Origin: Acidobacteriaceae bacterium
Lineage (GTDB): Bacteria > Acidobacteriota > Terriglobia > Terriglobales > Acidobacteriaceae
DNA: 64,000 nt
Reading direction: 5' to 3'
NCBI GenBank assembly: GCA_903642265.1
Contig: CAHJWN010000014.1
Coordinates: 1-64,000 of the forward strand
A program made the position numbers and the translations under genes. Below are positions 1 through 64,000 of the stretch, piece after piece (the first letter of the stretch is position 1; the number at the start of each line of letters is the position of its first letter). The notes under the pieces were generated by a model that did no database searches, had not been told where the DNA came from, and was given only the letters and a program-made list of their open reading frames with translations.

Positions 1-517
1 AATCCACGATGAAGCCTGAACCTAGCGCGCGCCGGGAACCACCATCTCCGCCATCGCCCCCATCATCGCCGCCCTGACCGCCCTGGCCACCTTGCCCGCC
101 AAAGAAGCGGTTGAAGAAGTCCTGCATATCACCGGGAGATTGCTGCGAATCGTCATCGCCGGCGCCGCCGTTCGGGCCCTGCGGAACCGCCGGGTGATTG
201 CGCGGCAAGCGCCTCTTGCCTGCAGCCGCAGGTTTGGCCGATTCCTCCGTGTTGATATTCACCACGGCCGGCCCGACCTCCTTCGCAATTTTTGAGAAGC
301 CGTTCGAAAGGTTTACCGGATCAGGAATCGTAAGCGGCCGTGCATCCGACGAGTCAACTTGCTGCTCCTTGCCACTTACCTTGCGCGTCATGACCGAGCC
401 CGCAAGAATTCCTGCCGAAAGCGTGCCGAGAAGAACGAATGTGGTGGTCAGACGGTGGCTGCCAAGGCGCGTACGCCAGCCTGTCTTCGGTGTCGTGTTA
501 TCCATCTGGTTTTCCAT
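1..517 (-). CDS. Do-family (HtrA/DegP-like) serine protease, N-terminal part, cut by window edge
   Basis: Periplasmic trypsin-like protease of the Do family, a quality-control enzyme anchored by or exported through an N-terminal hydrophobic segment. About 172 codons are visible. They show a short basic N-terminus, a hydrophobic segment at about residues 22-42, a proline/lysine-rich linker containing GPAVVNI (typical of the start of HtrA proteins), an FFNRFFG motif, a run of GGQGGQGGQGG-type glycine/aspartate repeats, then GSGFIVD, the opening of the protease domain. The catalytic residues lie beyond the edge. ATG at 517 is preceded by AAGAGGT about 13 bases away; a second in-frame ATG at 505 is an alternative. 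Family assignment is good, gene-level identity (degP, degQ, mucD) is open. Confidence 0.85.
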   Translation of the reverse strand, partial: MENQMDNTTPKTGWRTRLGSHRLTTTFVLLGTLSAGILAGSVMTRKVSGKEQQVDSSDARPLTIPDPVNLSNGFSKIAKEVGPAVVNINTEESAKPAAAGKRRLPRNHPAVPQGPNGGAGDDDSQQSPGDMQDFFNRFFGGQGGQGGQGGDDGGDGGDGGSRRALGSGFIVD

Positions 518-752
518 CGGGAAGAATCGGACCTCTTGTCTTTCGTTCTATTCGGAGTTGATACCATGCTGCGCAGGAAGTGTCAGTATGCAACCTGACA
601 TTCAAGTATAGCGATGCACTGCCGCATCCGTCGTTACTCTTGTGCGACTCTTCGATTAGACGCCGGGTTGATGCGAAAAGAGGCAGACCCTTCTCTGATG
701 TCCAGCCTGCGCACAAAGCGTTGTGCATCAGGTACAGAAAACGCCGCCAAAC

Positions 753-1877
753 TTAATCCGTGTAGAGCTGTCCCGCAAACGCGTCCAGCGACAAATTCCG
801 CAGCAGGTTTCGTCGCATCCCCGACTGCACCTGGTGCAGTCCGCGACTCGCCAGCTCAATCCACCGGAACGAAAGCGATTCCCCCAGCCGCTCCAATTCT
901 GTGCGCAGGTCCGTATTCCGAATCAGCTCCGGCGTGCCCGCATGCAGCAGCAGCAAGTCCTCTAGCAGTAGCGTCAGCGCCCGCAGCAGTGCCGCCGTCT
1001 TTTGCTGACCCTCCGCACCCGCACGATATGTCTCTGTCATCTTGAACAGCGCCGTGTGGTCGGGATCAGCAACCGCATTCCGCAGGAAGATCAGCGCATC
1101 CGCCCTCGCCGTTGCGTATGCCGCCAGGTCGAACCCTAAGGCCTTGCCCGCAGCGCCCTGCGCAAGTCTTGCCACCAGGCCACGCTGCTGTGGCGCAATC
1201 TCCGGCCGCCTGTCCGAAAGCAGTTGGTCAATCTCATCCACCGGCAGCGCCCCCAGCCTCACCGTCGCGCATCGCGACCGGATCGTCGGCAGCAGCTCGC
1301 CAGGATTCTCTGCCAGGATGAAGATGTGCACCGTCTCGGGAGGCTCTTCCAGCACTTTCAGCAGCGAGTTCGCCGCTTCCTTCATGAAATTAGCCGCCGT
1401 CAGGATAAAGATCTTCCGTGGAGCCTCGCTTGGCAGATAGTGCGACCGCTGAATCAACGTCCGCACCTGTCCCAGCTTGATCAGCAACTGCGGTGGGTCC
1501 GGCGGAATGATCAGGACATCCGGATGCGGCTGCACCAGCACCCGCGTCTCTTTCTTATCCGTCTCGCGCAGCTCCTCACGCGCCGCGACTGCCAACTCCA
1601 CCTGCTCTTCCAGGTTCCCCGCCGAAGCAATTCGTACACAGTTGGAACAAACCCCGCAAAAGCTCGCCAGCGACTGGCCATTTGACCAAAGGTCCCGCGG
1701 TTGCCGCTCGCACTCCACCGCCATCGCCAGCATCAGTGCCAGCGTGTACTTCCCCGCCCCGCTCGGCCCCGCCAGTATCAGGGAGTGCGGCAGCCGCCCT
1801 GCAGCAATCGCCGTCCGCAGATGCTCGACTGCTAATCCGTTGCCCAGAAAGTCGTTGAATGTTGCCGGAAGCGCCAC
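753..1877 (-). CDS. holB: DNA polymerase III delta-prime subunit
   Basis: Clamp-loader subunit that helps open and load the beta sliding clamp. It has 374 residues. Walker A GPSGAGKYT is at residues 37-45, zinc-binding cysteines at about 56, 74, 77 and 80 (CGVCSNC), and the SRC arginine-finger motif of clamp-loader AAA proteins is in TIRSRCATV. The region between the first zinc cysteine and the CxxCxxC is longer than in E. coli HolB. A charged insertion (REELRETDKKETR) follows the zinc module. The start codon is GTG at 1877. No tmk gene is next to it, unlike in many bacteria. Confidence 0.9.
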   Translation of the reverse strand: MALPATFNDFLGNGLAVEHLRTAIAAGRLPHSLILAGPSGAGKYTLALMLAMAVECERQPRDLWSNGQSLASFCGVCSNCVRIASAGNLEEQVELAVAAREELRETDKKETRVLVQPHPDVLIIPPDPPQLLIKLGQVRTLIQRSHYLPSEAPRKIFILTAANFMKEAANSLLKVLEEPPETVHIFILAENPGELLPTIRSRCATVRLGALPVDEIDQLLSDRRPEIAPQQRGLVARLAQGAAGKALGFDLAAYATARADALIFLRNAVADPDHTALFKMTETYRAGAEGQQKTAALLRALTLLLEDLLLLHAGTPELIRNTDLRTELERLGESLSFRWIELASRGLHQVQSGMRRNLLRNLSLDAFAGQLYTD

Positions 1878-1906
1878 AAGCTTAAGGGTACCCCAACTCG
1901 GCCTGT

Positions 1907-2214
1907 CTACACGGAGACGCCCGAAGGTACATATGGTTCGGCATCTCGCAGGATCGTGCTTTTTAGTTCAAGCCGCGTTTTCGAGAGATCATGTGCCGAC
2001 TGCAAATTGAGCCAGAACTCTGCCGACGTACCAAAGTAAAGGGAAAGGCGCAGCGCTCGTCCGTCGTGACGCTGCGCCGCACATGCAGGATCTCTCCAAC
2101 GCGCGTGGCGGTTATGCGGGTCTGCAGCGCAAGGTGATTTACACGGATCTCCGTAGGGACGAGGAGGTCCTCGCGCAGGATCGTGCGGGAGTGATTGTGC
2201 GCTCGACGCGCCAC
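1907..2214 (-). pseudogene. HigA-type antitoxin, frameshifted remnant
   Basis: Two reading frames together reproduce a HigA (XRE-family plasmid-maintenance antidote) protein. The first frame gives TILREDLLVPTEI and ATRVGEILHVRRSVTTDE. The second gives ALRLSLYFGTSAEFWLNLQ and DLSKTRLELK, ending at 1907. Both are hallmark blocks of the family in correct order. The break lies at about 2056, where GAG is followed directly by CGCTG; one missing G would restore GAG-GCG-CTG and join the frames. The usual N-terminal HPGE block is degraded (HNHSRT), the start would be GTG at 2214, and no HigB toxin is recognisable upstream. I read it as a dead toxin-antitoxin remnant; a single-base sequencing error is the alternative. 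Confidence 0.75.
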
Positions 2215-2685
2215 CCTGCCGCTGGTCGTGCAATGATTTCTGATCTCTTGATCTACACAGCGTTGATCTCCGCGAACTATCCCTTGCTCCGCCGTGCATC
2301 CCGCAAGGAAAAATGCTTCTGCGCTCGGCTCCTCAACCTTACTTCGCCCTCTTCGCCATCAACCTAAGCGCAGCGAAGGATCCCGCGTAACTCCGCGATT
2401 ACGTTTGTCGTTGAGCTTTTCTCGAGACACCGCTCGCCAATGGTCGCAACGCGCTCTTCTTTGTCATCGTTCGCCCTAAGCGGAGGACTGCCAGGTTCTT
2501 GCAATTGCGCTCTCTTTTCCCGCCAAACGATGTCCAGTCTTGCGTTTCTGATAAGCTCTCGTCATCGTCTAGCTAGGACTGCTCTGATGGTCTCTGCGCA
2601 ATCGAGCAGAAGTTTGGTCAGCGACATGGTTCAAGAAACTTATGGCGCAGGTTCAGCATTTCAGTGGGTGCGAGGAGGGGGGTAC
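2215..2685. other. Gene-free stretch of about 470 bases, possibly decayed
   Basis: No convincing gene is seen. On the minus strand one frame from ATG at 2626 to a TAG near 2363 is open apart from a single in-frame TGA. Its translation (fragments LLLDCAETIRAVLA and RNARLDIVWREKRAQLQE) looks protein-like but is not recognised. Next to the broken antitoxin, this could be another degenerate gene. On the plus strand an open frame runs into the following gene but has no ribosome site or recognisable content. Confidence 0.35.
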
Positions 2686-3846
2686 ATGCGCCACAAGATT
2701 TGCACTCTAATGGCCATTCTTTCGGCTATTTCGCTTACCCTCACCGCCCATGCCCAATGGGAGATCGAAGAATCCCATACCACCGCCAGTCTGCGCGGCA
2801 TTCACAACGTAGGTGCAGGTATTGCCTGGGCCAGCGGCACCAATGGGACTGTCCTGCGGACGGAAGACGGTGGCTACCTCTGGCAAACCTGCACCGTCCC
2901 ACAAGGAGCCGAAAAGCTTGACTTCCGCGGCATCCAGGCCTTCGACGAGAACACCGCGATCGTCATGTCCTCCGGCCCCGGCGACCAGTCCCGCCTCTAC
3001 AAAACCACCGACGGCTGCCAGAGCTGGAAGCTCCTCTTCACCGACCCCGATAAAGACGGCTTCTGGGACGCAATGCGCGCCCTGACCCGCGACGAATTCG
3101 AAGTGGTTGGCGACTCCGTTGACCATAAGCTCGTCGGTGAAAAGACGGGCCACATCATCCCCGTTTGGCAGTTTCGTCCTGAAAATGACCCCAAGCATCA
3201 ATCTCCTACCCATTTCTTTGAGCTACCTGCCGAACCAAAAGAAGGAGGTTTCGCGGGGAGCAACTCCACTCTTGTGATCGGTACTACCCCTCGTCGCGAT
3301 CCCGTGTGGGCCTATCAGTGGCTGGCTACCCAGACTCCCGACCATTCGTACGTTCACCGTGAAGCGTCGGAACAGACCGCGACCTGCAAACCATGCCGAA
3401 TCGAGAACCTTCGCGTTGAAACTCCGATGAGCCAGGGCTTGGAAAGCACAGGCATATTCTCATTGGCATTCCGCGAGGACCAGTTCGGCATTGCTGTCGG
3501 CGGCGACTACCAAAAACCTGGCGCAGCTGCCAAAACCGCCATCTATTCGATTGATTCGGGAAAGACCTGGACTCTGGCACGAACTCAACCTCACGGCTAC
3601 CGCTCCGCCGTGGCCTACGACAGCCCCACAAGAACATGGATCACCGTAGGCCCGAACGGCACCGACATCTCCATCGACGACGGCCGCAACTGGCATCCCC
3701 TCACACCCACGTTGCAAGACGACCCCGGGGCCGACAAGAACTGGAACGCCCTCTCACTCCCCTTCGTCGTAGGTCCAAAAGGCCGCATTGGCAAGCTCCG
3801 CAACAACGCTCTGCCGACCCCACAAACAAATTCGCCGCCCCACTAA
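2686..3846 (+). CDS. Secreted Asp-box / YCF48-like beta-propeller protein
   Basis: Exported protein of 386 residues with a clear signal peptide (MRHKICTLMAILSAISLTL then AHA-Q). At least four Asp-box motifs (S/T-x-D-x-G-x-x-W) are visible: TEDGGYLW, TTDGCQSW, SIDSGKTW and SIDDGRNW. They are spaced as in sialidase/YCF48-type propellers. The opening residues after the signal (SLRGIHNVGAGIAWASGTNG) match the usual start of such propellers in acidobacterial proteins. The function is unknown; no catalytic sialidase arginine triad is evident. The start at 2686 is chosen because a strong GAGGAGGGGGG ribosome site precedes it; the frame stays open upstream to 2440 without support. Confidence 0.8.
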   Translation: MRHKICTLMAILSAISLTLTAHAQWEIEESHTTASLRGIHNVGAGIAWASGTNGTVLRTEDGGYLWQTCTVPQGAEKLDFRGIQAFDENTAIVMSSGPGDQSRLYKTTDGCQSWKLLFTDPDKDGFWDAMRALTRDEFEVVGDSVDHKLVGEKTGHIIPVWQFRPENDPKHQSPTHFFELPAEPKEGGFAGSNSTLVIGTTPRRDPVWAYQWLATQTPDHSYVHREASEQTATCKPCRIENLRVETPMSQGLESTGIFSLAFREDQFGIAVGGDYQKPGAAAKTAIYSIDSGKTWTLARTQPHGYRSAVAYDSPTRTWITVGPNGTDISIDDGRNWHPLTPTLQDDPGADKNWNALSLPFVVGPKGRIGKLRNNALPTPQTNSPPH

Positions 3847-3879
3847 GGAGCGGCGAACACTGCTGTGTACAAAAGATAA

Positions 3880-4563
3880 TCAGAACCGGTAAACGAGGCT
3901 CGCAACCGGTTCGTCAGTAACCCTCCAGCTACGCGTGCTCAGTAAAGACTGATTGAAGTTCGGTGACCGATAGATAAGCGACCGTCCCTCGACTCGGATT
4001 GCGATGTGCTTGTTTGGTGTAGGCAGATCAAGACCGACTTCCACCAGCCCGGTCGCACGCCACTGGCTCGATGCCTGCGAAGGGATGAAACTGATCGCGC
4101 CACCACCAACATTTACGAATGGCTGTAAGACGATGTGCTTCGGGTGAAATACATATGCCGCGGTCGCCTCATTCGCCGTCACCGGAATGGATAGGCTCTG
4201 TCCAGCCGCACTGGAGTAGTTGAAGTTATAGATCTCCTTCGACCGGAAATACCCATAGTTCACTTCAACCCCGGCGTAAGACACGGGATGCAATTGCATC
4301 GATAGCAACAAGCCACCAGAATACGGCGTGAACTGCTGCTGCCCACTTACCGTCTCGTTAAGTACCCCACCAGTAGGAGTGTTGATGGTCGCTGTCACCG
4401 CACTCGAACCATCCGTGAGTGGGGTCGTAAACTGCCCCGCATAACCAGCGGAGATGCTACCGCCCTTCAAGCTATAAAGCTGTTTATAGAATTGGCCGTG
4501 AGCTGCTGTCGCAAGCGTCGCGAAGACAAGCGGAAGGATGGTACGTCGCATCGTTTGAAGCAT
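3880..4563 (-). CDS. Outer-membrane beta-barrel protein
   Basis: A 227-residue protein with a signal peptide (RRTILPLVFATLATAAHG-Q) and alternating aromatic/polar strands. It ends in VASLVYRF, the terminal phenylalanine typical of barrels inserted by BamA. It resembles the barrel at 29287-29886 in layout (YSLKGGSISAGYAG opening, NYGYF strand, HIVLQPFVNVGGGA strand). It belongs to the small porin-like or OmpA-barrel class; its substrate is unknown. GGAG stands 8 bases before the ATG at 4563; an internal ATG three codons on is also possible. It lies downstream of, and in the same direction as, the two ferritin-like genes. Confidence 0.75.
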   Translation of the reverse strand: MLQTMRRTILPLVFATLATAAHGQFYKQLYSLKGGSISAGYAGQFTTPLTDGSSAVTATINTPTGGVLNETVSGQQQFTPYSGGLLLSMQLHPVSYAGVEVNYGYFRSKEIYNFNYSSAAGQSLSIPVTANEATAAYVFHPKHIVLQPFVNVGGGAISFIPSQASSQWRATGLVEVGLDLPTPNKHIAIRVEGRSLIYRSPNFNQSLLSTRSWRVTDEPVASLVYRF

Positions 4564-4685
4564 CTTGAATCTCCAAGCTGGGCTGATCGTCTCCGATTTA
4601 CCCGATGTTTAGCCCTGTTCGTAAGGCGTCGTTGTGAAGAGCGCACCCACTGCATGCAGGATGCGCCCGCGTCTCTTACGACTCG

Positions 4686-5552
4686 CTAGCTGGTGATGAT
4701 CGCGCCATTCAACCCGTTGGGGAAGAACCCGCCCGCGGAAACCCCGGTCGCTCCTGGGGCCGCGTAGACAATCTGCAACACTTGCGACGTTGTTCGTGAC
4801 GGCGTAAGACCATTAGTCGGGCCAGTGTTGAAGACCTGAGTCATCGATGGAACCAGGTCCTGCGCATCTGCAGCAGGTGAAGGCACGCCCAGGCTGATAC
4901 AAAGCTGCCGTAGCAAACCTTCATGCTGCGCCTCTACATGCAGGATCTGAGCCGCATAAGTCAACGCAGTCGTGTTTGTCGCAAGGTACGCAGCGCCGCC
5001 TATGTAAGCACTCGTTCCCACGCCTTCCAGCTGGCGCGCCACGGCGAGGAACGTGGCGTCCGAGTTGACCGTGCCCGCTGCAGCAAGGTTCAGGTTTGGC
5101 ATCGCCACCGGAGTCCCACCGACGGCTGCAATCGTGCTCCGCAGGAACTCGACATGCAGTTGCTCATCGATCGCCAGCTGGGTTGCTGCACTCGCAACGA
5201 CGGGATTCGTGAACGCGACCCGTGCGCCCCCAGTAGCCGTACCTGCTCCCGTGCCCATATCAGTTGCGGAGAGACCGGAGCCCGTCGCAACGTACAGATA
5301 GAAGCTCGCCTCCAGATACTCGAGGTTCAGCGCGAAGTTCAGCACGTCAAGTACGGACGGTGTAACCGTCGGCAGCACGATCGGACCGTCATTGCTGCAC
5401 CCAGAAAGCGCGCCTGCGCCAAGTACGGCGCCGGTTGCTGCAAGGCCGGAAAGAAGACTGCGGCGCTTCAAGAGAGTTGATGACCGATCAGCAACAAGAC
5501 TCGCTGCATTCACTTCATCAGTACTAAATAGATTCAACTTCGTTTCTGACAT
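4686..5552 (-). CDS. Tat-exported ferritin-like domain lipoprotein
   Basis: A 288-residue protein of the ferritin-like (Ferritin_2) class. It has a twin-arginine segment (KRRSLLSGLAA, arginines about 30-31) followed by a lipobox LSGC with cysteine about 52, so export folded and lipid anchoring are expected. The four-helix domain shows ALNLEYLEASFYLYV, DEQLHVEFLR and HVEAQHEGLLR. These supply the E, ExxH and ExxH residues of a di-iron site. The start at 5552 has AGGAGG 6 bases upstream; the open frame extends 14 codons further without support. It is paralogous to the next gene upstream (5616-6509) and co-directional with it, 63 bases apart. The role is probably iron or oxygen handling in the envelope; no enzymatic activity can be assigned. 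Confidence 0.8.
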   Translation of the reverse strand: MSETKLNLFSTDEVNAASLVADRSSTLLKRRSLLSGLAATGAVLGAGALSGCSNDGPIVLPTVTPSVLDVLNFALNLEYLEASFYLYVATGSGLSATDMGTGAGTATGGARVAFTNPVVASAATQLAIDEQLHVEFLRSTIAAVGGTPVAMPNLNLAAAGTVNSDATFLAVARQLEGVGTSAYIGGAAYLATNTTALTYAAQILHVEAQHEGLLRQLCISLGVPSPAADAQDLVPSMTQVFNTGPTNGLTPSRTTSQVLQIVYAAPGATGVSAGGFFPNGLNGAIITS

Positions 5553-5615
5553 GAATCGCCTCCTGGCGAAAGTTATAAATTGAAGAGCAATCATTCAACG
5601 TTGAGTAGCCCGGAC

Positions 5616-6509
5616 CTAGGTCGACGCAATCGTGCCGTTCACACCATTAGGGAAAAAGCCACCAACAGTGACACCCGCGGGAGGCGTTGTCACAGCAGGA
5701 GTCGACACTTTGTATGCCACTCCGAGCACCTGAGATGTGTTGCGCGAGGGAGCAAGAGCGGTCGTGGCATTCGCAATAAAGTAGTTGGTGGCGCTTGGCG
5801 GCACATCCTGTGCATCGATAGCTGGACTCACAACATTCTGTGTCACGCAAAGGTAATCGACCGCGCCTGCATGTTGCCCTTCCGCACCAAGGATCTGAGA
5901 CGCTGTCTGCAGGACAGCGGTGTTCGACACGAGGAACTGCGCCGACCCGATGTAAGCAGAGCCACCCAAAGCCGTAAACTGTCGTGCCGCCGCAAGAAAT
6001 TGTGCTTGCGTCGTAATCGGGCCATTGGCAGCAAGATTGATCAAAGGTTGCGCAATTGGTGTCCCTCCAAGCGAGGTGATTGCGCCCTGAAGGTCAGCAA
6101 TGTGGTTCACCTCATCCTGTGCCAGCGCTTTCACTACAGCTAAGGTATTTGCATCGAGCGCCAGCTGCGGCGGCGCACCTTGCACCGGAACGCCCGCTCC
6201 ATTCTGCGCACTCGTCAGACCTGACCCGGTAGATACATACAGGTAGAAGTTCGCTTCAAGATACTCAAGGTTCAGCGCGAAATTAAGAACGTCCACAATC
6301 GCCGGACCTGTGGCAGTTTGCGCCATGCCCTTGCGCGTACTCGAAAGAGTCGCAGCAGCAGTAGCAGCAAGCATCGTCCCCATGAAACCGCGACGGCTGA
6401 TCTGTTTTACAACCCGATCGAATGCAAGAATTTTGCGGTCCGTCGCAAGTTGTTCCTCACTGACGGTTTCGGTTGGGCAGAGATAAGACTGCAAATGTAT
6501 CTTCGACAA
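5616..6509 (-). CDS. Tat-exported ferritin-like domain protein (paralogue)
   Basis: A 297-residue paralogue of the adjacent downstream gene. A Tat motif SRRGFMG (arginines about 39-40) precedes a hydrophobic stretch and a probable signal-peptidase I site near GMAQ. There is no lipobox cysteine, so this copy should be soluble in the periplasm while its neighbour is lipid-anchored. The ferritin-like core is ALNLEYLEANFYLYV, AQDEVNHIADL and ILGAEGQHAGAVD, and both proteins share a C-terminal VGGFFPNG(V/L)NG motif. I chose TTG at 6509 because GGAGG lies 7 bases upstream, mirroring the neighbour; an ATG at 6527 has no ribosome site. The length matches the paralogue. Confidence 0.78.
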   Translation of the reverse strand: MSKIHLQSYLCPTETVSEEQLATDRKILAFDRVVKQISRRGFMGTMLAATAAATLSSTRKGMAQTATGPAIVDVLNFALNLEYLEANFYLYVSTGSGLTSAQNGAGVPVQGAPPQLALDANTLAVVKALAQDEVNHIADLQGAITSLGGTPIAQPLINLAANGPITTQAQFLAAARQFTALGGSAYIGSAQFLVSNTAVLQTASQILGAEGQHAGAVDYLCVTQNVVSPAIDAQDVPPSATNYFIANATTALAPSRNTSQVLGVAYKVSTPAVTTPPAGVTVGGFFPNGVNGTIAST

Positions 6510-6756
6510 GGTACTGCCTCCAGGCATGACTCAACATTCGAGAGCGATCTCGTGAGCCAACGATTTGATTGTTTGGGTGGGTTCGTGCGGCGTACAACTC
6601 ACCATCATTTGTCCCAGCAAAAAATTGCTGCTTAGCTCGTAGAAGGCTAGGCGCAAGAATTGGTTGCTCTCTTCGGTTGCTTCACCACCCGTGTTTGACG
6701 ACAACAAACATTTGCGCCAGACTTACATCGAATAACGTGCAGTATCATTAAGGTCA

Positions 6757-7888
6757 ATGCTCTCTGACCTCGAATACACCTACTCCCCAGTCCGCGATAA
6801 AGTCCGCGACCTGCGGGAGTATCTTTGACGCACCCCGCCTTCGCCGTGAACTGACGATTATCGAAGAGAAGACCTCGGACCCAGCCATCTGGGCCGACGC
6901 CGCGCGTTCACAGCCCCTCATGCGTGAACGCAAGCGCCTCGAAACTCTCCTCGCTGACGACACAGAGCTTGCCCGCCGCTCCGACGATATCGAGGCTTAC
7001 TTCGATCTCGCTAAAGAAGGTGAAGATACCGAGCCTGACCTGACTCGCGAGATCCCCTCTCTCATCGAGTTCACAGAGAAACTCGAATCCAAGACCATGC
7101 TCTCCGGAGAGACTGACCCGCTAAATGCCATCGTTGTCGTCCACCCGGGCGCCGGCGGCACCGAAAGCCAAGACTGGGCCGAGATGCTGATGCGCATGTA
7201 TATTCGCTGGGCCGAGCGCGAAGGCTTTCGCACCGAGATCAACGAGATCCAGGATGGCGATGAAGCCGGCATCAAGTCGGCCACCTTCACCATCACAGGG
7301 GAGTTCGCCTTCGGCATGCTCTCGGGCGAGACCGGCGTCCACAGACTTGTCCGCATCTCACCCTTCGACTCTGCCAAGCGCCGCCACACCAGCTTCGCGT
7401 CGGTGTTCGTCTCCCCCGAGATCGACGACACCATCGTTATCGACATCAAGCCCGACGACCTCCGCATCGACACCTACCGTTCTGGAGGCAAAGGTGGTCA
7501 ACACGTTAACACCACTGACTCCGCTGTGCGGATCACCCATCTGCCTACCGGTCTCGTAGCCGGATGCCAGAACGAGCGCTCGCAGCACAAGAATAAAGAG
7601 CGTGCAATGAAGATGCTCCGGTCACGTCTCTACGAATACGAGCTCGACAAGAAGAAAGCCATTACGCGTAAGCTCGAAGACTCCAAACTCGACATTGGTT
7701 TCGGCTCGCAGATCCGCAGCTATGTCTTGCAGCCCTACCGCATGGCCAAGGACCTCCGCACCCGCGTCGAAGTAGGCGACGTGGACCGCGTGCTCGACGG
7801 TTTCCTTGAACCCTTCATCCGCGGCTACCTTCGCATGCGCCGCGAAGGCAACTTCCCCGCCGAGCTGGCTGAACCCGACGACCTCTAG
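6757..7888 (+). CDS. prfB: Peptide chain release factor 2, with programmed +1 frameshift
   Basis: Class I release factor for UGA/UAA codons. ATG 6757 opens a 23-codon frame ending CTT-TGA. A +1 shift on CTTTGAC continues at GAC 6827 to the stop at 7888, giving about 376 residues, normal for RF2. Visible motifs are the SPF anticodon tripeptide (RISPFDSAKRRH) and the GGQ peptidyl-hydrolysis motif (SGGKGGQHVNTTDSAV). The purine-rich GGGAG just before CTTTGA acts as the stimulatory Shine-Dalgarno-like element. The in-frame UGA is autoregulatory: low RF2 favours the shift. Annotating from the first ATG inside the second frame (6920) would lose the N-terminal domain. Confidence 0.96.
6815..6829 (+). 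promoter_or_regulatory. prfB programmed frameshift signal
   Basis: GGGAGTATCTTTGAC: the internal purine-rich GGGAG element, CTT slippery codon, UGA stop and following C form the canonical RF2 autoregulatory +1 site. Only 3-4 bases separate the Shine-Dalgarno-like element from CTT, as expected. Confidence 0.93.
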
Positions 7889-8083
7889 CCCCCACAGCCG
7901 GGTCCCCCTTCTCAAGACACGCCTCGTGGTCAGTAAGGTGAGTTTCAAGCAGATCTTATCCGCATTTACTCATCCAGCCTGACCATGACATCTGTCACCA
8001 CGCAGACTGACAAAATAGACTTCCTTGGCGTGCCGCAATCGCGCATACTCCTCGATACCGCAACTAAGCGGCGCGAGGAACTT

Positions 8084-8824
8084 ATGGCCACCAAAGCCGA
8101 CTACGGCATCGACGCACCTGCAGTGCTGCGCAACTTCTTCCTCTTCGCTTTCCTTTGCTTCATTGCCGCAAAGTTTGTCCCCTCGCCGCTCCATCTTGGC
8201 CCAGTCCTCCTCGGTGTACGCCCGATGTTTCTCTGGACTGGTGGCTTTCTCTTTGTCGAGGGCTGTCTTTACCTGCTCTACGTCAAATACGGCAAGTTTC
8301 GCCATCGCGACTTCATCCTCGCCTTCCACACCTGGCGCGGCGACGAGCAGGTCCTCGACGTAGGCTGCGGCCGCGGTCTCCTGCTATGCGGTGCAGCCAG
8401 GATCATCGCATCTGTGAACGGAACCGGACATGCGACTGGAATAGACATCTGGTCCAATGTCGACATGGGCGGCAACGCCATCGTCGCCACCCAGCACAAC
8501 ATCAATGTCGAAGCTCTCACCAATCACTGCACCCTCGTCAGCGCCGGCGCGCAACAGATGCCCTTCCCTGACGCACAGTTCAACGTCATCGTCTCGAACC
8601 TCTGCCTTCACAACATCTACGACGCACCCACCCGCCACAAAGCCCTGGACGAAATAATTCGCGTCCTCAAGCCCGGCGGTCAGGCCCTCCTGTCCGACTA
8701 CAAGCTCACCTCTGAATACGCTAAACACCTCCGCACGGCCGGCTTTGAAGTCACGAAGAAGCGCGGCAGCTTCTGGGCCACCTTCCCACCGCTCGCCGTA
8801 GTCATCGCCACCAAACCTCAATAG
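8084..8824 (+). CDS. Membrane-anchored class I SAM-dependent methyltransferase
   Basis: About 246 residues from the chosen start. Two N-terminal hydrophobic segments (VLRNFFLFAFLCFIAAKF and PMFLWTGGFLFVEGCLYLLY) precede a Rossmann methyltransferase domain. The domain has motif I VLDVGCGRG, an acidic loop GIDIW, AQQMPFPDAQFNVIVSN, and LKPGG before the last strands. It is a Methyltransf_11-like fold with an unknown acceptor. ATG 8084 is chosen because GAGGAA precedes it and the N-terminus KADYGIDAP fits this group; an ATG at 7985 in the same frame lacks a ribosome site and would add 33 unremarkable residues. It stands alone after prfB. Confidence 0.75.
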   Translation: MATKADYGIDAPAVLRNFFLFAFLCFIAAKFVPSPLHLGPVLLGVRPMFLWTGGFLFVEGCLYLLYVKYGKFRHRDFILAFHTWRGDEQVLDVGCGRGLLLCGAARIIASVNGTGHATGIDIWSNVDMGGNAIVATQHNINVEALTNHCTLVSAGAQQMPFPDAQFNVIVSNLCLHNIYDAPTRHKALDEIIRVLKPGGQALLSDYKLTSEYAKHLRTAGFEVTKKRGSFWATFPPLAVVIATKPQ

Positions 8825-9046
8825 TCGCGGATCGGATTGTCTCACCCGCTCGACGGCCTCATCATCGCGAAGGTAAGCATCGAACAAAGCTCGAGCGCCT
8901 AACTCCCCCGCACAATCGCCGCCCCGTTCACACCCTCTCCTCACGAGGAACATGTTCTCCCGCCATCGCCTCATGCGGCCTAAGCGATGAGCAGGATCAG
9001 AACCCATCCACCTTGCTCCGCATCCAATTTTCGAACAGGAGTATCC

Positions 9047-9538
9047 ATGCCCACTCAAGAGAATCCCGAACTCATCAAGCAACTCCTCGCCTTGGTCAAA
9101 GGCGGCCAGGCACACGTGGACTTCGATGCGGCCATTAAGGACTTTCCCGTCGAACACTACGGCACCGTTCCAGTGAACCTGCCCTACTCCGCCTGGCAGA
9201 TTCTCGAACACCTCCGTATCACTCAGCGCGACATCCTCAACTTCAGCGCCCCGCCGACCGGCGGCTATCAACATATCGCATGGCCCGACGCCTACTGGCC
9301 CAAGGCCTGTGCGCCGCCAATGCCTGACTCATGGAACAACACGATCGCTACCATCCGCGCCGATCAAAAACTATTTGAAGCTCTCCTGACCAAGCCCGAT
9401 GTGGATCTCTACAAGCCATTTCGCTGGGGAGACGGCCAGAACCTTCTTCGCGAAGCCCTACTCATTGCCGACCACAATGCTTACCATCTCGGTGAATTGA
9501 TCGTCATCCGTCGACTGCTCAACATCTGGCCCGCTTAG
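9047..9538 (+). CDS. DinB-family four-helix protein
   Basis: A 163-residue protein of the DinB/YfiT metal-dependent superfamily. The metal-ligand histidines are placed as expected: WQILEHLRI in the first half and IADHNAYHLGELIVIRRLL near the C-terminus. Members include thiol transferases and proteins of unknown function, so no reaction is assigned. ATG 9047 has AGGAG 6 bases upstream. The stop is 12 bases before the next gene, so the two are probably cotranscribed. Confidence 0.8.
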   Translation: MPTQENPELIKQLLALVKGGQAHVDFDAAIKDFPVEHYGTVPVNLPYSAWQILEHLRITQRDILNFSAPPTGGYQHIAWPDAYWPKACAPPMPDSWNNTIATIRADQKLFEALLTKPDVDLYKPFRWGDGQNLLREALLIADHNAYHLGELIVIRRLLNIWPA

Positions 9539-9550
9539 AACAGGAGGCAC

Positions 9551-9949
9551 ATGAACGAACCCGAACTCATACGCTCCATGCTTACGACCGCCAAAACCAT
9601 AGCAGTTGTTGGTCTCTCTGCAGACACCTCCAAACCCAGCCACTACGTCTCCTCCTACTTGCAGCAACATGGCTACAAGCTCTACCCAATCAACCCGTCT
9701 ATCACCGAGGTCCTTGGTGAAAAATCTTACCCATCCCTCTCGGCTCTCCCTATCAAGCCCGACATCGTTGACGTCTTCCGCCTCCCAATCGCCATCCCTG
9801 CCATTGTCGAAGAGATGATGACGCTCAATCTCCGTAACCTTTGGCTGCAGCAGGAAATCGTAAACACGGAAGCCGCGCAGCATGCCGAAGAGAATGGCAT
9901 TCACGTTGTCATGGATCGCTGCATCATGGTCGAGCATCGTCGACTATGA
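9551..9949 (+). CDS. CoA-binding (YccU-type) protein
   Basis: A 132-residue single Rossmann CoA-binding domain like that of succinyl-CoA synthetase alpha. It shows IAVVGLSADTSKPSHYV at the N-terminus, LYPINPSI in the second strand and a conserved VVMDRCIMVEH end. It is widespread and of unknown cellular function. AGGAGG lies 6 bases before the ATG. It follows the DinB gene by 12 bases, suggesting a two-gene transcript. Confidence 0.85.
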   Translation: MNEPELIRSMLTTAKTIAVVGLSADTSKPSHYVSSYLQQHGYKLYPINPSITEVLGEKSYPSLSALPIKPDIVDVFRLPIAIPAIVEEMMTLNLRNLWLQQEIVNTEAAQHAEENGIHVVMDRCIMVEHRRL

Positions 9950-10030
9950 GTAGTTATTGCCTTTCAGTGCGCCAATGTTCATGTTGATAACACGGCGACC
10001 GATGTGAGCTTCAGACGCTGAGGACGCTTT

Positions 10031-10105
10031 CTAAGGTACCTCGCACGAAGCGCTCAGCAACTTCTTGGCGACGCGCTTGCGCTCGAAATATGGATGGGAG
10101 CGCAT
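10031..10105 (-). CDS. Possible 24-residue small ORF
   Basis: ATG 10105 is preceded by AGGAG at 5-base spacing and opens a basic 24-codon frame (starts MRSHPYFERKRVAKK) ending TAG. It sits alone in the 230-base gap between convergently unrelated genes. It may be a real small protein, a remnant of a larger gene, or chance. No homologue is recognised. Confidence 0.2.
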   Translation of the reverse strand: MRSHPYFERKRVAKKLLSASCEVP

Positions 10106-10180
10106 GACTTCTCCTGACCGTTTCTGGCTCCAGCCTTCAGCTGACCACTCAATCCGCAACACCACCTACAATCAAACCAG

Positions 10181-12292
10181 ATGAAGCCAAGCCTTTACAC
10201 CCTTGCACTCGCCGTACTCGCCTTCGCGTCTCCTTCCCCGGCCCAACTCACCTCAGTTGGCGACGGTGGCCCCGGTCCTGTGAAAGCTCAGCACCTCACC
10301 GCTGAACTGGTCACGTACGGAAATACCATTGCTCCGGGAGGCACCCTCCAGGCCGGCCTCGTCCTCACCATGGAAGAGAAGTGGCACGTTTATTGGCTTA
10401 ATGCTGGCGATTCTGGTGAACCGCCGCACGTCAAGTGGACCCTTCCCACCGGCCTGACCGCCGGCCCCCTGCTCTTCCCACCGCCGACCCGCCTTCCCCT
10501 TGGTCCGCTCATGGACTTCGGCTACGAAGATACTGCTGCCTTCCCGGTAACCTTCACCGCCGCTCCCGGCCTCAAGCCCGGCCCCGTCCACATAGATGCC
10601 CTTGTCGATTGGCTCGTTTGCGCACAGCAATGCATCCCCGGCAAAGCTCACCTCGGCCTGAACCTCACCGTTGGCCCACCCGCCGCCGCTGTGCAACCCG
10701 TAGGAGCGCTCGGCGAAGCGATCAGCCTCCTACCCAAGCCCCTTCCTTCCGCCGATCACGTCACCGTCACGGGCGGCGCAAAAGACTTTGTCGTCACCCT
10801 CAAGACCGGCAACCCAGTCAGCAAGCCTGAAGATACCGAGTTCTACCCCTACGACCCCGACCTCATCGTCAACTCCTCCGATCAGGATATAGAGCCTCTG
10901 CCCGACGGATTCCGCATCCGCTTCCTGCGCGCGGACGACCTGAAGACGCTTCCCGCAAATCTTCACGGCCTCATTAAACTCTCCGACACCGTCTCCTACG
11001 AGTTCACTGCTCCCGTAATGCCGGGCGAGATCGCACCGCCACCGCCATCCGTTGCCAAAACTCAGGCCTCCGGAGTCACGACCATCTCTGCCATCGGCCT
11101 CGCTTTCATCGGCGGCATCATCCTCAACCTGATGCCATGCGTCTTCCCTGTGCTTTTCCTCAAGGGCCTGGCCCTCGTGCAATCCTCCGGTGAAGAACGC
11201 AAACAGCTTCGCAGCCACGGCCTTGTCTACACCTTCGGCATCCTCGTCTCCTTCTGGACGATCGTTGGCGTACTCCTCGCACTTCGCGCTGGCGGCTCGC
11301 AGGCCGGATGGGGATTTCAGCTCCAATCGCCTGCCTTCATCGCGATCCTCGCTTCATTTTTGTTTTTCTTTGCTCTTTCGCTGGCAGGCCAATTTGACCT
11401 TGGCCTCTCACTTACAAGCGCCGGTGGGGAGCTCGCCACCAAGCCCGGGTATACCGGCAGCTTTTTCACCGGGGTCCTCGCCACCGTTGTTGCGACACCC
11501 TGCACGGCACCACTTATGGGTGCAGCCATAGGCTTTGCCCTGGTTCAGCCTGCCTGGATCACCTTTGCCATCTTCACCGCTCTAGGCCTTGGCCTCGCCA
11601 CGCCGTATATGCTCCTCAGCCTGCAGCCCGCATGGACAAAAATTCTTCCCCGGCCTGGCGCCTGGATGGAGATCATGAAGCAGCTCACCGCCGTCCCGCT
11701 CTTCGCCACTGCCATCTGGCTTGCTTACGTATACGGCCGCCTTTACGCCGGCGGCGCAACTGATCCTGGCGACGGAGTCTACCGGCTCTCGCTCCTCCTC
11801 GGTTGCTTCCTCGTCCTCGCTGTCGCTGGATGGGTCCTCGGCAAATGGCCGGCCAAGTGGTCGAGCGCCATCACCGCCATCGTACTCATCGCCGTCGGCC
11901 TGGCCATCCCGCTCTACCAGCCCAAGGACACCAACCTTGTCTGGGCTCCCTACTCGCAAGCCGCCCTGGACACCGCTCGCAAATCCGGCAACCCCGTCTT
12001 CATCGACTTTACCGCAGCGTGGTGCCTCTCCTGCCAGGTCAACGAAAAGCTTGTCTTACACGCGAAGGATGTTCAGCAACAACTCAACGACCGACATGTC
12101 GCTCTCCTCCGCGCTGACTGGACCAAGTACGATCCTGCCATTACGCAAGAACTTGCGTCGCTCAACCGAAGTGGAGTCCCAACCTACGTCCTCTACCCCG
12201 CCTCCACCTCTTCGAGCCCCGACGTTCTTCCTGAAGTCCTGACCAAAGACCTCGTCCTTGATGCCATAAAGAAGGACACCGCCGCTAAATAG
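10181..12292 (+). CDS. DsbD-type protein-disulfide reductase
   Basis: A 703-residue membrane protein that carries electrons from cytoplasmic thioredoxin to periplasmic disulfide partners. In order: a signal peptide (residues 1-21); a periplasmic DsbD-N/ScsB-like domain with a CxxxC pair in WLVCAQQCIPG; a central DsbD membrane domain of about eight helices from about residue 300 with the two essential membrane cysteines in NLMPCVFPVLFLKG and VATPCTAPLMGAAIG; and a C-terminal thioredoxin domain with active site AAWCLSCQVNEK near residue 615. All redox cysteines of the three-step relay appear present. No clear ribosome site precedes ATG 10181. It stands alone, with 241 bases of apparently empty DNA before the next gene. 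Confidence 0.88.
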   Translation: MKPSLYTLALAVLAFASPSPAQLTSVGDGGPGPVKAQHLTAELVTYGNTIAPGGTLQAGLVLTMEEKWHVYWLNAGDSGEPPHVKWTLPTGLTAGPLLFPPPTRLPLGPLMDFGYEDTAAFPVTFTAAPGLKPGPVHIDALVDWLVCAQQCIPGKAHLGLNLTVGPPAAAVQPVGALGEAISLLPKPLPSADHVTVTGGAKDFVVTLKTGNPVSKPEDTEFYPYDPDLIVNSSDQDIEPLPDGFRIRFLRADDLKTLPANLHGLIKLSDTVSYEFTAPVMPGEIAPPPPSVAKTQASGVTTISAIGLAFIGGIILNLMPCVFPVLFLKGLALVQSSGEERKQLRSHGLVYTFGILVSFWTIVGVLLALRAGGSQAGWGFQLQSPAFIAILASFLFFFALSLAGQFDLGLSLTSAGGELATKPGYTGSFFTGVLATVVATPCTAPLMGAAIGFALVQPAWITFAIFTALGLGLATPYMLLSLQPAWTKILPRPGAWMEIMKQLTAVPLFATAIWLAYVYGRLYAGGATDPGDGVYRLSLLLGCFLVLAVAGWVLGKWPAKWSSAITAIVLIAVGLAIPLYQPKDTNLVWAPYSQAALDTARKSGNPVFIDFTAAWCLSCQVNEKLVLHAKDVQQQLNDRHVALLRADWTKYDPAITQELASLNRSGVPTYVLYPASTSSSPDVLPEVLTKDLVLDAIKKDTAAK

Positions 12293-12534
12293 CCCCTTCT
12301 CTGTCATCTTCGAAGAGGATGTAATTCGGTTGTTGTCGCTCCCAAGCGATCTGCTGCGAGAACTATCTTGTACTCCTGCGCTCTCGCCCTTGTTATTAAC
12401 CGAAGCGCCTTGGAAGAATTTACGCAATCCCCTACCCCACGACCAATCGAACCTTACGTCTTCCCTCGTCCTAGTCCATGCTCCCTGCCTAAAACTGCAT
12501 CCAACAAACATCACGCGCAAAAGGAATTCACCAC

Positions 12535-13872
12535 ATGGCAGTCATGATGCAGGCCTTCTTCTGGGATTGCCCAAAGATCGATGAACAGGAACACAATTGG
12601 TGGAACTATGTCGCTTCCAAGGTCGAAGACCTCAGCAAAGCCGGGATTAACGCCCTTTGGCTACCGCCGGTAAACAAGGCAGCCAGCAACACGTCCATGG
12701 GCTACGATCCGTACGATTACTTCGATCTAGGCGACTATGATCAAAAAGGCGGCACCAAGACGTGGTACGGCAACTCGGAAGAGCTCAAGGCACTCATCGC
12801 CAAGGCCCACGCCAACAGCATCGGCCTCTATGCCGACATGGTCATCAACCACAACTCGGGAGCAGATGAAGAAGAGATCAATGGTCTTGACGGTCAGAAG
12901 CGCTGGACAAAATTCACGCCTGCCAGTGGCCGGTTTCCTCGCGATTGGAACTGCTTTCACCCTTCCCGCTATGAACAGGTGATGTTAGAAGGCGAAAACT
13001 TCGCGGGCTTCCCTCACCTCTGCCACAGAAACCCCGTCGTCTACACCGCGATGTTCGACTATTCTCGGATGCTCATCGAAGAGCTCGGCTTCGACGGTTT
13101 CCGCTTCGACTTTGTCAAAGGCTTTGGAGCATGGATCATCGGCATTATTGCCAAGTACCGCTACGTAAAGGATGGCGCGGAGTTCACGCCCTACGTGGTA
13201 GGCGAATACTGGTCTGGCGAGCAGGACATTGATGAGTGGCTGGAGAAAGTCAACGCATACACGGACACGCAGATCGCCGCTTTCGACTTCCCCCTCCGAT
13301 ACCAACTTAAGAAGGTCTGTGACGAGCCGCACTACGATCTTCGAAATCTCACCTATGGCGGCAACATCGTAATGAAGCGTCCAATGCACGCCGCCACCTT
13401 TGTCGATAACCACGACATGGGCGCGGACATGATCGTCAACGACAAACTTCTCGCCTACTCCTTCATCATGGTGCATGAGGGTTATCCGAACATCTTCTGG
13501 TTCGACTACTACAACAATGGTCTTGCGCGCCCGCTTACGCCGAATGGTATTGACGCTCTCGTCCAGGCACATCACAAGTTTGCTGGTGGTGACTCGCAAG
13601 TCCTCCACGCCGACCCTGACCTGTACATCATGCAGCGCATTGGATACAAGAGCGAGTCGGTGGACCAACCCGGACTCGTATACGTGCTGAACAACCTAGG
13701 CGACAAGTGGTCAGGTACCAGGGTCAAGACCCGGTGGCCCAACCAGAAGTTCGCACCAGTGGCCTGGGATGGGCACGACGATGCTCACCCCGACGAACGC
13801 ATCACTGATGCTGATGGCAACGCAGAGTTCCCCGCTCCGCCCCGCGGCTACTGCATTTACGTTCCCGTTTAA
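12535..13872 (+). CDS. GH13 alpha-amylase, cytoplasmic
   Basis: A 445-residue glycoside hydrolase family 13 enzyme. Residues after the start (MQAFFWDCP) and conserved regions are clear: DMVINHNSG, GFRFDFVKG with nucleophile D192, VVGEYW with acid/base E224, and FVDNHD with D294. It has a C-terminal beta domain ending GYCIYVPV. There is no signal peptide, so it acts on internal glycogen or imported maltodextrin, as for the cytoplasmic AmyA-like subgroup. AGGA precedes ATG 12535 by about 10 bases; ATG codons at residues 4 and 5 are alternatives. A strong hairpin follows at 13909-13945. Confidence 0.9.
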   Translation: MAVMMQAFFWDCPKIDEQEHNWWNYVASKVEDLSKAGINALWLPPVNKAASNTSMGYDPYDYFDLGDYDQKGGTKTWYGNSEELKALIAKAHANSIGLYADMVINHNSGADEEEINGLDGQKRWTKFTPASGRFPRDWNCFHPSRYEQVMLEGENFAGFPHLCHRNPVVYTAMFDYSRMLIEELGFDGFRFDFVKGFGAWIIGIIAKYRYVKDGAEFTPYVVGEYWSGEQDIDEWLEKVNAYTDTQIAAFDFPLRYQLKKVCDEPHYDLRNLTYGGNIVMKRPMHAATFVDNHDMGADMIVNDKLLAYSFIMVHEGYPNIFWFDYYNNGLARPLTPNGIDALVQAHHKFAGGDSQVLHADPDLYIMQRIGYKSESVDQPGLVYVLNNLGDKWSGTRVKTRWPNQKFAPVAWDGHDDAHPDERITDADGNAEFPAPPRGYCIYVPV

Positions 13873-13908
13873 CCCTGTTAACTGCTCTTGAGACGTAACA
13901 CCGTTGTC

Positions 13909-13945
13909 CGTCTGCCCATCTTAGCGACATCAGGATGGGCAGACG
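13909..13945 (+). terminator. Hairpin after the amylase gene
   Basis: Perfect 12-base stem CGTCTGCCCATC / GATGGGCAGACG with a 13-base loop, 37 bases after the amylase stop. There is no T-tract on either side, so it is an RNA-stabilising or bidirectional hairpin rather than a classical intrinsic terminator. Confidence 0.5.
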
Positions 13946-14036
13946 AGCCAGTACGACGTTACCTTCTAACACTGCAACGCTCCTCAGCGACGGCTGAGAC
14001 TGTGCCTTGAGCGATCTGCGGGACTGAAAGGCGCCT

Positions 14037-15551
14037 CTAGTACGCCTGAGCCTGGTTGAGGGGAAGTCGCACTTGGAAGCATGTGTCTCCAGGTTTGGAC
14101 TTCATGCTCAACACACCTGAGTGCTTGTTTACGATGCGCTGCGCTGTGTCCAGTCCCAGCCCAAGGCCTCGGCCGGGAGCCTTGGTCGTAAAGAAGGGCT
14201 CAAAAACCCTAGATTTAAGGTCTTCTTGGATTCCCTTCCCGTTGTCCCATATCTCCACGAGCGCGGATTGGCCCGAAACTCGCGTTATCAACCGGAGCAC
14301 GCCGCCTACGCCAATCGATTCCTCAATTGCCTCAAGAGCATTCTCGATCAAGGCAGTCCAGACCTGGTTTAGCTCGCTTCCGTACGCGCTTATCCTTGGC
14401 AGCGCCGGATCGAACTCCTTTACCACTGTCACTCCCTGCAGCCTGGACTGCATAATCGCCAACGTCGAACCGATTGACTCTGCCAGGTCAACATCCTGGA
14501 TCGGGGCCTGGTCCATGTAAGAGTAGTCTTTGATCGCCGAGATCAGGTCGAAGATCTTCACCGTCGAATCGATCACCGTCTCCGCCATCCGCTCAACTCG
14601 CAGGGACATCGCAAAGGCAGGGATCCCAAGCGCCAGCAACTCCGGGGATGCTATTTCCGCAAGCTCATCCAGTTGCGCGATCGTCAAAGGACTCTCCGCC
14701 AGCGAGGGCGCTAATGTCCAGCCATTCGGAATTTTGTGCTCGTCCAGCCATGCTGCTACCGCGTCTTCCCTATCAGCGAGCACCAACGCACTGAAATGAG
14801 CTGAAGACCGTTCCGAATAATCGGACATCTGCTCACGGGTCCGCTCATACCAGACCTTTAACGCGCAATCCTGTTCAGTCGAAGAGATCATCCTGCCTAA
14901 TTCGTGCCGCTGCTGGCCGTACTGCTTCAAATCGCCAAAGAGGCTTGAAGCCGCTCGTTGGGCCGCCGAAGCCGGGTTGTTCAACTCGTGCGCGAGATTC
15001 CCCGCCAGCTTGCCTAGGGCATTAAGCTTCTCACCCTGCTGCTCCATCCGGGTTACCTCACGCGTCCGGTCCAGCAGCACCGACACGCACCGCTGCGTCA
15101 TCGAAGGGATAGCCAGCAGCATCTCAGGGAATATAGTTTCATCGATATTCAGAGACCAGTGTGGTCCAACGCAGTATCCATCGCCACCGTAGGATTTCAT
15201 CCGTGAGTAGGGGACTTTGCCGGTCAATTGTCCGGCCCGCCCGATAAAGATCTGTGCAGCGGATCCCTTACCTCGCCGCACATGGATCTCACCCTTCAGG
15301 ATGAGATGCATCTTGTCGACCGGTCCACCCTCCACAAAGACAATCGCGGCATCTTCTCCTACATACTCAATTCCATTGGTTGCCAGCCATTCGTACTCTT
15401 CATCGCTCAAGCCCTGAAGCGGCACGATCGTCTTGAGAGCCTCGATGATTTCAGGTAGCGGTGTAAGGTGTTCCGGCGGGCATATGAACACCCGGCCTAA
15501 CGGAGAAGGAGTCATCGCAAGCATGTCGTAACTACTTTGAGTGGTGGCCAT
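14037..15551 (-). CDS. Histidine kinase with cyclic-nucleotide-binding-like sensor domain
   Basis: A 504-residue soluble kinase. The N-terminal part (about residues 40-150) is a cNMP-binding-like barrel (EYVGEDAAIVFVEGGPVDKMHLILKG in pieces, then VRRGKGSAAQIFIGRAGQL). The phospho-acceptor region KLAGNLAHELNNPASA places the histidine at about 188. The ATPase domain has N box IENALEAIEE, WDNGKGI and GRGLGLGLDTAQRIV. There is no membrane segment, so it senses a cytoplasmic signal; whether it binds cAMP is not shown. AGGAGG lies 6 bases before the ATG, inside the preceding gene, which overlaps by 20 bases; the two are translationally coupled. No response regulator is adjacent. Confidence 0.87.
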   Translation of the reverse strand: MATTQSSYDMLAMTPSPLGRVFICPPEHLTPLPEIIEALKTIVPLQGLSDEEYEWLATNGIEYVGEDAAIVFVEGGPVDKMHLILKGEIHVRRGKGSAAQIFIGRAGQLTGKVPYSRMKSYGGDGYCVGPHWSLNIDETIFPEMLLAIPSMTQRCVSVLLDRTREVTRMEQQGEKLNALGKLAGNLAHELNNPASAAQRAASSLFGDLKQYGQQRHELGRMISSTEQDCALKVWYERTREQMSDYSERSSAHFSALVLADREDAVAAWLDEHKIPNGWTLAPSLAESPLTIAQLDELAEIASPELLALGIPAFAMSLRVERMAETVIDSTVKIFDLISAIKDYSYMDQAPIQDVDLAESIGSTLAIMQSRLQGVTVVKEFDPALPRISAYGSELNQVWTALIENALEAIEESIGVGGVLRLITRVSGQSALVEIWDNGKGIQEDLKSRVFEPFFTTKAPGRGLGLGLDTAQRIVNKHSGVLSMKSKPGDTCFQVRLPLNQAQAY

Positions 15552-15987
15552 CTCGTACCTCCTGCTGTCGCATCGGCATGGCGTCGATCAGCACGTTCAA
15601 TCTCACTATTGTGACAGGATCGTGTGAACGGAACTTCTCGCCGCCATCCTTCCCGACCAAAACCACGGTAAATTGGTCGCCTGTGACGTGGAACTTGCTC
15701 CGCAATCGAAGCTGCTCTTGCGCAGAAACAGCTTGAGATCCGCTGACATTAGGCACGGCAAGTACGACTACATCACGCGCTCCAAGCTCTGCCTTAGGGT
15801 CGTTCAAGATTTGCATCTGCTTTGCGAACTGTGAGTCCTGATTAGGATGCGGGGAAAACACAAGTAAAAGACGGTACTTGTCGCGCATCTCGTCAAGCGT
15901 CATCGTCGATCCAGTCTTCACCTGTGCCCACGAATTCATCGCGGAGAACAGTAAAAAGGTAAACGTTAGGTAAACAATTTTCGACAT
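15532..15987 (-). CDS. Secreted DUF4174 protein
   Basis: A 151-residue protein with a signal peptide (SKIVYLTFTFLLFSAMNSWA-Q). Its thioredoxin-like DUF4174 domain runs from YRLLLVFSPHP through DVVVLAVPNVSG to FTVVLVGKDGGEKFRS. It lacks a CxxC motif, so it is not an obvious oxidoreductase. ATG 15987 was chosen over one 10 codons upstream because the signal peptide begins there. Its last 20 bases overlap the kinase gene and carry that gene's ribosome site, linking the exported protein to the kinase in expression. Confidence 0.75.
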   Translation of the reverse strand: MSKIVYLTFTFLLFSAMNSWAQVKTGSTMTLDEMRDKYRLLLVFSPHPNQDSQFAKQMQILNDPKAELGARDVVVLAVPNVSGSQAVSAQEQLRLRSKFHVTGDQFTVVLVGKDGGEKFRSHDPVTIVRLNVLIDAMPMRQQEVRDGHHSK

Positions 15988-16193
15988 TACATCATTCCAT
16001 GCTCTTACTACGTGCACTGCTGATTCTTTGTTCCCGCTTGCTCAACCTGCGCTTAAAGTCCATCGGGCTTGATGGGAGTTACTTCAAGCTGCTCGCTGTA
16101 CCTATTGCAAGCAATCCACGACGTAGATGGCACCTTAACAAAGATGAGAACGAAGAAATGACAAACGTGGTGATGCAACCCTTTGGAAGAGGT

Positions 16194-16225
16194 GGTCCCG
16201 CAAGAAATCAATAGCTTGCGGGACC
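16194..16225 (-). terminator. Hairpin downstream of ilvC
   Basis: Perfect 11-base stem GGTCCCGCAAG / CTTGCGGGACC with a 10-base loop, 12 bases after the ilvC stop on the minus strand. No T-tract follows. It is probably the 3' end structure of the branched-chain amino-acid transcript. The rest of the 16018-16236 gap shows no gene. Confidence 0.55.
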
Positions 16226-16236
16226 TTACGAGCGGC

Positions 16237-17262
16237 TTACGCCTTCACTACTGCACCATCCACAACCCTTACCGGATCAAGGAACGGCATCGATTTCCGC
16301 AGTTCAGCACCCACCGATTCGATCTGATGTGCTGCCTCGGCTTTACGGATCCGCGTGAACTCATGTCGACCGGTTTCATTCTCCTGGATGAACTTTTTAG
16401 CAAAACTTCCGTCTTGAATGTCATTCAGCAGGCCCTTCATCGCCGCTTTTACCTCGGGCGTTACGATTCGCGGCCCGGCCACATAATCGCCCCACTCTGC
16501 GGTATCTGAGATCGAGTGCCGCATGTACTCAAGTCCCCCACGGTACATCAGATCGACAATCAACTTCAGCTCATGCAGCACCTCGAAGTACGCCAGTTCC
16601 GGCTGGTATCCAGCCTCAACCAGGGTCTCGAAGCCAGCCTTTACCAGCGCTGAAGTACCGCCGCACAACACAGCCTGCTCGCCGAATAAGTCTGTCTCAG
16701 TCTCTTCCGTAAACGTCGTCTCGAGCACTCCGGCGCGTGTGCACCCAATTCCCTTTGCATAGCTCAGGGCTAACGCCAAGGCATGGCCGGACTTATCCTG
16801 CTCAACCGCCACAAGCGCAGGAACTCCACCCCCTTCCGTAAACACCTCACGGACACGGTGCCCCGGCGCCTTCGGTGCAACCAGAGAAACATCCACATTC
16901 GCCGGGGGAGTGATCGTGCGGAAACGGATGTTAAAGCCATGCGCAAACATCAGCGTTGCATCGGGCTTCATGTTCGGTTCGACATCCGCATGGTAAACCT
17001 TTGCCGCAGTCTGATCAGGAGTCAGGTTCATGATTACGTCCGCCCACTTTGAAACATCGGCCACGGTACCGACTACCAGGCCGGCCTTCTCCGCGCGCGC
17101 CGCGTTTGCAGAGCCCGGCCGCAGTCCCACTCGGACGTCGACACCCGAATCCTTGAGGTTTAGCGCGTGCGCATGCCCCTGCGATCCGTAACCAATGATT
17201 GCTACCCTTTTTGCCTGGATGAGTGAAAGGTCTGCATCTGCGTCGTGATAAGCCTTAGCCAT
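16237..17262 (-). CDS. ilvC: Ketol-acid reductoisomerase (NADP+)
   Basis: Second common step of valine/isoleucine synthesis: isomerises and reduces acetolactate or acetohydroxybutyrate. It has 341 residues, the class I (short) form. The N-terminal Rossmann motif is [19 protein letters not shown]. The knotted C-terminal domain has the metal-binding [15 protein letters not shown] (D and E ligands) and YECLHELK-type helix (here [13 protein letters not shown]). It is the last gene of the leu-ilv cluster, 100 bases after ilvN. AAAGGAAGA lies upstream of ATG 17262. Confidence 0.96.
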
Positions 17263-17363
17263 GTCTATCTGATCTTCCTTTTCTTCGGTGGAATATTTTG
17301 TTTGGTCCGGACTTTCGCCTGGTCAGCGATGGCCTGCGATGTTCAGAAGCTAAAAGGCGTCGG

Positions 17364-17987
17364 CTATTCTTCTTCCTCATGCACGTCTTCGAACTCGTTA
17401 GGAATAATCTCTGAAACATCAAGCTTCTCAACTGTTTCAGTCTGCACATCGTTCGGAGTTCCTAAAGCCTTTAATACCCGGCTTGTATGATGCCCTCTTC
17501 TCATCGCCATCCTACCCGTGCGTGAAACCTCGAGAATGTTATAGCCGCTCTCCGTGATTACCTGAATGAGCCCTTCTATTTTTGAAGCTGCACCTGTCAT
17601 CTCTAACATGATTGACTCGGGAGCGAGATCTACTACCCTCGCGCGAAATACACTTGCCAGCTCGAATATTTGAGATCTTGATCCTTGTCCCATCGGATGT
17701 GAGGGGCCCGCTTCTACCTTGATCAGGCAAAGCTCTCGGATCACTGCCTCACTGCGGCCAACCTCATCCACATCGATAGTGATTTCAAGTTTATACAGCG
17801 ACGCCTTGATCCGGTGTGCAGCATGTTCCGGAGCTTCACAAACAATAGTCATCCGCGAAACGTCTGCCCGCTCCGATTCGCCTACAGTCAGCGAAACTAT
17901 ATTGATATTCAGGCGACGGAACAAGGAAGCTACGCGCGTCAGCACACCTGGCTTGTCACTTACCAACGCTACAAACGTGTGGAGCAT
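17364..17987 (-). CDS. ilvN: Acetolactate synthase small (regulatory) subunit
   Basis: A 207-residue regulatory subunit that activates the catalytic subunit and confers valine feedback. The N-terminal ACT domain runs from HTFVALVSDKPGVLTRVASLF and has NIVSLTVGESE. A second ACT-like domain follows (SQIFELASVFRARVVDLAPES). The C-terminal tail VHEEEE is acidic and longer than in E. coli IlvH. A linker near residues 95-105 (EAGPSHPMGQGSRS) is a small insertion. AAAGGAAATA precedes the ATG. It lies 155 bases after the lipoprotein gene and 100 bases before ilvC. Confidence 0.92.
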   Translation of the reverse strand: MLHTFVALVSDKPGVLTRVASLFRRLNINIVSLTVGESERADVSRMTIVCEAPEHAAHRIKASLYKLEITIDVDEVGRSEAVIRELCLIKVEAGPSHPMGQGSRSQIFELASVFRARVVDLAPESIMLEMTGAASKIEGLIQVITESGYNILEVSRTGRMAMRRGHHTSRVLKALGTPNDVQTETVEKLDVSEIIPNEFEDVHEEEE

Positions 17988-18142
17988 TATTTCCTTTCAC
18001 TTACCAGTAAGCCAACTTCTGATCGACACTACCAAACGACTAGACCGTCATACCATTGCAGCGATCAATCCCACTACCGCTTTGTAGGACCAGCAGTGCG
18101 CGCCATGGAGGCACCTGCCAACTATCGTCGCCCAACGCTGGC

Positions 18143-18688
18143 CTAGGTACCCTTTATATAGACTTTCTCCGAATCCCACAGCTGTGTCTCATGGTCCTCA
18201 CCATGGAAGATCGATCCATTATCAGTCTCCCTGTTTGCGTAGCCACCGTAGGTGTAGTCACCAGCCGCATGGTAGCTCCCGCCGCATGGAGGAGGCCCGT
18301 CTGCGTATTTTTCACTCGCGCACTTAGATCCCCTGTAAATGTGGAACCAGACGAGCGGCTTACGATCGTCCACCATCTTCTGGCTAAGCCTAAGCTGGTC
18401 AAGTGTTCTCGCATGAGCGGCATCACGAAGTTGCCAGATAAGACTTTCGACCTGCTCGTCAGTGCTGTTCTCTGGAACGATAAGCGTGTACGTCGTATCG
18501 CTCTTATGAAAGACCTTGAAAGTTGCCGGGCCAACCGACGGCCGCGGAGGTACCTGGACCTGCGGCACCACAGATGTTTGCGCTGCACCTGATGGCTGTT
18601 CGGTCTTTGACGTACATCCCTGCAGGAGCAAACAAAAAGCCACGACAGCTATCGCGTTGCATCTGCAAATACTTGACGAAGCCATCAT
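18143..18688 (-). CDS. Orphan lipoprotein inside the ilv cluster
   Basis: A 181-residue unrecognised protein. The signal peptide ends in LLLQGC, a lipobox with cysteine about 25. A proline/serine linker follows, then a domain with TFKVFHKSDTTYTLIVPEN, a helix DEQVESLIWQLRDAAHARTL, and a WFHIYRGSKCASEKYADGPP segment with two further cysteines. The latter resembles small proteins that modulate peptide or secretion systems only in style; no family is claimed. Its ATG overlaps the ilvB stop by four bases (ATGA), so translation is coupled to a cytoplasmic biosynthetic enzyme. Functional link to branched-chain amino acids is unproven. Confidence 0.7.
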   Translation of the reverse strand: MMASSSICRCNAIAVVAFCLLLQGCTSKTEQPSGAAQTSVVPQVQVPPRPSVGPATFKVFHKSDTTYTLIVPENSTDEQVESLIWQLRDAAHARTLDQLRLSQKMVDDRKPLVWFHIYRGSKCASEKYADGPPPCGGSYHAAGDYTYGGYANRETDNGSIFHGEDHETQLWDSEKVYIKGT

Positions 18689-20445
18689 TCGTCCTCCGCT
18701 GTCTCCAACAAAGGATTCTTCGTCGGGCGTCTGACCATCTCATGCAGCGCTGCCCCCGGAGCAATCATCGGATACACGCCATCTTCCTTCTCGACCTGGA
18801 AGTTGATGAGAAAGGCCTTTCCGCTCGTCCGCGCCCTGGTAACCGTCGGAGTGACGTCCCTCCGCGTACTCACAGTTGCACCATCGATCCCATGTGCAGC
18901 AGCGAGCATGACGAAGTCTGGGGAAAGAATGGGACTAGCTGAGTAGTTCTTGTCGTAGAAAGCCTCCTGCCACTGCCGCACCATCCCTAGAAATCCATTG
19001 TTGATGACGGCGATATTGATTGCGTAGCCTTCCTGAACGATCGTCGAGAGCTCAGCAGCAGTCATCTGGAAACCACCGTCACCTGCAATCACCCAAACAT
19101 CCTTGTCAGGACAAGCCGCCTTCGCTCCAATTGCAGCCGGCAGTGCAAAGCCCATTGTTCCAAGGCCACCAGATGTAATCAGACTGCGCTCAGCATCGTG
19201 CTTGTAGTACTGCGCCTCCCACATCTGATGCTGGCCGACGTCGGTCACAATGACGGTCTGCGCCAGCCGCCCCGCATCGAGCGCTTCGCGCCAAATGTCG
19301 TTGATCACATGCGCCGCATACAGGTGCCCGTTGTCGGGCAAGTTGATAATGTCCCGAACTGCCGCCGTCCCCTTCATCGCATTCACTTCGTTGATCCAGC
19401 TTCTGTCGTCGTGAGCGGGCAGGCTCGGCAGCAGTTTATCGAGCGTCGTCTTTAGATCGCCGATCAGGGCAACGTCGACCTTTACGTTCTTGTTGATCTC
19501 AGATGGATCGATCTCAATATGAATTTTCTTTGCGTTCGGAGCGTAGTGCACCAGGTTCCCCGTCACGCGATCATCGAAGCGCATACCAAACGCGAGCAGC
19601 AAGTCCGACTGCTGAATCGCTTCGTTAACCCAGCTCTCGCCGTGCATACCCATCATCCCGAGGGACAGAGGATGATAAGTGGGAAATGCGCCAAGCCCTA
19701 AAAGTGTGCTCGCTACTGGGATCTGCCTGCGCTCGGCGAAGTCGATCACCTGCTCACGCGCCCCCGACTCCACAATGCCGTGACCCGCGAGAATCAGCGG
19801 CCGTTTCGCCGCTTTGATCAACTCAACCGCAGCCGCAAAGGAGTTCATCTCCGCTTTCAGCATCGGATGCGGCCGCGCTGGCTCAGGCGCTGCAGCTTCG
19901 AAACTGAACGCCGCCATCGCCTGCTGCGCGTCCTTGGTAATATCCACCAGCACCGGTCCCGGCCTTCCTGAACGCGCTACCTGAAAAGCTTTCCTTACTG
20001 TCGACGCGATCTCTTCAGCTCGGGTGACAAGGTAGTTGTGCTTGGTTATCGGCAACGTGATCCCTGTAATGTCGACCTCTTGAAACGCGTCGCTGCCCAG
20101 CACCTTCGACGATACCTGCCCGGTGATGCACACCATAGGAATCGAATCGAGCATAGCCGTCGCGATCCCGGTCACGAGATTGGTAGCACCCGGTCCGGAG
20201 GTCGCCATACACACACCAACCCGCCCGCTCGCCCGCGCATAGCCGTCGGCCATGTGCGAAGCTCCCTGCTCATGCCGCACCAGCACATGGTGAATGGGAA
20301 ACTTCCGCAGCGCGTCATAGATTGGCAGAATTGCTCCACCGGGATAGCCGAAGATGGTCGTAACTCCCTCGCCGACAAGGGTGGCCCAGAGGATTTCAGC
20401 GCCGGTTAGTTGCGGATCTTGGTTCGAATCAGATTGCATAGACAT
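18685..20445 (-). CDS. ilvB: Acetolactate synthase large (catalytic) subunit
   Basis: Thiamine-diphosphate enzyme condensing pyruvate with pyruvate or 2-oxobutyrate. It has 586 residues. Landmarks are IFGYPGGAILPIYDAL, VRHEQGASHMADGYARASG with the catalytic glutamate, the FAD-region RFDDRVTG, and the ThDP motif GDGGFQMTAAEL ending VINN. ATG 20445 is six bases before a second in-frame ATG; AGGGG is better spaced for the second (20439), so the first two residues are uncertain. It is followed by the overlapping orphan lipoprotein gene and then ilvN. Confidence 0.96.
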   Translation of the reverse strand: MSMQSDSNQDPQLTGAEILWATLVGEGVTTIFGYPGGAILPIYDALRKFPIHHVLVRHEQGASHMADGYARASGRVGVCMATSGPGATNLVTGIATAMLDSIPMVCITGQVSSKVLGSDAFQEVDITGITLPITKHNYLVTRAEEIASTVRKAFQVARSGRPGPVLVDITKDAQQAMAAFSFEAAAPEPARPHPMLKAEMNSFAAAVELIKAAKRPLILAGHGIVESGAREQVIDFAERRQIPVASTLLGLGAFPTYHPLSLGMMGMHGESWVNEAIQQSDLLLAFGMRFDDRVTGNLVHYAPNAKKIHIEIDPSEINKNVKVDVALIGDLKTTLDKLLPSLPAHDDRSWINEVNAMKGTAAVRDIINLPDNGHLYAAHVINDIWREALDAGRLAQTVIVTDVGQHQMWEAQYYKHDAERSLITSGGLGTMGFALPAAIGAKAACPDKDVWVIAGDGGFQMTAAELSTIVQEGYAINIAVINNGFLGMVRQWQEAFYDKNYSASPILSPDFVMLAAAHGIDGATVSTRRDVTPTVTRARTSGKAFLINFQVEKEDGVYPMIAPGAALHEMVRRPTKNPLLETAEDE

Positions 20446-20495
20446 GACCCCTAATTAGTTCGTCTAATAAGTAAAGCGGCTAAGTCGCTGTGCGA

Positions 20496-22193
20496 TTAGG
20501 TCGTTACCGCTCCCTCGCTGGCACTGCTTACGCTGTTCGCATACTTCGCAAACACTCCCCGCTTGTACCTGGCTGCCGGCGGCTTCCATTCCTTCAGCCT
20601 TGCAGCGATCTCCTCAGTTGGAACCTCAAGTCGCAACTCGCGCGTTGGAATGTCGAAACTGATCAGATCGCCCTCACGCACGGCGGCAATCGGCCCGCCA
20701 AGCTGAGCCTCCGGAGCGACATGGCCTGCCATCAAGCCACGTGTAGCTCCCGAGAATCGTCCATCGGTAAGCAGCGCAACCGTCTCGGATAATTCCGGAA
20801 TACCTTTGATCGCAGCCGTGACAGCCAACATCTCGCGCATCCCAGGCCCGCCTCTCGGACCTTCATACCGGATAACGAGCACATCGGACGGGTTGATCTT
20901 GCCCGCCTGAACAGCCGCGTGACACGCGTCCTCTGAATCGAAGACCCGCGCTGGCCCTTGATGGAAAAGCCGCTCGTGTCCGGCCACTTTGATCACGCAG
21001 CCTTCCGGAGCAAGATTCCCCTTCAGGATGACCAGCCCGCCCGTCGCCTTCAACGGCCTATCAAGCGTATGGATTACAGGTTGTCCCGGCGTTTCCACCG
21101 CAAGCGCCGCCTCTTCCGCAATCGTTTTACCCGAGACTGTTGGCTGCGAACCATCCATAAGCCCGGCATCAATCAACCGCTTCGCCAGAACGCGCGACCC
21201 GCCAGCATCCTGGTAGTCCGTCGCAGCGTACTTGCCACCTGGCGAAAGATCACAGATGAAGGGCGTGTGCTCACTGATACGGTCGAAGTCATCCATGCTC
21301 AAGGGGATGCCAAGCTCACTCGCAATCGCGATCAAGTGCAGCACTGCGTTGGTCGACCCTCCACTCGCACACACCGCAACAATGGCGTTATCGATGGCCT
21401 TCCGCGTAAGGATCTTGCTCGGCCGCACATCGTACTTACAAAGTTCCATGATCATGCGACCTGCCTCGCGACTCGCACTCGCCTTTTCTGCAGACATCGC
21501 GGGAACGCCTGTCAAATTGAACGGCGAAATGCCAAGAAACTCGCCTGCCATCGCCATCGTGTTTGCCGTAAACTGGCCGCCACACGCTCCCGGTCCCGGA
21601 CACGCAGCAGCCTCGAGGGCTTCGAGCTGCTCGTCATTGATCTTGCCCGCCGAGTGCGCCCCCATGCCTTCAAAGACGTTAAGGATTGTAATGTCTTTGT
21701 GAGTGCCGTCGGGCTGGGCAAGCTTTCCAGGAGCGATCGATCCGCCGTACAGCATCATTCCTGGGATATCCAGCCGGGCCATCGCCATGATTGTTCCCGG
21801 CATGTTCTTATCACAGCCAGCTATACAAACAATCCCATCGAAGAGATTGCCACGCGCCACCAACTCGATAGAGTCCGCAATGATCTCACGCGAGATCAAA
21901 CTTGCCTTCATGCCCTCGGTTCCCATGGTGATGCCGTCCGAGATGGTTATCGTGTTGAACTCCATGGGTGTCCCGCCTGCATCGCGGATACCCTGCTTCA
22001 CCGCCGCCGCCACTTCACGCAAATGAAAATTGCAGGGTCCAATTTCGGTCCACGTATTGGCAACGCCAATAATCGGCTTGTGTAGATCTTCTTTCGAGAA
22101 GCCGACCCCACGCAGGTAGCTACGGGCCGCGGCGCGAGATGGGCCTTCAGTAAGTGGGATGCTGTATCGCTTCGGATTTATCGCGTTGCTCAC
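20496..22193 (-). CDS. ilvD: Dihydroxy-acid dehydratase
   Basis: Iron-sulfur dehydratase forming the 2-oxo acids for valine and isoleucine. It has about 565 residues. Cluster cysteines are seen in VCIAGCDKNMPGT and CPGPGACGGQFTANTMA; the metal/active-site segment near the C-terminus is TDGRFSGATRGLMAGHVAPEA in pieces. GTG 22193 is preferred because AAAGG stands 7 bases upstream. An ATG two codons earlier (22199) would touch the ribosome site. It lies 54 bases after leuD and 50 before ilvB, so it joins the leucine and the valine/isoleucine halves of the cluster. Confidence 0.95.
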   Translation of the reverse strand: MSNAINPKRYSIPLTEGPSRAAARSYLRGVGFSKEDLHKPIIGVANTWTEIGPCNFHLREVAAAVKQGIRDAGGTPMEFNTITISDGITMGTEGMKASLISREIIADSIELVARGNLFDGIVCIAGCDKNMPGTIMAMARLDIPGMMLYGGSIAPGKLAQPDGTHKDITILNVFEGMGAHSAGKINDEQLEALEAAACPGPGACGGQFTANTMAMAGEFLGISPFNLTGVPAMSAEKASASREAGRMIMELCKYDVRPSKILTRKAIDNAIVAVCASGGSTNAVLHLIAIASELGIPLSMDDFDRISEHTPFICDLSPGGKYAATDYQDAGGSRVLAKRLIDAGLMDGSQPTVSGKTIAEEAALAVETPGQPVIHTLDRPLKATGGLVILKGNLAPEGCVIKVAGHERLFHQGPARVFDSEDACHAAVQAGKINPSDVLVIRYEGPRGGPGMREMLAVTAAIKGIPELSETVALLTDGRFSGATRGLMAGHVAPEAQLGGPIAAVREGDLISFDIPTRELRLEVPTEEIAARLKEWKPPAARYKRGVFAKYANSVSSASEGAVTT

Positions 22194-22253
22194 GTACATA
22201 CCTTTCGTATTTGTCTTACCTGGTTCTGGGTAGAGACCTACTCGCTCGAATTC

Positions 22254-22886
22254 TTATGAAACAGTCCGAGGTTGCAACCAGAACTCCGCATCGTGTTGCG
22301 CTTCATACAAATCCAGCTCAGTTTCATGCCGCAAGGTGAGCCCGATGTCGTCGAGCCCATTCAGCAGACAGTACTTGCGAAATGGATCTACTTCAAAGGT
22401 AGCTTTGAACCCTTCATCATCAGTAACAATCTGTTCTTCGAGATTGATGGTGATCGAGTGCCCTGGACGAGCCATGCTGCGATGTGTGAGCAGATTTACA
22501 TCTTCCTCTGGCAGCCGCACCAGGACCATGCCATTTTTACCGGCGTTAGAGAAGAAAATGTCTGCAAAGCTTGGAGCTATTACAGCAAGAAAGCCATAGT
22601 CGGTAAGTGCCCAGGCAGCGTGCTCGCGTGAGCTACCACAGCCAAAGTTCTTGCCGGCAACCAAGACTCTTGCGCCCTTATATTCCGGCCTATTCAGCAC
22701 GAATGCAGCATTCAACTCGCCTGTATGAGGACCCTCCTGAATTTGTCGCCAATCAAAGAACAGGAATTCGCCATATCCAGTGCGTTCGATGCGTTTTAGA
22801 AACTGCTTTGGAATGATCTGGTCGGTGTCGATGTTCGAAATGTCGAGAGGGACTGCAATCGAAGTAAGGACATTAATGGGTTGCAT
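22254..22886 (-). CDS. leuD: 3-isopropylmalate dehydratase small subunit
   Basis: Partner of LeuC in isomerising 2- to 3-isopropylmalate. It has 210 residues. Conserved blocks are [30 protein letters not shown] and [19 protein letters not shown] 22886 is chosen: GGAG lies 6 bases upstream, and it overlaps the leuC stop by 14 bases. A TTG four codons earlier is the alternative but would swallow the ribosome site. Overlap with leuC ties the two subunits in translation. Confidence 0.95.
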
Positions 22887-24339
22887 CGTTCGCTCCAAGA
22901 AACTTCCAGTTGCGAATATCTGTGAAATGCCCGGCGATTGCCGCTGCTGCCGCCATTGCTGGGCTTACAAGGTGCGTCCTGCCCCCTCTTCCTTGCCTGC
23001 CTTCGAAGTTCCGATTACTTGTAGAAGCGCACCGCTCACCTGGCGAAAGAATATCCGGGTTCATACCGAGGCACATGCTACAGCCCGGTTCTCTCCAGTC
23101 GAAACCGGCGTTTGTAAATACCTTATCGAGGCCTTCTTTTTCTGCCTGCGCTTTTACCAACTGCGAACCCGGTACTACCATGGCTCGAACGGTTTTCGCA
23201 ACGTGATACCCGTGGACGACGGAGGCAGCTGCTCGAAGATCTTCAATGCGAGCATTCGTGCAGGAACCGAGAAACACCGCGTCGATGCTGATCGCCTCAA
23301 TGGGAGTGCCTGGCCTGAGATCCATATACTCCAGCGCGCGCTCAAAATTCCTCTGGTCTGCTTCGCTGGCTGCGGGGTCAGGCAGTGGCACTCTCGATTC
23401 AACACCAGTCACCATGCCAGGCGATGTTCCCCAGCTTACGGTCGGCGTAATCGCGGCTGCGTCAATCTTCAGTTCGCGATCAAAGAGCGCTCCTTCGTCC
23501 GTCACGAATCCGGACCAATGTTCCACCGCACGCAGCCAAGGAGTCGCGTCTAAGGTTGGGGACAACGCTGCATTGCTTGGTGAGAACTTGCGACCATCCA
23601 GATAAGCAAACGTAGTCGCATCGGGAGCGATCATTCCAGCCCTTGCACCCGCTTCGATACTCATATTGCAGATGGTCATGCGGCCTTCCATGCTCAACGC
23701 CCGGATTGCTGCGCCGGCATATTCGATAACGTATCCGGTAGCTCCAGCCGTTCCTATCTCCCCGATGATGTGCAGCACGATGTCTTTGGCCGTGACGCCG
23801 AATGGCAGGTCCCCCTCTACGGAGATACGGAATGTCTTCGGTTTGTCCTGTGGCAGCGTCTGTGTGGCCATTACATGCTCGACTTCACTCGTCCCAATAC
23901 CGAAAGCGAGAGCGCCGAATGCGCCATGGGTGCTCGTATGCGAGTCGCCGCAGACGATCGTCATGCCGGGCTTGGTAAGTCCAAGCTCCGGGCCGATGAT
24001 GTGAACGATTCCCTGCTCCGGCGACTGAACGTCATATAACTCAACACCAAACTCAGCGCAGTTCTTCCGCAGTGCGTCAATCTGTTTCGAAGCGATCTGG
24101 TCCACGATGTGAAGACGATCTTCAATCGACGTCGTCGGCACATTGTGATCTACCGTTGCAACGGTTCTATCCGGCCGACGGAGCTTCCGTCCTGCCAGTC
24201 GCAAGCCGTCGAATGCCTGCGGACTCGTAACCTCATGCACTAGGTGCAGGTCGATATATACGATCGACGGCTCGCCATCGGGGGCAGCCACAATATGCTG
24301 CGCCCAGACTTTTTCGAAAAGCGTGCGTGGATTGTTCAT
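22873..24339 (-). CDS. leuC: 3-isopropylmalate dehydratase large subunit
   Basis: Aconitase-family subunit carrying the 4Fe-4S cluster. It has 488 residues, slightly longer than the E. coli protein. The cluster cysteines are visible in [13 protein letters not shown] and in [12 protein letters not shown]. Other landmarks are [11 protein letters not shown] and [21 protein letters not shown]. The ATG overlaps the stop of the upstream orphan gene by four bases (ATGA) and its end overlaps leuD, so the run orphan-leuC-leuD is translationally coupled. Confidence 0.96.
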
Positions 24340-25079
24340 TGTGCGTCCGTTCTTTGTTGCTTCGGCAGCTTGATTCCGAGCTGGTCAATGGGTACTTCGT
24401 GAGGCGTACCATCGGGATCGATGACGATGGCATGGGTAATCTTTTCAACGATGCCCGAGCCGGCAAGTGGCTCCTTGGCCCATCGTGAGATGCTGCGCAC
24501 AAGCGCTACAGGAATCTGGTTTGATGCGTTAGGCACCAAGCCAAACGCCTGGTTGGTGAACAGCCACAGCGTATATTCAGCATCTGGCTCGCTCGTAGTC
24601 TTGCTGTCCCGGATCCAATCGATTGCACCGAAAGCCACCAGATTCTGGGTCCGCGGTGCGGCATTGAGGTCAATCCATAGCAGTCCTCGCGATGGGCAAA
24701 AATGAAAGACACAGCCTGTGATCGTGAGATAGCGGTCTTCATCTGCGACCACCTTGCCAGGCACTGATAGAAAGTCCATTGCGGCATCGGCGAGCGGCTT
24801 GTAATGTGTGCCCCTCACACCCCAAAAGGATTGCGGCGCCGTCAGGTTTTGCACGAGGAAGGGTCGGAATCGCACATCCTGAATCAAATCATTCTCTCGA
24901 CCATCTGCTGGCGGCGGACCGTACTGCCACATCCACTCCGCGTCGGAATAATGTTTCTTATCGCGCTTCTGCTTCGCTCCATCAATCTGCGGCGAGTGGA
25001 ACTGCGCGCATGCAGTCATTGTCGCCAACGCAATTAGCGCTGTTGAACAAACCTGCGAGATGTTGAAGCTAAACCGCAT
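24336..25079 (-). CDS. Orphan exported protein inside the leu cluster
   Basis: A 247-residue unrecognised protein. The N-terminus ([19 protein letters not shown] then TMTACAQ) is a signal peptide, with either an imperfect lipobox MTAC or a signal peptidase I site after ACA. The mature part is tryptophan-rich ([28 protein letters not shown]) and has [22 protein letters not shown] with two cysteines, then [12 protein letters not shown]. No catalytic motif was identified. ATG 25079 lies inside the leuB stop region (11-base overlap), and its own stop overlaps leuC by four bases, so it is wedged between two leucine enzymes. The open frame extends 11 codons upstream without support. Confidence 0.7.
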
Positions 25080-26178
25080 GCATCGCCTGTCTGCGGTCGA
25101 AGGATTGCGCAAGTGCCTGATGCACTAGCTTGCCCATTTCCTGGGTGGTAACTGGAGTTTGCCCCGCGCTTTGGCCGCGAGCTATATCTGCAGTGCGGTA
25201 GCCTGCGTCAAGCACCTTCACCACGGCCGTCTCAATTGCCGCCGCATCCTGTTCAAGACCCGCCGAGTATCTGAGGATCAGCGCTGCCGTCAGGATCGCT
25301 CCAAGCGGATTCGCCTTACCCTGCCCTGCTATATCAGGCGCCGATCCATGGACAGGTTCGTAAAGATTCACCGCGCCGCCGATCGTGGCTGAAGGCAACA
25401 TCCCAAGCGAACCGGTGATCACTCCAGCTTCATCAGAGAGAATGTCACCGAAGAGATTCTCGGTAAGAACTACGTCGAAATTACGCGGCGTGTTCATGAT
25501 GTGCATCGCCATTGAATCGACAAGTTGATGTTCAAGCGTTATATCGGGAAAATCTGCAGCTACCTCGATCACGGCAGCCCGCCAGAGCTGCGAAACTTCA
25601 AGCACGTTGGCTTTGTCGACGCTCGTAACTTTCTTCCGGCGTTTACTCGCGATCTGGAAGGCAACCTTGGCGACACGAATTACTTCATCTTTCGTGTAGC
25701 GCATGGTGTTGATCGCGAGTCCCGTTTCGCGATTCCACTCACGTGGAGCACCGAAGTAAAGACCGCCAAGAAGCTCGCGCACAAAGAGGATGTCGACGCC
25801 TTCCGTCACCTCGGGACGAAGAGGCGAGCTTGCCGCTAATGCTTTATAAGCAACGGATGGCCGCAAATTTGCGAAGCCGCCCAGGGCCTGTCTAATTTGC
25901 AGAAGTCCGGCCTCCGGGCGCTTATCCGGTGTCAGCGAGTTGAACTTGTTGTCGCCAACTGCACCTAGTAAAACAGCATCGCAATCGAGCGCCGTGTCGA
26001 GCGTAGCAGTAGGCAGCGGTGAACCGGTCTCGCTGATCGCAACTCCGCCGATCAGCAGCGGCACGAAGCTGAAATCGTGCCCACCAAACTCCGCGACGGC
26101 ACGCAGGATACTGGTAGCTTCACTCGTCACTTCAGGGCCAATACCGTCACCGGCGAGCACCGCAATCTTCAATCGCAT
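25069..26178 (-). CDS. leuB: 3-isopropylmalate dehydrogenase
   Basis: NAD-dependent oxidative decarboxylase of the leucine branch. It has 369 residues, normal length. It begins KIAVLAGDGIGPEV and has VRELLGGLYFG, the catalytic-region VDKANVLEVSQLWR, and the nucleotide-binding end LSDEAGVITGSLGMLPSATIG then YEPVHGSAPDIAGQG. The stop overlaps the start of the orphan exported gene. It follows leuA by 18 bases. Confidence 0.96.
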   Translation of the reverse strand: MRLKIAVLAGDGIGPEVTSEATSILRAVAEFGGHDFSFVPLLIGGVAISETGSPLPTATLDTALDCDAVLLGAVGDNKFNSLTPDKRPEAGLLQIRQALGGFANLRPSVAYKALAASSPLRPEVTEGVDILFVRELLGGLYFGAPREWNRETGLAINTMRYTKDEVIRVAKVAFQIASKRRKKVTSVDKANVLEVSQLWRAAVIEVAADFPDITLEHQLVDSMAMHIMNTPRNFDVVLTENLFGDILSDEAGVITGSLGMLPSATIGGAVNLYEPVHGSAPDIAGQGKANPLGAILTAALILRYSAGLEQDAAAIETAVVKVLDAGYRTADIARGQSAGQTPVTTQEMGKLVHQALAQSFDRRQAMHAV

Positions 26179-26196
26179 GAGCTTTCTCTTTCGGAC

Positions 26197-27372
26197 TTAG
26201 TGAGTCAGGGTTGGTGCTTTATCGTGAACAAAAAGGCCCAGTAGATCCTGGTCATAGATCAACTTCTTGCGGTCAGCAAGTTCTGTAAACCGGTGATAGA
26301 CCGTGTCGAGCTGGTCGCGTGTCAGTGGATAGCCCAGCTCCGAGAGTCGCTGCTCCAACACTCTGCGTCCACTGTGTTTGCCGAGTACCAGGTTGGTTGC
26401 ATTTGCGCCCACAGACTCAGGCGTCATGATCTCGTACGTCAGTGGGTTCGCGAGCATGCCGTGTTGATGAATCCCGGATTCGTGAGCGAACGCATTTGCG
26501 CCGACAACCGCCTTATTCGGCGAACAGCCGAAGCTGATCAACTCCGAGAGCATCTGGCTTGTCGGATAGAGCTCCGTCATCACAATGTGGTTGGTGTAGG
26601 GAAACTTGTCTCGCCGAACCATCAGCGCGGCTGCAATCTCTTCAAGCGCAGCATTGCCTGCGCGCTCACCGATTCCATTGATGGTGCATTCGACCTGTCG
26701 TGCACCGCCCTCTATGCCGGCGAGTGAGTTCGCGACGGCCATGCCGAGATCGTCATGGCAGTGCGTGGAATAGATAACGTCCTCGCTGCCAGCCACCCGC
26801 TCGCGCACCATGCGGAAGAGTGCGGTGTACTCTGCGGGCGTGGTGTAACCGACCGTATCTGGAATGTTGATCGTCGATGCTCCGGCTTGTACGGCAATTG
26901 CGATCATTTTTACAAGAAAGTCAGGGTCTGAGCGGGTTCCGTCTTCGGTCGAAAACTCAACGTCTTCGGTGTAGCTTCGCGCCAGCTTTACCGATTCAGC
27001 TACCTGCTCCAACGCTTGCGTTCGCGTAATTCTGAGCTTCGCTTCAAGGTGCAGGTCGGACGACGCTAAGAACACGTGAATCCTTGAACTGCCCGCTGGT
27101 TCAACAGCCTTTGCGGCGGCCTCGATGTCTTCCCGCTTGCACCTTGCCAGCGAGGTGATGCGCGGTCCACGCACCTCTCGAGCAATCTCACGAATCGAAT
27201 CTGAGTCACCTTTCGAAGCAATAGCAAAACCAGCCTCTAAGACGTCCACTCCAAGCGCTGCAAGTTGATGCGCCATTCGCAGTTTCTCAGCCGGATGCAT
27301 GGTACAACCCGGCGACTGTTCGCCATCGCGGAGCGTGGTGTCGAAGAAGACGATGTGGCTGGATTCTGGCAT
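26197..27372 (-). CDS. leuA: 2-isopropylmalate synthase lacking the usual C-terminal regulatory domain
   Basis: Condenses acetyl-CoA with 2-oxoisovalerate, the first committed step to leucine. It has 391 residues. The TIM-barrel catalytic half is complete: [15 protein letters not shown], the metal ligands in [29 protein letters not shown], and the subdomain motif [11 protein letters not shown] followed by [14 protein letters not shown]. Typical bacterial LeuA is about 510-560 residues, with a leucine-binding domain after about residue 390; this protein stops there. Context with leuBCD supports LeuA rather than homocitrate or citramalate synthase. It is the first gene of the cluster and is divergent from a LysR gene. 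Confidence 0.9.
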
Positions 27373-27415
27373 GTTGCTTCGATCCTTGTTGCGGGTTCCT
27401 AAACTCTAGACCTGA

Positions 27416-27436
27416 ATCATAACGCACGCTTATGAT
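27416..27436. promoter_or_regulatory. Perfect inverted repeat, likely LysR operator
   Basis: ATCATAA-N7-TTATGAT, a perfect 7-base dyad containing T-N11-A, the LysR-family recognition core. It lies in the 145-base gap between leuA (minus, start 27372) and the LysR gene (plus, start 27518). That is the normal place for a site controlling both genes. A loose plus-strand promoter may lie just after it (TTGACA at 27439). Inference from position and symmetry only. Confidence 0.6.
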
Positions 27437-27517
27437 CGTTGACAGCTGCATTACTATTTCTAATCAATGCATTCGTTTCGTTCAGCACCTGCCCAGATCA
27501 GAGGCATAAGGAACTTC

Positions 27518-28438
27518 GTGGACTTGTTTCAGCTTGAAACGTTTCTTGCCGTCGCTGAGGAGCGAAGTTTCTCGCGTGCCGCCGCTCGTCTCCATCGTAC
27601 GCAGCCTGCGGTCAGTCAGGCCATCTCCAAGCTCGAAGGAGAGCTTGGGGAGGTACTCTTTGAACGATCTTCGCGAGATGGAACATTGACCGATGCTGGC
27701 CAGGTTCTGCGGGAGTATGCGCTAAAGCTTTTAAATCTTAGGACAGAAGCCTCCGGAGCACTCGCCGAACTGCGTGAATTGCACAGCGGAAAGCTGCAGC
27801 TCGCAGCAAACGAATACACCTGCCTCTACCTTCTTCCACTCCTCGACGAGTTCCGTCGCCAGCATCCGCGTATCAAGGTGGCCGTGCAGCGTTCGCTGGC
27901 CAGCCGAATCACCGATGAGGTGTTGCTGCACTCGGTCGAGATCGGAGTGTTGTCCTTCCGTCCAGATGACACGCAGGTGAAATCGACAGTCGTGTATCGC
28001 GATGAGATCGTGCTGGTGGTAAATCCTCGACACGCCCTCGCAAGTGAGGACCATGTCTCCATACGCCAGCTTGGAACACAAACGTTCGTCGCTCACAACA
28101 TTGCGTCACCGCAAAGACAGAAGGTGATCCAGGCCTTCCGTAAGTACAAAACACCATTGCAGATCGGCGTGGAGCTGCCCAGTATCGAAGCAATTAAACG
28201 TTTTGTTGAGATGGGCAATGGGGTCGCTCTCGTCCCCGGGCTTACCGTTCGCAAGGAGCTTGCAAACGGCGACCTGGTTCGGGTGCAGGTTAAGGAACTT
28301 CAGACCGAACGCAAGCTGCGCCTCGTGTACCGCCGCCATGCCAGCTTGTCCCATGCGGCGCTCGCCTTCCTGCGCATTGTTGAACGCTACTCGGCCACAC
28401 AGGGCGAGCCCTACAGCTTTCTGCCTGAACGAGGCTGA
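27518..28438 (+). CDS. LysR-family transcriptional regulator
   Basis: About 306 residues. The N-terminal winged helix starts DLFQLETFLAVAEERSFSRAA and continues RTQPAVSQAISKLE and ELGEVLFERSSR. The substrate-binding domain includes LLPLLDEFRRQHPRIKVAV and ENGVALVPG-type sequence (here MGNGVALVPGLTV). GTG 27518 has AAGGA 5 bases upstream; an ATG 17 codons earlier lacks support and would lie too near the operator. Divergent from leuA, it probably controls the leu-ilv cluster and itself; the co-inducer is unknown. Confidence 0.88.
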   Translation: MDLFQLETFLAVAEERSFSRAAARLHRTQPAVSQAISKLEGELGEVLFERSSRDGTLTDAGQVLREYALKLLNLRTEASGALAELRELHSGKLQLAANEYTCLYLLPLLDEFRRQHPRIKVAVQRSLASRITDEVLLHSVEIGVLSFRPDDTQVKSTVVYRDEIVLVVNPRHALASEDHVSIRQLGTQTFVAHNIASPQRQKVIQAFRKYKTPLQIGVELPSIEAIKRFVEMGNGVALVPGLTVRKELANGDLVRVQVKELQTERKLRLVYRRHASLSHAALAFLRIVERYSATQGEPYSFLPERG

Positions 28439-28573
28439 GATCTATCTTGCCGTTCAGGCGTGCAAAATTCTGGTCGACTGTGCAGAACTTCTGGAACCAA
28501 ATCACGTCTGTACATGCAGAACGACCAGCCCGGAGATTCCAGCCGGATCGCCGCACGACCGAAAGAAGCCGCA

Positions 28574-29062
28574 ATGAAGATCATGATGAACCTTGCTACA
28601 AATCGGATGCGCTGTACGGCGCTCGCACTCTGCGCCTTCGCAGTTGGCACTACACCAATGTGGTCGCAAACCACGCAGGATGCCACGCCTCCACCTACGC
28701 AGAATGATGGTGGAGCGCCGCAGCATGGCGACATGCAGCACATGCGGGAACATCATATTGAGATGATGACCAGGCATCTGGGTCTGTCTCCCGACCAGGT
28801 CACCCAGGTAAAGGAGATTGACAGAGACGGCATGACGCAGATGATGGCACTTCATCAGGACACGTCGACTCCGCGGGCCGACAAGCGCGAGAAGATGAAG
28901 ACCATCCACGACGCTGAAACCGCGAAGATCCGGTCGATCCTCACGGACGATCAGAAGCCGAAGTTCGATGCAATGGTCGCGCGCGAACACGAGCGTATGG
29001 AGCATCGCCGTGACGGCCAGGGCCGCCCAAATGATGCACCTAGCCCACCGCCGGCTTCCTAA
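28574..29062 (+). CDS. Spy/CpxP-like LTXXQ-motif periplasmic protein
   Basis: A 162-residue protein with a signal peptide (RMRCTALALCAFAVGTTPMWSQ). The mature part is helical and charged. It carries a histidine/methionine-rich segment (QHGDMQHMREHHIEMM) and paired motifs LGLSPDQVTQ and ILTDDQKPKFD that match the LTxxQ repeats of Spy/CpxP/ZraP-type proteins. It is likely an envelope chaperone or metal-responsive protein. ATG 28574 is chosen because the signal peptide begins there; the ribosome site is weak. A rho-independent hairpin follows at 29103. Confidence 0.75.
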   Translation: MKIMMNLATNRMRCTALALCAFAVGTTPMWSQTTQDATPPPTQNDGGAPQHGDMQHMREHHIEMMTRHLGLSPDQVTQVKEIDRDGMTQMMALHQDTSTPRADKREKMKTIHDAETAKIRSILTDDQKPKFDAMVAREHERMEHRRDGQGRPNDAPSPPPAS

Positions 29063-29102
29063 GCTGACGCACTTCGCGCCGTATGCCCTTCCCAGGACAC
29101 TC

Positions 29103-29138
29103 ACGGGCCAGCAAACCAATCCCTGCTGGCCCGTCTTT
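29103..29138 (+). terminator. Intrinsic terminator after LTXXQ gene
   Basis: Perfect 11-base stem ACGGGCCAGCA / TGCTGGCCCGT with a 10-base loop followed by CTTTG. It lies 40 bases after the LTXXQ stop. The T-run is short, but it is a convincing terminator by position. Confidence 0.7.
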
Positions 29139-29286
29139 GCGTTCGCAGATTGTCGCGCCCGGACCCCTTGTTCCTGTTCCTACGGTTACAATTGGTGCAG
29201 TGACATTGGTTGCAGTCGGTTCTATGGCAAAAGCTGCATGGCGGGCTGTATGGCGGGTCGCAGATGTTCAAGGGGTTTGGAGAAGA

Positions 29287-29886
29287 ATGAAGAAGACGAT
29301 GTTGTTGGGTGCTCTACTTTTGTCGGCAGCTGCCGGCTTTGCACAGGAGAGCCGTCAGGATGTAAGCATCAGCGCCTCCGGTAACTTTTCTCCAACGATC
29401 CATGGGGCCACCGGGACTTTTGTCACACCTAATACCACGCTCGGCGCGCTTGTGAGCTACCGTTATCTGCTCACTCCCCGTAGCGGTATCGAGGCCAATT
29501 ACGGTTTCACCCAGAACACTCCTGTCTATACCGTGCCCGGCACCATCGTGAATCAGATACACACCCGTCAGCAGGAATTCAGCGCCGCGTACGTCTACAC
29601 CCAAACCTATAAGCGCTACAACCCTTTCATCGAGGGCGGTGTAGGCGCGATGTTCTTCTCTCCACTCAAAGACGACCAGACGCAGAATCTCGATGTCAAG
29701 CGGACGACTGCACTTGGTGCAATCTTTGGCGCAGGCGTAGCGTACGAGTTGAGCCCAAGTTTCGACATCCGCGCCGAATACCGCGGTTTCCTGGCGAAGA
29801 CGCCTGATTTTGGATATGAGCCTTTCACCACGAATCGTTATCGCGTTATCTCCATGCCGACAATTGGTGTCGCCTACCACTTCTAA
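29287..29886 (+). CDS. Outer-membrane beta-barrel protein
   Basis: A 199-residue protein with signal peptide MKKTMLLGALLLSAAAGFA-Q. The beta-strand pattern is typical of the OmpA/OmpW-like small barrels (YLLTPRSGIEANYGFTQN, AAYVYTQTYKRYNPFIEGG, SFDIRAEYRGFLAK). The end ATIGVAYHF-like (here TIGVAYHF) has a terminal phenylalanine. It is similar in design to the barrel at 3880-4563. GGAGAAGA directly precedes ATG 29287; the frame is open 68 codons upstream but crosses the terminator region. A terminator follows at 29909. Confidence 0.78.
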   Translation: MKKTMLLGALLLSAAAGFAQESRQDVSISASGNFSPTIHGATGTFVTPNTTLGALVSYRYLLTPRSGIEANYGFTQNTPVYTVPGTIVNQIHTRQQEFSAAYVYTQTYKRYNPFIEGGVGAMFFSPLKDDQTQNLDVKRTTALGAIFGAGVAYELSPSFDIRAEYRGFLAKTPDFGYEPFTTNRYRVISMPTIGVAYHF

Positions 29887-29908
29887 AAAAGAATGAGTGT
29901 TCGTAACG

Positions 29909-29935
29909 AGCTCCGGCCAGCAGCCGGAGCTTTTT
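29909..29935 (+). terminator. Intrinsic terminator after barrel gene
   Basis: Perfect 9-base stem AGCTCCGGC / GCCGGAGCT, 5-base loop, then TTTTC, 22 bases after the barrel stop. It also shows that the acetyltransferase start at 29893 suggested by the open frame is wrong. Confidence 0.88.
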
Positions 29936-29985
29936 CATTGAACGCAGCAAATATTTTTGACGTGAATCTCCCTTACTCTTGTTAC

Positions 29986-30609
29986 ATGCCTCTCACGCCC
30001 ACATTGCAAGGCGATCGCATCCGCCTGGAGCCTTTATCGCTTCAATATCTGCCCGCGCTTGAAGCGATCGCCCTTGATCCCCTCTCGAAGCCTGCAATCT
30101 GGCGCTACATGGTGCATTGGCCGCAGAATGTTACTGACCTAAGGGACTGGGTAGACGTTGCACTTAGGGCTGAGCGCGACGGCACGACAATGCCTTGGGT
30201 GACGATCATCAGGTCGGTCGACGCGCCGGAACCAGACCGTGTCATTGGCAGTACCCGTTTCTTCAACCTGGACGCCGCGAACAAAACAGTAGAACTTGGC
30301 CATACCTGGATCGCCCCAGCATTTCACGGGACCCGGGCGAATACAGAGGCCAAATTTCTCCAACTTCGTTACGGTTTCGAGGAGTTAGGCTTGAACCGGG
30401 TGAGCTTTAAGACGCATCATGAAAATTTACGCTCGCAGGCTGCAATTCGCGCCATCGGCGGCGTATACGAAGGAACCTTTCGCCGACACTTGATTATGCC
30501 CGATGGTAGCCGCCGTGATAGCTGCTTCTTCAGCATCATTCGAGATGAATGGCCTGAGGTCAAAGACATGCTGCAGCGGCGGCTTAGCGCCCCGACGCCG
30601 CGGCCCTAA
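29986..30609 (+). CDS. GNAT-family N-acetyltransferase
   Basis: A 207-residue RimJ/RimL-like acetyltransferase. It opens LTPTLQGDRIRLEPLSLQYL and has GSTRFFNLDAANKTVELG, the helix HGTRANTEAKFLQLRYGFEEL and the RVSFKTHHENLRSQAAIRAIG block typical of this group. The end, RRHLIMPDGSRRDSCFFSI, is also typical. The substrate is unknown. ATG 29986 was chosen because the terminator at 29909-29935 excludes earlier starts, though no ribosome site is obvious. Its last four bases overlap the convergent rlmN stop. Confidence 0.85.
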   Translation: MPLTPTLQGDRIRLEPLSLQYLPALEAIALDPLSKPAIWRYMVHWPQNVTDLRDWVDVALRAERDGTTMPWVTIIRSVDAPEPDRVIGSTRFFNLDAANKTVELGHTWIAPAFHGTRANTEAKFLQLRYGFEELGLNRVSFKTHHENLRSQAAIRAIGGVYEGTFRRHLIMPDGSRRDSCFFSIIRDEWPEVKDMLQRRLSAPTPRP

Positions 30610-31859
30610 GCGGAAGCAATCGACACCAACTGCGGCTCGTCATCCATTGTCCGCTTCAACTGTCCACACGCAGCAAAGATGTCCCGGCCACGCGGCCGCC
30701 GGATGTAGGTTGGCAGACCGCCGCTGATCAGGGTCGCCTGGAAGAGCGTCACATCCTCTGGCGCAGGCTGCGAGTAAGCGATACCCGGACCGGGATTCCA
30801 GACGATCAGGTTAATCTTCGCCTTCAAGCCACGCAGAAGTTCAAGCACCTCGCCCGCATGCACTAGCTGGTCGTTAACACCTCCCAGCAGAACGTATTCA
30901 AACGTCACATATTCGCGCTTACCCAGCGGGATTGTTGCAACCGCGTCGAGCAGCGCTGCAATGTTCCATTTACGAGTGATCGGCATGATCTCAGCACGAA
31001 CGGAATCATTGGAAGCATTCAGTGACAATGCCAGTTTCGGTCGCACCGGTTCCTGCGCAAATCGCCGAATGGCGGGCTCTATGCCGCTTGTAGAGACAGT
31101 CATTCGTGATTCCGGGATACCCATCGCCCCACTCAGAAGACGCACACTGGCCATGAACGAGTCATAATTCAGGAACGGCTCGCCCATACCCATGAAGACA
31201 AGATTGATGCGGTCCTGCCCTACCCTGATCTGCTGCCTCGCGAGTACGGCAGCGACCTGCCCCGCGATCTCGCCCGCAGTAAGGTTGCGCTTGATGCCGA
31301 GCTTGGCAGTGAGGCAAAACTGGCAATTTACGGCGCAGCCGACCTGGCTCGAAATGCAGATGGTGGCGCGGCGATAACCATTCTTTTCAAGGGTGCCGAC
31401 ATCCCGCCAGCGCTTGCGCCCGGCGCTTTGTTCAAGCTTCCCCAATTCTGGTTCTGAGACTTCGGAGTTCACTGATCTCAGCTGAATCGAATCGACCTCA
31501 CCCGCCTCTTCTTCTGCAGCATCGCTCCCGTCGCCTCGCTCGCCGCCGTCACCTTCGGGCATCCATACTGTTTCTACGGTTTCGCCATCCGCCATGCGCA
31601 TCAGATAGCGCTCCGTGCCATCGATCGATTTTGCGGTCTGCACCACCTCCGGCCGCCCTACGGCAAAGCCTTCGAGCGCCAGTCGCTCTCGTGCTTCTAA
31701 CGACAGCGTGGTGATGTCCTCAAGCGACGAGACGCGTCCGCGATACAGGGCTTCGAAGATCTGGGCAGCGCGGAACTTCTGCAGGCCGAGCTCCGTCACG
31801 AGCGTCTGCAACTCCACTAGCGTCTTACCAAACAGCGCCGCATTTTCTTTGATGAACAT
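30606..31859 (-). CDS. rlmN: 23S rRNA (adenine-2503-C2)-methyltransferase with acidic insertion
   Basis: Radical-SAM enzyme methylating A2503 of 23S rRNA and A37 of some tRNAs. It has 417 residues; most RlmN are 350-390. The cluster cysteines CxxxCxxC are at about 175, 179 and 182 (SQVGCAVNCQFC). The catalytic cysteine near the C-terminus is in IFAACGQLKR, and LSLNASNDSVRAEIMP is conserved. The excess length is a roughly 50-residue acidic, low-complexity insert at about 102-155 (GDGGERGDGSDAAEEEAGE), between the N-terminal accessory domain and the radical-SAM core. The C-terminal tail MDDEPQLVSIASA is also additional. Confidence 0.94.
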   Translation of the reverse strand: MFIKENAALFGKTLVELQTLVTELGLQKFRAAQIFEALYRGRVSSLEDITTLSLEARERLALEGFAVGRPEVVQTAKSIDGTERYLMRMADGETVETVWMPEGDGGERGDGSDAAEEEAGEVDSIQLRSVNSEVSEPELGKLEQSAGRKRWRDVGTLEKNGYRRATICISSQVGCAVNCQFCLTAKLGIKRNLTAGEIAGQVAAVLARQQIRVGQDRINLVFMGMGEPFLNYDSFMASVRLLSGAMGIPESRMTVSTSGIEPAIRRFAQEPVRPKLALSLNASNDSVRAEIMPITRKWNIAALLDAVATIPLGKREYVTFEYVLLGGVNDQLVHAGEVLELLRGLKAKINLIVWNPGPGIAYSQPAPEDVTLFQATLISGGLPTYIRRPRGRDIFAACGQLKRTMDDEPQLVSIASA

Positions 31860-31965
31860 CGTTTACCAGCTTTAAGTTTACCGGCAAACCAGGCGATTGC
31901 TTGGCTTTCATGTGCTCGGACATCTGACTTGATCCAACGCTTCTTTGTGAAACAATAGGAGTTAT

Positions 31966-33279
31966 ATGTCTGCAACGCTCACGCCACCGGTCGTCACCGC
32001 CGCTACGCCTCGCAATATCCGTCGCACCGTTCTTCCCAATGGGCTGCTCGTTCTTACCGAGAGCATCCCCCACGTACGTAGTGTTTCTATGGGTGTTTGG
32101 GTCAACTCAGGATCACGCGACGAAACACCTGCGCAAAACGGCATTTCCCATTTTGTCGAGCATATGGTCTTTAAAGGGACCACCTCCCGCTCGGCTTCGC
32201 AAATCGCTCGAGAAGTTGATACGATTGGTGGGAATCTTGACGCTTTCACTGGAAAAGAAACAGTTGGTTTCACCATTAAGGTTCTGGACGAAAACCTAGA
32301 CCCGGCGCTGGACGTTCTTTCGGATCTCGTTCTACATCCAAAGTTTACGCCTGAAGATCTGGCACGCGAACAAGGTGTGATCCTGGAAGAGATCAAGATG
32401 GATGAGGATAATCCTGACTACCTTGTTCATGAGATCTTTTGCCAGAAGTTTTGGAAGGATGATGCGCTTGGTCGACCTATTCTGGGCACAGTGAAGACGG
32501 TCTCCAGCTTCGACCAGCAAACGGTCTTCGATTTCTACGCCAGCCGTTTCACACCGAGCAATATGGTGTTCTCCGCTGCCGGCAACCTCCACCATGACCA
32601 CTTTGTCGACCAGGTTCAGCAGCAGTTCAGCTCCCTCGCTGCGAGCACAGATCACCCCTTCGTACGCCAGGAGGCCTCGCCTGCGACGCCCCACATCACT
32701 TTGAAGCGAAAGAGATCGCTCGAGCAGGTACAGTTCTGCCTTGGCGTTCCGGCACCTAAAGTGACAGATGAAGGCCGGTACGGGATCTATTTGCTGAACA
32801 CAATGTTAGGCGGCGGGATGAGCAGCCGCCTCTTTCAGACGGTCCGCGAAGACCAGGGTCTCGCCTATTCCATTTATTCGGAGATGAATCCTTTCCGCGA
32901 TACCGGCTCCTTATGTGTCTACGCGGGAACTTCAATCGACAAGACTGAACGTGTACTTCGGCTCACCCTCGACGAACTTCGCCGTCTCAAAGAGGAGATG
33001 GTGAGCGAGGCCGAGTTGAAGCGCGCAAAAGATCAGCTCAAAAGCAATATAGTGCTGGGCCTCGAAAGCTCTTCAAGCCGGATGGCGAACCTTGCGCGTC
33101 AGCAGATGTACTTCGGACGATTCTTCGGTGTCGACGAAATTACCGAGCAGATCGAGGCGGTATCGCCGGCCCAAATTCAGGTAGCAGCCCAACAGCTCTT
33201 CCGGCCCGAACTGATGGCGCTCACCCTGCTTGGTAACCTTGGAAGCCTGAAAATCGAACGTGAGCATCTGGCCTGTTGA
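31966..33279 (+). CDS. M16-family zinc metallopeptidase
   Basis: A 437-residue processing-peptidase-like protein. The inverted zinc motif HFVEH is at residues 62-66, with the distal glutamate in EQGVILEEIKMDEDNP. The second half-domain keeps the GGGMSSRLFQTVREDQGLAY signature of subunits containing the substrate-binding R/Y pair. The zinc motif is intact, so it should be the catalytic type. There is no signal peptide. AGGAG lies 4 bases before ATG 31966. The neighbours do not reveal a substrate. Confidence 0.92.
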   Translation: MSATLTPPVVTAATPRNIRRTVLPNGLLVLTESIPHVRSVSMGVWVNSGSRDETPAQNGISHFVEHMVFKGTTSRSASQIAREVDTIGGNLDAFTGKETVGFTIKVLDENLDPALDVLSDLVLHPKFTPEDLAREQGVILEEIKMDEDNPDYLVHEIFCQKFWKDDALGRPILGTVKTVSSFDQQTVFDFYASRFTPSNMVFSAAGNLHHDHFVDQVQQQFSSLAASTDHPFVRQEASPATPHITLKRKRSLEQVQFCLGVPAPKVTDEGRYGIYLLNTMLGGGMSSRLFQTVREDQGLAYSIYSEMNPFRDTGSLCVYAGTSIDKTERVLRLTLDELRRLKEEMVSEAELKRAKDQLKSNIVLGLESSSSRMANLARQQMYFGRFFGVDEITEQIEAVSPAQIQVAAQQLFRPELMALTLLGNLGSLKIEREHLAC

Positions 33280-33362
33280 TGTACGTTGCTGATAGAGTTT
33301 TTGCAGGAAACGCCGCGCCGACCCTGGCACGGGACTACATCTGGAGATCGACAAGAGGAACA

Positions 33363-33890
33363 ATGACCAGCCCAATCCAGACCCAAAACGTCTCATCGAT
33401 ACCGAATCATGATGAAGGCTTTACGCTGATCGAACTGCTTATTGTCATGTCCGTCATGCTCGTTCTGATGACTCTTGGCATCCCGCAACTTCTGAAACTC
33501 CGCAAATCGGCAAATGAGAACTCTGCAATTCAATCACTCGCTACGATCTACAACGCAGAGATCTCCTATAACTCCTCCTATTCGGCAAATGGCTTCGCCT
33601 GCACACTCCCTGCGCTCGGGGGCGATCCAAAGGCTGGTGCACCCTCCGCTCAGTCTGCGCAACTCATCGAGAATGCACTTTCTACCGGCCAAAAGGCGGG
33701 ATATACCTACGCGATCACGTGCGGATCGAAGATCACGGTGAATAACCAGGATAGCTATAGCTCATTCGAACTGACAGCAGTTCCGCAATCTGTAGGTAAA
33801 ACCGGCGATCGTGGCTTCTGCGAGGACGAGAACAAAACTGTCCGTTACGATCCCGCAGGCGGCACCAACTGCACTCAAGCAATCCAGTAG
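33363..33890 (+). CDS. Type IV pilin-like prepilin
   Basis: A 175-residue protein with a class III leader. Cleavage is expected between G19 and F20 in DEGFTLIELLIVMSVMLVLM, with the conserved glutamate at +5. The long hydrophobic N-terminal helix is followed by a globular domain (IYNAEISYNSSYSANGFACTLPAL). Paired cysteines include CTLP, ITCGS and the terminal-region CEDE/NCTQ, suggesting the usual D-region disulfide. No assembly genes (pilB, pilC, pilQ) are nearby. GAGGAACA precedes ATG 33363. Its stop overlaps the GTG of lolA by one base. Confidence 0.87.
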   Translation: MTSPIQTQNVSSIPNHDEGFTLIELLIVMSVMLVLMTLGIPQLLKLRKSANENSAIQSLATIYNAEISYNSSYSANGFACTLPALGGDPKAGAPSAQSAQLIENALSTGQKAGYTYAITCGSKITVNNQDSYSSFELTAVPQSVGKTGDRGFCEDENKTVRYDPAGGTNCTQAIQ

Positions 33891-34555
33891 TGCGCCTCGC
33901 TAAGCTTCTGCTTCCGGCCATTGGTCTGGTCGTAGTTGCAGTTTCTGCTGGCCAGTCGATCCTTGGTGCGCAAACACCTGCGACCAACACAATCATCCGC
34001 AAGGTAGATGATCACTACAACCATCTCGCATCGCTCACGACGAACTACACCGAGCACTACGCTGGTATGGGCCTTGACCGAACGGAGACGGGAACTCTGC
34101 TCCTCAAAAAGCCTGGGCGCATGCGATGGAACTACAGTGCGCCTGCAGGAAAAGTCTTTATTCTCGACGGCAAGTTTGGTTGGTTCTACACTCCGGGCGA
34201 TACGCAGGCGACACGCATCCCTGCCAGGAGACTGGATGACCTGCGCTCACCCCTGCGCTTTCTTCTGGGACACACGCAGCTTCAAAAAGAACTCGACAAC
34301 ATTGCTGTGGTGCCGGACGGAGCGAATTACCGCATCTCCGGCGTGCCTAAAGGCATGGCACAGCGCGTAAAGCTTCTCACGCTTTCCGTGACGCCGTTGG
34401 GCTTGATCGAGAGGATGCGGCTTGAAGAGGTCGATGGCTCTGTGACGGAGTTCGTCTTTACTACGATGAGGGAAGGCGGCTCAATCCCGAATGAAACCTT
34501 CGACTTCAAACCACCGCCGGGCGTAGTTGTTGTGGATGGCTTGCCGCCGATCTAA
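33890..34555 (+). CDS. lolA: Outer-membrane lipoprotein carrier protein LolA
   Basis: Periplasmic chaperone that ferries lipoproteins to the outer membrane. It has 221 residues. The signal peptide (LAKLLLPAIGLVVVAVSAGQ) ends at about residue 27. The LolA fold shows LTTNYTEHYAGMGLDRTETGTLLLKKPGRMRWNY in pieces, then GKVFILDGKFGWFYTPGDTQ and the end FDFKPPPGVVVVDG. The GTG start shares a base with the pilin stop (TAGTG), an overlap suggesting coupling to the pilin gene. No LolB is needed in this phylum. Confidence 0.87.
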   Translation: MRLAKLLLPAIGLVVVAVSAGQSILGAQTPATNTIIRKVDDHYNHLASLTTNYTEHYAGMGLDRTETGTLLLKKPGRMRWNYSAPAGKVFILDGKFGWFYTPGDTQATRIPARRLDDLRSPLRFLLGHTQLQKELDNIAVVPDGANYRISGVPKGMAQRVKLLTLSVTPLGLIERMRLEEVDGSVTEFVFTTMREGGSIPNETFDFKPPPGVVVVDGLPPI

Positions 34556-34606
34556 AGCAGAGGCTTGCTTCGCAAAAGCAGACATCTGACGGTCGGGGGC
34601 ATTCCC

Positions 34607-34614
34607 GCCGATAA
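34607..34614 (+). promoter_or_regulatory. Possible sigma-28 (FliA) -10 element upstream of the chemoreceptor gene
   Basis: Exact GCCGATAA, the enterobacterial FliA -10 consensus, 73 bases before the receptor start. The expected -35 (TAAAGTTT, 11 bases upstream) is poorly matched (GACGGTCG). Suggestive only because the same octamer recurs before cheW. Confidence 0.25.
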
Positions 34615-34686
34615 CTCGGTTATGACACACCTGCACGTTGAAGAACTACGCGAAACAATCAATCCAGAAGCCACCGTACTCAGACC

Positions 34687-36099
34687 ATGCTGCAAGGCAT
34701 AACCTCGCTGCTGCGGCGCACGTTTGCAGCCAGCCACGATGAGAAGCCCAGGCAACTTGCAGGCTGTGCCGCCGAGCTTGCAAGCCTCAGCGCTGGCCTC
34801 CTCAGAAGTTCAACGGAGGTAACGCGCAAATCCATTGAGCAACAGGCGCGAATCGCCGAACTGGTCTCTGTCGAGGAGCGCATCCGCAACTTCGCTGAGC
34901 TGAACGCAAGCAGCAGCCAGGAGATCGCTGTCAGAACCTCAACCCTCGTACATGATGCTGATAGCGCCATTCAGATGGTCACCCTGACGGCTCGCGATAT
35001 GCAGGAGCTGGCCCAAACTGTATCTGCCGGGGCCGAGTTGATGAAGTTGTTTGCCGACCGGGTAGCCGAAGTAGACAGTGTGGTGACAATCATCGGGGAA
35101 ATTGCGCGAGAGACAAACCTGATCGCCTTGAACGCAGCGATCGAAGCGGCAAATGCCGGCAAGAAAGGAGATGGCTTCAACATCATCGCGCAAGAGATCC
35201 GGCTGCTCGCTGAACGAACCGGTAAATCTACCGTGGACCTTGGCAACCGAACCGAGCTGATGTGCCTTGCCGCTCGAGACGTTGAAGGAGCTCTACACAA
35301 GAGCGAAGCCTCAGTCGAGCAGACGATTAAGCAGACCCGCAACGTCGAGCGATCATTTCAGCAACTGCGAGACACGGCAAGTTACATCCAAAACGTGTCG
35401 GCCGAAGTATCCGTTGGTTCGGGTCGTCAGTTAGAGCTGGTCCATCGCGTGACGCTCAACCTGGCGACGATCGATACAATTGCGCACAGTTGCATCGACG
35501 ATGCGGATGATTCGGCAGAGACAAGCGTAGCCATGGCAGGTTGCCTGCATCTGCTGCAAAATAGGCTGGGCGTATCGGCTTCTGAACTCGGAGACGGGCA
35601 GCGTGGCTTGGATCTCAATGTTGATGGCAACTTACACGACAGAATCGCAACGTATCAACCCAGGGTTGATAGTGCTTTGGAAATGCTAGGCGCACGCTGT
35701 GCCGAGGCAGGCGAGCCACATCAAGCACTCAAAACGCTTATCCCGACTTCGCACTCGGTCCTTCATTTTGGGGTGTTCGACGCGGCAGATTCAGACCCGT
35801 GGCTCAGGGTGATCCAGGACGCAACCAACTGCACCGCAAGCATCTTTGTCGTTTCGGAACCAACCAACGAGTTGCGCCACTTCTTTTCCGTCGCAACAAA
35901 CGCAAGGCAAGGTAATGGGCAGCCCGTGAGAGGTGCAGTGCTTAGTCCTAAGAGCATTGCTGCGCGCAAACTACTCGCAGGGCAGACGCATCGCGGAGTG
36001 TCGTTCATTCTAGGAAGACCAATCCTCTTGGCGTGTGAACCCATATTCACTCTTTCTGGGGATGTGATAGGTGCTCTGTACATTGCTCATGCGCTGTGA
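34687..36099 (+). CDS. Soluble methyl-accepting chemotaxis protein with C-terminal sensor-like domain
   Basis: A 470-residue receptor-like protein without any membrane segment. The signalling hairpin lies in the N-terminal half: DSVVTIIGEIARETNLIALN at about residue 129 onward and NAAIEAANAGKKGDGFNIIA, followed by EIRLLAERTGK. The last 130 residues (HSVLHFGVFDAADSDPWLRVI, FIVVSEPT-type strand, LACEPIFTLSGDVIGALYIA) resemble a Cache-like ligand domain. The usual order is therefore reversed. It heads a run with cheW, cheA, cheY and cheX. The ligand is unknown and, being soluble, the protein should sense a cytoplasmic signal. The ribosome site before ATG 34687 is weak. No CheR-docking pentapeptide is seen at its end. 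Confidence 0.8.
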   Translation: MLQGITSLLRRTFAASHDEKPRQLAGCAAELASLSAGLLRSSTEVTRKSIEQQARIAELVSVEERIRNFAELNASSSQEIAVRTSTLVHDADSAIQMVTLTARDMQELAQTVSAGAELMKLFADRVAEVDSVVTIIGEIARETNLIALNAAIEAANAGKKGDGFNIIAQEIRLLAERTGKSTVDLGNRTELMCLAARDVEGALHKSEASVEQTIKQTRNVERSFQQLRDTASYIQNVSAEVSVGSGRQLELVHRVTLNLATIDTIAHSCIDDADDSAETSVAMAGCLHLLQNRLGVSASELGDGQRGLDLNVDGNLHDRIATYQPRVDSALEMLGARCAEAGEPHQALKTLIPTSHSVLHFGVFDAADSDPWLRVIQDATNCTASIFVVSEPTNELRHFFSVATNARQGNGQPVRGAVLSPKSIAARKLLAGQTHRGVSFILGRPILLACEPIFTLSGDVIGALYIAHAL

Positions 36100-36142
36100 T
36101 TCAGGTCACCCATGGTCACCGTCTAACCTCGCTGAGTGTTCT

Positions 36143-36150
36143 GCCGATAA
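36143..36150 (+). promoter_or_regulatory. Possible sigma-28 (FliA) -10 element upstream of cheW
   Basis: Exact GCCGATAA 41 bases before the cheW start. TAACCTCG sits at the correct 11-base spacing (about half matching TAAAGTTT). This is the second copy of the octamer in this chemotaxis region. Confidence 0.32.
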
Positions 36151-36191
36151 CACCTTTGTAGCGATCCGCGTCGCACATCGAGAATCCTCCT

Positions 36192-36749
36192 ATGTCTGAA
36201 GTTGACACGACTGCCGATCTCAATGCCCCGATTCCTCTAGACCTCCTCTCTGAGGATCTGCGTTGCGGAAAATATGTGATCTTTCGCCTTGCTCATGGTG
36301 AGTATGGGATTGCGATCGAGAACGTTCGCGAGGTGCTGGAGACGCTCGACATCACCACGGTTCCACACTCCCCTGCATGCATCGCGGGCGTAATCAATCT
36401 GCGCGGCAGTGTCGTTCCCGTCATCGATCTTCGCCGCTCGTTAGAGTTACCGGCAGGGCCGCTCACCGGAAAGTTCTGCATCATGGTGATATGGGCTACG
36501 CTTGGCTCGACCGATAAGGTGCTTGGCATTGTCGTTGATGAGGTGCTTGAAGTTCTCAAGCTAAACTCCTCCGACTTTTTGGGATCACACGCTCTTCAGA
36601 AAACATTCGAATTCGGTGAACTGAAGCCGGCGTCCTGCTTTATCGGTGTTGCTCAAGTGCGCGGCAAGTGCAAGCTGCTTCTAAACATTCGCGACTTGCT
36701 CGCCTATCTGAACCTGAACCCATCGAAGGCTCTCCCCGTAACGGCCTGA
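36192..36749 (+). CDS. cheW: CheW chemotaxis coupling protein
   Basis: A 185-residue adaptor that links receptor to CheA. The CheW SH3-like domain runs from YVIFRLAHGEYGIAIENVREV through PAC(I)AGVINLRGSVVPVIDLR to LNIRDLLA. An acidic N-terminal extension of about 25 residues precedes it. GAATCCTCCT supplies a modest ribosome site before ATG 36192. It is followed by cheA at 74 bases. Confidence 0.92.
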   Translation: MSEVDTTADLNAPIPLDLLSEDLRCGKYVIFRLAHGEYGIAIENVREVLETLDITTVPHSPACIAGVINLRGSVVPVIDLRRSLELPAGPLTGKFCIMVIWATLGSTDKVLGIVVDEVLEVLKLNSSDFLGSHALQKTFEFGELKPASCFIGVAQVRGKCKLLLNIRDLLAYLNLNPSKALPVTA

Positions 36750-36823
36750 ATGAACATCAATCTCCGAGCTTTACCAAACGCGCTTATCGACCGACGATTA
36801 GCCAGAATGAAGAAGGCATCCTC

Positions 36824-38578
36824 ATGCTGGAACTAATTGACAGCCTCGCCGCGACAAACACACCCGACACCTCTGGTTTAAGTGCCTTTGCTGCTGATCC
36901 CGAAATGGTCGCTGAGTTCGTCACCGAGTCGCGCGAACACCTCGTAGATGTAGAACAGCGCTTGCTGTTGATCGAGAAAGACGCCTCTGACCTCGAATCA
37001 GTGAACTCAGTCTTTCGTGGCATTCACACGATTAAAGGTCTAGCAGGATTTCTTGAACTGAAGTCGATCCAGAGTATTGCCCACGAAGTGGAAACGCTGC
37101 TGGATCATGCTCGGTCTCAGCGTCTCATTCTCACGCCGCCCCGCGTTGATGTTTTACTTGGAGCTGTCGACTACCTCGCAGTTGAGATTACGCGCGTCCA
37201 GCGTCAGGCAGCGGGAGAGGTCGATAGGCCACCAGCAAGCAATGCTGATCTTCTGCTGAGTCTTGGGGCCGTCGCCAAAGAAGCGACTCTGCTGGTAGAG
37301 GTCGATCCGCGAAAGATTGTGGATCAGCACACGGCCACCTCTCAGCAGACAAAACTGCCAGTTGCCGCAACTCCAACGCAGGCAATCGGCGAGGATAAAA
37401 GACAACAGCCAACATCCGGCCACGCGGATGACTCTACCGTTCGAATCGAGACCGCAAAGCTGGACCGGCTTATGGATGCCGTTGGAGAGTTGGTCATTGC
37501 ACAGACCCTCGTCAGCCATAACCAGCAAGTCGCAGCACTCAGAGACCCTCGCCTTCTCAGCGATCTCGCACTGCTTCACCGCATCACGGAAGAAATTCAG
37601 CGGACTGCGACAAGTATGCGCATGGTGCCTATCAGGCTGCAGTTCCAGAAGACCGCGCGACTGGTCCGCGAGCTGTCACGCCAGGTCGGCAAACAGGTAT
37701 TACTCAGCACTATCGGCGAAGACACTGAACTCGATAAAACGATTACAGAAGAGCTTGCCGGGCCGCTGCTGCATATGGTGCGTAACTCCATCGATCACGG
37801 CATCGAGGGTCCGCAAGAACGCATTCTGGCTGGTAAGGAACCCACAGCACAGATCAGGCTTGCGGCTTACCACGAAGCTTCGCAGGTAGTGATCGAGATC
37901 TCCGACGATGGCCGTGGTCTTAATCGCGAAAGAATCTTAGCGAAGGCCGTCGATCGAAACCTCATTCCACCTGGAGCCCAGCTTTCTGACATGCAGATCT
38001 TTCAACTCATCTTCGCACCCGGATTCTCTACAGCCGAAAAGGTGACCGAGATATCCGGCCGAGGTGTGGGTATGGATGTCGTGCAACGACACGTGCAGCG
38101 CCTGCGCGGGCGCATTGAGATCGAATCGAGGATGGGGTTCGGAACTACTTTCTTCCTCAAGTTCCCTCTAACGTTTGCGCTGATCGAAGGACTAGTCGTG
38201 TTGGTGGGCGATAGCAGCTATATCCTGCCGATTACGTCAGTCATTGAGATCTTCTGCGCCACCGAATCACAGATCTCTTCAACCATCTCCGGCGATGAGA
38301 CAGTCAGGCTGCGCGGAGAGGAAGTCCCTGTCATTCGCTTGCATGACCGCTTCCAAATCAAGCCTCGATCCACCAATGTGGCTGACGGAGTTCTAGTGAT
38401 CACCGAGGCTCATGGCAAGCGATTCTGCCTCTTTCTCGACGAGATGCTTGGAAAGCAGGAGATCGTCGTCAAGAGTCTTGGGTCCGCTTTCAAACAATCA
38501 AAAGAGTTGATGGGTTGTGCCATTCTCTCAGACGGACGCATCGGTCTGATTCTTGATGTGAATGGCATCATGCGTTGA
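36824..38578 (+). CDS. cheA: CheA chemotaxis histidine kinase
   Basis: Autophosphorylating kinase that phosphorylates CheY. It has 584 residues. The HPt domain contains FRGIHTIKGLAGF with H68. A linker of about 70 residues (TKLPVAATPTQAIGEDKRQQ) follows without a recognisable P2 domain. Next come the dimerisation helices (KLDRLMDAVGELVIAQT), ATPase domain (HMVRNSIDHGIE, ISDDGRGLNRE, ISGRGVGMDVVQ) and the C-terminal CheW-like domain. ATG 36824 has AAGAAGG about 9 bases upstream; the frame is open into cheW but without support. Cluster position and CheW/CheY neighbours support identity. Confidence 0.94.
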   Translation: MLELIDSLAATNTPDTSGLSAFAADPEMVAEFVTESREHLVDVEQRLLLIEKDASDLESVNSVFRGIHTIKGLAGFLELKSIQSIAHEVETLLDHARSQRLILTPPRVDVLLGAVDYLAVEITRVQRQAAGEVDRPPASNADLLLSLGAVAKEATLLVEVDPRKIVDQHTATSQQTKLPVAATPTQAIGEDKRQQPTSGHADDSTVRIETAKLDRLMDAVGELVIAQTLVSHNQQVAALRDPRLLSDLALLHRITEEIQRTATSMRMVPIRLQFQKTARLVRELSRQVGKQVLLSTIGEDTELDKTITEELAGPLLHMVRNSIDHGIEGPQERILAGKEPTAQIRLAAYHEASQVVIEISDDGRGLNRERILAKAVDRNLIPPGAQLSDMQIFQLIFAPGFSTAEKVTEISGRGVGMDVVQRHVQRLRGRIEIESRMGFGTTFFLKFPLTFALIEGLVVLVGDSSYILPITSVIEIFCATESQISSTISGDETVRLRGEEVPVIRLHDRFQIKPRSTNVADGVLVITEAHGKRFCLFLDEMLGKQEIVVKSLGSAFKQSKELMGCAILSDGRIGLILDVNGIMR

Positions 38579-38614
38579 CTCAGCCTGCCGATACTTCAGT
38601 CAAGGAGAACTTCC

Positions 38615-38992
38615 ATGCGGGGATCCATTTTGATTGTCGATGATTCGGCAATGATGCGGAAGATTATTCTTCGAGCCCTTACCCTGGCCGGCCTTGAGTT
38701 TCAGAGGGTCATTGAGGCGGGCGACGGCGCCGAGGCGCTGGAGATCCTAAAGGTGCAAACGGTCGAGCTCATTATGTGCGATATCAATATGCCCGTTATG
38801 AACGGTCTTGATATGTTGAAGAACTTGCGTGCGCTGAACCTTGCAGTTGATGTACCCATTGTGATGGTGACCACTGAAAGCAGCTCTGAACATGTCCGCC
38901 AGGCTGTCGCTGTCGGTGCGAGCGGGTATATCCGCAAGCCTTTTACTCCGGATCAGGTAAAGCAGAAGGTGATCCCGCTACTGGCAGCCTAG
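38615..38992 (+). CDS. cheY: CheY-like single-domain response regulator
   Basis: A 125-residue receiver. Acidic pair D9-D10, phospho-acceptor D56 (MCDINMP), T86 (VMVTTESS) and K108 (YIRKPF) are all present, so it should be functional. No output domain. AAGGAGAA precedes the ATG. It is 36 bases after cheA and 39 before cheX, matching its role as the diffusible signal of this cluster. Confidence 0.93.
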   Translation: MRGSILIVDDSAMMRKIILRALTLAGLEFQRVIEAGDGAEALEILKVQTVELIMCDINMPVMNGLDMLKNLRALNLAVDVPIVMVTTESSSEHVRQAVAVGASGYIRKPFTPDQVKQKVIPLLAA

Positions 38993-39031
38993 ATATTAAT
39001 ACTTTCAATCCATCACTACTGAGAACCCACC

Positions 39032-39577
39032 ATGGCTGAAACGAACCTCGCTGAGGTTGTTCCATCACCGCAGCTTGACATCTTCTCTGAAGGAAATCTG
39101 CAGCTTCTTGACGAGACGGTACGCGAAGTCTTTAGTGTTCAGTTTGGTATGGATGTCTTGCTGTGCGTACGAGCAAACGCAACGAACGATACAGCGGCTC
39201 GGCGCAACGAACAAACCGCACTTATCGGATTTGCCGGTGCATTAACGGGAATGTGCGAGCTCAGGCTCAGCATTGCTGCCTCGGTGGCCGTTACCCAGGC
39301 TATGCTCCCCGACACCGTCATTGTAGAAGGAAGCGACTGGATTTGTGACGCCGTTGGCGAGCTCTGTAATTTACTCGCTGGAGGCTGGAAGAACCGTTTG
39401 CCGCAGCTTGGAGCTGGTTGTTCGCTCACCCCTCCTACCGTTATCGCTGGCGAGCAATACGAGGTCCATAGACCGGCTAGTCTTCAATCAAATCGTCGAA
39501 CGTACTCCTTCGGTGGGCAGCATTTGCTTGTGCTTACCTTAATCTACGATCCAGAACAGGTTCTTCAACGCAAGTAG
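39032..39577 (+). CDS. cheX: CheX-like CheY-P phosphatase
   Basis: A 181-residue protein of the CheC/CheX/FliY fold. The single phosphatase helix DAVGELCNLLAGGWKN has the E-x-x-N pair at 110 and 113, as in CheX (CheC has two). An additional N-terminal stretch is present and the C-terminal strand pair is typical. It would terminate signalling by dephosphorylating the neighbouring CheY. Its last 13 bases overlap the convergent amidohydrolase gene. Confidence 0.82.
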   Translation: MAETNLAEVVPSPQLDIFSEGNLQLLDETVREVFSVQFGMDVLLCVRANATNDTAARRNEQTALIGFAGALTGMCELRLSIAASVAVTQAMLPDTVIVEGSDWICDAVGELCNLLAGGWKNRLPQLGAGCSLTPPTVIAGEQYEVHRPASLQSNRRTYSFGGQHLLVLTLIYDPEQVLQRK

Positions 39578-40854
39578 ATCACTCCGCCTTTCATTACGAA
39601 CTTCACTGACTTCATGACCTTGATGTCTTCAGTCGGGTTACCCGGCACAGCTAAGACATCTGCGTAATATCCCGCTTTAAGCTGTCCGAGCTGGCCCTCC
39701 CACCCGAGTAGCCTTGCACCGTTCAGCATGTCTGCCTGCAGCACATCCAATGGCTTCATTCCATACTCAACCATAAGTTCCAGCTCTCTTGCCTGCGTTC
39801 CGTGAGGAAATGGCCCAACATCGCTTCCAACAGCCATCGGAACACCGGCGGCAAGTTGCTTCTTGAACTCCGCAGCGTGGAGTGCTTGAAGTTGCCGTTC
39901 CAACGCGGCACGCTCTGGTGAAGCTATATGCGCGGCAAAGTATTCGGTAATTGCAAAGGTCGGTACGGCGAAGATCATCTTCGCCTTCATCGAGGCCATT
40001 GTTTCCTCGCTAAGTTGATACGCATGGTCAACGGAGACGACTCCCGCCGCGACCGCATATCCGGTCCCTGGTTCAGCGGTTGCATGAACGGCAACGTGCG
40101 TTCCTTGCCTTCTCGCCTCGCCAACTGCTGCGGCGAGTTCAGCTTCCGTGTATTGGTATGGCGCTCCAAAAACTCCATCAACGAGTCTATCCTTACCCGT
40201 TTCGTAGATCTTGATGAAATCGGCTCCTCCCTTCATCTCCTCGCGCACTACCCTCACCAGATCGTTCGCCGAATCTGCATAGGTCGCATTTGAAAGCACT
40301 TTCTGCTCCGGGTTGAAGCCGATTGCGTCTTCATGCCCACCGGTAATGTCAATGGCATTTCCACATATACGCATCCTCGGCCCAGGAATTACGCCTGAGT
40401 CAATTGCATTCCTCACTGCTGAATCAGCTGATTGCGCGCCTTCCGTGCCCATGTCACGCTCGGCCGTGAACCCTGCCATCAGGTCAGCCTTGGCAGCGCT
40501 TGCTGCGATCAACGTGCGCTGCGGAACACTTTCTTCGATGGTCTGGAGGTCCTCATCGCCGGGATGCAAAAACAGGTGCACATGCGCATCAATCATCCCA
40601 GGCATCAGCGTCTTATCACCCAAGTCGATCACCTCTGCACCTGCGGGCCGAGTTACCTTCGAGCCCACTTCGGCTATACGGTCGCCACGCACCAGCACTT
40701 CGCCCGGTGCTGTGATGTTCCCAGTCGCAACATCGAGCAGCCGCGCAGCATGCAACACGACGATCTGCTTCGGCTCCGCCAACTGTGCGGCTGCACTTGT
40801 CGCCACCAAGAGAAATCCACTCAAAGCAGAATAGATCAGAAAAGAAGTTTTCAT
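39565..40854 (-). CDS. Secreted amidohydrolase-family protein
   Basis: A 429-residue protein with a signal peptide (FLIYSALSGFLLVATSAAA-Q). The metal-dependent hydrolase barrel includes MPGMIDAHVHLFL (HxH), FIKIYETGKDR supplying the lysine position, HVAVHATAEPG, SVDHAYQLSE, and AVGSDVGPFPHG with the distal aspartate. It groups with imidazolonepropionase-like/prolidase-like enzymes of the amidohydrolase superfamily; the substrate is unknown. It starts 32 bases after metX in the same direction, so cotranscription with met genes is possible. No ribosome site is evident. Confidence 0.85.
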   Translation of the reverse strand: MKTSFLIYSALSGFLLVATSAAAQLAEPKQIVVLHAARLLDVATGNITAPGEVLVRGDRIAEVGSKVTRPAGAEVIDLGDKTLMPGMIDAHVHLFLHPGDEDLQTIEESVPQRTLIAASAAKADLMAGFTAERDMGTEGAQSADSAVRNAIDSGVIPGPRMRICGNAIDITGGHEDAIGFNPEQKVLSNATYADSANDLVRVVREEMKGGADFIKIYETGKDRLVDGVFGAPYQYTEAELAAAVGEARRQGTHVAVHATAEPGTGYAVAAGVVSVDHAYQLSEETMASMKAKMIFAVPTFAITEYFAAHIASPERAALERQLQALHAAEFKKQLAAGVPMAVGSDVGPFPHGTQARELELMVEYGMKPLDVLQADMLNGARLLGWEGQLGQLKAGYYADVLAVPGNPTEDIKVMKSVKFVMKGGVIYLR

Positions 40855-40886
40855 AGTTAGAGCAGAATACCGTGAAGTCTCTGCGC

Positions 40887-43333
<2,447 letters not shown>

Positions 43334-43361
43334 CTATTGTTTCGTAAGATGCTGCGTACAT

Positions 43362-43391
43362 AAAAATGCCCGCTCTCCAAAAGGAGCGGGC
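43362..43391 (-). terminator. Intrinsic terminator in the metY leader
   Basis: Stem GCCCGCTC / GAGCGGGC with an 8-base loop followed by ATTTTTA on the minus strand, 47 bases before the metY start. It either ends the upstream TonB-like transcript or attenuates metY. Confidence 0.85.
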
Positions 43392-43563
43392 GGTCTGGAA
43401 AGTTGTCTCTTGTACGACTATCGCAATCGACCCATCCCACACCGCCCCGCCAAGCCACTACACGGGGGTGGACACGTCATCGCCAACGCAATCGGGAGGG
43501 TACTGCAATTCATCCCGCAAGTATGCTCCAGCCAGCAGCTTGATTGCAACCGGCTCGGAGCAA
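43392..43563 (-). promoter_or_regulatory. Candidate cis-regulatory leader of metY
   Basis: The 170-base stretch between the tonB-like stop and the terminator contains GGGCGGT (complement of 43441-43447). It can pair with ACCGCCC (complement of 43388-43394), which includes the 5' arm of the terminator. The pairing would open the terminator. The segment also carries CGATTGCG twice. None of the known S-box, SAM-II or SAH consensus cores is recognised. Function is inference. Confidence 0.35.
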
Positions 43564-44187
43564 TCAGCCGCGTTCATAGTGGAAATGCAGCTCCTGCTCG
43601 CTCGACACCGGGGTACCGTTCCTTGTAGCAGGGCTGTACGTCCACGTACGAACCTCCGCAATCACTTCATCATCGATGGGATGTCCCAAACCTTTCAGCA
43701 GCGTCAGGTCTGCGATTTTGCCGTGTACATCGATTACCGCATTTAGAACCACATCGCCCTGTGTTCCAGGTGGCAGAGTCGACAGGTCCGGCTTGGGGTG
43801 CGGAAAGTAAGTCAGCTGCGCCATGTTTATTTCGCCATCGCCCAATCCGCTTTGTGCCGTGTTGCCCGCGCCTCGCTCTACATTCCGGGCGACCACCTTC
43901 TCCGGTGCGGTCTTCGCTTGTACAGCGGGTGCCTTCGTCTCTAGCTTCGGGCTGTCCGTAACCTTCGACGCGAGTTCACTCGCTGCATGCTCTGGACTAC
44001 CCGCTGCATAGTAGGTCAGCAGCCGAACGCCATCTTTCGCTCCTGGTAATTTGTAGGCCGCAATCTTCGGAGCGCGCTGGAACGCTCCCAGCGCGACCAG
44101 CAAAAAAATGCAATGTACAGCAACCGAACTTGCACCTTGCCGCAGACGGAATCGCTCTGTCCCCACAATCGCATTCGTCAGATTCAT
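43564..44187 (-). CDS. TonB-family energy-transducer-like protein
   Basis: A 207-residue inner-membrane protein. One N-terminal membrane helix (ASSVAVHCIFLLVALGAF) precedes a disordered, lysine/alanine-rich periplasmic linker. The TonB C-terminal fold includes GDVVLNAVIDVHGKIADLTLLKG, then DEVIAEVRTWTYSPATRNG. The linker is not the classical proline-rich (PKP) type. No ExbB/ExbD genes are near. It may couple a TonB-dependent receptor, or act in an unrelated envelope role. Confidence 0.78.
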   Translation of the reverse strand: MNLTNAIVGTERFRLRQGASSVAVHCIFLLVALGAFQRAPKIAAYKLPGAKDGVRLLTYYAAGSPEHAASELASKVTDSPKLETKAPAVQAKTAPEKVVARNVERGAGNTAQSGLGDGEINMAQLTYFPHPKPDLSTLPPGTQGDVVLNAVIDVHGKIADLTLLKGLGHPIDDEVIAEVRTWTYSPATRNGTPVSSEQELHFHYERG

Positions 44188-44266
44188 CAGGGCTTTGCTC
44201 CCGGTCGCTTTCCTGTAAGACTCATCACAAGCCCCAGCGCTTCCTCAACATGCATTTAGATCTCTT

Positions 44267-46096
44267 CTAACCTGCTTTTTCTGTCAGTTCCGCCCACCGT
44301 GCGTACAGCGCATCGGCCGACTCCTGCGCCTTCTCCATCTCGGCGAGGGCTGCCGTCAACCTTATCGAGTCGACCGCAACGTCATTGTCGTCGAGCAACT
44401 CGCGTGCGGCCTGTAACCTGTCCTCCGCCGCATCTACCGCAGCCTCGATACCGGCGTACTCGCGAGCCTCCAGATACGACAGCTTCTTCTTTCCGCCTGC
44501 TGCAGTCGGCTCAGGAGCGCTCAACGCTGCCACTGCTGTTCCTGCAGCGCCTGGCGCAATCGAAGCCGCGATGACCTCTTCACCCTTGATCCCAGCCCCT
44601 TGTTCCCATTGCGAGTAGTCGGCAAATCGCTGCGCGCCGCCGCGACCATCCAGTCCGAGCACCGTAGTTGAGACACGATCGAGCATGTAGCGATCGTGCG
44701 TCACCAAGACCAATGCGCCGGTGTATTCCAGCAGGCTTTCCTCAAGAATCTCGAGTGTGGCAATATCCAGATCGTTCGTCGGCTCATCGAGCAGCAGCAG
44801 ATCCGCTGGCTCCAGCATCAGCTTTGCAATCAGTACACGTGCCCGCTCGCCACCAGAAAGACGCTCTACCGGTTGATTCAGCTGCTCGCTCGTAAACAGG
44901 AACTTGGTCGCGTAACTAGCCACATGAACTACGCGGCCCTGGTAGACGACCGAATCCGAGTCAGGAGCAAGCGCCCGACGTAAGGTCAAACTTTCGTCAA
45001 GCTCCCTCGTCTGGGAGAAATAAACAATCTTGAGCGAAGCCGCAAGCTTCAACGTCCCCGCCAAAGGCTGTAACTCGCCCGTAAGCAGACGTAGCAGCGT
45101 TGTCTTTCCGCTTCCGTTCGGCCCAACAAGGCCAACGCGCATTCCTGATGTGATAAGGAAGTTCAGGTCCTCAACAATCTTCCGATCACCCAGCACGACG
45201 CTGACACCTTCCATCTCCACCAGCCGCTTGGTCTGCCGCTCGGTGGCTGAAAAGTCGATTCCCGCGCTCGCAGTCTGCGTCCGAGAGTTGACCTCCTTCA
45301 ACTGTCCAATTAACTCCTGTGCGCTGTCGATACGCGCCTTCGACTTGGTTGTTCGCGCCTTTGGCCCGCGTCGCAGCCAGTCGGTCTCGATCTTTACGCG
45401 GTTCTTGAGCGCATCCTGCAGCTTCGTCTGCGCCTCCAAATACTGCTCTTTACCTTCAAGAAACTTGCTGTAACTTCCCTTCACCCGTAGCAGGCCGTCC
45501 GCATAGACGCGGTTCAGTTCCACCATCTCCTCGGCCGTATTTTCCAGGAAATATCGATCATGCGAGACCATCACGACAGCCGAGTCGGTCTCTTTCACGA
45601 TCTGCTCCAGCCACGCAATACCCGCCAGATCAAGATGGTTTGTAGGCTCATCGAGCAGAAGCACATCAGGCTTGGTAACGATTGCTTCAGCGATCGCAAG
45701 TCGCTTCCTCCAACCTCCTGAGAGCCTCGCCGCCTCGGCTTCAAGCGATGGAAATCCGGTACGGCCGGACGTCTCACGCAGTCGCCCCTCACGTTCAGCT
45801 TCGGGAATGCCAGCATTCGCCAAAGCCTTCTCAAGCACGTCGCGTACCGTCAACTTCGGCGCAAAGACAGACTCCTGCTGCACGTAGCCAACCCGCGCCC
45901 GCTTACGAATCGCTACATCGCCGGCATCAGCGTCTTCATCTCCTGCAAGGACCCTCAGCAGGGTGCTCTTACCGGCACCATTCGGGCCGATGAGGCCAAT
46001 GTGGTCGCCGTCCGAAACTGTAAACGAGATGTCATGGAACAGTGCGTTTGCACCAAAGGCTTTGGTCAGCCCCTGCGCATTTAGGATTGGTGGCAT
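44267..46096 (-). CDS. ABC-F family ATPase, Uup-like
   Basis: A 609-residue cytoplasmic protein with two ABC cassettes and no membrane domain. Cassette 1 has GPNGAGKST, LSGGWRKR and LLLLDEPTNHLD; cassette 2 has GPNGSGKTT, LSGGERAR and LLLLDEPTNDLD. The inter-cassette P-site linker is charged (RRGPKARTTKSKARID). The C-terminal coiled-coil DNA-binding-like domain (YAGIEAAVDAAEDRLQAAREL) is characteristic of Uup. ABC-F proteins act on stalled ribosomes, and Uup also affects precise transposon excision. Start MPPILNAQGLTKAFG is standard. Confidence 0.92.
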   Translation of the reverse strand: MPPILNAQGLTKAFGANALFHDISFTVSDGDHIGLIGPNGAGKSTLLRVLAGDEDADAGDVAIRKRARVGYVQQESVFAPKLTVRDVLEKALANAGIPEAEREGRLRETSGRTGFPSLEAEAARLSGGWRKRLAIAEAIVTKPDVLLLDEPTNHLDLAGIAWLEQIVKETDSAVVMVSHDRYFLENTAEEMVELNRVYADGLLRVKGSYSKFLEGKEQYLEAQTKLQDALKNRVKIETDWLRRGPKARTTKSKARIDSAQELIGQLKEVNSRTQTASAGIDFSATERQTKRLVEMEGVSVVLGDRKIVEDLNFLITSGMRVGLVGPNGSGKTTLLRLLTGELQPLAGTLKLAASLKIVYFSQTRELDESLTLRRALAPDSDSVVYQGRVVHVASYATKFLFTSEQLNQPVERLSGGERARVLIAKLMLEPADLLLLDEPTNDLDIATLEILEESLLEYTGALVLVTHDRYMLDRVSTTVLGLDGRGGAQRFADYSQWEQGAGIKGEEVIAASIAPGAAGTAVAALSAPEPTAAGGKKKLSYLEAREYAGIEAAVDAAEDRLQAARELLDDNDVAVDSIRLTAALAEMEKAQESADALYARWAELTEKAG

Positions 46097-46191
46097 TTCT
46101 CCAGTTTACCGCCGCGCCTGCCCACAACCTAATTCCTGGCAGCACCACGGTCTGATCGCACTTCTCTACTTCACATCTGTTCCCAAAGCTG

Positions 46192-46500
46192 CTAATCCAG
46201 ATCGAACTCTCGTAACGGCCTTTCGGTCAATGGAGACTCCTTCGCCTTCTTCACAGCTTCGGCAAACTTCTTTGCCATGACGTCATCCTTATTCTTCTCC
46301 GCATCCACAGACTGCCGGAACAGGCTCTCCCTGCGCTCGTCGCTTTCCCGCAACGCCTTTGCCGCATCGCCGAAGTCTTCGAACATCTTCTTCTTCGGCG
46401 CTGAGGTATGAGCAATGATCGCCCGGCTCACCGGATCGATCTTCAAGATTCCCCCGCAGTCCGGACACGTGACGTCAAATGGCTGGTCGCTGAGACTCAT
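46192..46500 (-). CDS. Small protein with a CPxCG motif
   Basis: A 102-residue cytoplasmic protein. A short N-terminal strand and CPDCGG (one half of a zinc knuckle, only two cysteines) precede VSRAIIAHTSAPKKKMFEDF. The rest is a highly charged helix. No signal peptide and no catalytic motif. The start at 46500 is chosen because GAGGTG lies about 10 bases upstream; a start five codons earlier is possible. Similar small proteins are widespread in acidobacteria in my recollection, with no known function. Confidence 0.65.
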   Translation of the reverse strand: MSLSDQPFDVTCPDCGGILKIDPVSRAIIAHTSAPKKKMFEDFGDAAKALRESDERRESLFRQSVDAEKNKDDVMAKKFAEAVKKAKESPLTERPLREFDLD

Positions 46501-46585
46501 CTGTTGACACCTCAACGTCTATTCTAATCACGCCTCATTCTTGTCTTCCGCAGAGACTGCGGAATCACTTGGTGGGCGCATCAGC

Positions 46586-48388
46586 CTAGTTCATCTCCTC
46601 CACACCTTCTGCTACGCCATACTCCTTCAGCTTTCGGTAAAGCGTCGTCTTGCCGATTTGCAGCAGCCGAGCCGCCAACAGCTTATCTCCATTTAGCTGC
46701 CTGATTGTGTTGAGAATGGCTTGTTTCTCAAGCTCTGCAATCGATACGATCGTCTCGCCGTTCTCAAGCCGCGTAAGCGATGTATCGTTCAACCCTGGTC
46801 CCGTTCCTGTAGCTGCGTCAGAATGAGCCGGGTAGCCGCTCGCCTGCTGCTCCGCCTGCATTGCAGCCTCGATCTGGCGTTGTTCGAGCAGCGTTTGATG
46901 CGCCTGCATTCGGAAGTCCTGCAACTGGGTTGGCAGGTCGCTCATCAGAAGCATGTTTCCGGAAGCCAGAGAGCACGCGCGTTCGATTGCGTTCTCAAGC
47001 TCGCGCACGTTACCCGGCCAGTCGAATTCTGCCATCAACTTCAGTGCATCGTCCGAAAACAGGTATTGACGGCCCTTCTCCCGCTGCATTCGTTCAATGA
47101 AGTGCTGCGCCAGCATCGGGATGTCCTCTCTGCGCTCGCGCAGCGGAGGAATTTTCAAGTTGACGACGTTCAACCGGAAGTAAAGGTCCTTGCGAAATCT
47201 TCCCTGCTCGACCATGGTCGCGAGGTCGCGGTTGGTAGCTGCTAGTACCCGGGCCGAAATGGGTACAGCGTGCGTGGCACCGACTGGTCGCACCTCTTTC
47301 TCCTGAAGTGCCCGCAGGAGTTTGGATTGCAGATCGAGTGGCAGCTCGCCTATCTCGTCGAGGAATACGGTCCCTCCCTCCGCGGCGGCCAGAAGCCCCT
47401 CCTTCGAACGACTGGCGCCGGTGAAGGCCCCTTTCACATGACCAAACAGCTCACTCTCAATCAACGTCGGCACTAGGGACCCGCAATCGACAGGTATGAA
47501 TGGCTTTCGCGCATTGGGCCCATTGAAATGGATCGACCGCGCAACCATCTCCTTGCCCGTGCCGCTTTCACCAAGTATCAGCACAGGGTGACTCGAGAAC
47601 GCCACCTTGGAGAGGATCCGGTAGAGCTTCTCCATCTCAGGGCTGTTACCAATGATGTGACCGTCGCCTTTCTGCGAACGCAGCTTCTCGCGTAAAAGCC
47701 TGCTCTCGATGTTGAAATGTTTTCGTTGCGACGCACGGTCGAGCATTGCTGAAAGCTCTTCAAGGGCGAAAGGCTTTGTAAGGTAATCGGCCGCGCCAAT
47801 CCGCATCGCTTCGACCGCCGAAGAGACTGTCGCAAAGGCAGTCATCACGACGACTGAGGTCTCCGGATGTAAGACCTTCGTCTCCTCGAGCAGCAGCAGG
47901 CCGCCCTCGCCGGGAAGCTTCATGTCCAACAGCAGCAGGTCCACCGGAAGCCGCTTCAGGATTGCTCTTGCCGCTGGAACGCTGTCTGCCTGGTGTACAC
48001 GGAATCCCATACGGTGAGCGATCTCCGCGCAAGCGTTCCGCACGGCGTCATCGTCATCGACCACCAGCAGGTGCTGCGCCACGGTGCCTGCGACCTGCGG
48101 CACATTCCGGTCCCTAAGCCGCAGGGTCACAGCGTCGACCTCCAGGAGATCAGCTTGATTCACCTCACCCCCGCTCTCGAGGTCAACTTGTTGCCGCGCT
48201 TCACCTGTGTGCGTGTCGTCATGCAACTGGCCGATGATCTGCCCGGCGTCCAGACCCGTCCCAATCAGCACCCGTGGTGGATCCCGCGCAAGGCCGTCAG
48301 CTGCCAGTCTCCGGGATATGGAACTCTGTCCGTTTTGGGCGTCTCCTGGTGCATCATCCCGCTCTCCGAACTCTCGAGTCTTCAGCAT
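46586..48388 (-). CDS. NtrC-family sigma-54-dependent response regulator
   Basis: A 600-residue activator. A receiver with [10 protein letters not shown], phospho-acceptor [12 protein letters not shown] and YLTKPF begins at about residue 107. An AAA+ domain contains GESGTGKE, the sigma-54 contact motif KGAFTGA, and [14 protein letters not shown] Fis-type helix-turn-helix is at the C-terminus ([26 protein letters not shown]). The first about 105 residues are an unexplained acidic extension; the start may instead be a GTG near the receiver. ATG 48388 overlaps the stop of the kinase gene (ATGCTGA), making a coupled kinase-regulator pair, its likely partner. Confidence 0.9.
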
Positions 48389-50901
48389 GCGATTGCTCCC
48401 TTCACTGCGGCGTAAGTATCCTGTGAAAGCCTCTGGACCCTGAAGCGTGAATCTTCAATCCGCTCCAGGGCCGACCCTTGTTCTTGCGCGCCTGCCGCCT
48501 CTCCCGACGTAGAGAAGTAGCGCTGCGGGTTGCCTTGAAATGCTTCCCTCCGACTGCCAGTCTCGTCCTCAAACCTCCCCAATGGGGGACTCGATCGGTG
48601 AAGACGCAGCATCATCATCCGCAACTCCGCTTCACTGAATCCGTCAGGTCCAACGGCACCGGGCGAGGTGGCCAGCTCGACGGAGACGGCCTGTACTTGC
48701 GGTATAACTGGGCCAGAGACCTCCACCGTCTCTGAACTCGACTTGTTTGCCTTGTGGGCGACCATCTCTGGTCCCAGCAGCAAAGTTGGATCTGCCTCTG
48801 CTTGGATCACGGCAGCAATCGTCACGACCTCAGCAGAAACCGAAGGATGCCTGGTAGCTACTTGTGCAATCTGGTCTGCTAATGGCTGGGCCTGGTCAGC
48901 TACTGGCTGGGCCTGAGCCGTTGGCCAGCGGATCTCAACGCGTGTTCCTCGGCCTACACTGCTCTGGATCAGAAGCAGGCCGCCACTTGCTCGGACCAGG
49001 TCTCGAACCACCTGCAGTCCCAGACCATGATGCGCATGGCCTTCGGCCGGCGGCAAGACGCTTGAACTGGTTACCTCAGCCGTACGTTCACCTTGTGAGT
49101 TGCCAGCAGAGCCAACGCCAGGTTTACTTCCAACCGTTTGATGCGCCGTGTCCTGCCGCCACCGTCCGTACCCCTCGGAGGCGGTCTCTTGTGAGACCCT
49201 GCCAGACGCAACACACTGCGCCGACATGTCAGCCGTTGCGAGACCCAGGAGGTGATCCACCTGGCCCTGGGTCATTCCGCATCCCGAGTCATCCACTGTG
49301 AGGGCAATCCCCTGACTTTGGATGGGGCCAATTCCGTCGAGTGCGCCCACTCCGATGCGGATCGCGCCGCCTGCGATCGTTGCAGATCGGGCATTGCGCA
49401 CCAGATTTACAAGGACTCGCTCGAGCGACTCAGCAGCCATCGGGACTGGTGTATCTGCATTTGGGCCAAAGCTAATCTCAAGCGACCCATGAGAAAGTGT
49501 AGAAAGCAAATTGCGCCAGCGCGTGAGCAGGTCCACCAGGCTCGTTTCGATAACATCTGCCGAACCAGCAGCTGGTGTTCCGTCCATTTGAGCCGTTGCA
49601 CCAACCGTTCGCGGTCTCGTGTACATGCCTGGTTGTTGACGAGCAGTGGGCGTTGCATTCTCTGCCGCGGTGCACCAATCATCGCCGGGGTCACTCAACT
49701 TGAGAATCCGGCTGATCAGCATGTGGCTGCGACCAGCTATCAGCTTCAACTCGCCTGCGTAATGATGGTGCTCCTCTGCGAGCACACCGGGGTAGGCAAG
49801 AAGATCCCCGTATAAACCGAGCGCTGAGAGCAGATTACAAGCGTCGTGCGCCAAGGCAGCATCTTCGTAAGCACAGCCACTTGAAACCCCTGCGACTGAG
49901 TCGTGCACCATCCCGAATGCGGTCAACTCGGACGCAGGAGAGTGCAGCGCATGAAGTTGCAGCACTGGGGGTTGCGACGCCATCTCGTACGGTGTTACCG
50001 GCGAATGGAGCGTCGCTACTTCTTCTGCAACGTCGTGCACCTCGGATTCCCTCGGTCCATCAACCTTTAGCTGAGGCAAGAACGCGCCATTCTCCGCCTC
50101 TACAAAAGAGTGAACCAGCAGCGCCTTATCTTCGAAGCCTCTACGTTGGATTAGAGGTGTGCTCTCAGGCGTTCCTGCAGGCGAGATAACCTGCGTACCC
50201 CAGACCCGCCGTGCAACGTCTGCAAACGCGGAGGTATGAACAACTCGGCTGGCAGGTTCACTCTGAGCCAGGATCCACTCCGGATCCAAAATTGAAGCGG
50301 GCATAGAGACCTTTGCTGGCCCGTTGGCTTCACGGGCCAGCCGCAGGATTGCATTGCGCACGTTCTCAGGATTGGGAGAAGAAATGGCAGCGGTCGCCCG
50401 CCGCAAAGTAGCTGACGAATCGGCATAGGAAAAGAGCGGCTCCGATCCGTCACCCTCAGCAAGGTAAGCGCGCTCAATCTCATCGAAGTCGCTCAGCGCT
50501 TCAAACTTCAGCACTGCCTCAATCGAACGGCCTTCATGCAGGCTTTGCTCCAGGCGCTGGTCGTTTTGCTCCAGGCGCTGGTCCTGGTGCCGCATTGCTT
50601 CCTGGACTGCGGCGTGTTCTCCCGCTGCATGCTGCTGTGGCTTGGCCTTCTGCTCTGGTTCCAGATGAGCGTTGGCTGGGTAATCGCCTGAAGCGTCTTC
50701 TAGGAGGCTGTCAGAGACGCCCGACTCGATAGCGTTAGCCCGTCGCCGTTCCAGGAACCTGCGGGCCGCCTGAACTGACACATCGAAGGCTGAAGCAAGA
50801 TCGCGAGACCTGATGTTCGCTAAACCATTCAGGTGCACTCCATCTGAATCAGACTGCAAAAAATCCGACGCTTTGTTGCTCTGCAATGCCTGCATCATCA
50901 C
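48382..50901 (-). CDS. Large atypical soluble histidine kinase
   Basis: An 839-residue protein without membrane segments. The N-terminal 60 residues contain SRDLASAFDVSVQAARRFLE, which could be a helix-turn-helix-like element. A repeat DQRLEQN/DQRLEQS follows, then several hundred residues not recognised. The phospho-acceptor helix is AALAHDACNLLSALGLYGDLL (histidine in AHDACN, about residue 360). The ATPase shows NLVRNARSA, DDSGCGMTQ and HHGLGLQVVRDLV, with an unusually long (about 75-residue) insertion before GLGL. A low-complexity C-terminal tail of about 170 residues contains QPVADQAQPLADQ. GGAG precedes the ATGATGATG start. It is coupled to the NtrC-type regulator gene. Confidence 0.82.
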   Translation of the reverse strand: MMMQALQSNKASDFLQSDSDGVHLNGLANIRSRDLASAFDVSVQAARRFLERRRANAIESGVSDSLLEDASGDYPANAHLEPEQKAKPQQHAAGEHAAVQEAMRHQDQRLEQNDQRLEQSLHEGRSIEAVLKFEALSDFDEIERAYLAEGDGSEPLFSYADSSATLRRATAAISSPNPENVRNAILRLAREANGPAKVSMPASILDPEWILAQSEPASRVVHTSAFADVARRVWGTQVISPAGTPESTPLIQRRGFEDKALLVHSFVEAENGAFLPQLKVDGPRESEVHDVAEEVATLHSPVTPYEMASQPPVLQLHALHSPASELTAFGMVHDSVAGVSSGCAYEDAALAHDACNLLSALGLYGDLLAYPGVLAEEHHHYAGELKLIAGRSHMLISRILKLSDPGDDWCTAAENATPTARQQPGMYTRPRTVGATAQMDGTPAAGSADVIETSLVDLLTRWRNLLSTLSHGSLEISFGPNADTPVPMAAESLERVLVNLVRNARSATIAGGAIRIGVGALDGIGPIQSQGIALTVDDSGCGMTQGQVDHLLGLATADMSAQCVASGRVSQETASEGYGRWRQDTAHQTVGSKPGVGSAGNSQGERTAEVTSSSVLPPAEGHAHHGLGLQVVRDLVRASGGLLLIQSSVGRGTRVEIRWPTAQAQPVADQAQPLADQIAQVATRHPSVSAEVVTIAAVIQAEADPTLLLGPEMVAHKANKSSSETVEVSGPVIPQVQAVSVELATSPGAVGPDGFSEAELRMMMLRLHRSSPPLGRFEDETGSRREAFQGNPQRYFSTSGEAAGAQEQGSALERIEDSRFRVQRLSQDTYAAVKGAIAC

Positions 50902-50918
50902 TCTCCAGGGCTCGTCTC

Positions 50919-50937
50919 AATCCCGCCTTGCGGGATT
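50919..50937. repeat. Perfect hairpin just upstream of the large kinase gene
   Basis: AATCCCGC-CTT-GCGGGATT, a perfect 8-base stem with a 3-base loop, 18 bases before the kinase ATG on the minus strand. It could be a leader hairpin or an operator dyad. Confidence 0.6.
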
Positions 50938-51107
50938 CCATACGACGCTTGTATTCACGTCGCATGCCAAACTGGGACACCTGGAAGAAGTGGTTCATAA
51001 GAAAGCACTAAGCTGGGAAACGGTCTTTGCCGTGTCTGACGAGCTTTTCCCAAAAAGGAATGCACAACGCGACTTGCCCTCAGATCGGTTTCAAAGCGGG
51101 AATCTTC

Positions 51108-51142
51108 CTAAAACGGGACGCGAACGCAACTCCCCGTTTTAG
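51108..51142. promoter_or_regulatory. 10-base perfect inverted repeat in the kinase/rph intergenic region
   Basis: CTAAAACGGG-N15-CCCGTTTTAG. It lies 207 bases upstream of the kinase start (minus) and 160 before rph (plus), in an otherwise gene-free 400-base gap. It is shaped like a dimeric activator site (as NtrC-type enhancers are). No convincing sigma-54 -24/-12 element was found between it and either gene, so the assignment is tentative. Nothing else in 50902-51302 looks like a gene. Confidence 0.45.
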
Positions 51143-51302
51143 TCGGCACCCTTATAGCCACCTTGCCGCGCTCGTGCGACACCGCTAACGCCTGCTTACT
51201 CACAGGTCTACCTAAGGACATTTCACTTGCTGGCTTTTCGAGCCTGACCTCTTCGCGCACAAACGGGTTCAGCCATTCACTACCGCAACTATAATCCCCA
51301 CT

Positions 51303-52061
51303 ATGAGTAGTGCTTCTCCCCTAATCGCTTCTGAAGTCTACCGGCCGGGCAATCGCTCCGCCGATGCCCTTCGTCCGACCCGCCTCATCCCGGGTTTCGT
51401 TGCCATGCCAGAGGGATCCGTCCTCATCGAATGCGGCAATACCCGGGTGCTTTGCAATGCGACCGTAGAGCAGGGAGTTCCAGGATGGCTGCGTAACTCC
51501 GGTCGCGGGTGGGTGACGGCAGAGTATGGAATGCTCCCACGGGCCACGCTTACCCGCACCGCGCGCGAGAGTGAACGCGGCAAGGTCGGCGGACGCACCC
51601 ATGAAATTCAGCGGCTCATTGGGCGCAGCCTGAGGTCCGTCGTTGACATGAAAGTACTCGGCGAGCGGACCATCATACTTGACTGTGATGTCCTCCAGGC
51701 GGACGGCGGAACACGTACCGCGGCCATCACCGGAGCTTGCCTGGCGCTGGCCATCGCACTTGGAAAGCTGGTTACGGCGGGGACCTTGAAGTCTTCGCCC
51801 CTGAAACAGATGGTAGCGGCCACCTCGGTGGGTGTTGTCGATGGCAATGTGCTCCTAGATCTCTGCTACGAGGAAGATTCTCGCGCTGATGTTGATATGA
51901 ATGTCGTTATGCTAGCCTCGGGCGGTCTCGTCGAGACTCAGGCGACGGCGGAGAAGGACACCTACAGCCGCGCCCAGTTGAACCAGATGCTCGACCTTGC
52001 GGAGTCAGGCATTCGCAGCTTGCTCGAACTTCAGCAAAACGCCCTTGCCTCAGCGCTCTAG
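51303..52061 (+). CDS. rph: Ribonuclease PH
   Basis: Phosphorolytic 3'-5' exoribonuclease that trims tRNA precursor ends. It has 252 residues, slightly longer than E. coli. Landmarks are [38 protein letters not shown], the arginine-rich [27 protein letters not shown] and the C-terminal [22 protein letters not shown] block. All phosphate-binding residues expected of the family appear present. It is followed 7 bases later by a membrane-protein gene in the same direction. Confidence 0.95.
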
Positions 52062-52068
52062 GGGGCAC

Positions 52069-53778
52069 ATGCATGTGTTCAGCCGGATAGCGATGGGGAA
52101 TAGCCGAACCTTCCGACGCCTCCTGCTCCTTCCCTTGCTCGCCGTGATTCCGATCGTTCCGTACATCCTGCTCGGCTATACAGGGCAAGACCTTCCTTTT
52201 CACGTTTGTTCGTGGCTGGATCTGCGCGACGGCTGGCTGCATGGGCGCTTTAACCCGGGATGGGCTTCAGCTTCAAACTACGGACTGGGTGACCCGCACC
52301 TTACCTTCTATCCGCCTTTCTCGTACTTTTCAGGCGCATTGCTCACCCTTATCTTGCCCCTGAAGTTGGCTCCAGCTGTGTTCGCGTATCTGGCTCTCGT
52401 CCTAAGCGGCGTTGCGATGTACGTCGCCAGCAAGTCGTTCGTCGCTCAGCAGGACAGGTTGGTCGCCGCGCTGCTTTACATGCTCGGCCCGTACACCATC
52501 ACCACGTCACTGATCCGATTCGCGGCGGCTGAGCTGCTCGTGCAAGCCTGGCTCCCGCTGATCGCGCTGTACTTCTATCAAGCAGTGTGGGTGCCCGGCA
52601 CACCGCAGACCAGTCGCGCCCGCTTGCGCTCCATACTTTTGCTTGCGCTTCTTTTAGGTCTTAGCTGGATCACCAACATCCCTGCTTCCATCGTCCTGCT
52701 CTACAGTCTGACCATCGCTGCCTGCCTTTGCGCTCTACTGAGGCGGTCAGTCAAACCTTTACTTGGCATGTTTGCCGTACACTCGATCGCCGCTGGTCTC
52801 GCAGCTTTTTACCTTGTGCCCGTATGGAAGGAGCGAGTCTGGATCCACCCCAACACGCTTTTACGTATCAACCCTCTGCAATTGTTGCTTTTCATGCCGC
52901 ATTACAACTTCAACGACAGTCCGCTGCTCGTCGTCTGTTGGATCTTTCTTTGCGTGGAAACAATGCTTGTACTTGCATGCCTGCGCAAGCGGACCTCGCC
53001 ACTCTCTAACAATCCAGCTCTGCCGCTTTGGATATGTCTTGCTGCTGCCTCGTTTGTTCTGCAGTCGCCGCTCTCGATTCCCTTGTGGCGTCATGCACCG
53101 GAGCTCCGCTTCGTCCAGTTTCCGTTACGGTTTCTCTCCCTCATGGGAGTCGCTCTGCCTCTGTTACTGCTCAGCCCCGGAACGCGTCTCTCACGTCGCA
53201 AACCTGCCTACCTCATGCTGGGAGCGCTTTCCTTGTTACCCTTCATCGGCTACCTGAGCGAGCAGGCCGTCGCCAGCAATCGCACGCCTCCGATTACAAC
53301 CCAGCTTGCAGCGTGGCAACGTAAGGGAGCGCCGGAGTACCTGCCAGCCGCAACGCTCATGCCAGTTGGACCCTCAGATCTCTCCGATGTGGGTGTCGTC
53401 GACCAGTCAAATAGGCCGGTTACCGATTCCGCATGTCGCGCGGAGCTACAAGAGCAATCGTCCAGTCAAAGGAAAATTCTCACCTTGTCAGCTGCTCCCT
53501 GCCGCGTTCGACTCAGGCTCTACTTTTATCCTTACTGGCGCGCCACAGACGAGCAGGGAGAGAGTCTGCCCATCGCAAGAGACCCCAGCGGGCTCATCCT
53601 CATCAACATCCCACCCGGCACGCACACCGTGTGGCTCAACTTTCGTCCACAATCGCTGTCACGAAGAATAAGCGCGTTTATCAGCCTGTTTACGCTTCTT
53701 AATATTCTTGGTGTGCTCGCTCATCAGCGTCTGCAAGCGCGATTACAGGCGCGCCTCACTCCTCAGATTGCGCGTTAG
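52069..53778 (+). CDS. Polytopic membrane protein, PTPS-related/YfhO-like
   Basis: A 569-residue integral membrane protein with about ten to twelve helices and an external C-terminal portion. It begins with a helix (FRRLLLLPLLAVIPIVPYILL) and the GQDLPFHVCSWLDLRDGW loop. That loop is reminiscent of the 6-pyruvoyl-tetrahydropterin synthase-related (PF10131) membrane family, whose members resemble glycosyltransferase-C proteins. Later helices include LAYMLGPYTITTSLIRFAAAE-type sequence. The last 110 residues form a periplasmic beta-rich domain (RLRLYFYPYWRATDEQG), then one helix. The activity is unknown. GGGGG precedes ATG 52069; it is probably cotranscribed with rph. Confidence 0.65.
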   Translation: MHVFSRIAMGNSRTFRRLLLLPLLAVIPIVPYILLGYTGQDLPFHVCSWLDLRDGWLHGRFNPGWASASNYGLGDPHLTFYPPFSYFSGALLTLILPLKLAPAVFAYLALVLSGVAMYVASKSFVAQQDRLVAALLYMLGPYTITTSLIRFAAAELLVQAWLPLIALYFYQAVWVPGTPQTSRARLRSILLLALLLGLSWITNIPASIVLLYSLTIAACLCALLRRSVKPLLGMFAVHSIAAGLAAFYLVPVWKERVWIHPNTLLRINPLQLLLFMPHYNFNDSPLLVVCWIFLCVETMLVLACLRKRTSPLSNNPALPLWICLAAASFVLQSPLSIPLWRHAPELRFVQFPLRFLSLMGVALPLLLLSPGTRLSRRKPAYLMLGALSLLPFIGYLSEQAVASNRTPPITTQLAAWQRKGAPEYLPAATLMPVGPSDLSDVGVVDQSNRPVTDSACRAELQEQSSSQRKILTLSAAPCRVRLRLYFYPYWRATDEQGESLPIARDPSGLILINIPPGTHTVWLNFRPQSLSRRISAFISLFTLLNILGVLAHQRLQARLQARLTPQIAR

Positions 53779-53883
53779 GCACATTGTTCGCCCTGTTTCC
53801 AAAGCTGGCGCGAGTTTTTACAGGCTGATGGCGGCTTGTCTTCCTCTCCAAATGGAACCCAGCCCTGATACTCTCAAGGGTGA

Positions 53884-54873
53884 GTGAGCACGCTCTCCAT
53901 CGCGACGGCAAAAGAGGTCTTCGATCTGCTCCGCGACGATCTCGCGGCAATAGAGAAGGAGTTCTCGCAGCAGTCAGCCTCTGAAGTCGCCGTTATTACT
54001 GAGATTGCAGAGTACCTGATAGCTGGCGGTGGTAAACGGATTCGCCCTTTGCTGCTGCTGCTCTCGGCGAAGGCGCTGGGCTCGACCAGTGATTCCCGCA
54101 TCAAGTTGGGTGCGGTCGTTGAGATGTTACACACCGCAACCCTGGTTCACGACGACATCATCGACGAAGCGGATACGCGACGCGGCCGACCGTCTTCAAA
54201 CACCACCTGGGGCAACGCCAAGTGCGTGCTGGCAGGCGATTGGCTTTACATGCAGGCCTTTCACACCGCCCTTGAACAGCGAAACTTCCGCGTTCTGGAT
54301 CTTCTGATCTCGCTTACGCAGCAGATGGTCGAGGGCGAACTTCTGCAAATGGAGAAGCTCGGCCACCTTATTAATGAGGAAGAATATTTCGATCTGATTT
54401 ATCGCAAGACTGCTTATCTCTTCAAGGTCTCCATGCAGCTTGGCGGAGCTATTACGCACGCCACGGACCAGATTGACGCGCAGTTAGGTGAATACGGTCG
54501 AAACCTGGGTCTCGCCTTTCAGATTATTGACGATGTTCTCGACCTCACGGCGGCCGAAGACATTCTTGGCAAGCCCGTCGCGAGCGACCTCCGGGAGGGC
54601 AAAGCCACCCTCGCTGTCATTCACGCCCTGGAAAGAGGAACCGGGGCCGACCGGGAGGCGATCCGCAAAGTTCTTGCCGATCGCAGCTTTGACCATGTAT
54701 CGCATCTCCAGATTCTCGAGATTCTGCACCGCCACGGCTCAATTGATTACGCAACCGACACCGCGTGCGCGTATGCCGAGGCTGCCCGACTTTCTCTGGC
54801 AGATCTTCCTGACAGCGACGCAAAACGCGCTCTTCTCTGGGTTCCAGGTTTCGTAACCAGCCGGGATCGATAG
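53884..54873 (+). CDS. Trans-polyprenyl diphosphate synthase
   Basis: A 329-residue chain-elongating prenyltransferase. The first aspartate-rich motif is LVHDDIIDEADTRRG and the second is FQIIDDVLDLTAAED; GGGKRIRPLLLLLSAKAL is also conserved. Residues just before the first DDxxD (TATLVHD) are small, so a long-chain product (octa- or heptaprenyl for the menaquinone tail) is likely but not decided. The start is GTG 53884, with AAGGG about 5 bases upstream. Presence of mqnA downstream agrees with quinone synthesis. Confidence 0.9.
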   Translation: MSTLSIATAKEVFDLLRDDLAAIEKEFSQQSASEVAVITEIAEYLIAGGGKRIRPLLLLLSAKALGSTSDSRIKLGAVVEMLHTATLVHDDIIDEADTRRGRPSSNTTWGNAKCVLAGDWLYMQAFHTALEQRNFRVLDLLISLTQQMVEGELLQMEKLGHLINEEEYFDLIYRKTAYLFKVSMQLGGAITHATDQIDAQLGEYGRNLGLAFQIIDDVLDLTAAEDILGKPVASDLREGKATLAVIHALERGTGADREAIRKVLADRSFDHVSHLQILEILHRHGSIDYATDTACAYAEAARLSLADLPDSDAKRALLWVPGFVTSRDR

Positions 54874-55058
54874 AACAATCAGCTTCAGCTACGTCGCTCC
54901 CAGACATGCGATCTCGTCAAATCACCTGCTTTCTGGTTATGTTCTCTACGCGATGGATGGGCTATTATGGGTCGAACCAGTCGCAGGCTCTCTTGCACAA
55001 CGCGAGTTGTCGACGAAGCGAGTCCTGGGATTAGAGTGGAATCGTCTGCGGAGACCCT

Positions 55059-56501
55059 TTGATCGTCGACAGTGAAGCGCGGATAGCGTCAGTTATGGCA
55101 CTCGACCTATTGGACACAGATCCAGAGGTAGCCTTTGAAGATGCTGTTCAATTGGCGGCCACAATCTGTAACACACCTATCAGCCTTATCACCGTTCTCG
55201 ACGGTAAACGTCAGTGGTTCAAATCGCGAATAGGTGTAAGCGTAACGGAGACCCCTCAGGAGCATGCCTTTTGTGCTCACACCATAGGCCAATCCGAACT
55301 TTTCGTTGTGGAAGACGCCAGGCTGGATCAACGTTTCGAAGAAAATCCGCTAGTCACGGGCGATCCAAACATCCGCTTCTACGCCGGCATGCCACTTAAG
55401 ACTGAAGATGGATTTTCTTTGGGAACACTTTGCGTCGTCGACACAAAGCCGCGACAGCTCACGGTTGAACAAACGGCAGCGCTCAAACTTCTTTCTCGCC
55501 AGGTCGAGACGCAGATCAGGATGCGGACGAAGGTGCAAAGATTGAGCGCGGCACTGAGCGCAACCACGCGTTTTCATGAGCAGATTGTCGACAGCAATGC
55601 GATTTTCGAAGCGTTCATGGACAACAGCCCACTTGTCGGCTACATGAAGGATGCCCAGGGGCGATTGCTGTATTACAACCGGCCATTCGCAGAGCGGTTT
55701 GCAATCAGCCGTGAGCAATGGATCGGGAAAGATGATTTCGCAATCTGGCCAGCGACGTTTGCGAAGTCATTCCGAGATGCTGACCTTTCAGTGTTGGAAG
55801 AACAATCTCTTCAGACAACGGAGGACACCTCCCCCGCTCCCGACGGAGCCACAATCTATTGGCGCAGCTACAAGTTCCCAGTTCAAGGTGCGGGTGGCAC
55901 CCAGTTCTTGGCAGGCGTCTCGCTCGACATCAGCGTTGAAAAGCAGGCAGAGATCGAATTAAAGAAGTCGCACGAGAAACTGCGCAAAGCGAACGAGAAG
56001 CTGCGGGAGCTCTCAGTCACAGACGCTTTGACCGGTCTGTGCAATCGTCGCGGTTTTGATGACAAACTTCAGTATGAATTCAAAAAGGCAGTTCGCTATA
56101 GCTCTGATTTTGCGATGCTGATCATCGACGTAGATAATTTCAAAAACTACAACGACATGTACGGCCATTCTGAAGGTGACGCAGTTCTGAAGCAGGTAGC
56201 AACCTTACTGCTCCAGGGGGCACGTGCAACTGATGTAGTTTGTCGCCACGGTGGTGAGGAGTTCGCGATTCTTTTGCCGAATACAGAACTCAGTGGAGCG
56301 ATGCTTGTTGCAGAACGGATCTGCCGCTCCGTTGAATCGGCTCCATTGAACCGAAGACGGATTACCGTTAGCATCGGAGTCTCAGCAAATAAGGACGGCC
56401 TGCCGAATGCCGCAGCGCTCGTCCGTCGTGCGGACCTGGCCCTCTACGAAGCCAAGGCAGCAGGCAAGAACTGTGCTCTTCCCTACACGCTGCGAGTCTG
56501 A
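55059..56501 (+). CDS. GAF-PAS-GGDEF diguanylate cyclase
   Basis: A 480-residue soluble enzyme that should make cyclic di-GMP. The GAF domain is about residues 20-150 (QEHAFCAHTIGQSELFVVEDA). A PAS-like domain follows (NSPLVGYMKDAQGRLLYYNRPF). The GGDEF domain, about residues 320-475, has the active-site variant GGEEF in CRHGGEEFAILLPN and an intact inhibitory-site RxxD (RATD), five residues before it. No EAL domain. The TTG start at 55059 has GGAG 6 bases upstream. It stands alone; the stimulus is unknown. Confidence 0.9.
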   Translation: MIVDSEARIASVMALDLLDTDPEVAFEDAVQLAATICNTPISLITVLDGKRQWFKSRIGVSVTETPQEHAFCAHTIGQSELFVVEDARLDQRFEENPLVTGDPNIRFYAGMPLKTEDGFSLGTLCVVDTKPRQLTVEQTAALKLLSRQVETQIRMRTKVQRLSAALSATTRFHEQIVDSNAIFEAFMDNSPLVGYMKDAQGRLLYYNRPFAERFAISREQWIGKDDFAIWPATFAKSFRDADLSVLEEQSLQTTEDTSPAPDGATIYWRSYKFPVQGAGGTQFLAGVSLDISVEKQAEIELKKSHEKLRKANEKLRELSVTDALTGLCNRRGFDDKLQYEFKKAVRYSSDFAMLIIDVDNFKNYNDMYGHSEGDAVLKQVATLLLQGARATDVVCRHGGEEFAILLPNTELSGAMLVAERICRSVESAPLNRRRITVSIGVSANKDGLPNAAALVRRADLALYEAKAAGKNCALPYTLRV

Positions 56502-56577
56502 AGAGTGCTCCTTGTTCTCTCCCCATGTGCACCTTAGGAATGCGCCTACGCTCTGAGCTGTGTCTCTTCCAGTGAAG

Positions 56578-57336
56578 CTATCTCCAAGCTACTTTCTGCA
56601 GGTCATCATTCTCTAGTTGCCGCTTCGCCTTCTGTAGAGCTGCTAAGACCTGGACGCGATGCACTGCTGCTCCCTCGCTTTGCAGATAAACCTCCATCTG
56701 TGCGACGGATTCCGCCCAGCGCCGCTTCAACATCAAGGCGTTTGCCCGCAGAAGATGCGTGTCGCTGAAGCTCTCTGGAGCTTTGGCCATCGCCATCTCG
56801 CTCCAGTGCAGCGCAGCTGTCACATCTCCAATGCCGATTGCAGCTCTCGCATGTTCATACGATCCCTGCCATGACTCCGCCTCAGAACCACGCATTCCTT
56901 CAAGTGCAATCGCCGCATCTTCGTAGCGCTTCTGGCCGTTGTAGGCGCTGGCGAGCAACACCCGCGCCCACATGGCATCAGGCTCGATCCGCAGAGCCTC
57001 GGTAACGTTGCTGATAGCAGCCCCGAAGTTATGCTCCTGCACCTGGACGCTTGCGCACAGAAGATAAGCGCTGGTGAACCTTGGTGCGATCGCAATCGCC
57101 TTCCGCAATTCGATCTCAGACTCAGCCGTCCGATCACGTCGTTTCAGCTCCCTGGCCTTTGCAAAATGCTGCCATGCCTTCCCTGGTACACGCAGGTTAA
57201 CGATAGATATCTTGGTGCCAACACCCGAGTTGCCATTGAACTTGACCAACGGTTGTTGTGCACAAAGAGTGGTGCACAAAGCAACGCCAAACCACGCTGC
57301 TTCTGCAATTGATCGTACTCGGATCCAAACGCTCAT
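56578..57336 (-). CDS. Exported TPR-repeat protein
   Basis: A 252-residue protein with a signal peptide (SIAEAAWFGVALCTTLCA-Q). Several tetratricopeptide repeats are seen (AKARELKRRDRTAESEIELR, AISNVTEALRIEPDAMWARV, ALHWSEMAMAKAPES and the following pair). It has no catalytic motif and is presumably a scaffold in the periplasm. GGGAGCG precedes ATG 57336. Unlinked to its neighbours, which are on the other strand. Confidence 0.75.
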   Translation of the reverse strand: MSVWIRVRSIAEAAWFGVALCTTLCAQQPLVKFNGNSGVGTKISIVNLRVPGKAWQHFAKARELKRRDRTAESEIELRKAIAIAPRFTSAYLLCASVQVQEHNFGAAISNVTEALRIEPDAMWARVLLASAYNGQKRYEDAAIALEGMRGSEAESWQGSYEHARAAIGIGDVTAALHWSEMAMAKAPESFSDTHLLRANALMLKRRWAESVAQMEVYLQSEGAAVHRVQVLAALQKAKRQLENDDLQKVAWR

Positions 57337-57491
57337 CGGACGCTCCCTCGCAATACCCGCGAGTGCTGATAATCGGCATCATCTCAACTAAGCTTGAGTG
57401 GTAAACGCCTAATTCCATTGCCAGACGAACCACCGTTCCAAAGCGGGAGGATCTCCGACGCATCTTCATTGATCTCTCTTCCATCGAATGC

Positions 57492-58364
57492 TTGAACCGT
57501 GACCTTCAAACCGTGAACTCGCTGACCTCAGATCGCATCCGTGTCGCCGCCATCGGCTTCCTCAATCCTGCTCCGCTCATGTGGAACTTCGAGCATCCGC
57601 CCAACAATGCCGAGCTCGCCCTGCGCTATCAGGTGACACGCATGAAGCCTTCCGAGTGTGCAGCGAGTCTGCTTGCCGGATCTGCTGACCTCGGGCTCAT
57701 TCCCATCGCAGCGCTAACCCCGGAGCTCGCCATTGTGCCGGGTTCGACGATCGCATCGCTCGACTTTGTGCGTTCCATCCAACTCATCGTGAAAGCCCCA
57801 CTTAGTTTGGAAGGTGTGAGGACGATTGCCGTTGATACAGCATCGCGCAGCTCTATCGCCTACACACAAGTTCTGTTTTCGAAATTCGTAGGCACATCGC
57901 CTGACTTCATACCTGCCCAGGCCAATCCCACCGCCATGCTGCGGGACGCTGATGCCGCGCTGCTCATCGGCGATCCCGCACTGCTGGCGCTCGAGGCACG
58001 CATGGCGATCGAAGGTGAAATCGGACCCTGTCACTGGTTTGACATAGCTCACGAGTGGAAGAGCCGCACCGGCCTGCCGTGGGTAGCTGCGGTCTGGGCA
58101 GTGCGGCCTGATGCCATAAGCAACCGGTCCCGACTGCTGGCTGATCTTGACCTTTCGCGAGAAAACGGCCTTACTCACATCGACGATCTCGTCCGAGAAT
58201 GGACGCCGCGTATCGACCTTGCACCTGCGACGATCCGCACATACCTCACCGAAAACATCCACTACAAGCTTGACGCAGAGTGCCTCGAGACGATCAGTCT
58301 CTTTCGCCGCTATGCGGCTGAGGCCGACGTTCTTCCGCCGCTGCCAGGGATGCTCTTTATGTAA
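57492..58364 (+). CDS. mqnA: Menaquinone biosynthesis protein MqnA
   Basis: Chorismate dehydratase, first step of the futalosine route to menaquinone. It has 290 residues and the periplasmic-binding-like fold. Landmarks are AAIGFLNPAPLMWNFEHPP, the SADLGLIPIAAL block, and GDPALLALE. It has no signal peptide, as expected for MqnA. The start is uncertain: TTG 57492 or GTG 57513, neither with a clear ribosome site. The other mqn genes are not in the window. Confidence 0.85.
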   Translation: MNRDLQTVNSLTSDRIRVAAIGFLNPAPLMWNFEHPPNNAELALRYQVTRMKPSECAASLLAGSADLGLIPIAALTPELAIVPGSTIASLDFVRSIQLIVKAPLSLEGVRTIAVDTASRSSIAYTQVLFSKFVGTSPDFIPAQANPTAMLRDADAALLIGDPALLALEARMAIEGEIGPCHWFDIAHEWKSRTGLPWVAAVWAVRPDAISNRSRLLADLDLSRENGLTHIDDLVREWTPRIDLAPATIRTYLTENIHYKLDAECLETISLFRRYAAEADVLPPLPGMLFM

Positions 58365-58459
58365 GCATCTGCGGCGCCTCAACATTGCTAGAGCAATCTT
58401 CCTGCCACAGGAGTCTTACGCCCCTGGAACCGCGTCCAATTACCGAGAGAAGCCAACCT

Positions 58460-59164
58460 GTGTCCAAATTTCCTATAAACCTCGCGATGGTAGTCATCAA
58501 GGAAGTCGCTAAGCCCCATGTCCGTCATGCGAATAAATTTCTGCACTTGTTGTTTTCCTTCGGGATCTTTGGCCTCTTCTTCGTCTCGATTATTGATTCG
58601 TCGTTTGTTCCGCTTCCGATACCTGGCGTAACCGACATCATGCTTGTCCTCTTCGCAGCCCAGAAAATGAACATGTTCCTGCTGGTGTTTCTGTCAACTG
58701 CCGGTTCTGCTGTCGGTGGCTATCTCAGCTATCAGGTGGGCCAATCTGGCGGAATGGCTTTCCTGGAAAAGCACGTTCCTCCACGCATTTTCAAACGTGT
58801 CTGCGATTGGATGGAGAACCACGCAATCCTGTCTGTAGCGCTTCCGGCGCTGCTTCCACCGCCAATGCCACTCAGCCCGTTCGTTCTGGCTGCGGGCGCG
58901 CTGAAGATGTCACGCACGAAGTTCATGACGACGTTCACCATAAGCCGGCTGATTCGGCACTGTTTCGCCGTGTACCTCGGAATCGCGTATGGCCGCCAGG
59001 TGCTTCGCTTCTGGAACGCATTCTCAGAAAAGTGGGCGACCACCATACTCGTCGTAATCTGGGGCGTCATTTTGGTCAGCTGCGGAATTGCTTTCTTTAA
59101 ACTCTACAAAACCTCGCGCAGCGTCGGTATAGGCTCGCGTCGGCTAGGTCGACTCGACGCATAA
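58460..59164 (+). CDS. DedA/VTT-family membrane protein
   Basis: A 234-residue protein with VTT/SNARE-associated architecture. Helices HLLFSFGIFGLFFVSIIDSSF and the re-entrant-like loop VPLPIPGVTDIMLVLFAA are followed by STAGSAVGGYLSYQVG, ALLPPPMPLSPFVLAAGAL (proline-rich reentrant segment) and two C-terminal helices. The family is linked to lipid scrambling and membrane homeostasis. GTG 58460 has AGAGAAG about 8 bases before it; a TTG at 58385 in the same frame is unsupported. A convergent hairpin follows directly. Confidence 0.82.
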   Translation: MSKFPINLAMVVIKEVAKPHVRHANKFLHLLFSFGIFGLFFVSIIDSSFVPLPIPGVTDIMLVLFAAQKMNMFLLVFLSTAGSAVGGYLSYQVGQSGGMAFLEKHVPPRIFKRVCDWMENHAILSVALPALLPPPMPLSPFVLAAGALKMSRTKFMTTFTISRLIRHCFAVYLGIAYGRQVLRFWNAFSEKWATTILVVIWGVILVSCGIAFFKLYKTSRSVGIGSRRLGRLDA

Positions 59165-59201
59165 AGCACCGCACCCGCTTATCAGAGCGTGATGCGGTGC
59201 T
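59165..59201. terminator. Bidirectional hairpin between convergent genes
   Basis: Perfect 9-base stem AGCACCGCA / TGCGGTGCT with a 19-base loop, between the DedA-like stop and the dienelactone hydrolase stop. There is no strong T-run; it probably serves both genes. Confidence 0.6.
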
Positions 59202-59210
59202 AACTAGGGT

Positions 59211-59897
59211 TTACGCCATATGCGCCTTGAGAAACTCCAATGATCGTTCACGCGCAAGCTTTGCGGCAGCAGGATGGAAACTTGGACGCTGCGCGTTGGC
59301 AAAGGCGTGGTCTGCACCCTCGTACCTATACATCGTGACTTCAGGATGCGCCGCCTTAACTGCATCTACCTGATCGGCGCCAATATGCGAGTCGTTCGTG
59401 CCAAAGTGAAGCAGCACGGGGCAGCCTGGTTCCTCGGTCGCTACCTTGCCAATGCCGCCGGCGTAGTACCCTACAACGCATTTCGGCCACATCTTCAACT
59501 CCGAACCACGCGTTGACGAGAGCCAGCTCATCAGGCCGCCGAAGCAAAACCCCATCACTCCGACGCTCTCGTGATACTCCTTTGCTTTGGTAAACCCCGC
59601 TGCAACGTCCAGAAGCGAGATCCTTGGATCCAACTTCGGATACAGCTCGAACGCTTGCTTCATGCCAGCTTCGTCATATCCAAGCTCAATACCTTTGCCA
59701 AAGCGATCGAACAAAGCTGGTGCAATCGTCACAAAACCATCCTCCGCGTATGCGTCAGCGACCTCGCGGATGGAGCTATTGATACCAAAGATCTCCTGCA
59801 CCACCACCAACGAGCCAATTGGTTGACCTTCCGGCATGGCTACATAAGCATCTAGTTCATGGCCGTCGGCGGCCTTCAACTCCACGGTCTGTCCCAT
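59211..59897 (-). CDS. Dienelactone hydrolase-family protein
   Basis: A 228-residue alpha/beta hydrolase. The triad is C118 (VMGFCFGGLMSW), D169 (LHFGTNDSHIG) and H197 (EGADHAFANAQR), with E36 (VVQEIFGIN) activating the cysteine as in carboxymethylenebutenolidase. No signal peptide. The family includes enzymes for chlorocatechol breakdown and many of unknown use; there is no aromatic-degradation neighbourhood here, so the substrate is open. Confidence 0.9.
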   Translation of the reverse strand: MGQTVELKAADGHELDAYVAMPEGQPIGSLVVVQEIFGINSSIREVADAYAEDGFVTIAPALFDRFGKGIELGYDEAGMKQAFELYPKLDPRISLLDVAAGFTKAKEYHESVGVMGFCFGGLMSWLSSTRGSELKMWPKCVVGYYAGGIGKVATEEPGCPVLLHFGTNDSHIGADQVDAVKAAHPEVTMYRYEGADHAFANAQRPSFHPAAAKLARERSLEFLKAHMA

Positions 59898-59975
59898 ATA
59901 TTCTCCGTTTCCAAATGATTGTTACGTTACATAGATTCACAGTCGAGATGTCTCCATCCCAGCTCTAAAGCAGCT

Positions 59976-61178
59976 TTAGCCATTCAGGCTTGGATGCACC
60001 GGATGTCGTTGATCGAATGCATCTCGGACCGCGTAAAAATCCTGCTTCGGTCTGAACCTGTCGTCAAAAAGCAGCGGTCGTTCTGGCACACGGTCCTGCC
60101 GCGAGTCCTCATGGTTCAGCCAGGTATCGCGGTCCGAAACGCCCCACAGCACGATCACGGTCACCGCCGGTTCACTGAGCACCAGGTCTAAGTAATCCTT
60201 GTAAGTCTGAGCGACTGTCGCGTCTCTCGCGGCGATTGCTGGTGCCAGGCTTCGGTCGTTCACGTCCATCTCCGTGACAAAGACCTGGAGGTCGAGTTCC
60301 CGTACACCCCGGATAAAGCGCAAGAGGCCATCACCGTACTTTGTGCCAGCTGAGATATGTGACTGGACGCCGACTGCGTCAATTGGCACATGGCGAGCAC
60401 GCATGCGTCGCAGCAGCAGCAGGACGGCCTGCCGCTTCGCTTCATCCTGTGCGTTTTCTGCTTCGATCCCGTACTCGTTGTAGGTCAATAATGCCTGTGG
60501 ATCTGCCCGGCGCGCCGAGCGAAACGCCACCTCAATGTAATCGTCTCCTACAAGCCGAAGCCACGGAGAACTCCGAAGCCCATCGGGTCTGCCGTCGCTG
60601 ATCTGGATCGCCTCGTTGACCACGTCCCACGAGTGCATGCGCCCAGCATACCGGCCAACGACTGTTTCGATGTGCGCCTGCAGCAGCTGCTTTGCGTTGG
60701 CCGGGGTTGCCATGGCCGTAAACCACTGCGGGATTCCGCGGTGCCATAGAAGATTGTGACCGCGCATCTTCATCCTGCCCTGTTCGGCAAAGTTCAATAA
60801 CATGTCTGCATCGTCAAAATCGTACCTTGTCGCAGAAGGTCGCAGCGCAGCCCATTTCATCGCGTTTTCAGCAACGATCAAGTTGGCTTGCTCGCGCACG
60901 ACGTTGGTGTAAGCGGCATCATCGCGTAATAAGGAAGGAACGACGGCGAAGCCCGTCAACAAGTCGCCGGCAGCTGCATGGGCCCGCAAAGAAGTCATGG
61001 CACCGGGCGACCTCCCAGCGTTCGCAGGGGCCATTGCGCTAACGGGAACCTTACCTTGATGACCGCGGCATCCTTCGAACAGGCACGCTGATCCAAAGGC
61101 AGCTGCAGCACCTGCCAACATCTGTCGGCGCGACGGCTTTGCAGACATCGCAAGATCCAAATGGCGGCCAGAGGTCAA
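59976..61178 (-). CDS. GH10 endo-beta-1,4-xylanase, Tat-exported
   Basis: A 400-residue glycoside hydrolase family 10 enzyme. Acid/base E189 lies in WDVVNEAIQ and nucleophile E303 in VFVTEMDVND. Other conserved residues are in MRGHNLLWHRGIPQW and the VLWGVSDRDTWL block near the C-terminus. The N-terminus has a twin-arginine signal (SRRQMLAGAAAAFGSACL) and perhaps a lipid-anchored cysteine in FEGC, so it acts outside the cytoplasm. The TTG start at 61178 has AGGAG 6 bases upstream and overlaps the stop of the small gene before it; an ATG at 61148 is the alternative. Confidence 0.92.
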   Translation of the reverse strand: MTSGRHLDLAMSAKPSRRQMLAGAAAAFGSACLFEGCRGHQGKVPVSAMAPANAGRSPGAMTSLRAHAAAGDLLTGFAVVPSLLRDDAAYTNVVREQANLIVAENAMKWAALRPSATRYDFDDADMLLNFAEQGRMKMRGHNLLWHRGIPQWFTAMATPANAKQLLQAHIETVVGRYAGRMHSWDVVNEAIQISDGRPDGLRSSPWLRLVGDDYIEVAFRSARRADPQALLTYNEYGIEAENAQDEAKRQAVLLLLRRMRARHVPIDAVGVQSHISAGTKYGDGLLRFIRGVRELDLQVFVTEMDVNDRSLAPAIAARDATVAQTYKDYLDLVLSEPAVTVIVLWGVSDRDTWLNHEDSRQDRVPERPLLFDDRFRPKQDFYAVRDAFDQRHPVHPSLNG

Positions 61179-61405
61179 TCCTGACTCCTGCCGTCGGCGT
61201 ACCCGCGCATCTCGCTCACCCAGCCTAGAAAGCGGAAGAATTGCCTCTTATCGCTCCAGAACAGGTTCCAAAAGTCCCGCGCTTGCACGTCTTCAGCAGG
61301 CTTTCCAAGGTACGTCTCAAGGCGCCAGCGCAAGTACTCGCTTCGCCATGGAGTTAACCGATCGCCTCGCGTAGCATTCCAAAAAAATTTTACCGCTCCT
61401 AGCAC
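61175..61405 (-). CDS. Small conserved protein coupled to the xylanase gene
   Basis: A 76-residue protein, rich in tryptophan, arginine and phenylalanine. From memory of acidobacterial genomes it looks conserved (AVKFFWNATRGDRLTPWRSEY), without assigned function. It has no signal peptide or metal motif. The GTG start has GGAG about 8 bases upstream. Its TGA overlaps the xylanase TTG (TTGA), and its last codons contain that gene's ribosome site. Confidence 0.6.
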   Translation of the reverse strand: MLGAVKFFWNATRGDRLTPWRSEYLRWRLETYLGKPAEDVQARDFWNLFWSDKRQFFRFLGWVSEMRGYADGRSQD

Positions 61406-61477
61406 TTCAAGCTCCAGTTCAAGCCTAAACTACCGGGAGGGATCAAAGCACTGACTGTGGCAAACGTGCCCTGCCTT

Positions 61478-62383
61478 CTACTTGATGTAGTCGAACAAAC
61501 TTCCCTTCTCAAGCCCGGCAATCACGCTCTCTAACGCTTGCGCCTGCGTCTCTGTGCTGCTCAAACGCGTTGCCACCTCTGCAGGATTCACTGCCACCAG
61601 CGAGCTTAGGGCCGCCGACTGCTGGGTCGCGTCCGTCTGCGCGTAAGTGCTTGTCGATTGCACCTGCGCCAGCGAGGTGTCGATCAAACCACGCTGATTA
61701 CTCACCGTGTTCAGCGCGGTCGTCAATGCCGACGAGTCTGCGCCGATGGTCGTCGCATCTGCACCCGACGTGAAGTCCGTAACAATCTGATTAAGAGCAA
61801 CAAACACGCTTGAGCCAGGCGCGTCGAAGACGCTTGAACCGGCCACGTTCGTCTGTATGTGCTGCCCATTTTCAGTTGTCGTGTACTGCACGGCCGTGTC
61901 GCCGTTGTAGCTGATCGTCGCCGGTGCCGTTGCGGTTCCAGCCGTCGCGGTAAAAGGTCTTATAGAACCTTGGCTGCCCGAGAATATGTATTGCCCCAGG
62001 TACGATGTGTTCGCCAGCGAGAGCACCTGGGTCTGGAGCTGCGTAAGTTGAATGCCAATAGACGTCTTTTGCGCTGTATTGAGTGTTCCATCACCGCCTG
62101 AAATAGCAAGCGAGATCGCGTGCGTGAGCGAACTTACTACCTCGCCCAGCGTTGAATCGGTAACTTGTAGTTTGCTCTGCGCTGTCGCTGCAGCTGAGAC
62201 ATAGGAGTCATCCGCTGCTATCGCAGACCCAAGTACCGTCGCCTGCCCGGCAGCCACCGGGTCGGTCGAAAGGCTCGTCACGCGCAGCCCGCTCGACAAC
62301 TGGCCTGAGAGCTGCGCCTCACTCGCCTGCGCATCGCTGAGCGCACCCACCAGCCCCTGAACATAAAACGGATCAACCCTCAT
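61478..62383 (-). CDS. flgL: Flagellar hook-filament junction protein
   Basis: HAP3, connecting the hook to the filament. It has 301 residues, typical. The N-terminal coiled-coil (ASEAQLSGQLSSGLRVTSLS) and the C-terminal helix (AALSSLVAVNPAEVATRLSS and TETQAQALESVIAGL) are flagellin-like. The variable middle is TSYLGQYIFSGSQGS. It is 29 bases after flgK on the same strand. Ends GSLFDYIK. Confidence 0.9.
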   Translation of the reverse strand: MRVDPFYVQGLVGALSDAQASEAQLSGQLSSGLRVTSLSTDPVAAGQATVLGSAIAADDSYVSAAATAQSKLQVTDSTLGEVVSSLTHAISLAISGGDGTLNTAQKTSIGIQLTQLQTQVLSLANTSYLGQYIFSGSQGSIRPFTATAGTATAPATISYNGDTAVQYTTTENGQHIQTNVAGSSVFDAPGSSVFVALNQIVTDFTSGADATTIGADSSALTTALNTVSNQRGLIDTSLAQVQSTSTYAQTDATQQSAALSSLVAVNPAEVATRLSSTETQAQALESVIAGLEKGSLFDYIK

Positions 62384-62412
62384 CGTCTTCTCCTATGTTC
62401 CTTCATTGCTGT

Positions 62413-63819
62413 TTAGCTGACTGATGTGACCACGCCGAGATTGATCGAGCTCGCAAAAAGTGAATTGATGATGGAGAACAGCTGCGATGCAGCCTGGTAG
62501 GAGCGTTGATATTCGGTGAGACTGGACGCCTCTTCATCAAGAGAGACGCCAGACAACGAATTCCGCTGGGTCGTGAGCTGTGTCAGATTTGCCTGCTGCA
62601 CCGCGCTGTCGCTGGTGGCCTCAGAAGCCGCTTCGCCAATTTGCGCGAGCGTTGATCCAAGATAGCCGGACGCTGTATCGCCATTGGCAATCTTTGCTGT
62701 CCCAAGCGCAGCCAGAGCCGTGGCATTTGTGTTCCCGGAAGATCCTTGACCGGCATCTGCAGCCGCAACCAGGGTGGGGTCAGTAGTTGCCAGGGCGATC
62801 GTGCCTGCTGCTCCGATCGAGGAGATGCCAATCGTGAAAAGCGCCTGTCCAGCGTTCCCGTTCGCATCGATGCCCAGGGCGTTCTGCGTATTCACTGCCG
62901 TGGCAATCGAGTAAGCAAGCGTGTCAAGACTGTTCTGGATGGGAGGCAGACTGGAGTTCAGCGCCGCCAGGGTGCCACCAAGTGATCCGCCCGAAAGTCC
63001 AGTCGACACGTCGACATGATCGGGTCCCGCTGTGATCTTCACGGAACCGTTTACAAGCGACGCACTCAGCTGGTAACTGAGATTACCTGCAACCAGCAAT
63101 CCATTGTTGCTCGTGGTGAGTTCGATTCCGTTGTGGGCTGTCGTGATCTGGTCCAACCCGATGTATTGCGACAACTGCGCGATTGCCGACTGCCGCTGAT
63201 CTTCGAGCACGCCCGAATCGCTACCCTGGGTCTGCACAGCAATCTTCGCGTTAAGATTCGCGATGGTTGACAGCAGGGTATTCGCCTGACCCACAATGGT
63301 CAGCGCATTGTTGTTCAGCCCAGCTGTAATCTCGGCTAGCTGCGTCGAAGCAGCATTGAAGCTGGTCGACAAGGTGGAGGCTGCACTTAGAACCTGTTGC
63401 CGAGTGGACGTGTCGGAAGGATTGTTCGCCAACGCTGTCAACGAGGTGAAGAAAGCGTCGGTTGAAGAACCAATCGCGGTCAGGTTTGAAGAGCTTCTGC
63501 TTGCCGTGAGGCCGAAGATGTCCTGAACTCCGTTCAACGCATTCTCGAGCGTCGAACTTTGTGCCGCCGCCTGCGTCTGTTGCTCCACTCGCTGTTCGAG
63601 AACCCGGTCGCGGATGGATGTGGGCGATCCCGCAGTCACGCCGTTGGCCTGCTCGTACCCGTTGAGAAGGTAGGTGTCTTCGGTCGTGAAGTTTGCCACC
63701 TCACGTGTGTACCCCGCAGTGTTGGCGTTAGCCACGTTGTTCGCCGTAATGTTCAGCGCGGACTGCTCTGCAGACAGCGCTTCCTTCGCAATGTTCAATG
63801 CTGAGATTAGAGAGCCCAT
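62413..63819 (-). CDS. flgK: Flagellar hook-associated protein FlgK
   Basis: HAP1, first junction protein above the hook. It has 468 residues. The N-terminus (SLISALNIAKEALSAEQSAL) and NITANNVANANTAGYTREV match the flagellar rod/hook-family heptad motif. The C-terminus has LDEEASSLTEYQRSYQAASQ. FlgD-like middle domains are present. ATG 63819 overlaps the end of a preceding gene by 13 bases. Confidence 0.92.
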   Translation of the reverse strand: MGSLISALNIAKEALSAEQSALNITANNVANANTAGYTREVANFTTEDTYLLNGYEQANGVTAGSPTSIRDRVLEQRVEQQTQAAAQSSTLENALNGVQDIFGLTASRSSSNLTAIGSSTDAFFTSLTALANNPSDTSTRQQVLSAASTLSTSFNAASTQLAEITAGLNNNALTIVGQANTLLSTIANLNAKIAVQTQGSDSGVLEDQRQSAIAQLSQYIGLDQITTAHNGIELTTSNNGLLVAGNLSYQLSASLVNGSVKITAGPDHVDVSTGLSGGSLGGTLAALNSSLPPIQNSLDTLAYSIATAVNTQNALGIDANGNAGQALFTIGISSIGAAGTIALATTDPTLVAAADAGQGSSGNTNATALAALGTAKIANGDTASGYLGSTLAQIGEAASEATSDSAVQQANLTQLTTQRNSLSGVSLDEEASSLTEYQRSYQAASQLFSIINSLFASSINLGVVTSVS

Positions 63820-64000
63820 TCGTTCCTCGCTTTCCGTTCTCGCAGACCGCGCAATAGCTGAATGCTCTGCTCGGTCGCGATCAAAACCTCTGCCAGAATC
63901 CTCTGCCGCGCCTTGATCGCTTCGATGGGCTCGCGCTCCACCTCAACCAGGCCCTCTGTCGCCGCACTCAACTGCACCGTCAGCTCTTCGATAGCACCGC
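63807..64000 (-). CDS. C-terminus of a FlgN-like flagellar chaperone, cut by window edge
   Basis: About 64 codons in a frame different from flgK, ending RNEWAL then TAA at 63807. The visible part is a charged helical segment (EELTVQLSAATEGLVEVERE then ILAEVLIATEQSIQLL), the pattern of FlgN-type export chaperones, which are usually encoded just upstream of flgK. Identification is by context and composition; no diagnostic motif is visible. Its stop overlaps the flgK start by 13 bases. Confidence 0.55.
   Translation of the reverse strand, partial: GAIEELTVQLSAATEGLVEVEREPIEAIKARQRILAEVLIATEQSIQLLRGLRERKARNEWAL

Follow-up and report, generated by a model that had tools for sequence, protein, structure and literature searches.

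The metY gene of a soil acidobacterium, which encodes a homocysteine-making enzyme, is very likely preceded by a ribosome-mediated transcription attenuator whose leader peptide is marked by Cys and Met codons and probably has a leaderless start. The leader adjoins metY on its upstream side in a 64,000-nucleotide stretch of DNA (the window), and metX is probably carried on the same transcript (Table 1).

Table 1. Features of the metY leader and its neighbours in the window.
Feature	Coordinates	Strand	Remarks
metX, homoserine O-acetyltransferase	40887..41984	-	overlaps metY end; PRK00175, 362 bits, cut-off 331
metY, O-acetylhomoserine aminocarboxypropyltransferase / homocysteine synthase	41981..43315	-	TIGR01326, 671 bits, cut-off 495
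Shine-Dalgarno-like GGGAGGAG of metY	43321..43328	-	
U-rich tail ATTTTTA	43361..43367	-	after the terminator
Terminator hairpin GCCCGCTC-N8-GAGCGGGC	43368..43391	-	
Antiterminator outer 3' arm ACCGCCC	43388..43394	-	overlaps terminator 5' arm
Apical stem TGCGA-TAG-TCGTA	43413..43425	-	predicted fold; stop codon of leader ORF in loop
Leader ORF, MNCSTLPIALAMTCPPPCSGLAGRCGMGRLR*	43418..43513	-	31 codons, between promoter-like site and terminator
Antiterminator outer 5' arm GGGCGGT	43441..43447	-	codons 23-25 of leader ORF
-10-like box CATACT	43520..43525	-	18 nt past -35-like box, 6 nt ahead of ATG
-35-like box TTGCAA	43544..43549	-	TTGACA in many relatives
tonB-like gene	43564..44187		upstream of leader; Pfam TonB_C

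A first-pass annotation of this DNA had called a terminator before metY on the minus strand and a GGGCGGT/ACCGCCC complementarity overlapping its first arm; both are present, and the two heptamers lie 46 nt apart. Since the antiterminator and the terminator share 43391..43388, the structures are mutually exclusive, as that annotation had proposed by analogy with attenuators. The duplication of CGATTGCG that it had reported is likewise there, with both copies (43494..43487 and 43429..43422) inside the leader ORF; a role for the repeat was sought and none was found. The ORF itself (43513..43418, minus strand) had been overlooked. Its peptide has Cys at codons 3, 14, 18 and 25 and internal Met at codons 12 and 27, a leaning to Cys (four of the 31 codons, against two for internal Met), with no two Cys codons adjacent and no Trp codons.

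The boxes ahead of the ORF are weak, matching 8 of 12 consensus letters for -35 and -10 together, below the cut-off of the promoter scan. The same layout is found in L003 and L004. A -10-like hexamer lies 5-8 nt ahead of the ATG in 26 of 31 leaders inspected and, by a simple rule, 20 of the 31 have such a box together with a -35-like TTGA/TTGC at 15-19 nt. Because the ATG of the window follows its -10-like box by only 6 nt, the leader ORF is probably leaderless, and we infer that transcription starts at or next to the ATG.

Within the window, folding and motif searches gave modest signals. Of 200 shuffled versions of the leader, 195 fold less stably than the leader itself (z -2.47), and the antiterminator-terminator stretch has a folding z of -2.14. 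Terminator-like sites in 43200..44300 number 1, against a shuffle mean of 1.0. When both strands of the window were scanned for a Cys/Met-rich short ORF followed by a terminator, one match was obtained; 20 first-order Markov copies of the window gave a mean of 0.55 matches in the same scan, with at least one in 8 of the 20, and the window-only scan is thus non-significant alone. The leader stands above chance because it is conserved in relatives.

A protein search recovered a close MetY in 58 of 200 genomes of the family, 55 of them with at least 330 nt upstream (in L294, L326 and L339 the upstream DNA is too short). A strict rule, which required two or more Cys, a sum of Cys and Met of at least 4, and a strong terminator, found a leader at 40/55 metY genes and at 0/55 on the opposite strand; the match at L319 was an overlapping ORF in another frame, and the looser rule gives the aligned one. 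Because in most of the 15 misses a leader was present but its hairpin was imperfect or it had only one Cys, we loosened the rule post hoc to at least 1 Cys and an RNA-folded terminator, which gave 51/55 against 3/55 on the opposite strand. Four metY genes (L316, L317, L318 and L320) have no leader even by the looser rule. Closer to the window, its genus provides nine genomes (its own included) with a metY of at least 75% identity, seven of which have an ATG-started leader; the leader of L009 begins at GTG (MTASCTIRATMSPCIWTPAWVRGINPKS*), and L010 (G011) has none at metY. Among the Acidobacteria loci of the named collection (at least 70% identity), a leader was seen in 25 of 26 by script or by eye; the remaining one, L052, lies at a contig edge, as does L117. 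The genus, family and named-collection sets share some records. L117 and L052 were kept out of the counts, as were L033 and L034, which duplicate the records of L006 and L007, respectively, and L116, which resembles L045, the metY leader of Terracidiphilus gabretensis. A covariance model, R1, matched 32 of the 200 family genomes at E <=0.1; at 30 loci among the matches listed, 27 matches lie before metY and 2 before other genes (L130 and L139), and R1 misses the window's own divergent leader. The R1 match at L136 lies in coding DNA and looks like chance.

Leaders were also sighted farther afield. Upstream of metY in L061 (Gemmatimonadales) is a short Cys-rich ORF with a terminator. A metY-like gene in L072, an Anaerolineales metagenome-assembled genome, is surrounded by three short Cys-rich ORFs that all have a terminator behind them (2304-2396 and 4369-4467 on the plus strand, and one on the minus strand), a hint of comparable leaders in Chloroflexota. 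At L074:1261-1306, upstream of the metY leader, there is an Acido-Lenti-1 RNA (RF01687, 39.1 bits, cut-off 37).

The encoded peptides share composition more than sequence. The closest relatives of the window, L003 and L004 (MetY 88% identical), also have 31-codon leaders, MIFRAAYAISKNMPMRACCVCVSGCGNSRMQ and MTSSIAFFGPKNMRMCMCCGPVGERRNGRMR, and these three peptides have little in common except Cys, Met and a similar end; ends resembling MAMCMCMACGPVRAALERRMR* recur in many leaders. Counted over 52 metY leaders, 222 ATG triplets after the start are in frame, against 2 and 6 in the other two frames. The corresponding counts for Cys codons, 159 in frame and 191 and 56 in the other frames, are not a valid comparison because ATGTGY itself contains a TGT in the next frame. 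The peptides of 51 metY leaders average 2.8 Cys and, leaving out the start, 4.3 Met; at least three Met on the same count occur in 48 of them and at least two Cys in 44. The L327 leader is nearly Met-only (MKQTVQLMSMSMRMQMCIRGRLTLGLRLA*); leaders of almost pure Met with one Cys each were seen upstream of metY in L327, L328, L329 and L337. From stop codon to terminator, the distance is 18-37 nt, with a median of 24 (52 metY leaders). L125 was kept out of the set of 52 because the script saw no terminator there; the looser rule found its leader (L283).

To examine the pairing, 29 leaders were folded over the stretch between codon 19 and the terminator loop. Most gave a long predicted hairpin of three stems: the outer one uses the terminator 5' arm, a middle one follows, and the apical one holds the stop codon within or close to its loop (TGCGC-TAA-GCGCA, or in the window TGCGA-TAG-TCGTA). 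Outer-arm sequences vary by lineage and yet match, as in GGACCC/GGGTCC (L040), GTGGGC/GCCCAC (L004), GACCGTG/CACGGTC (L126) and the window's GGGCGGT/ACCGCCC. In the predicted folds of many relatives a small hairpin masks the outer arm of the antiterminator. The fold energy in the window is -33.7 kcal/mol for the antiterminator and -16.3 kcal/mol for the terminator (stretch 43405..43368); because the former is more stable, an untranslated transcript might read through, and basal read-through may be high.

Among the 14 most similar leaders, antiterminator covariation was not above shuffles (81.8% of cells paired versus 82.4 shuffled; 2 pairs altered on both sides versus 3.0), and terminator covariation was not either. 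For this reason, diverse leaders were compared in a cross-pairing test, in which the antiterminator zone of each leader was paired with its own or with permuted terminator arms. With 51 leaders, own arms gave -19.18 kcal/mol versus -16.38 for permuted arms (sd 0.40), a difference reached in 0/20,000 permutations. The result held for 31 representatives of less than 70% identity, which remove shared ancestry only in part (-18.15 versus -15.84, sd 0.51; 0/20,000), and an earlier run with 29 leaders agreed. A control zone, codons 2-13, showed no preference (-11.84 versus -12.20; 18,308/20,000 permutations as good or better). The own arm ranked in the best quarter in only 29/51 leaders and 16/31 representatives. 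The test omits L009, L048, L061 and L074, and L060 was dropped as a near-copy. Covariation across relatives, which the first-pass annotation had named as a check, is thus found between lineages and is absent within the 14 close leaders; the covariation evidence is a between-lineage comparison.

The leader combines a short ORF rich in codons of the pathway, a terminator between that ORF and the gene, and an excluding antiterminator placed for stalling, and these parts suggest how it may work. The promoter at about 43549..43520 on the minus strand would start the transcript at the ORF. When charged tRNA-Cys is short (and charged tRNA-Met, judging from the relatives), a translating ribosome would stall upstream of the antiterminator region or within its initial portion. 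A ribosome held at a Cys or Met codon ahead of the outer arm would leave the antiterminator free, so that the downstream half could form the long hairpin, capture the terminator 5' arm and let RNA polymerase continue into metY-metX. With plentiful charged tRNAs, the ribosome would translate as far as the apical loop, where the stop codon lies; the antiterminator would then open and the terminator form, and transcription would end before metY. On an assumed ribosome footprint that extends some 12 nt past the A site, the outer arms lie outside the footprint of a ribosome at the stop, so disruption would have to come from the inner stems. The net effect would be that the enzyme is made when Cys or Met runs short.

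Similar leaders precede other sulfur genes. In the same genus, a Cys-rich leader followed by a terminator was found before a nitrite/sulfite reductase-family gene at 20 of 23 loci, this genome included, and at 0/23 on the opposite strand. For the reductase-family protein, no NCBIfam match reaches its cut-off. The leader in this genome (L229, G000:C4, about 1276-1365) starts at GTG, encodes MDIQAISRCRGCMQCCCCDARCCFCSAS* with 9 Cys in 28 codons, and is followed by a terminator; a further one, MAGFMACRCAACRMCCCDRVRRCLCLNRRPAN* in L215, was seen by eye and stands outside the script's 20. The 20 reductase leaders average 0.9 Met and 6.15 Cys, the latter an upper figure because the rule takes the Cys-richest start and allows GTG and TTG. 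Reductase and metY leaders thus differ in Met and Cys content, which supports the codons as the signal. Among f2-family loci the reductase-leader rule matches 2 of 7 (L238 and L239), and L237 appeared in another scan only.

The remaining leaders, to which the R1 model and the pattern search described below led, are single or few cases. One precedes a nitrite/sulfite reductase-family gene (PF01077) in L194, and a RimK-like ATP-grasp gene follows a leader in L139, L152 and L192 (Pfam-tested for L192, assigned by likeness in the others). In L139 the ATP-grasp gene is followed by a luciferase-like monooxygenase (PF00296), a 149-aa fragment whose best NCBIfam match, SfnG, is below its cut-off. The leader of L204 stands before cobA and then a cysD-like gene (a fragment, below cut-off); a convincing leader was sought at the cobA relatives L242-L271 and none was found. 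In L151 the downstream gene encodes a small protein lacking an assigned family. At L130:1301-1610 (G210), a tRNA-Cys gene (gca, 1408-1483) lies between two short Met/Cys ORFs with terminators.

Two further observations concern these loci. L151:1655-1924 and L130:1697-2026 encode small proteins without a Pfam match directly after Met/Cys leaders, and the two proteins have a C-G-x-C-M-R-G-V stretch in common. L130 also has a third Cys-rich ORF, which lies on the minus strand and precedes a gene for an outer-membrane barrel protein that carries a carboxypeptidase-regulatory-like domain.

The pattern ATGTGYATGTGY was searched in 120 genomes. At 70 loci inspected among the matches listed, the script reported an attenuator in 12 and none in 58, and 4 of the 12 were metY again (L143, L144, L149 and L156). 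L170 and L199, two matches with an attenuator, look like chance.

On balance we favor an Acidobacteriota sulfur-amino-acid regulon built from leaderless leader peptides and intrinsic terminators and including Met-codon attenuation. Under this reading, Met-and-Cys peptides would serve metY and Cys-only peptides the nitrite/sulfite reductase-family gene, and the regulon would also cover cobA-cysD, a sulfone/sulfonate-type monooxygenase cluster and tRNA-Cys.

A leader peptide could also act by other means, with the nascent Cys/Met peptide sensing redox state or metal, or acting in trans, instead of reporting charged tRNA. Stretches rich in Met and Cys, MAMCMCM for example, could be metal-binding, and one related leader (L201) precedes a peroxiredoxin gene. 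Such a mode is nevertheless quite improbable: apart from Met and Cys the leader peptides vary strongly, metY and reductase leaders have different Met:Cys ratios, and antiterminator and terminator are arranged as in tRNA-sensing attenuators.

The first-pass annotation had favored an undescribed riboswitch, and a metabolite-binding element for SAM, SAH or methionine that controls the terminator would account for a pair of mutually exclusive structures upstream of a methionine gene. SAM-I (S-box, RF00162) controls terminators of methionine-related genes in many bacteria and is present in this lineage, above cut-off in 44 of 61 genomes. In this genome, however, the one copy found (L280:3033-3136, G000:C24:23032-23135, minus strand) precedes the threonine synthase gene thrC, not metY. 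Rfam 15 gave no family at gathering score in the 64-kb window, and no regulatory family exceeded its cut-off in 16 related loci. The annotation's failure to recognize a SAM or SAH core was borne out, since the covariance-model search of 43250..43650 found no SAM or SAH class, including SAM-I, at E <=10. Only Trp_leader (RF00513; 17.6 bits, E 0.52, cut-off 41; the peptide has no Trp) and AAC_AAD_leader (12.6 bits against a cut-off of 56) matched, and both were rejected. What recurs is a Met/Cys-biased ORF, with paired arms that vary by lineage, unlike an aptamer core. Moreover, the antiterminator spans the second half of the ORF with the stop in the apical loop, which is the anatomy of ribosome-mediated attenuation and not of a riboswitch. 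We therefore regard a riboswitch as very improbable. A separate cobalamin-riboswitch search of this genome found one copy, on another contig.

It is just as improbable that the hairpin merely terminates the upstream tonB-like transcript, the fallback of the first-pass annotation, with a metY promoter further down: the hairpin does lie downstream of that gene and would stop its transcript too, yet metY retains its leader and terminator next to other neighbors (in L003 an ABC-F gene ends 72 nt ahead of the leader ATG and tblastn finds no tonB-like gene, and L051 has a tRNA gene upstream, whereas L004 keeps the tonB-like gene), the promoter-like site immediately followed by an ORF start is found again and again upstream of the terminator, and a consensus scan found nothing promoter-like from the terminator to metY, though this is weak evidence as the scan also misses the proposed leader promoter.

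The attenuator that we propose for metY has both known counterparts and features of its own. Leader-peptide attenuators are classically known from the trp, his, leu, ilv, thr and phe operons. Like them, the metY leader has a short ORF rich in the regulatory codons, an antiterminator and terminator that share an arm, and a biosynthetic gene downstream; unlike them, it has Cys and Met codons, probably a leaderless start, and a host in the phylum Acidobacteriota. Cysteine-responsive leaderless short ORFs of mycobacteria were reportedly treated by Canestrari in 2020. In the portion of PMC1262725 available to us, cysteine leader peptides are described as runs of Cys before cys operons of Mycobacterium and others, with no conserved terminators, and methionine elements were not found. 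The accessible text of PMC13236596 assigns the mycobacterial Cys-responsive leaderless short ORFs to translation attenuation, and such ORFs also figure in the corresponding parts of PMC9031893, PMC9094748 and PMC4633059. As far as these texts go, the metY leader resembles the mycobacterial ORFs in placing Cys codons in a short ORF before a sulfur gene, and it may share their leaderless start. The mycobacterial ORFs, by the same texts, have a contiguous Cys run near the stop and no conserved terminator, whereas the metY leader has scattered Cys codons (3, 14, 18 and 25) together with Met, and an intrinsic terminator and antiterminator that are found in relatives too. Another parallel is uORFC-8-2 before cysS in Rhodobacterales, which the available extract of PMC8632094 describes as having Cys at codons 14 and 15 and a terminator with a U-run. 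Both are short Cys-codon ORFs with a U-run terminator for which ribosome-mediated attenuation has been proposed. By that description, they are set apart by gene (cysS versus metY), by Cys positions (tandem 14/15 versus 3, 14, 18 and 25 in the window), by the alphaproteobacterial host of uORFC-8-2 and by the Met codons of the metY leader family. Our search of the open-access PMC literature turned up no sulfur-gene leader peptide described for Acidobacteriota and no described methionine-codon attenuator; in the consulted part of PMC2965389, almost all predicted attenuators of Acidobacteriota lacked an assigned function.

If the proposal is correct, a recurrent attenuator of Acidobacteriota would acquire a function. 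Methionine genes are usually regulated by riboswitches, T-boxes or repressors, and leader-peptide control would be extended to methionine codons. Should the tRNA-Cys gene be controlled in the same way, as a single locus (L130) suggests, the sensor would adjust its own signal. The use of Cys-only versus Met-plus-Cys codons is predicted to place sulfur reduction and homocysteine synthesis under separate control.
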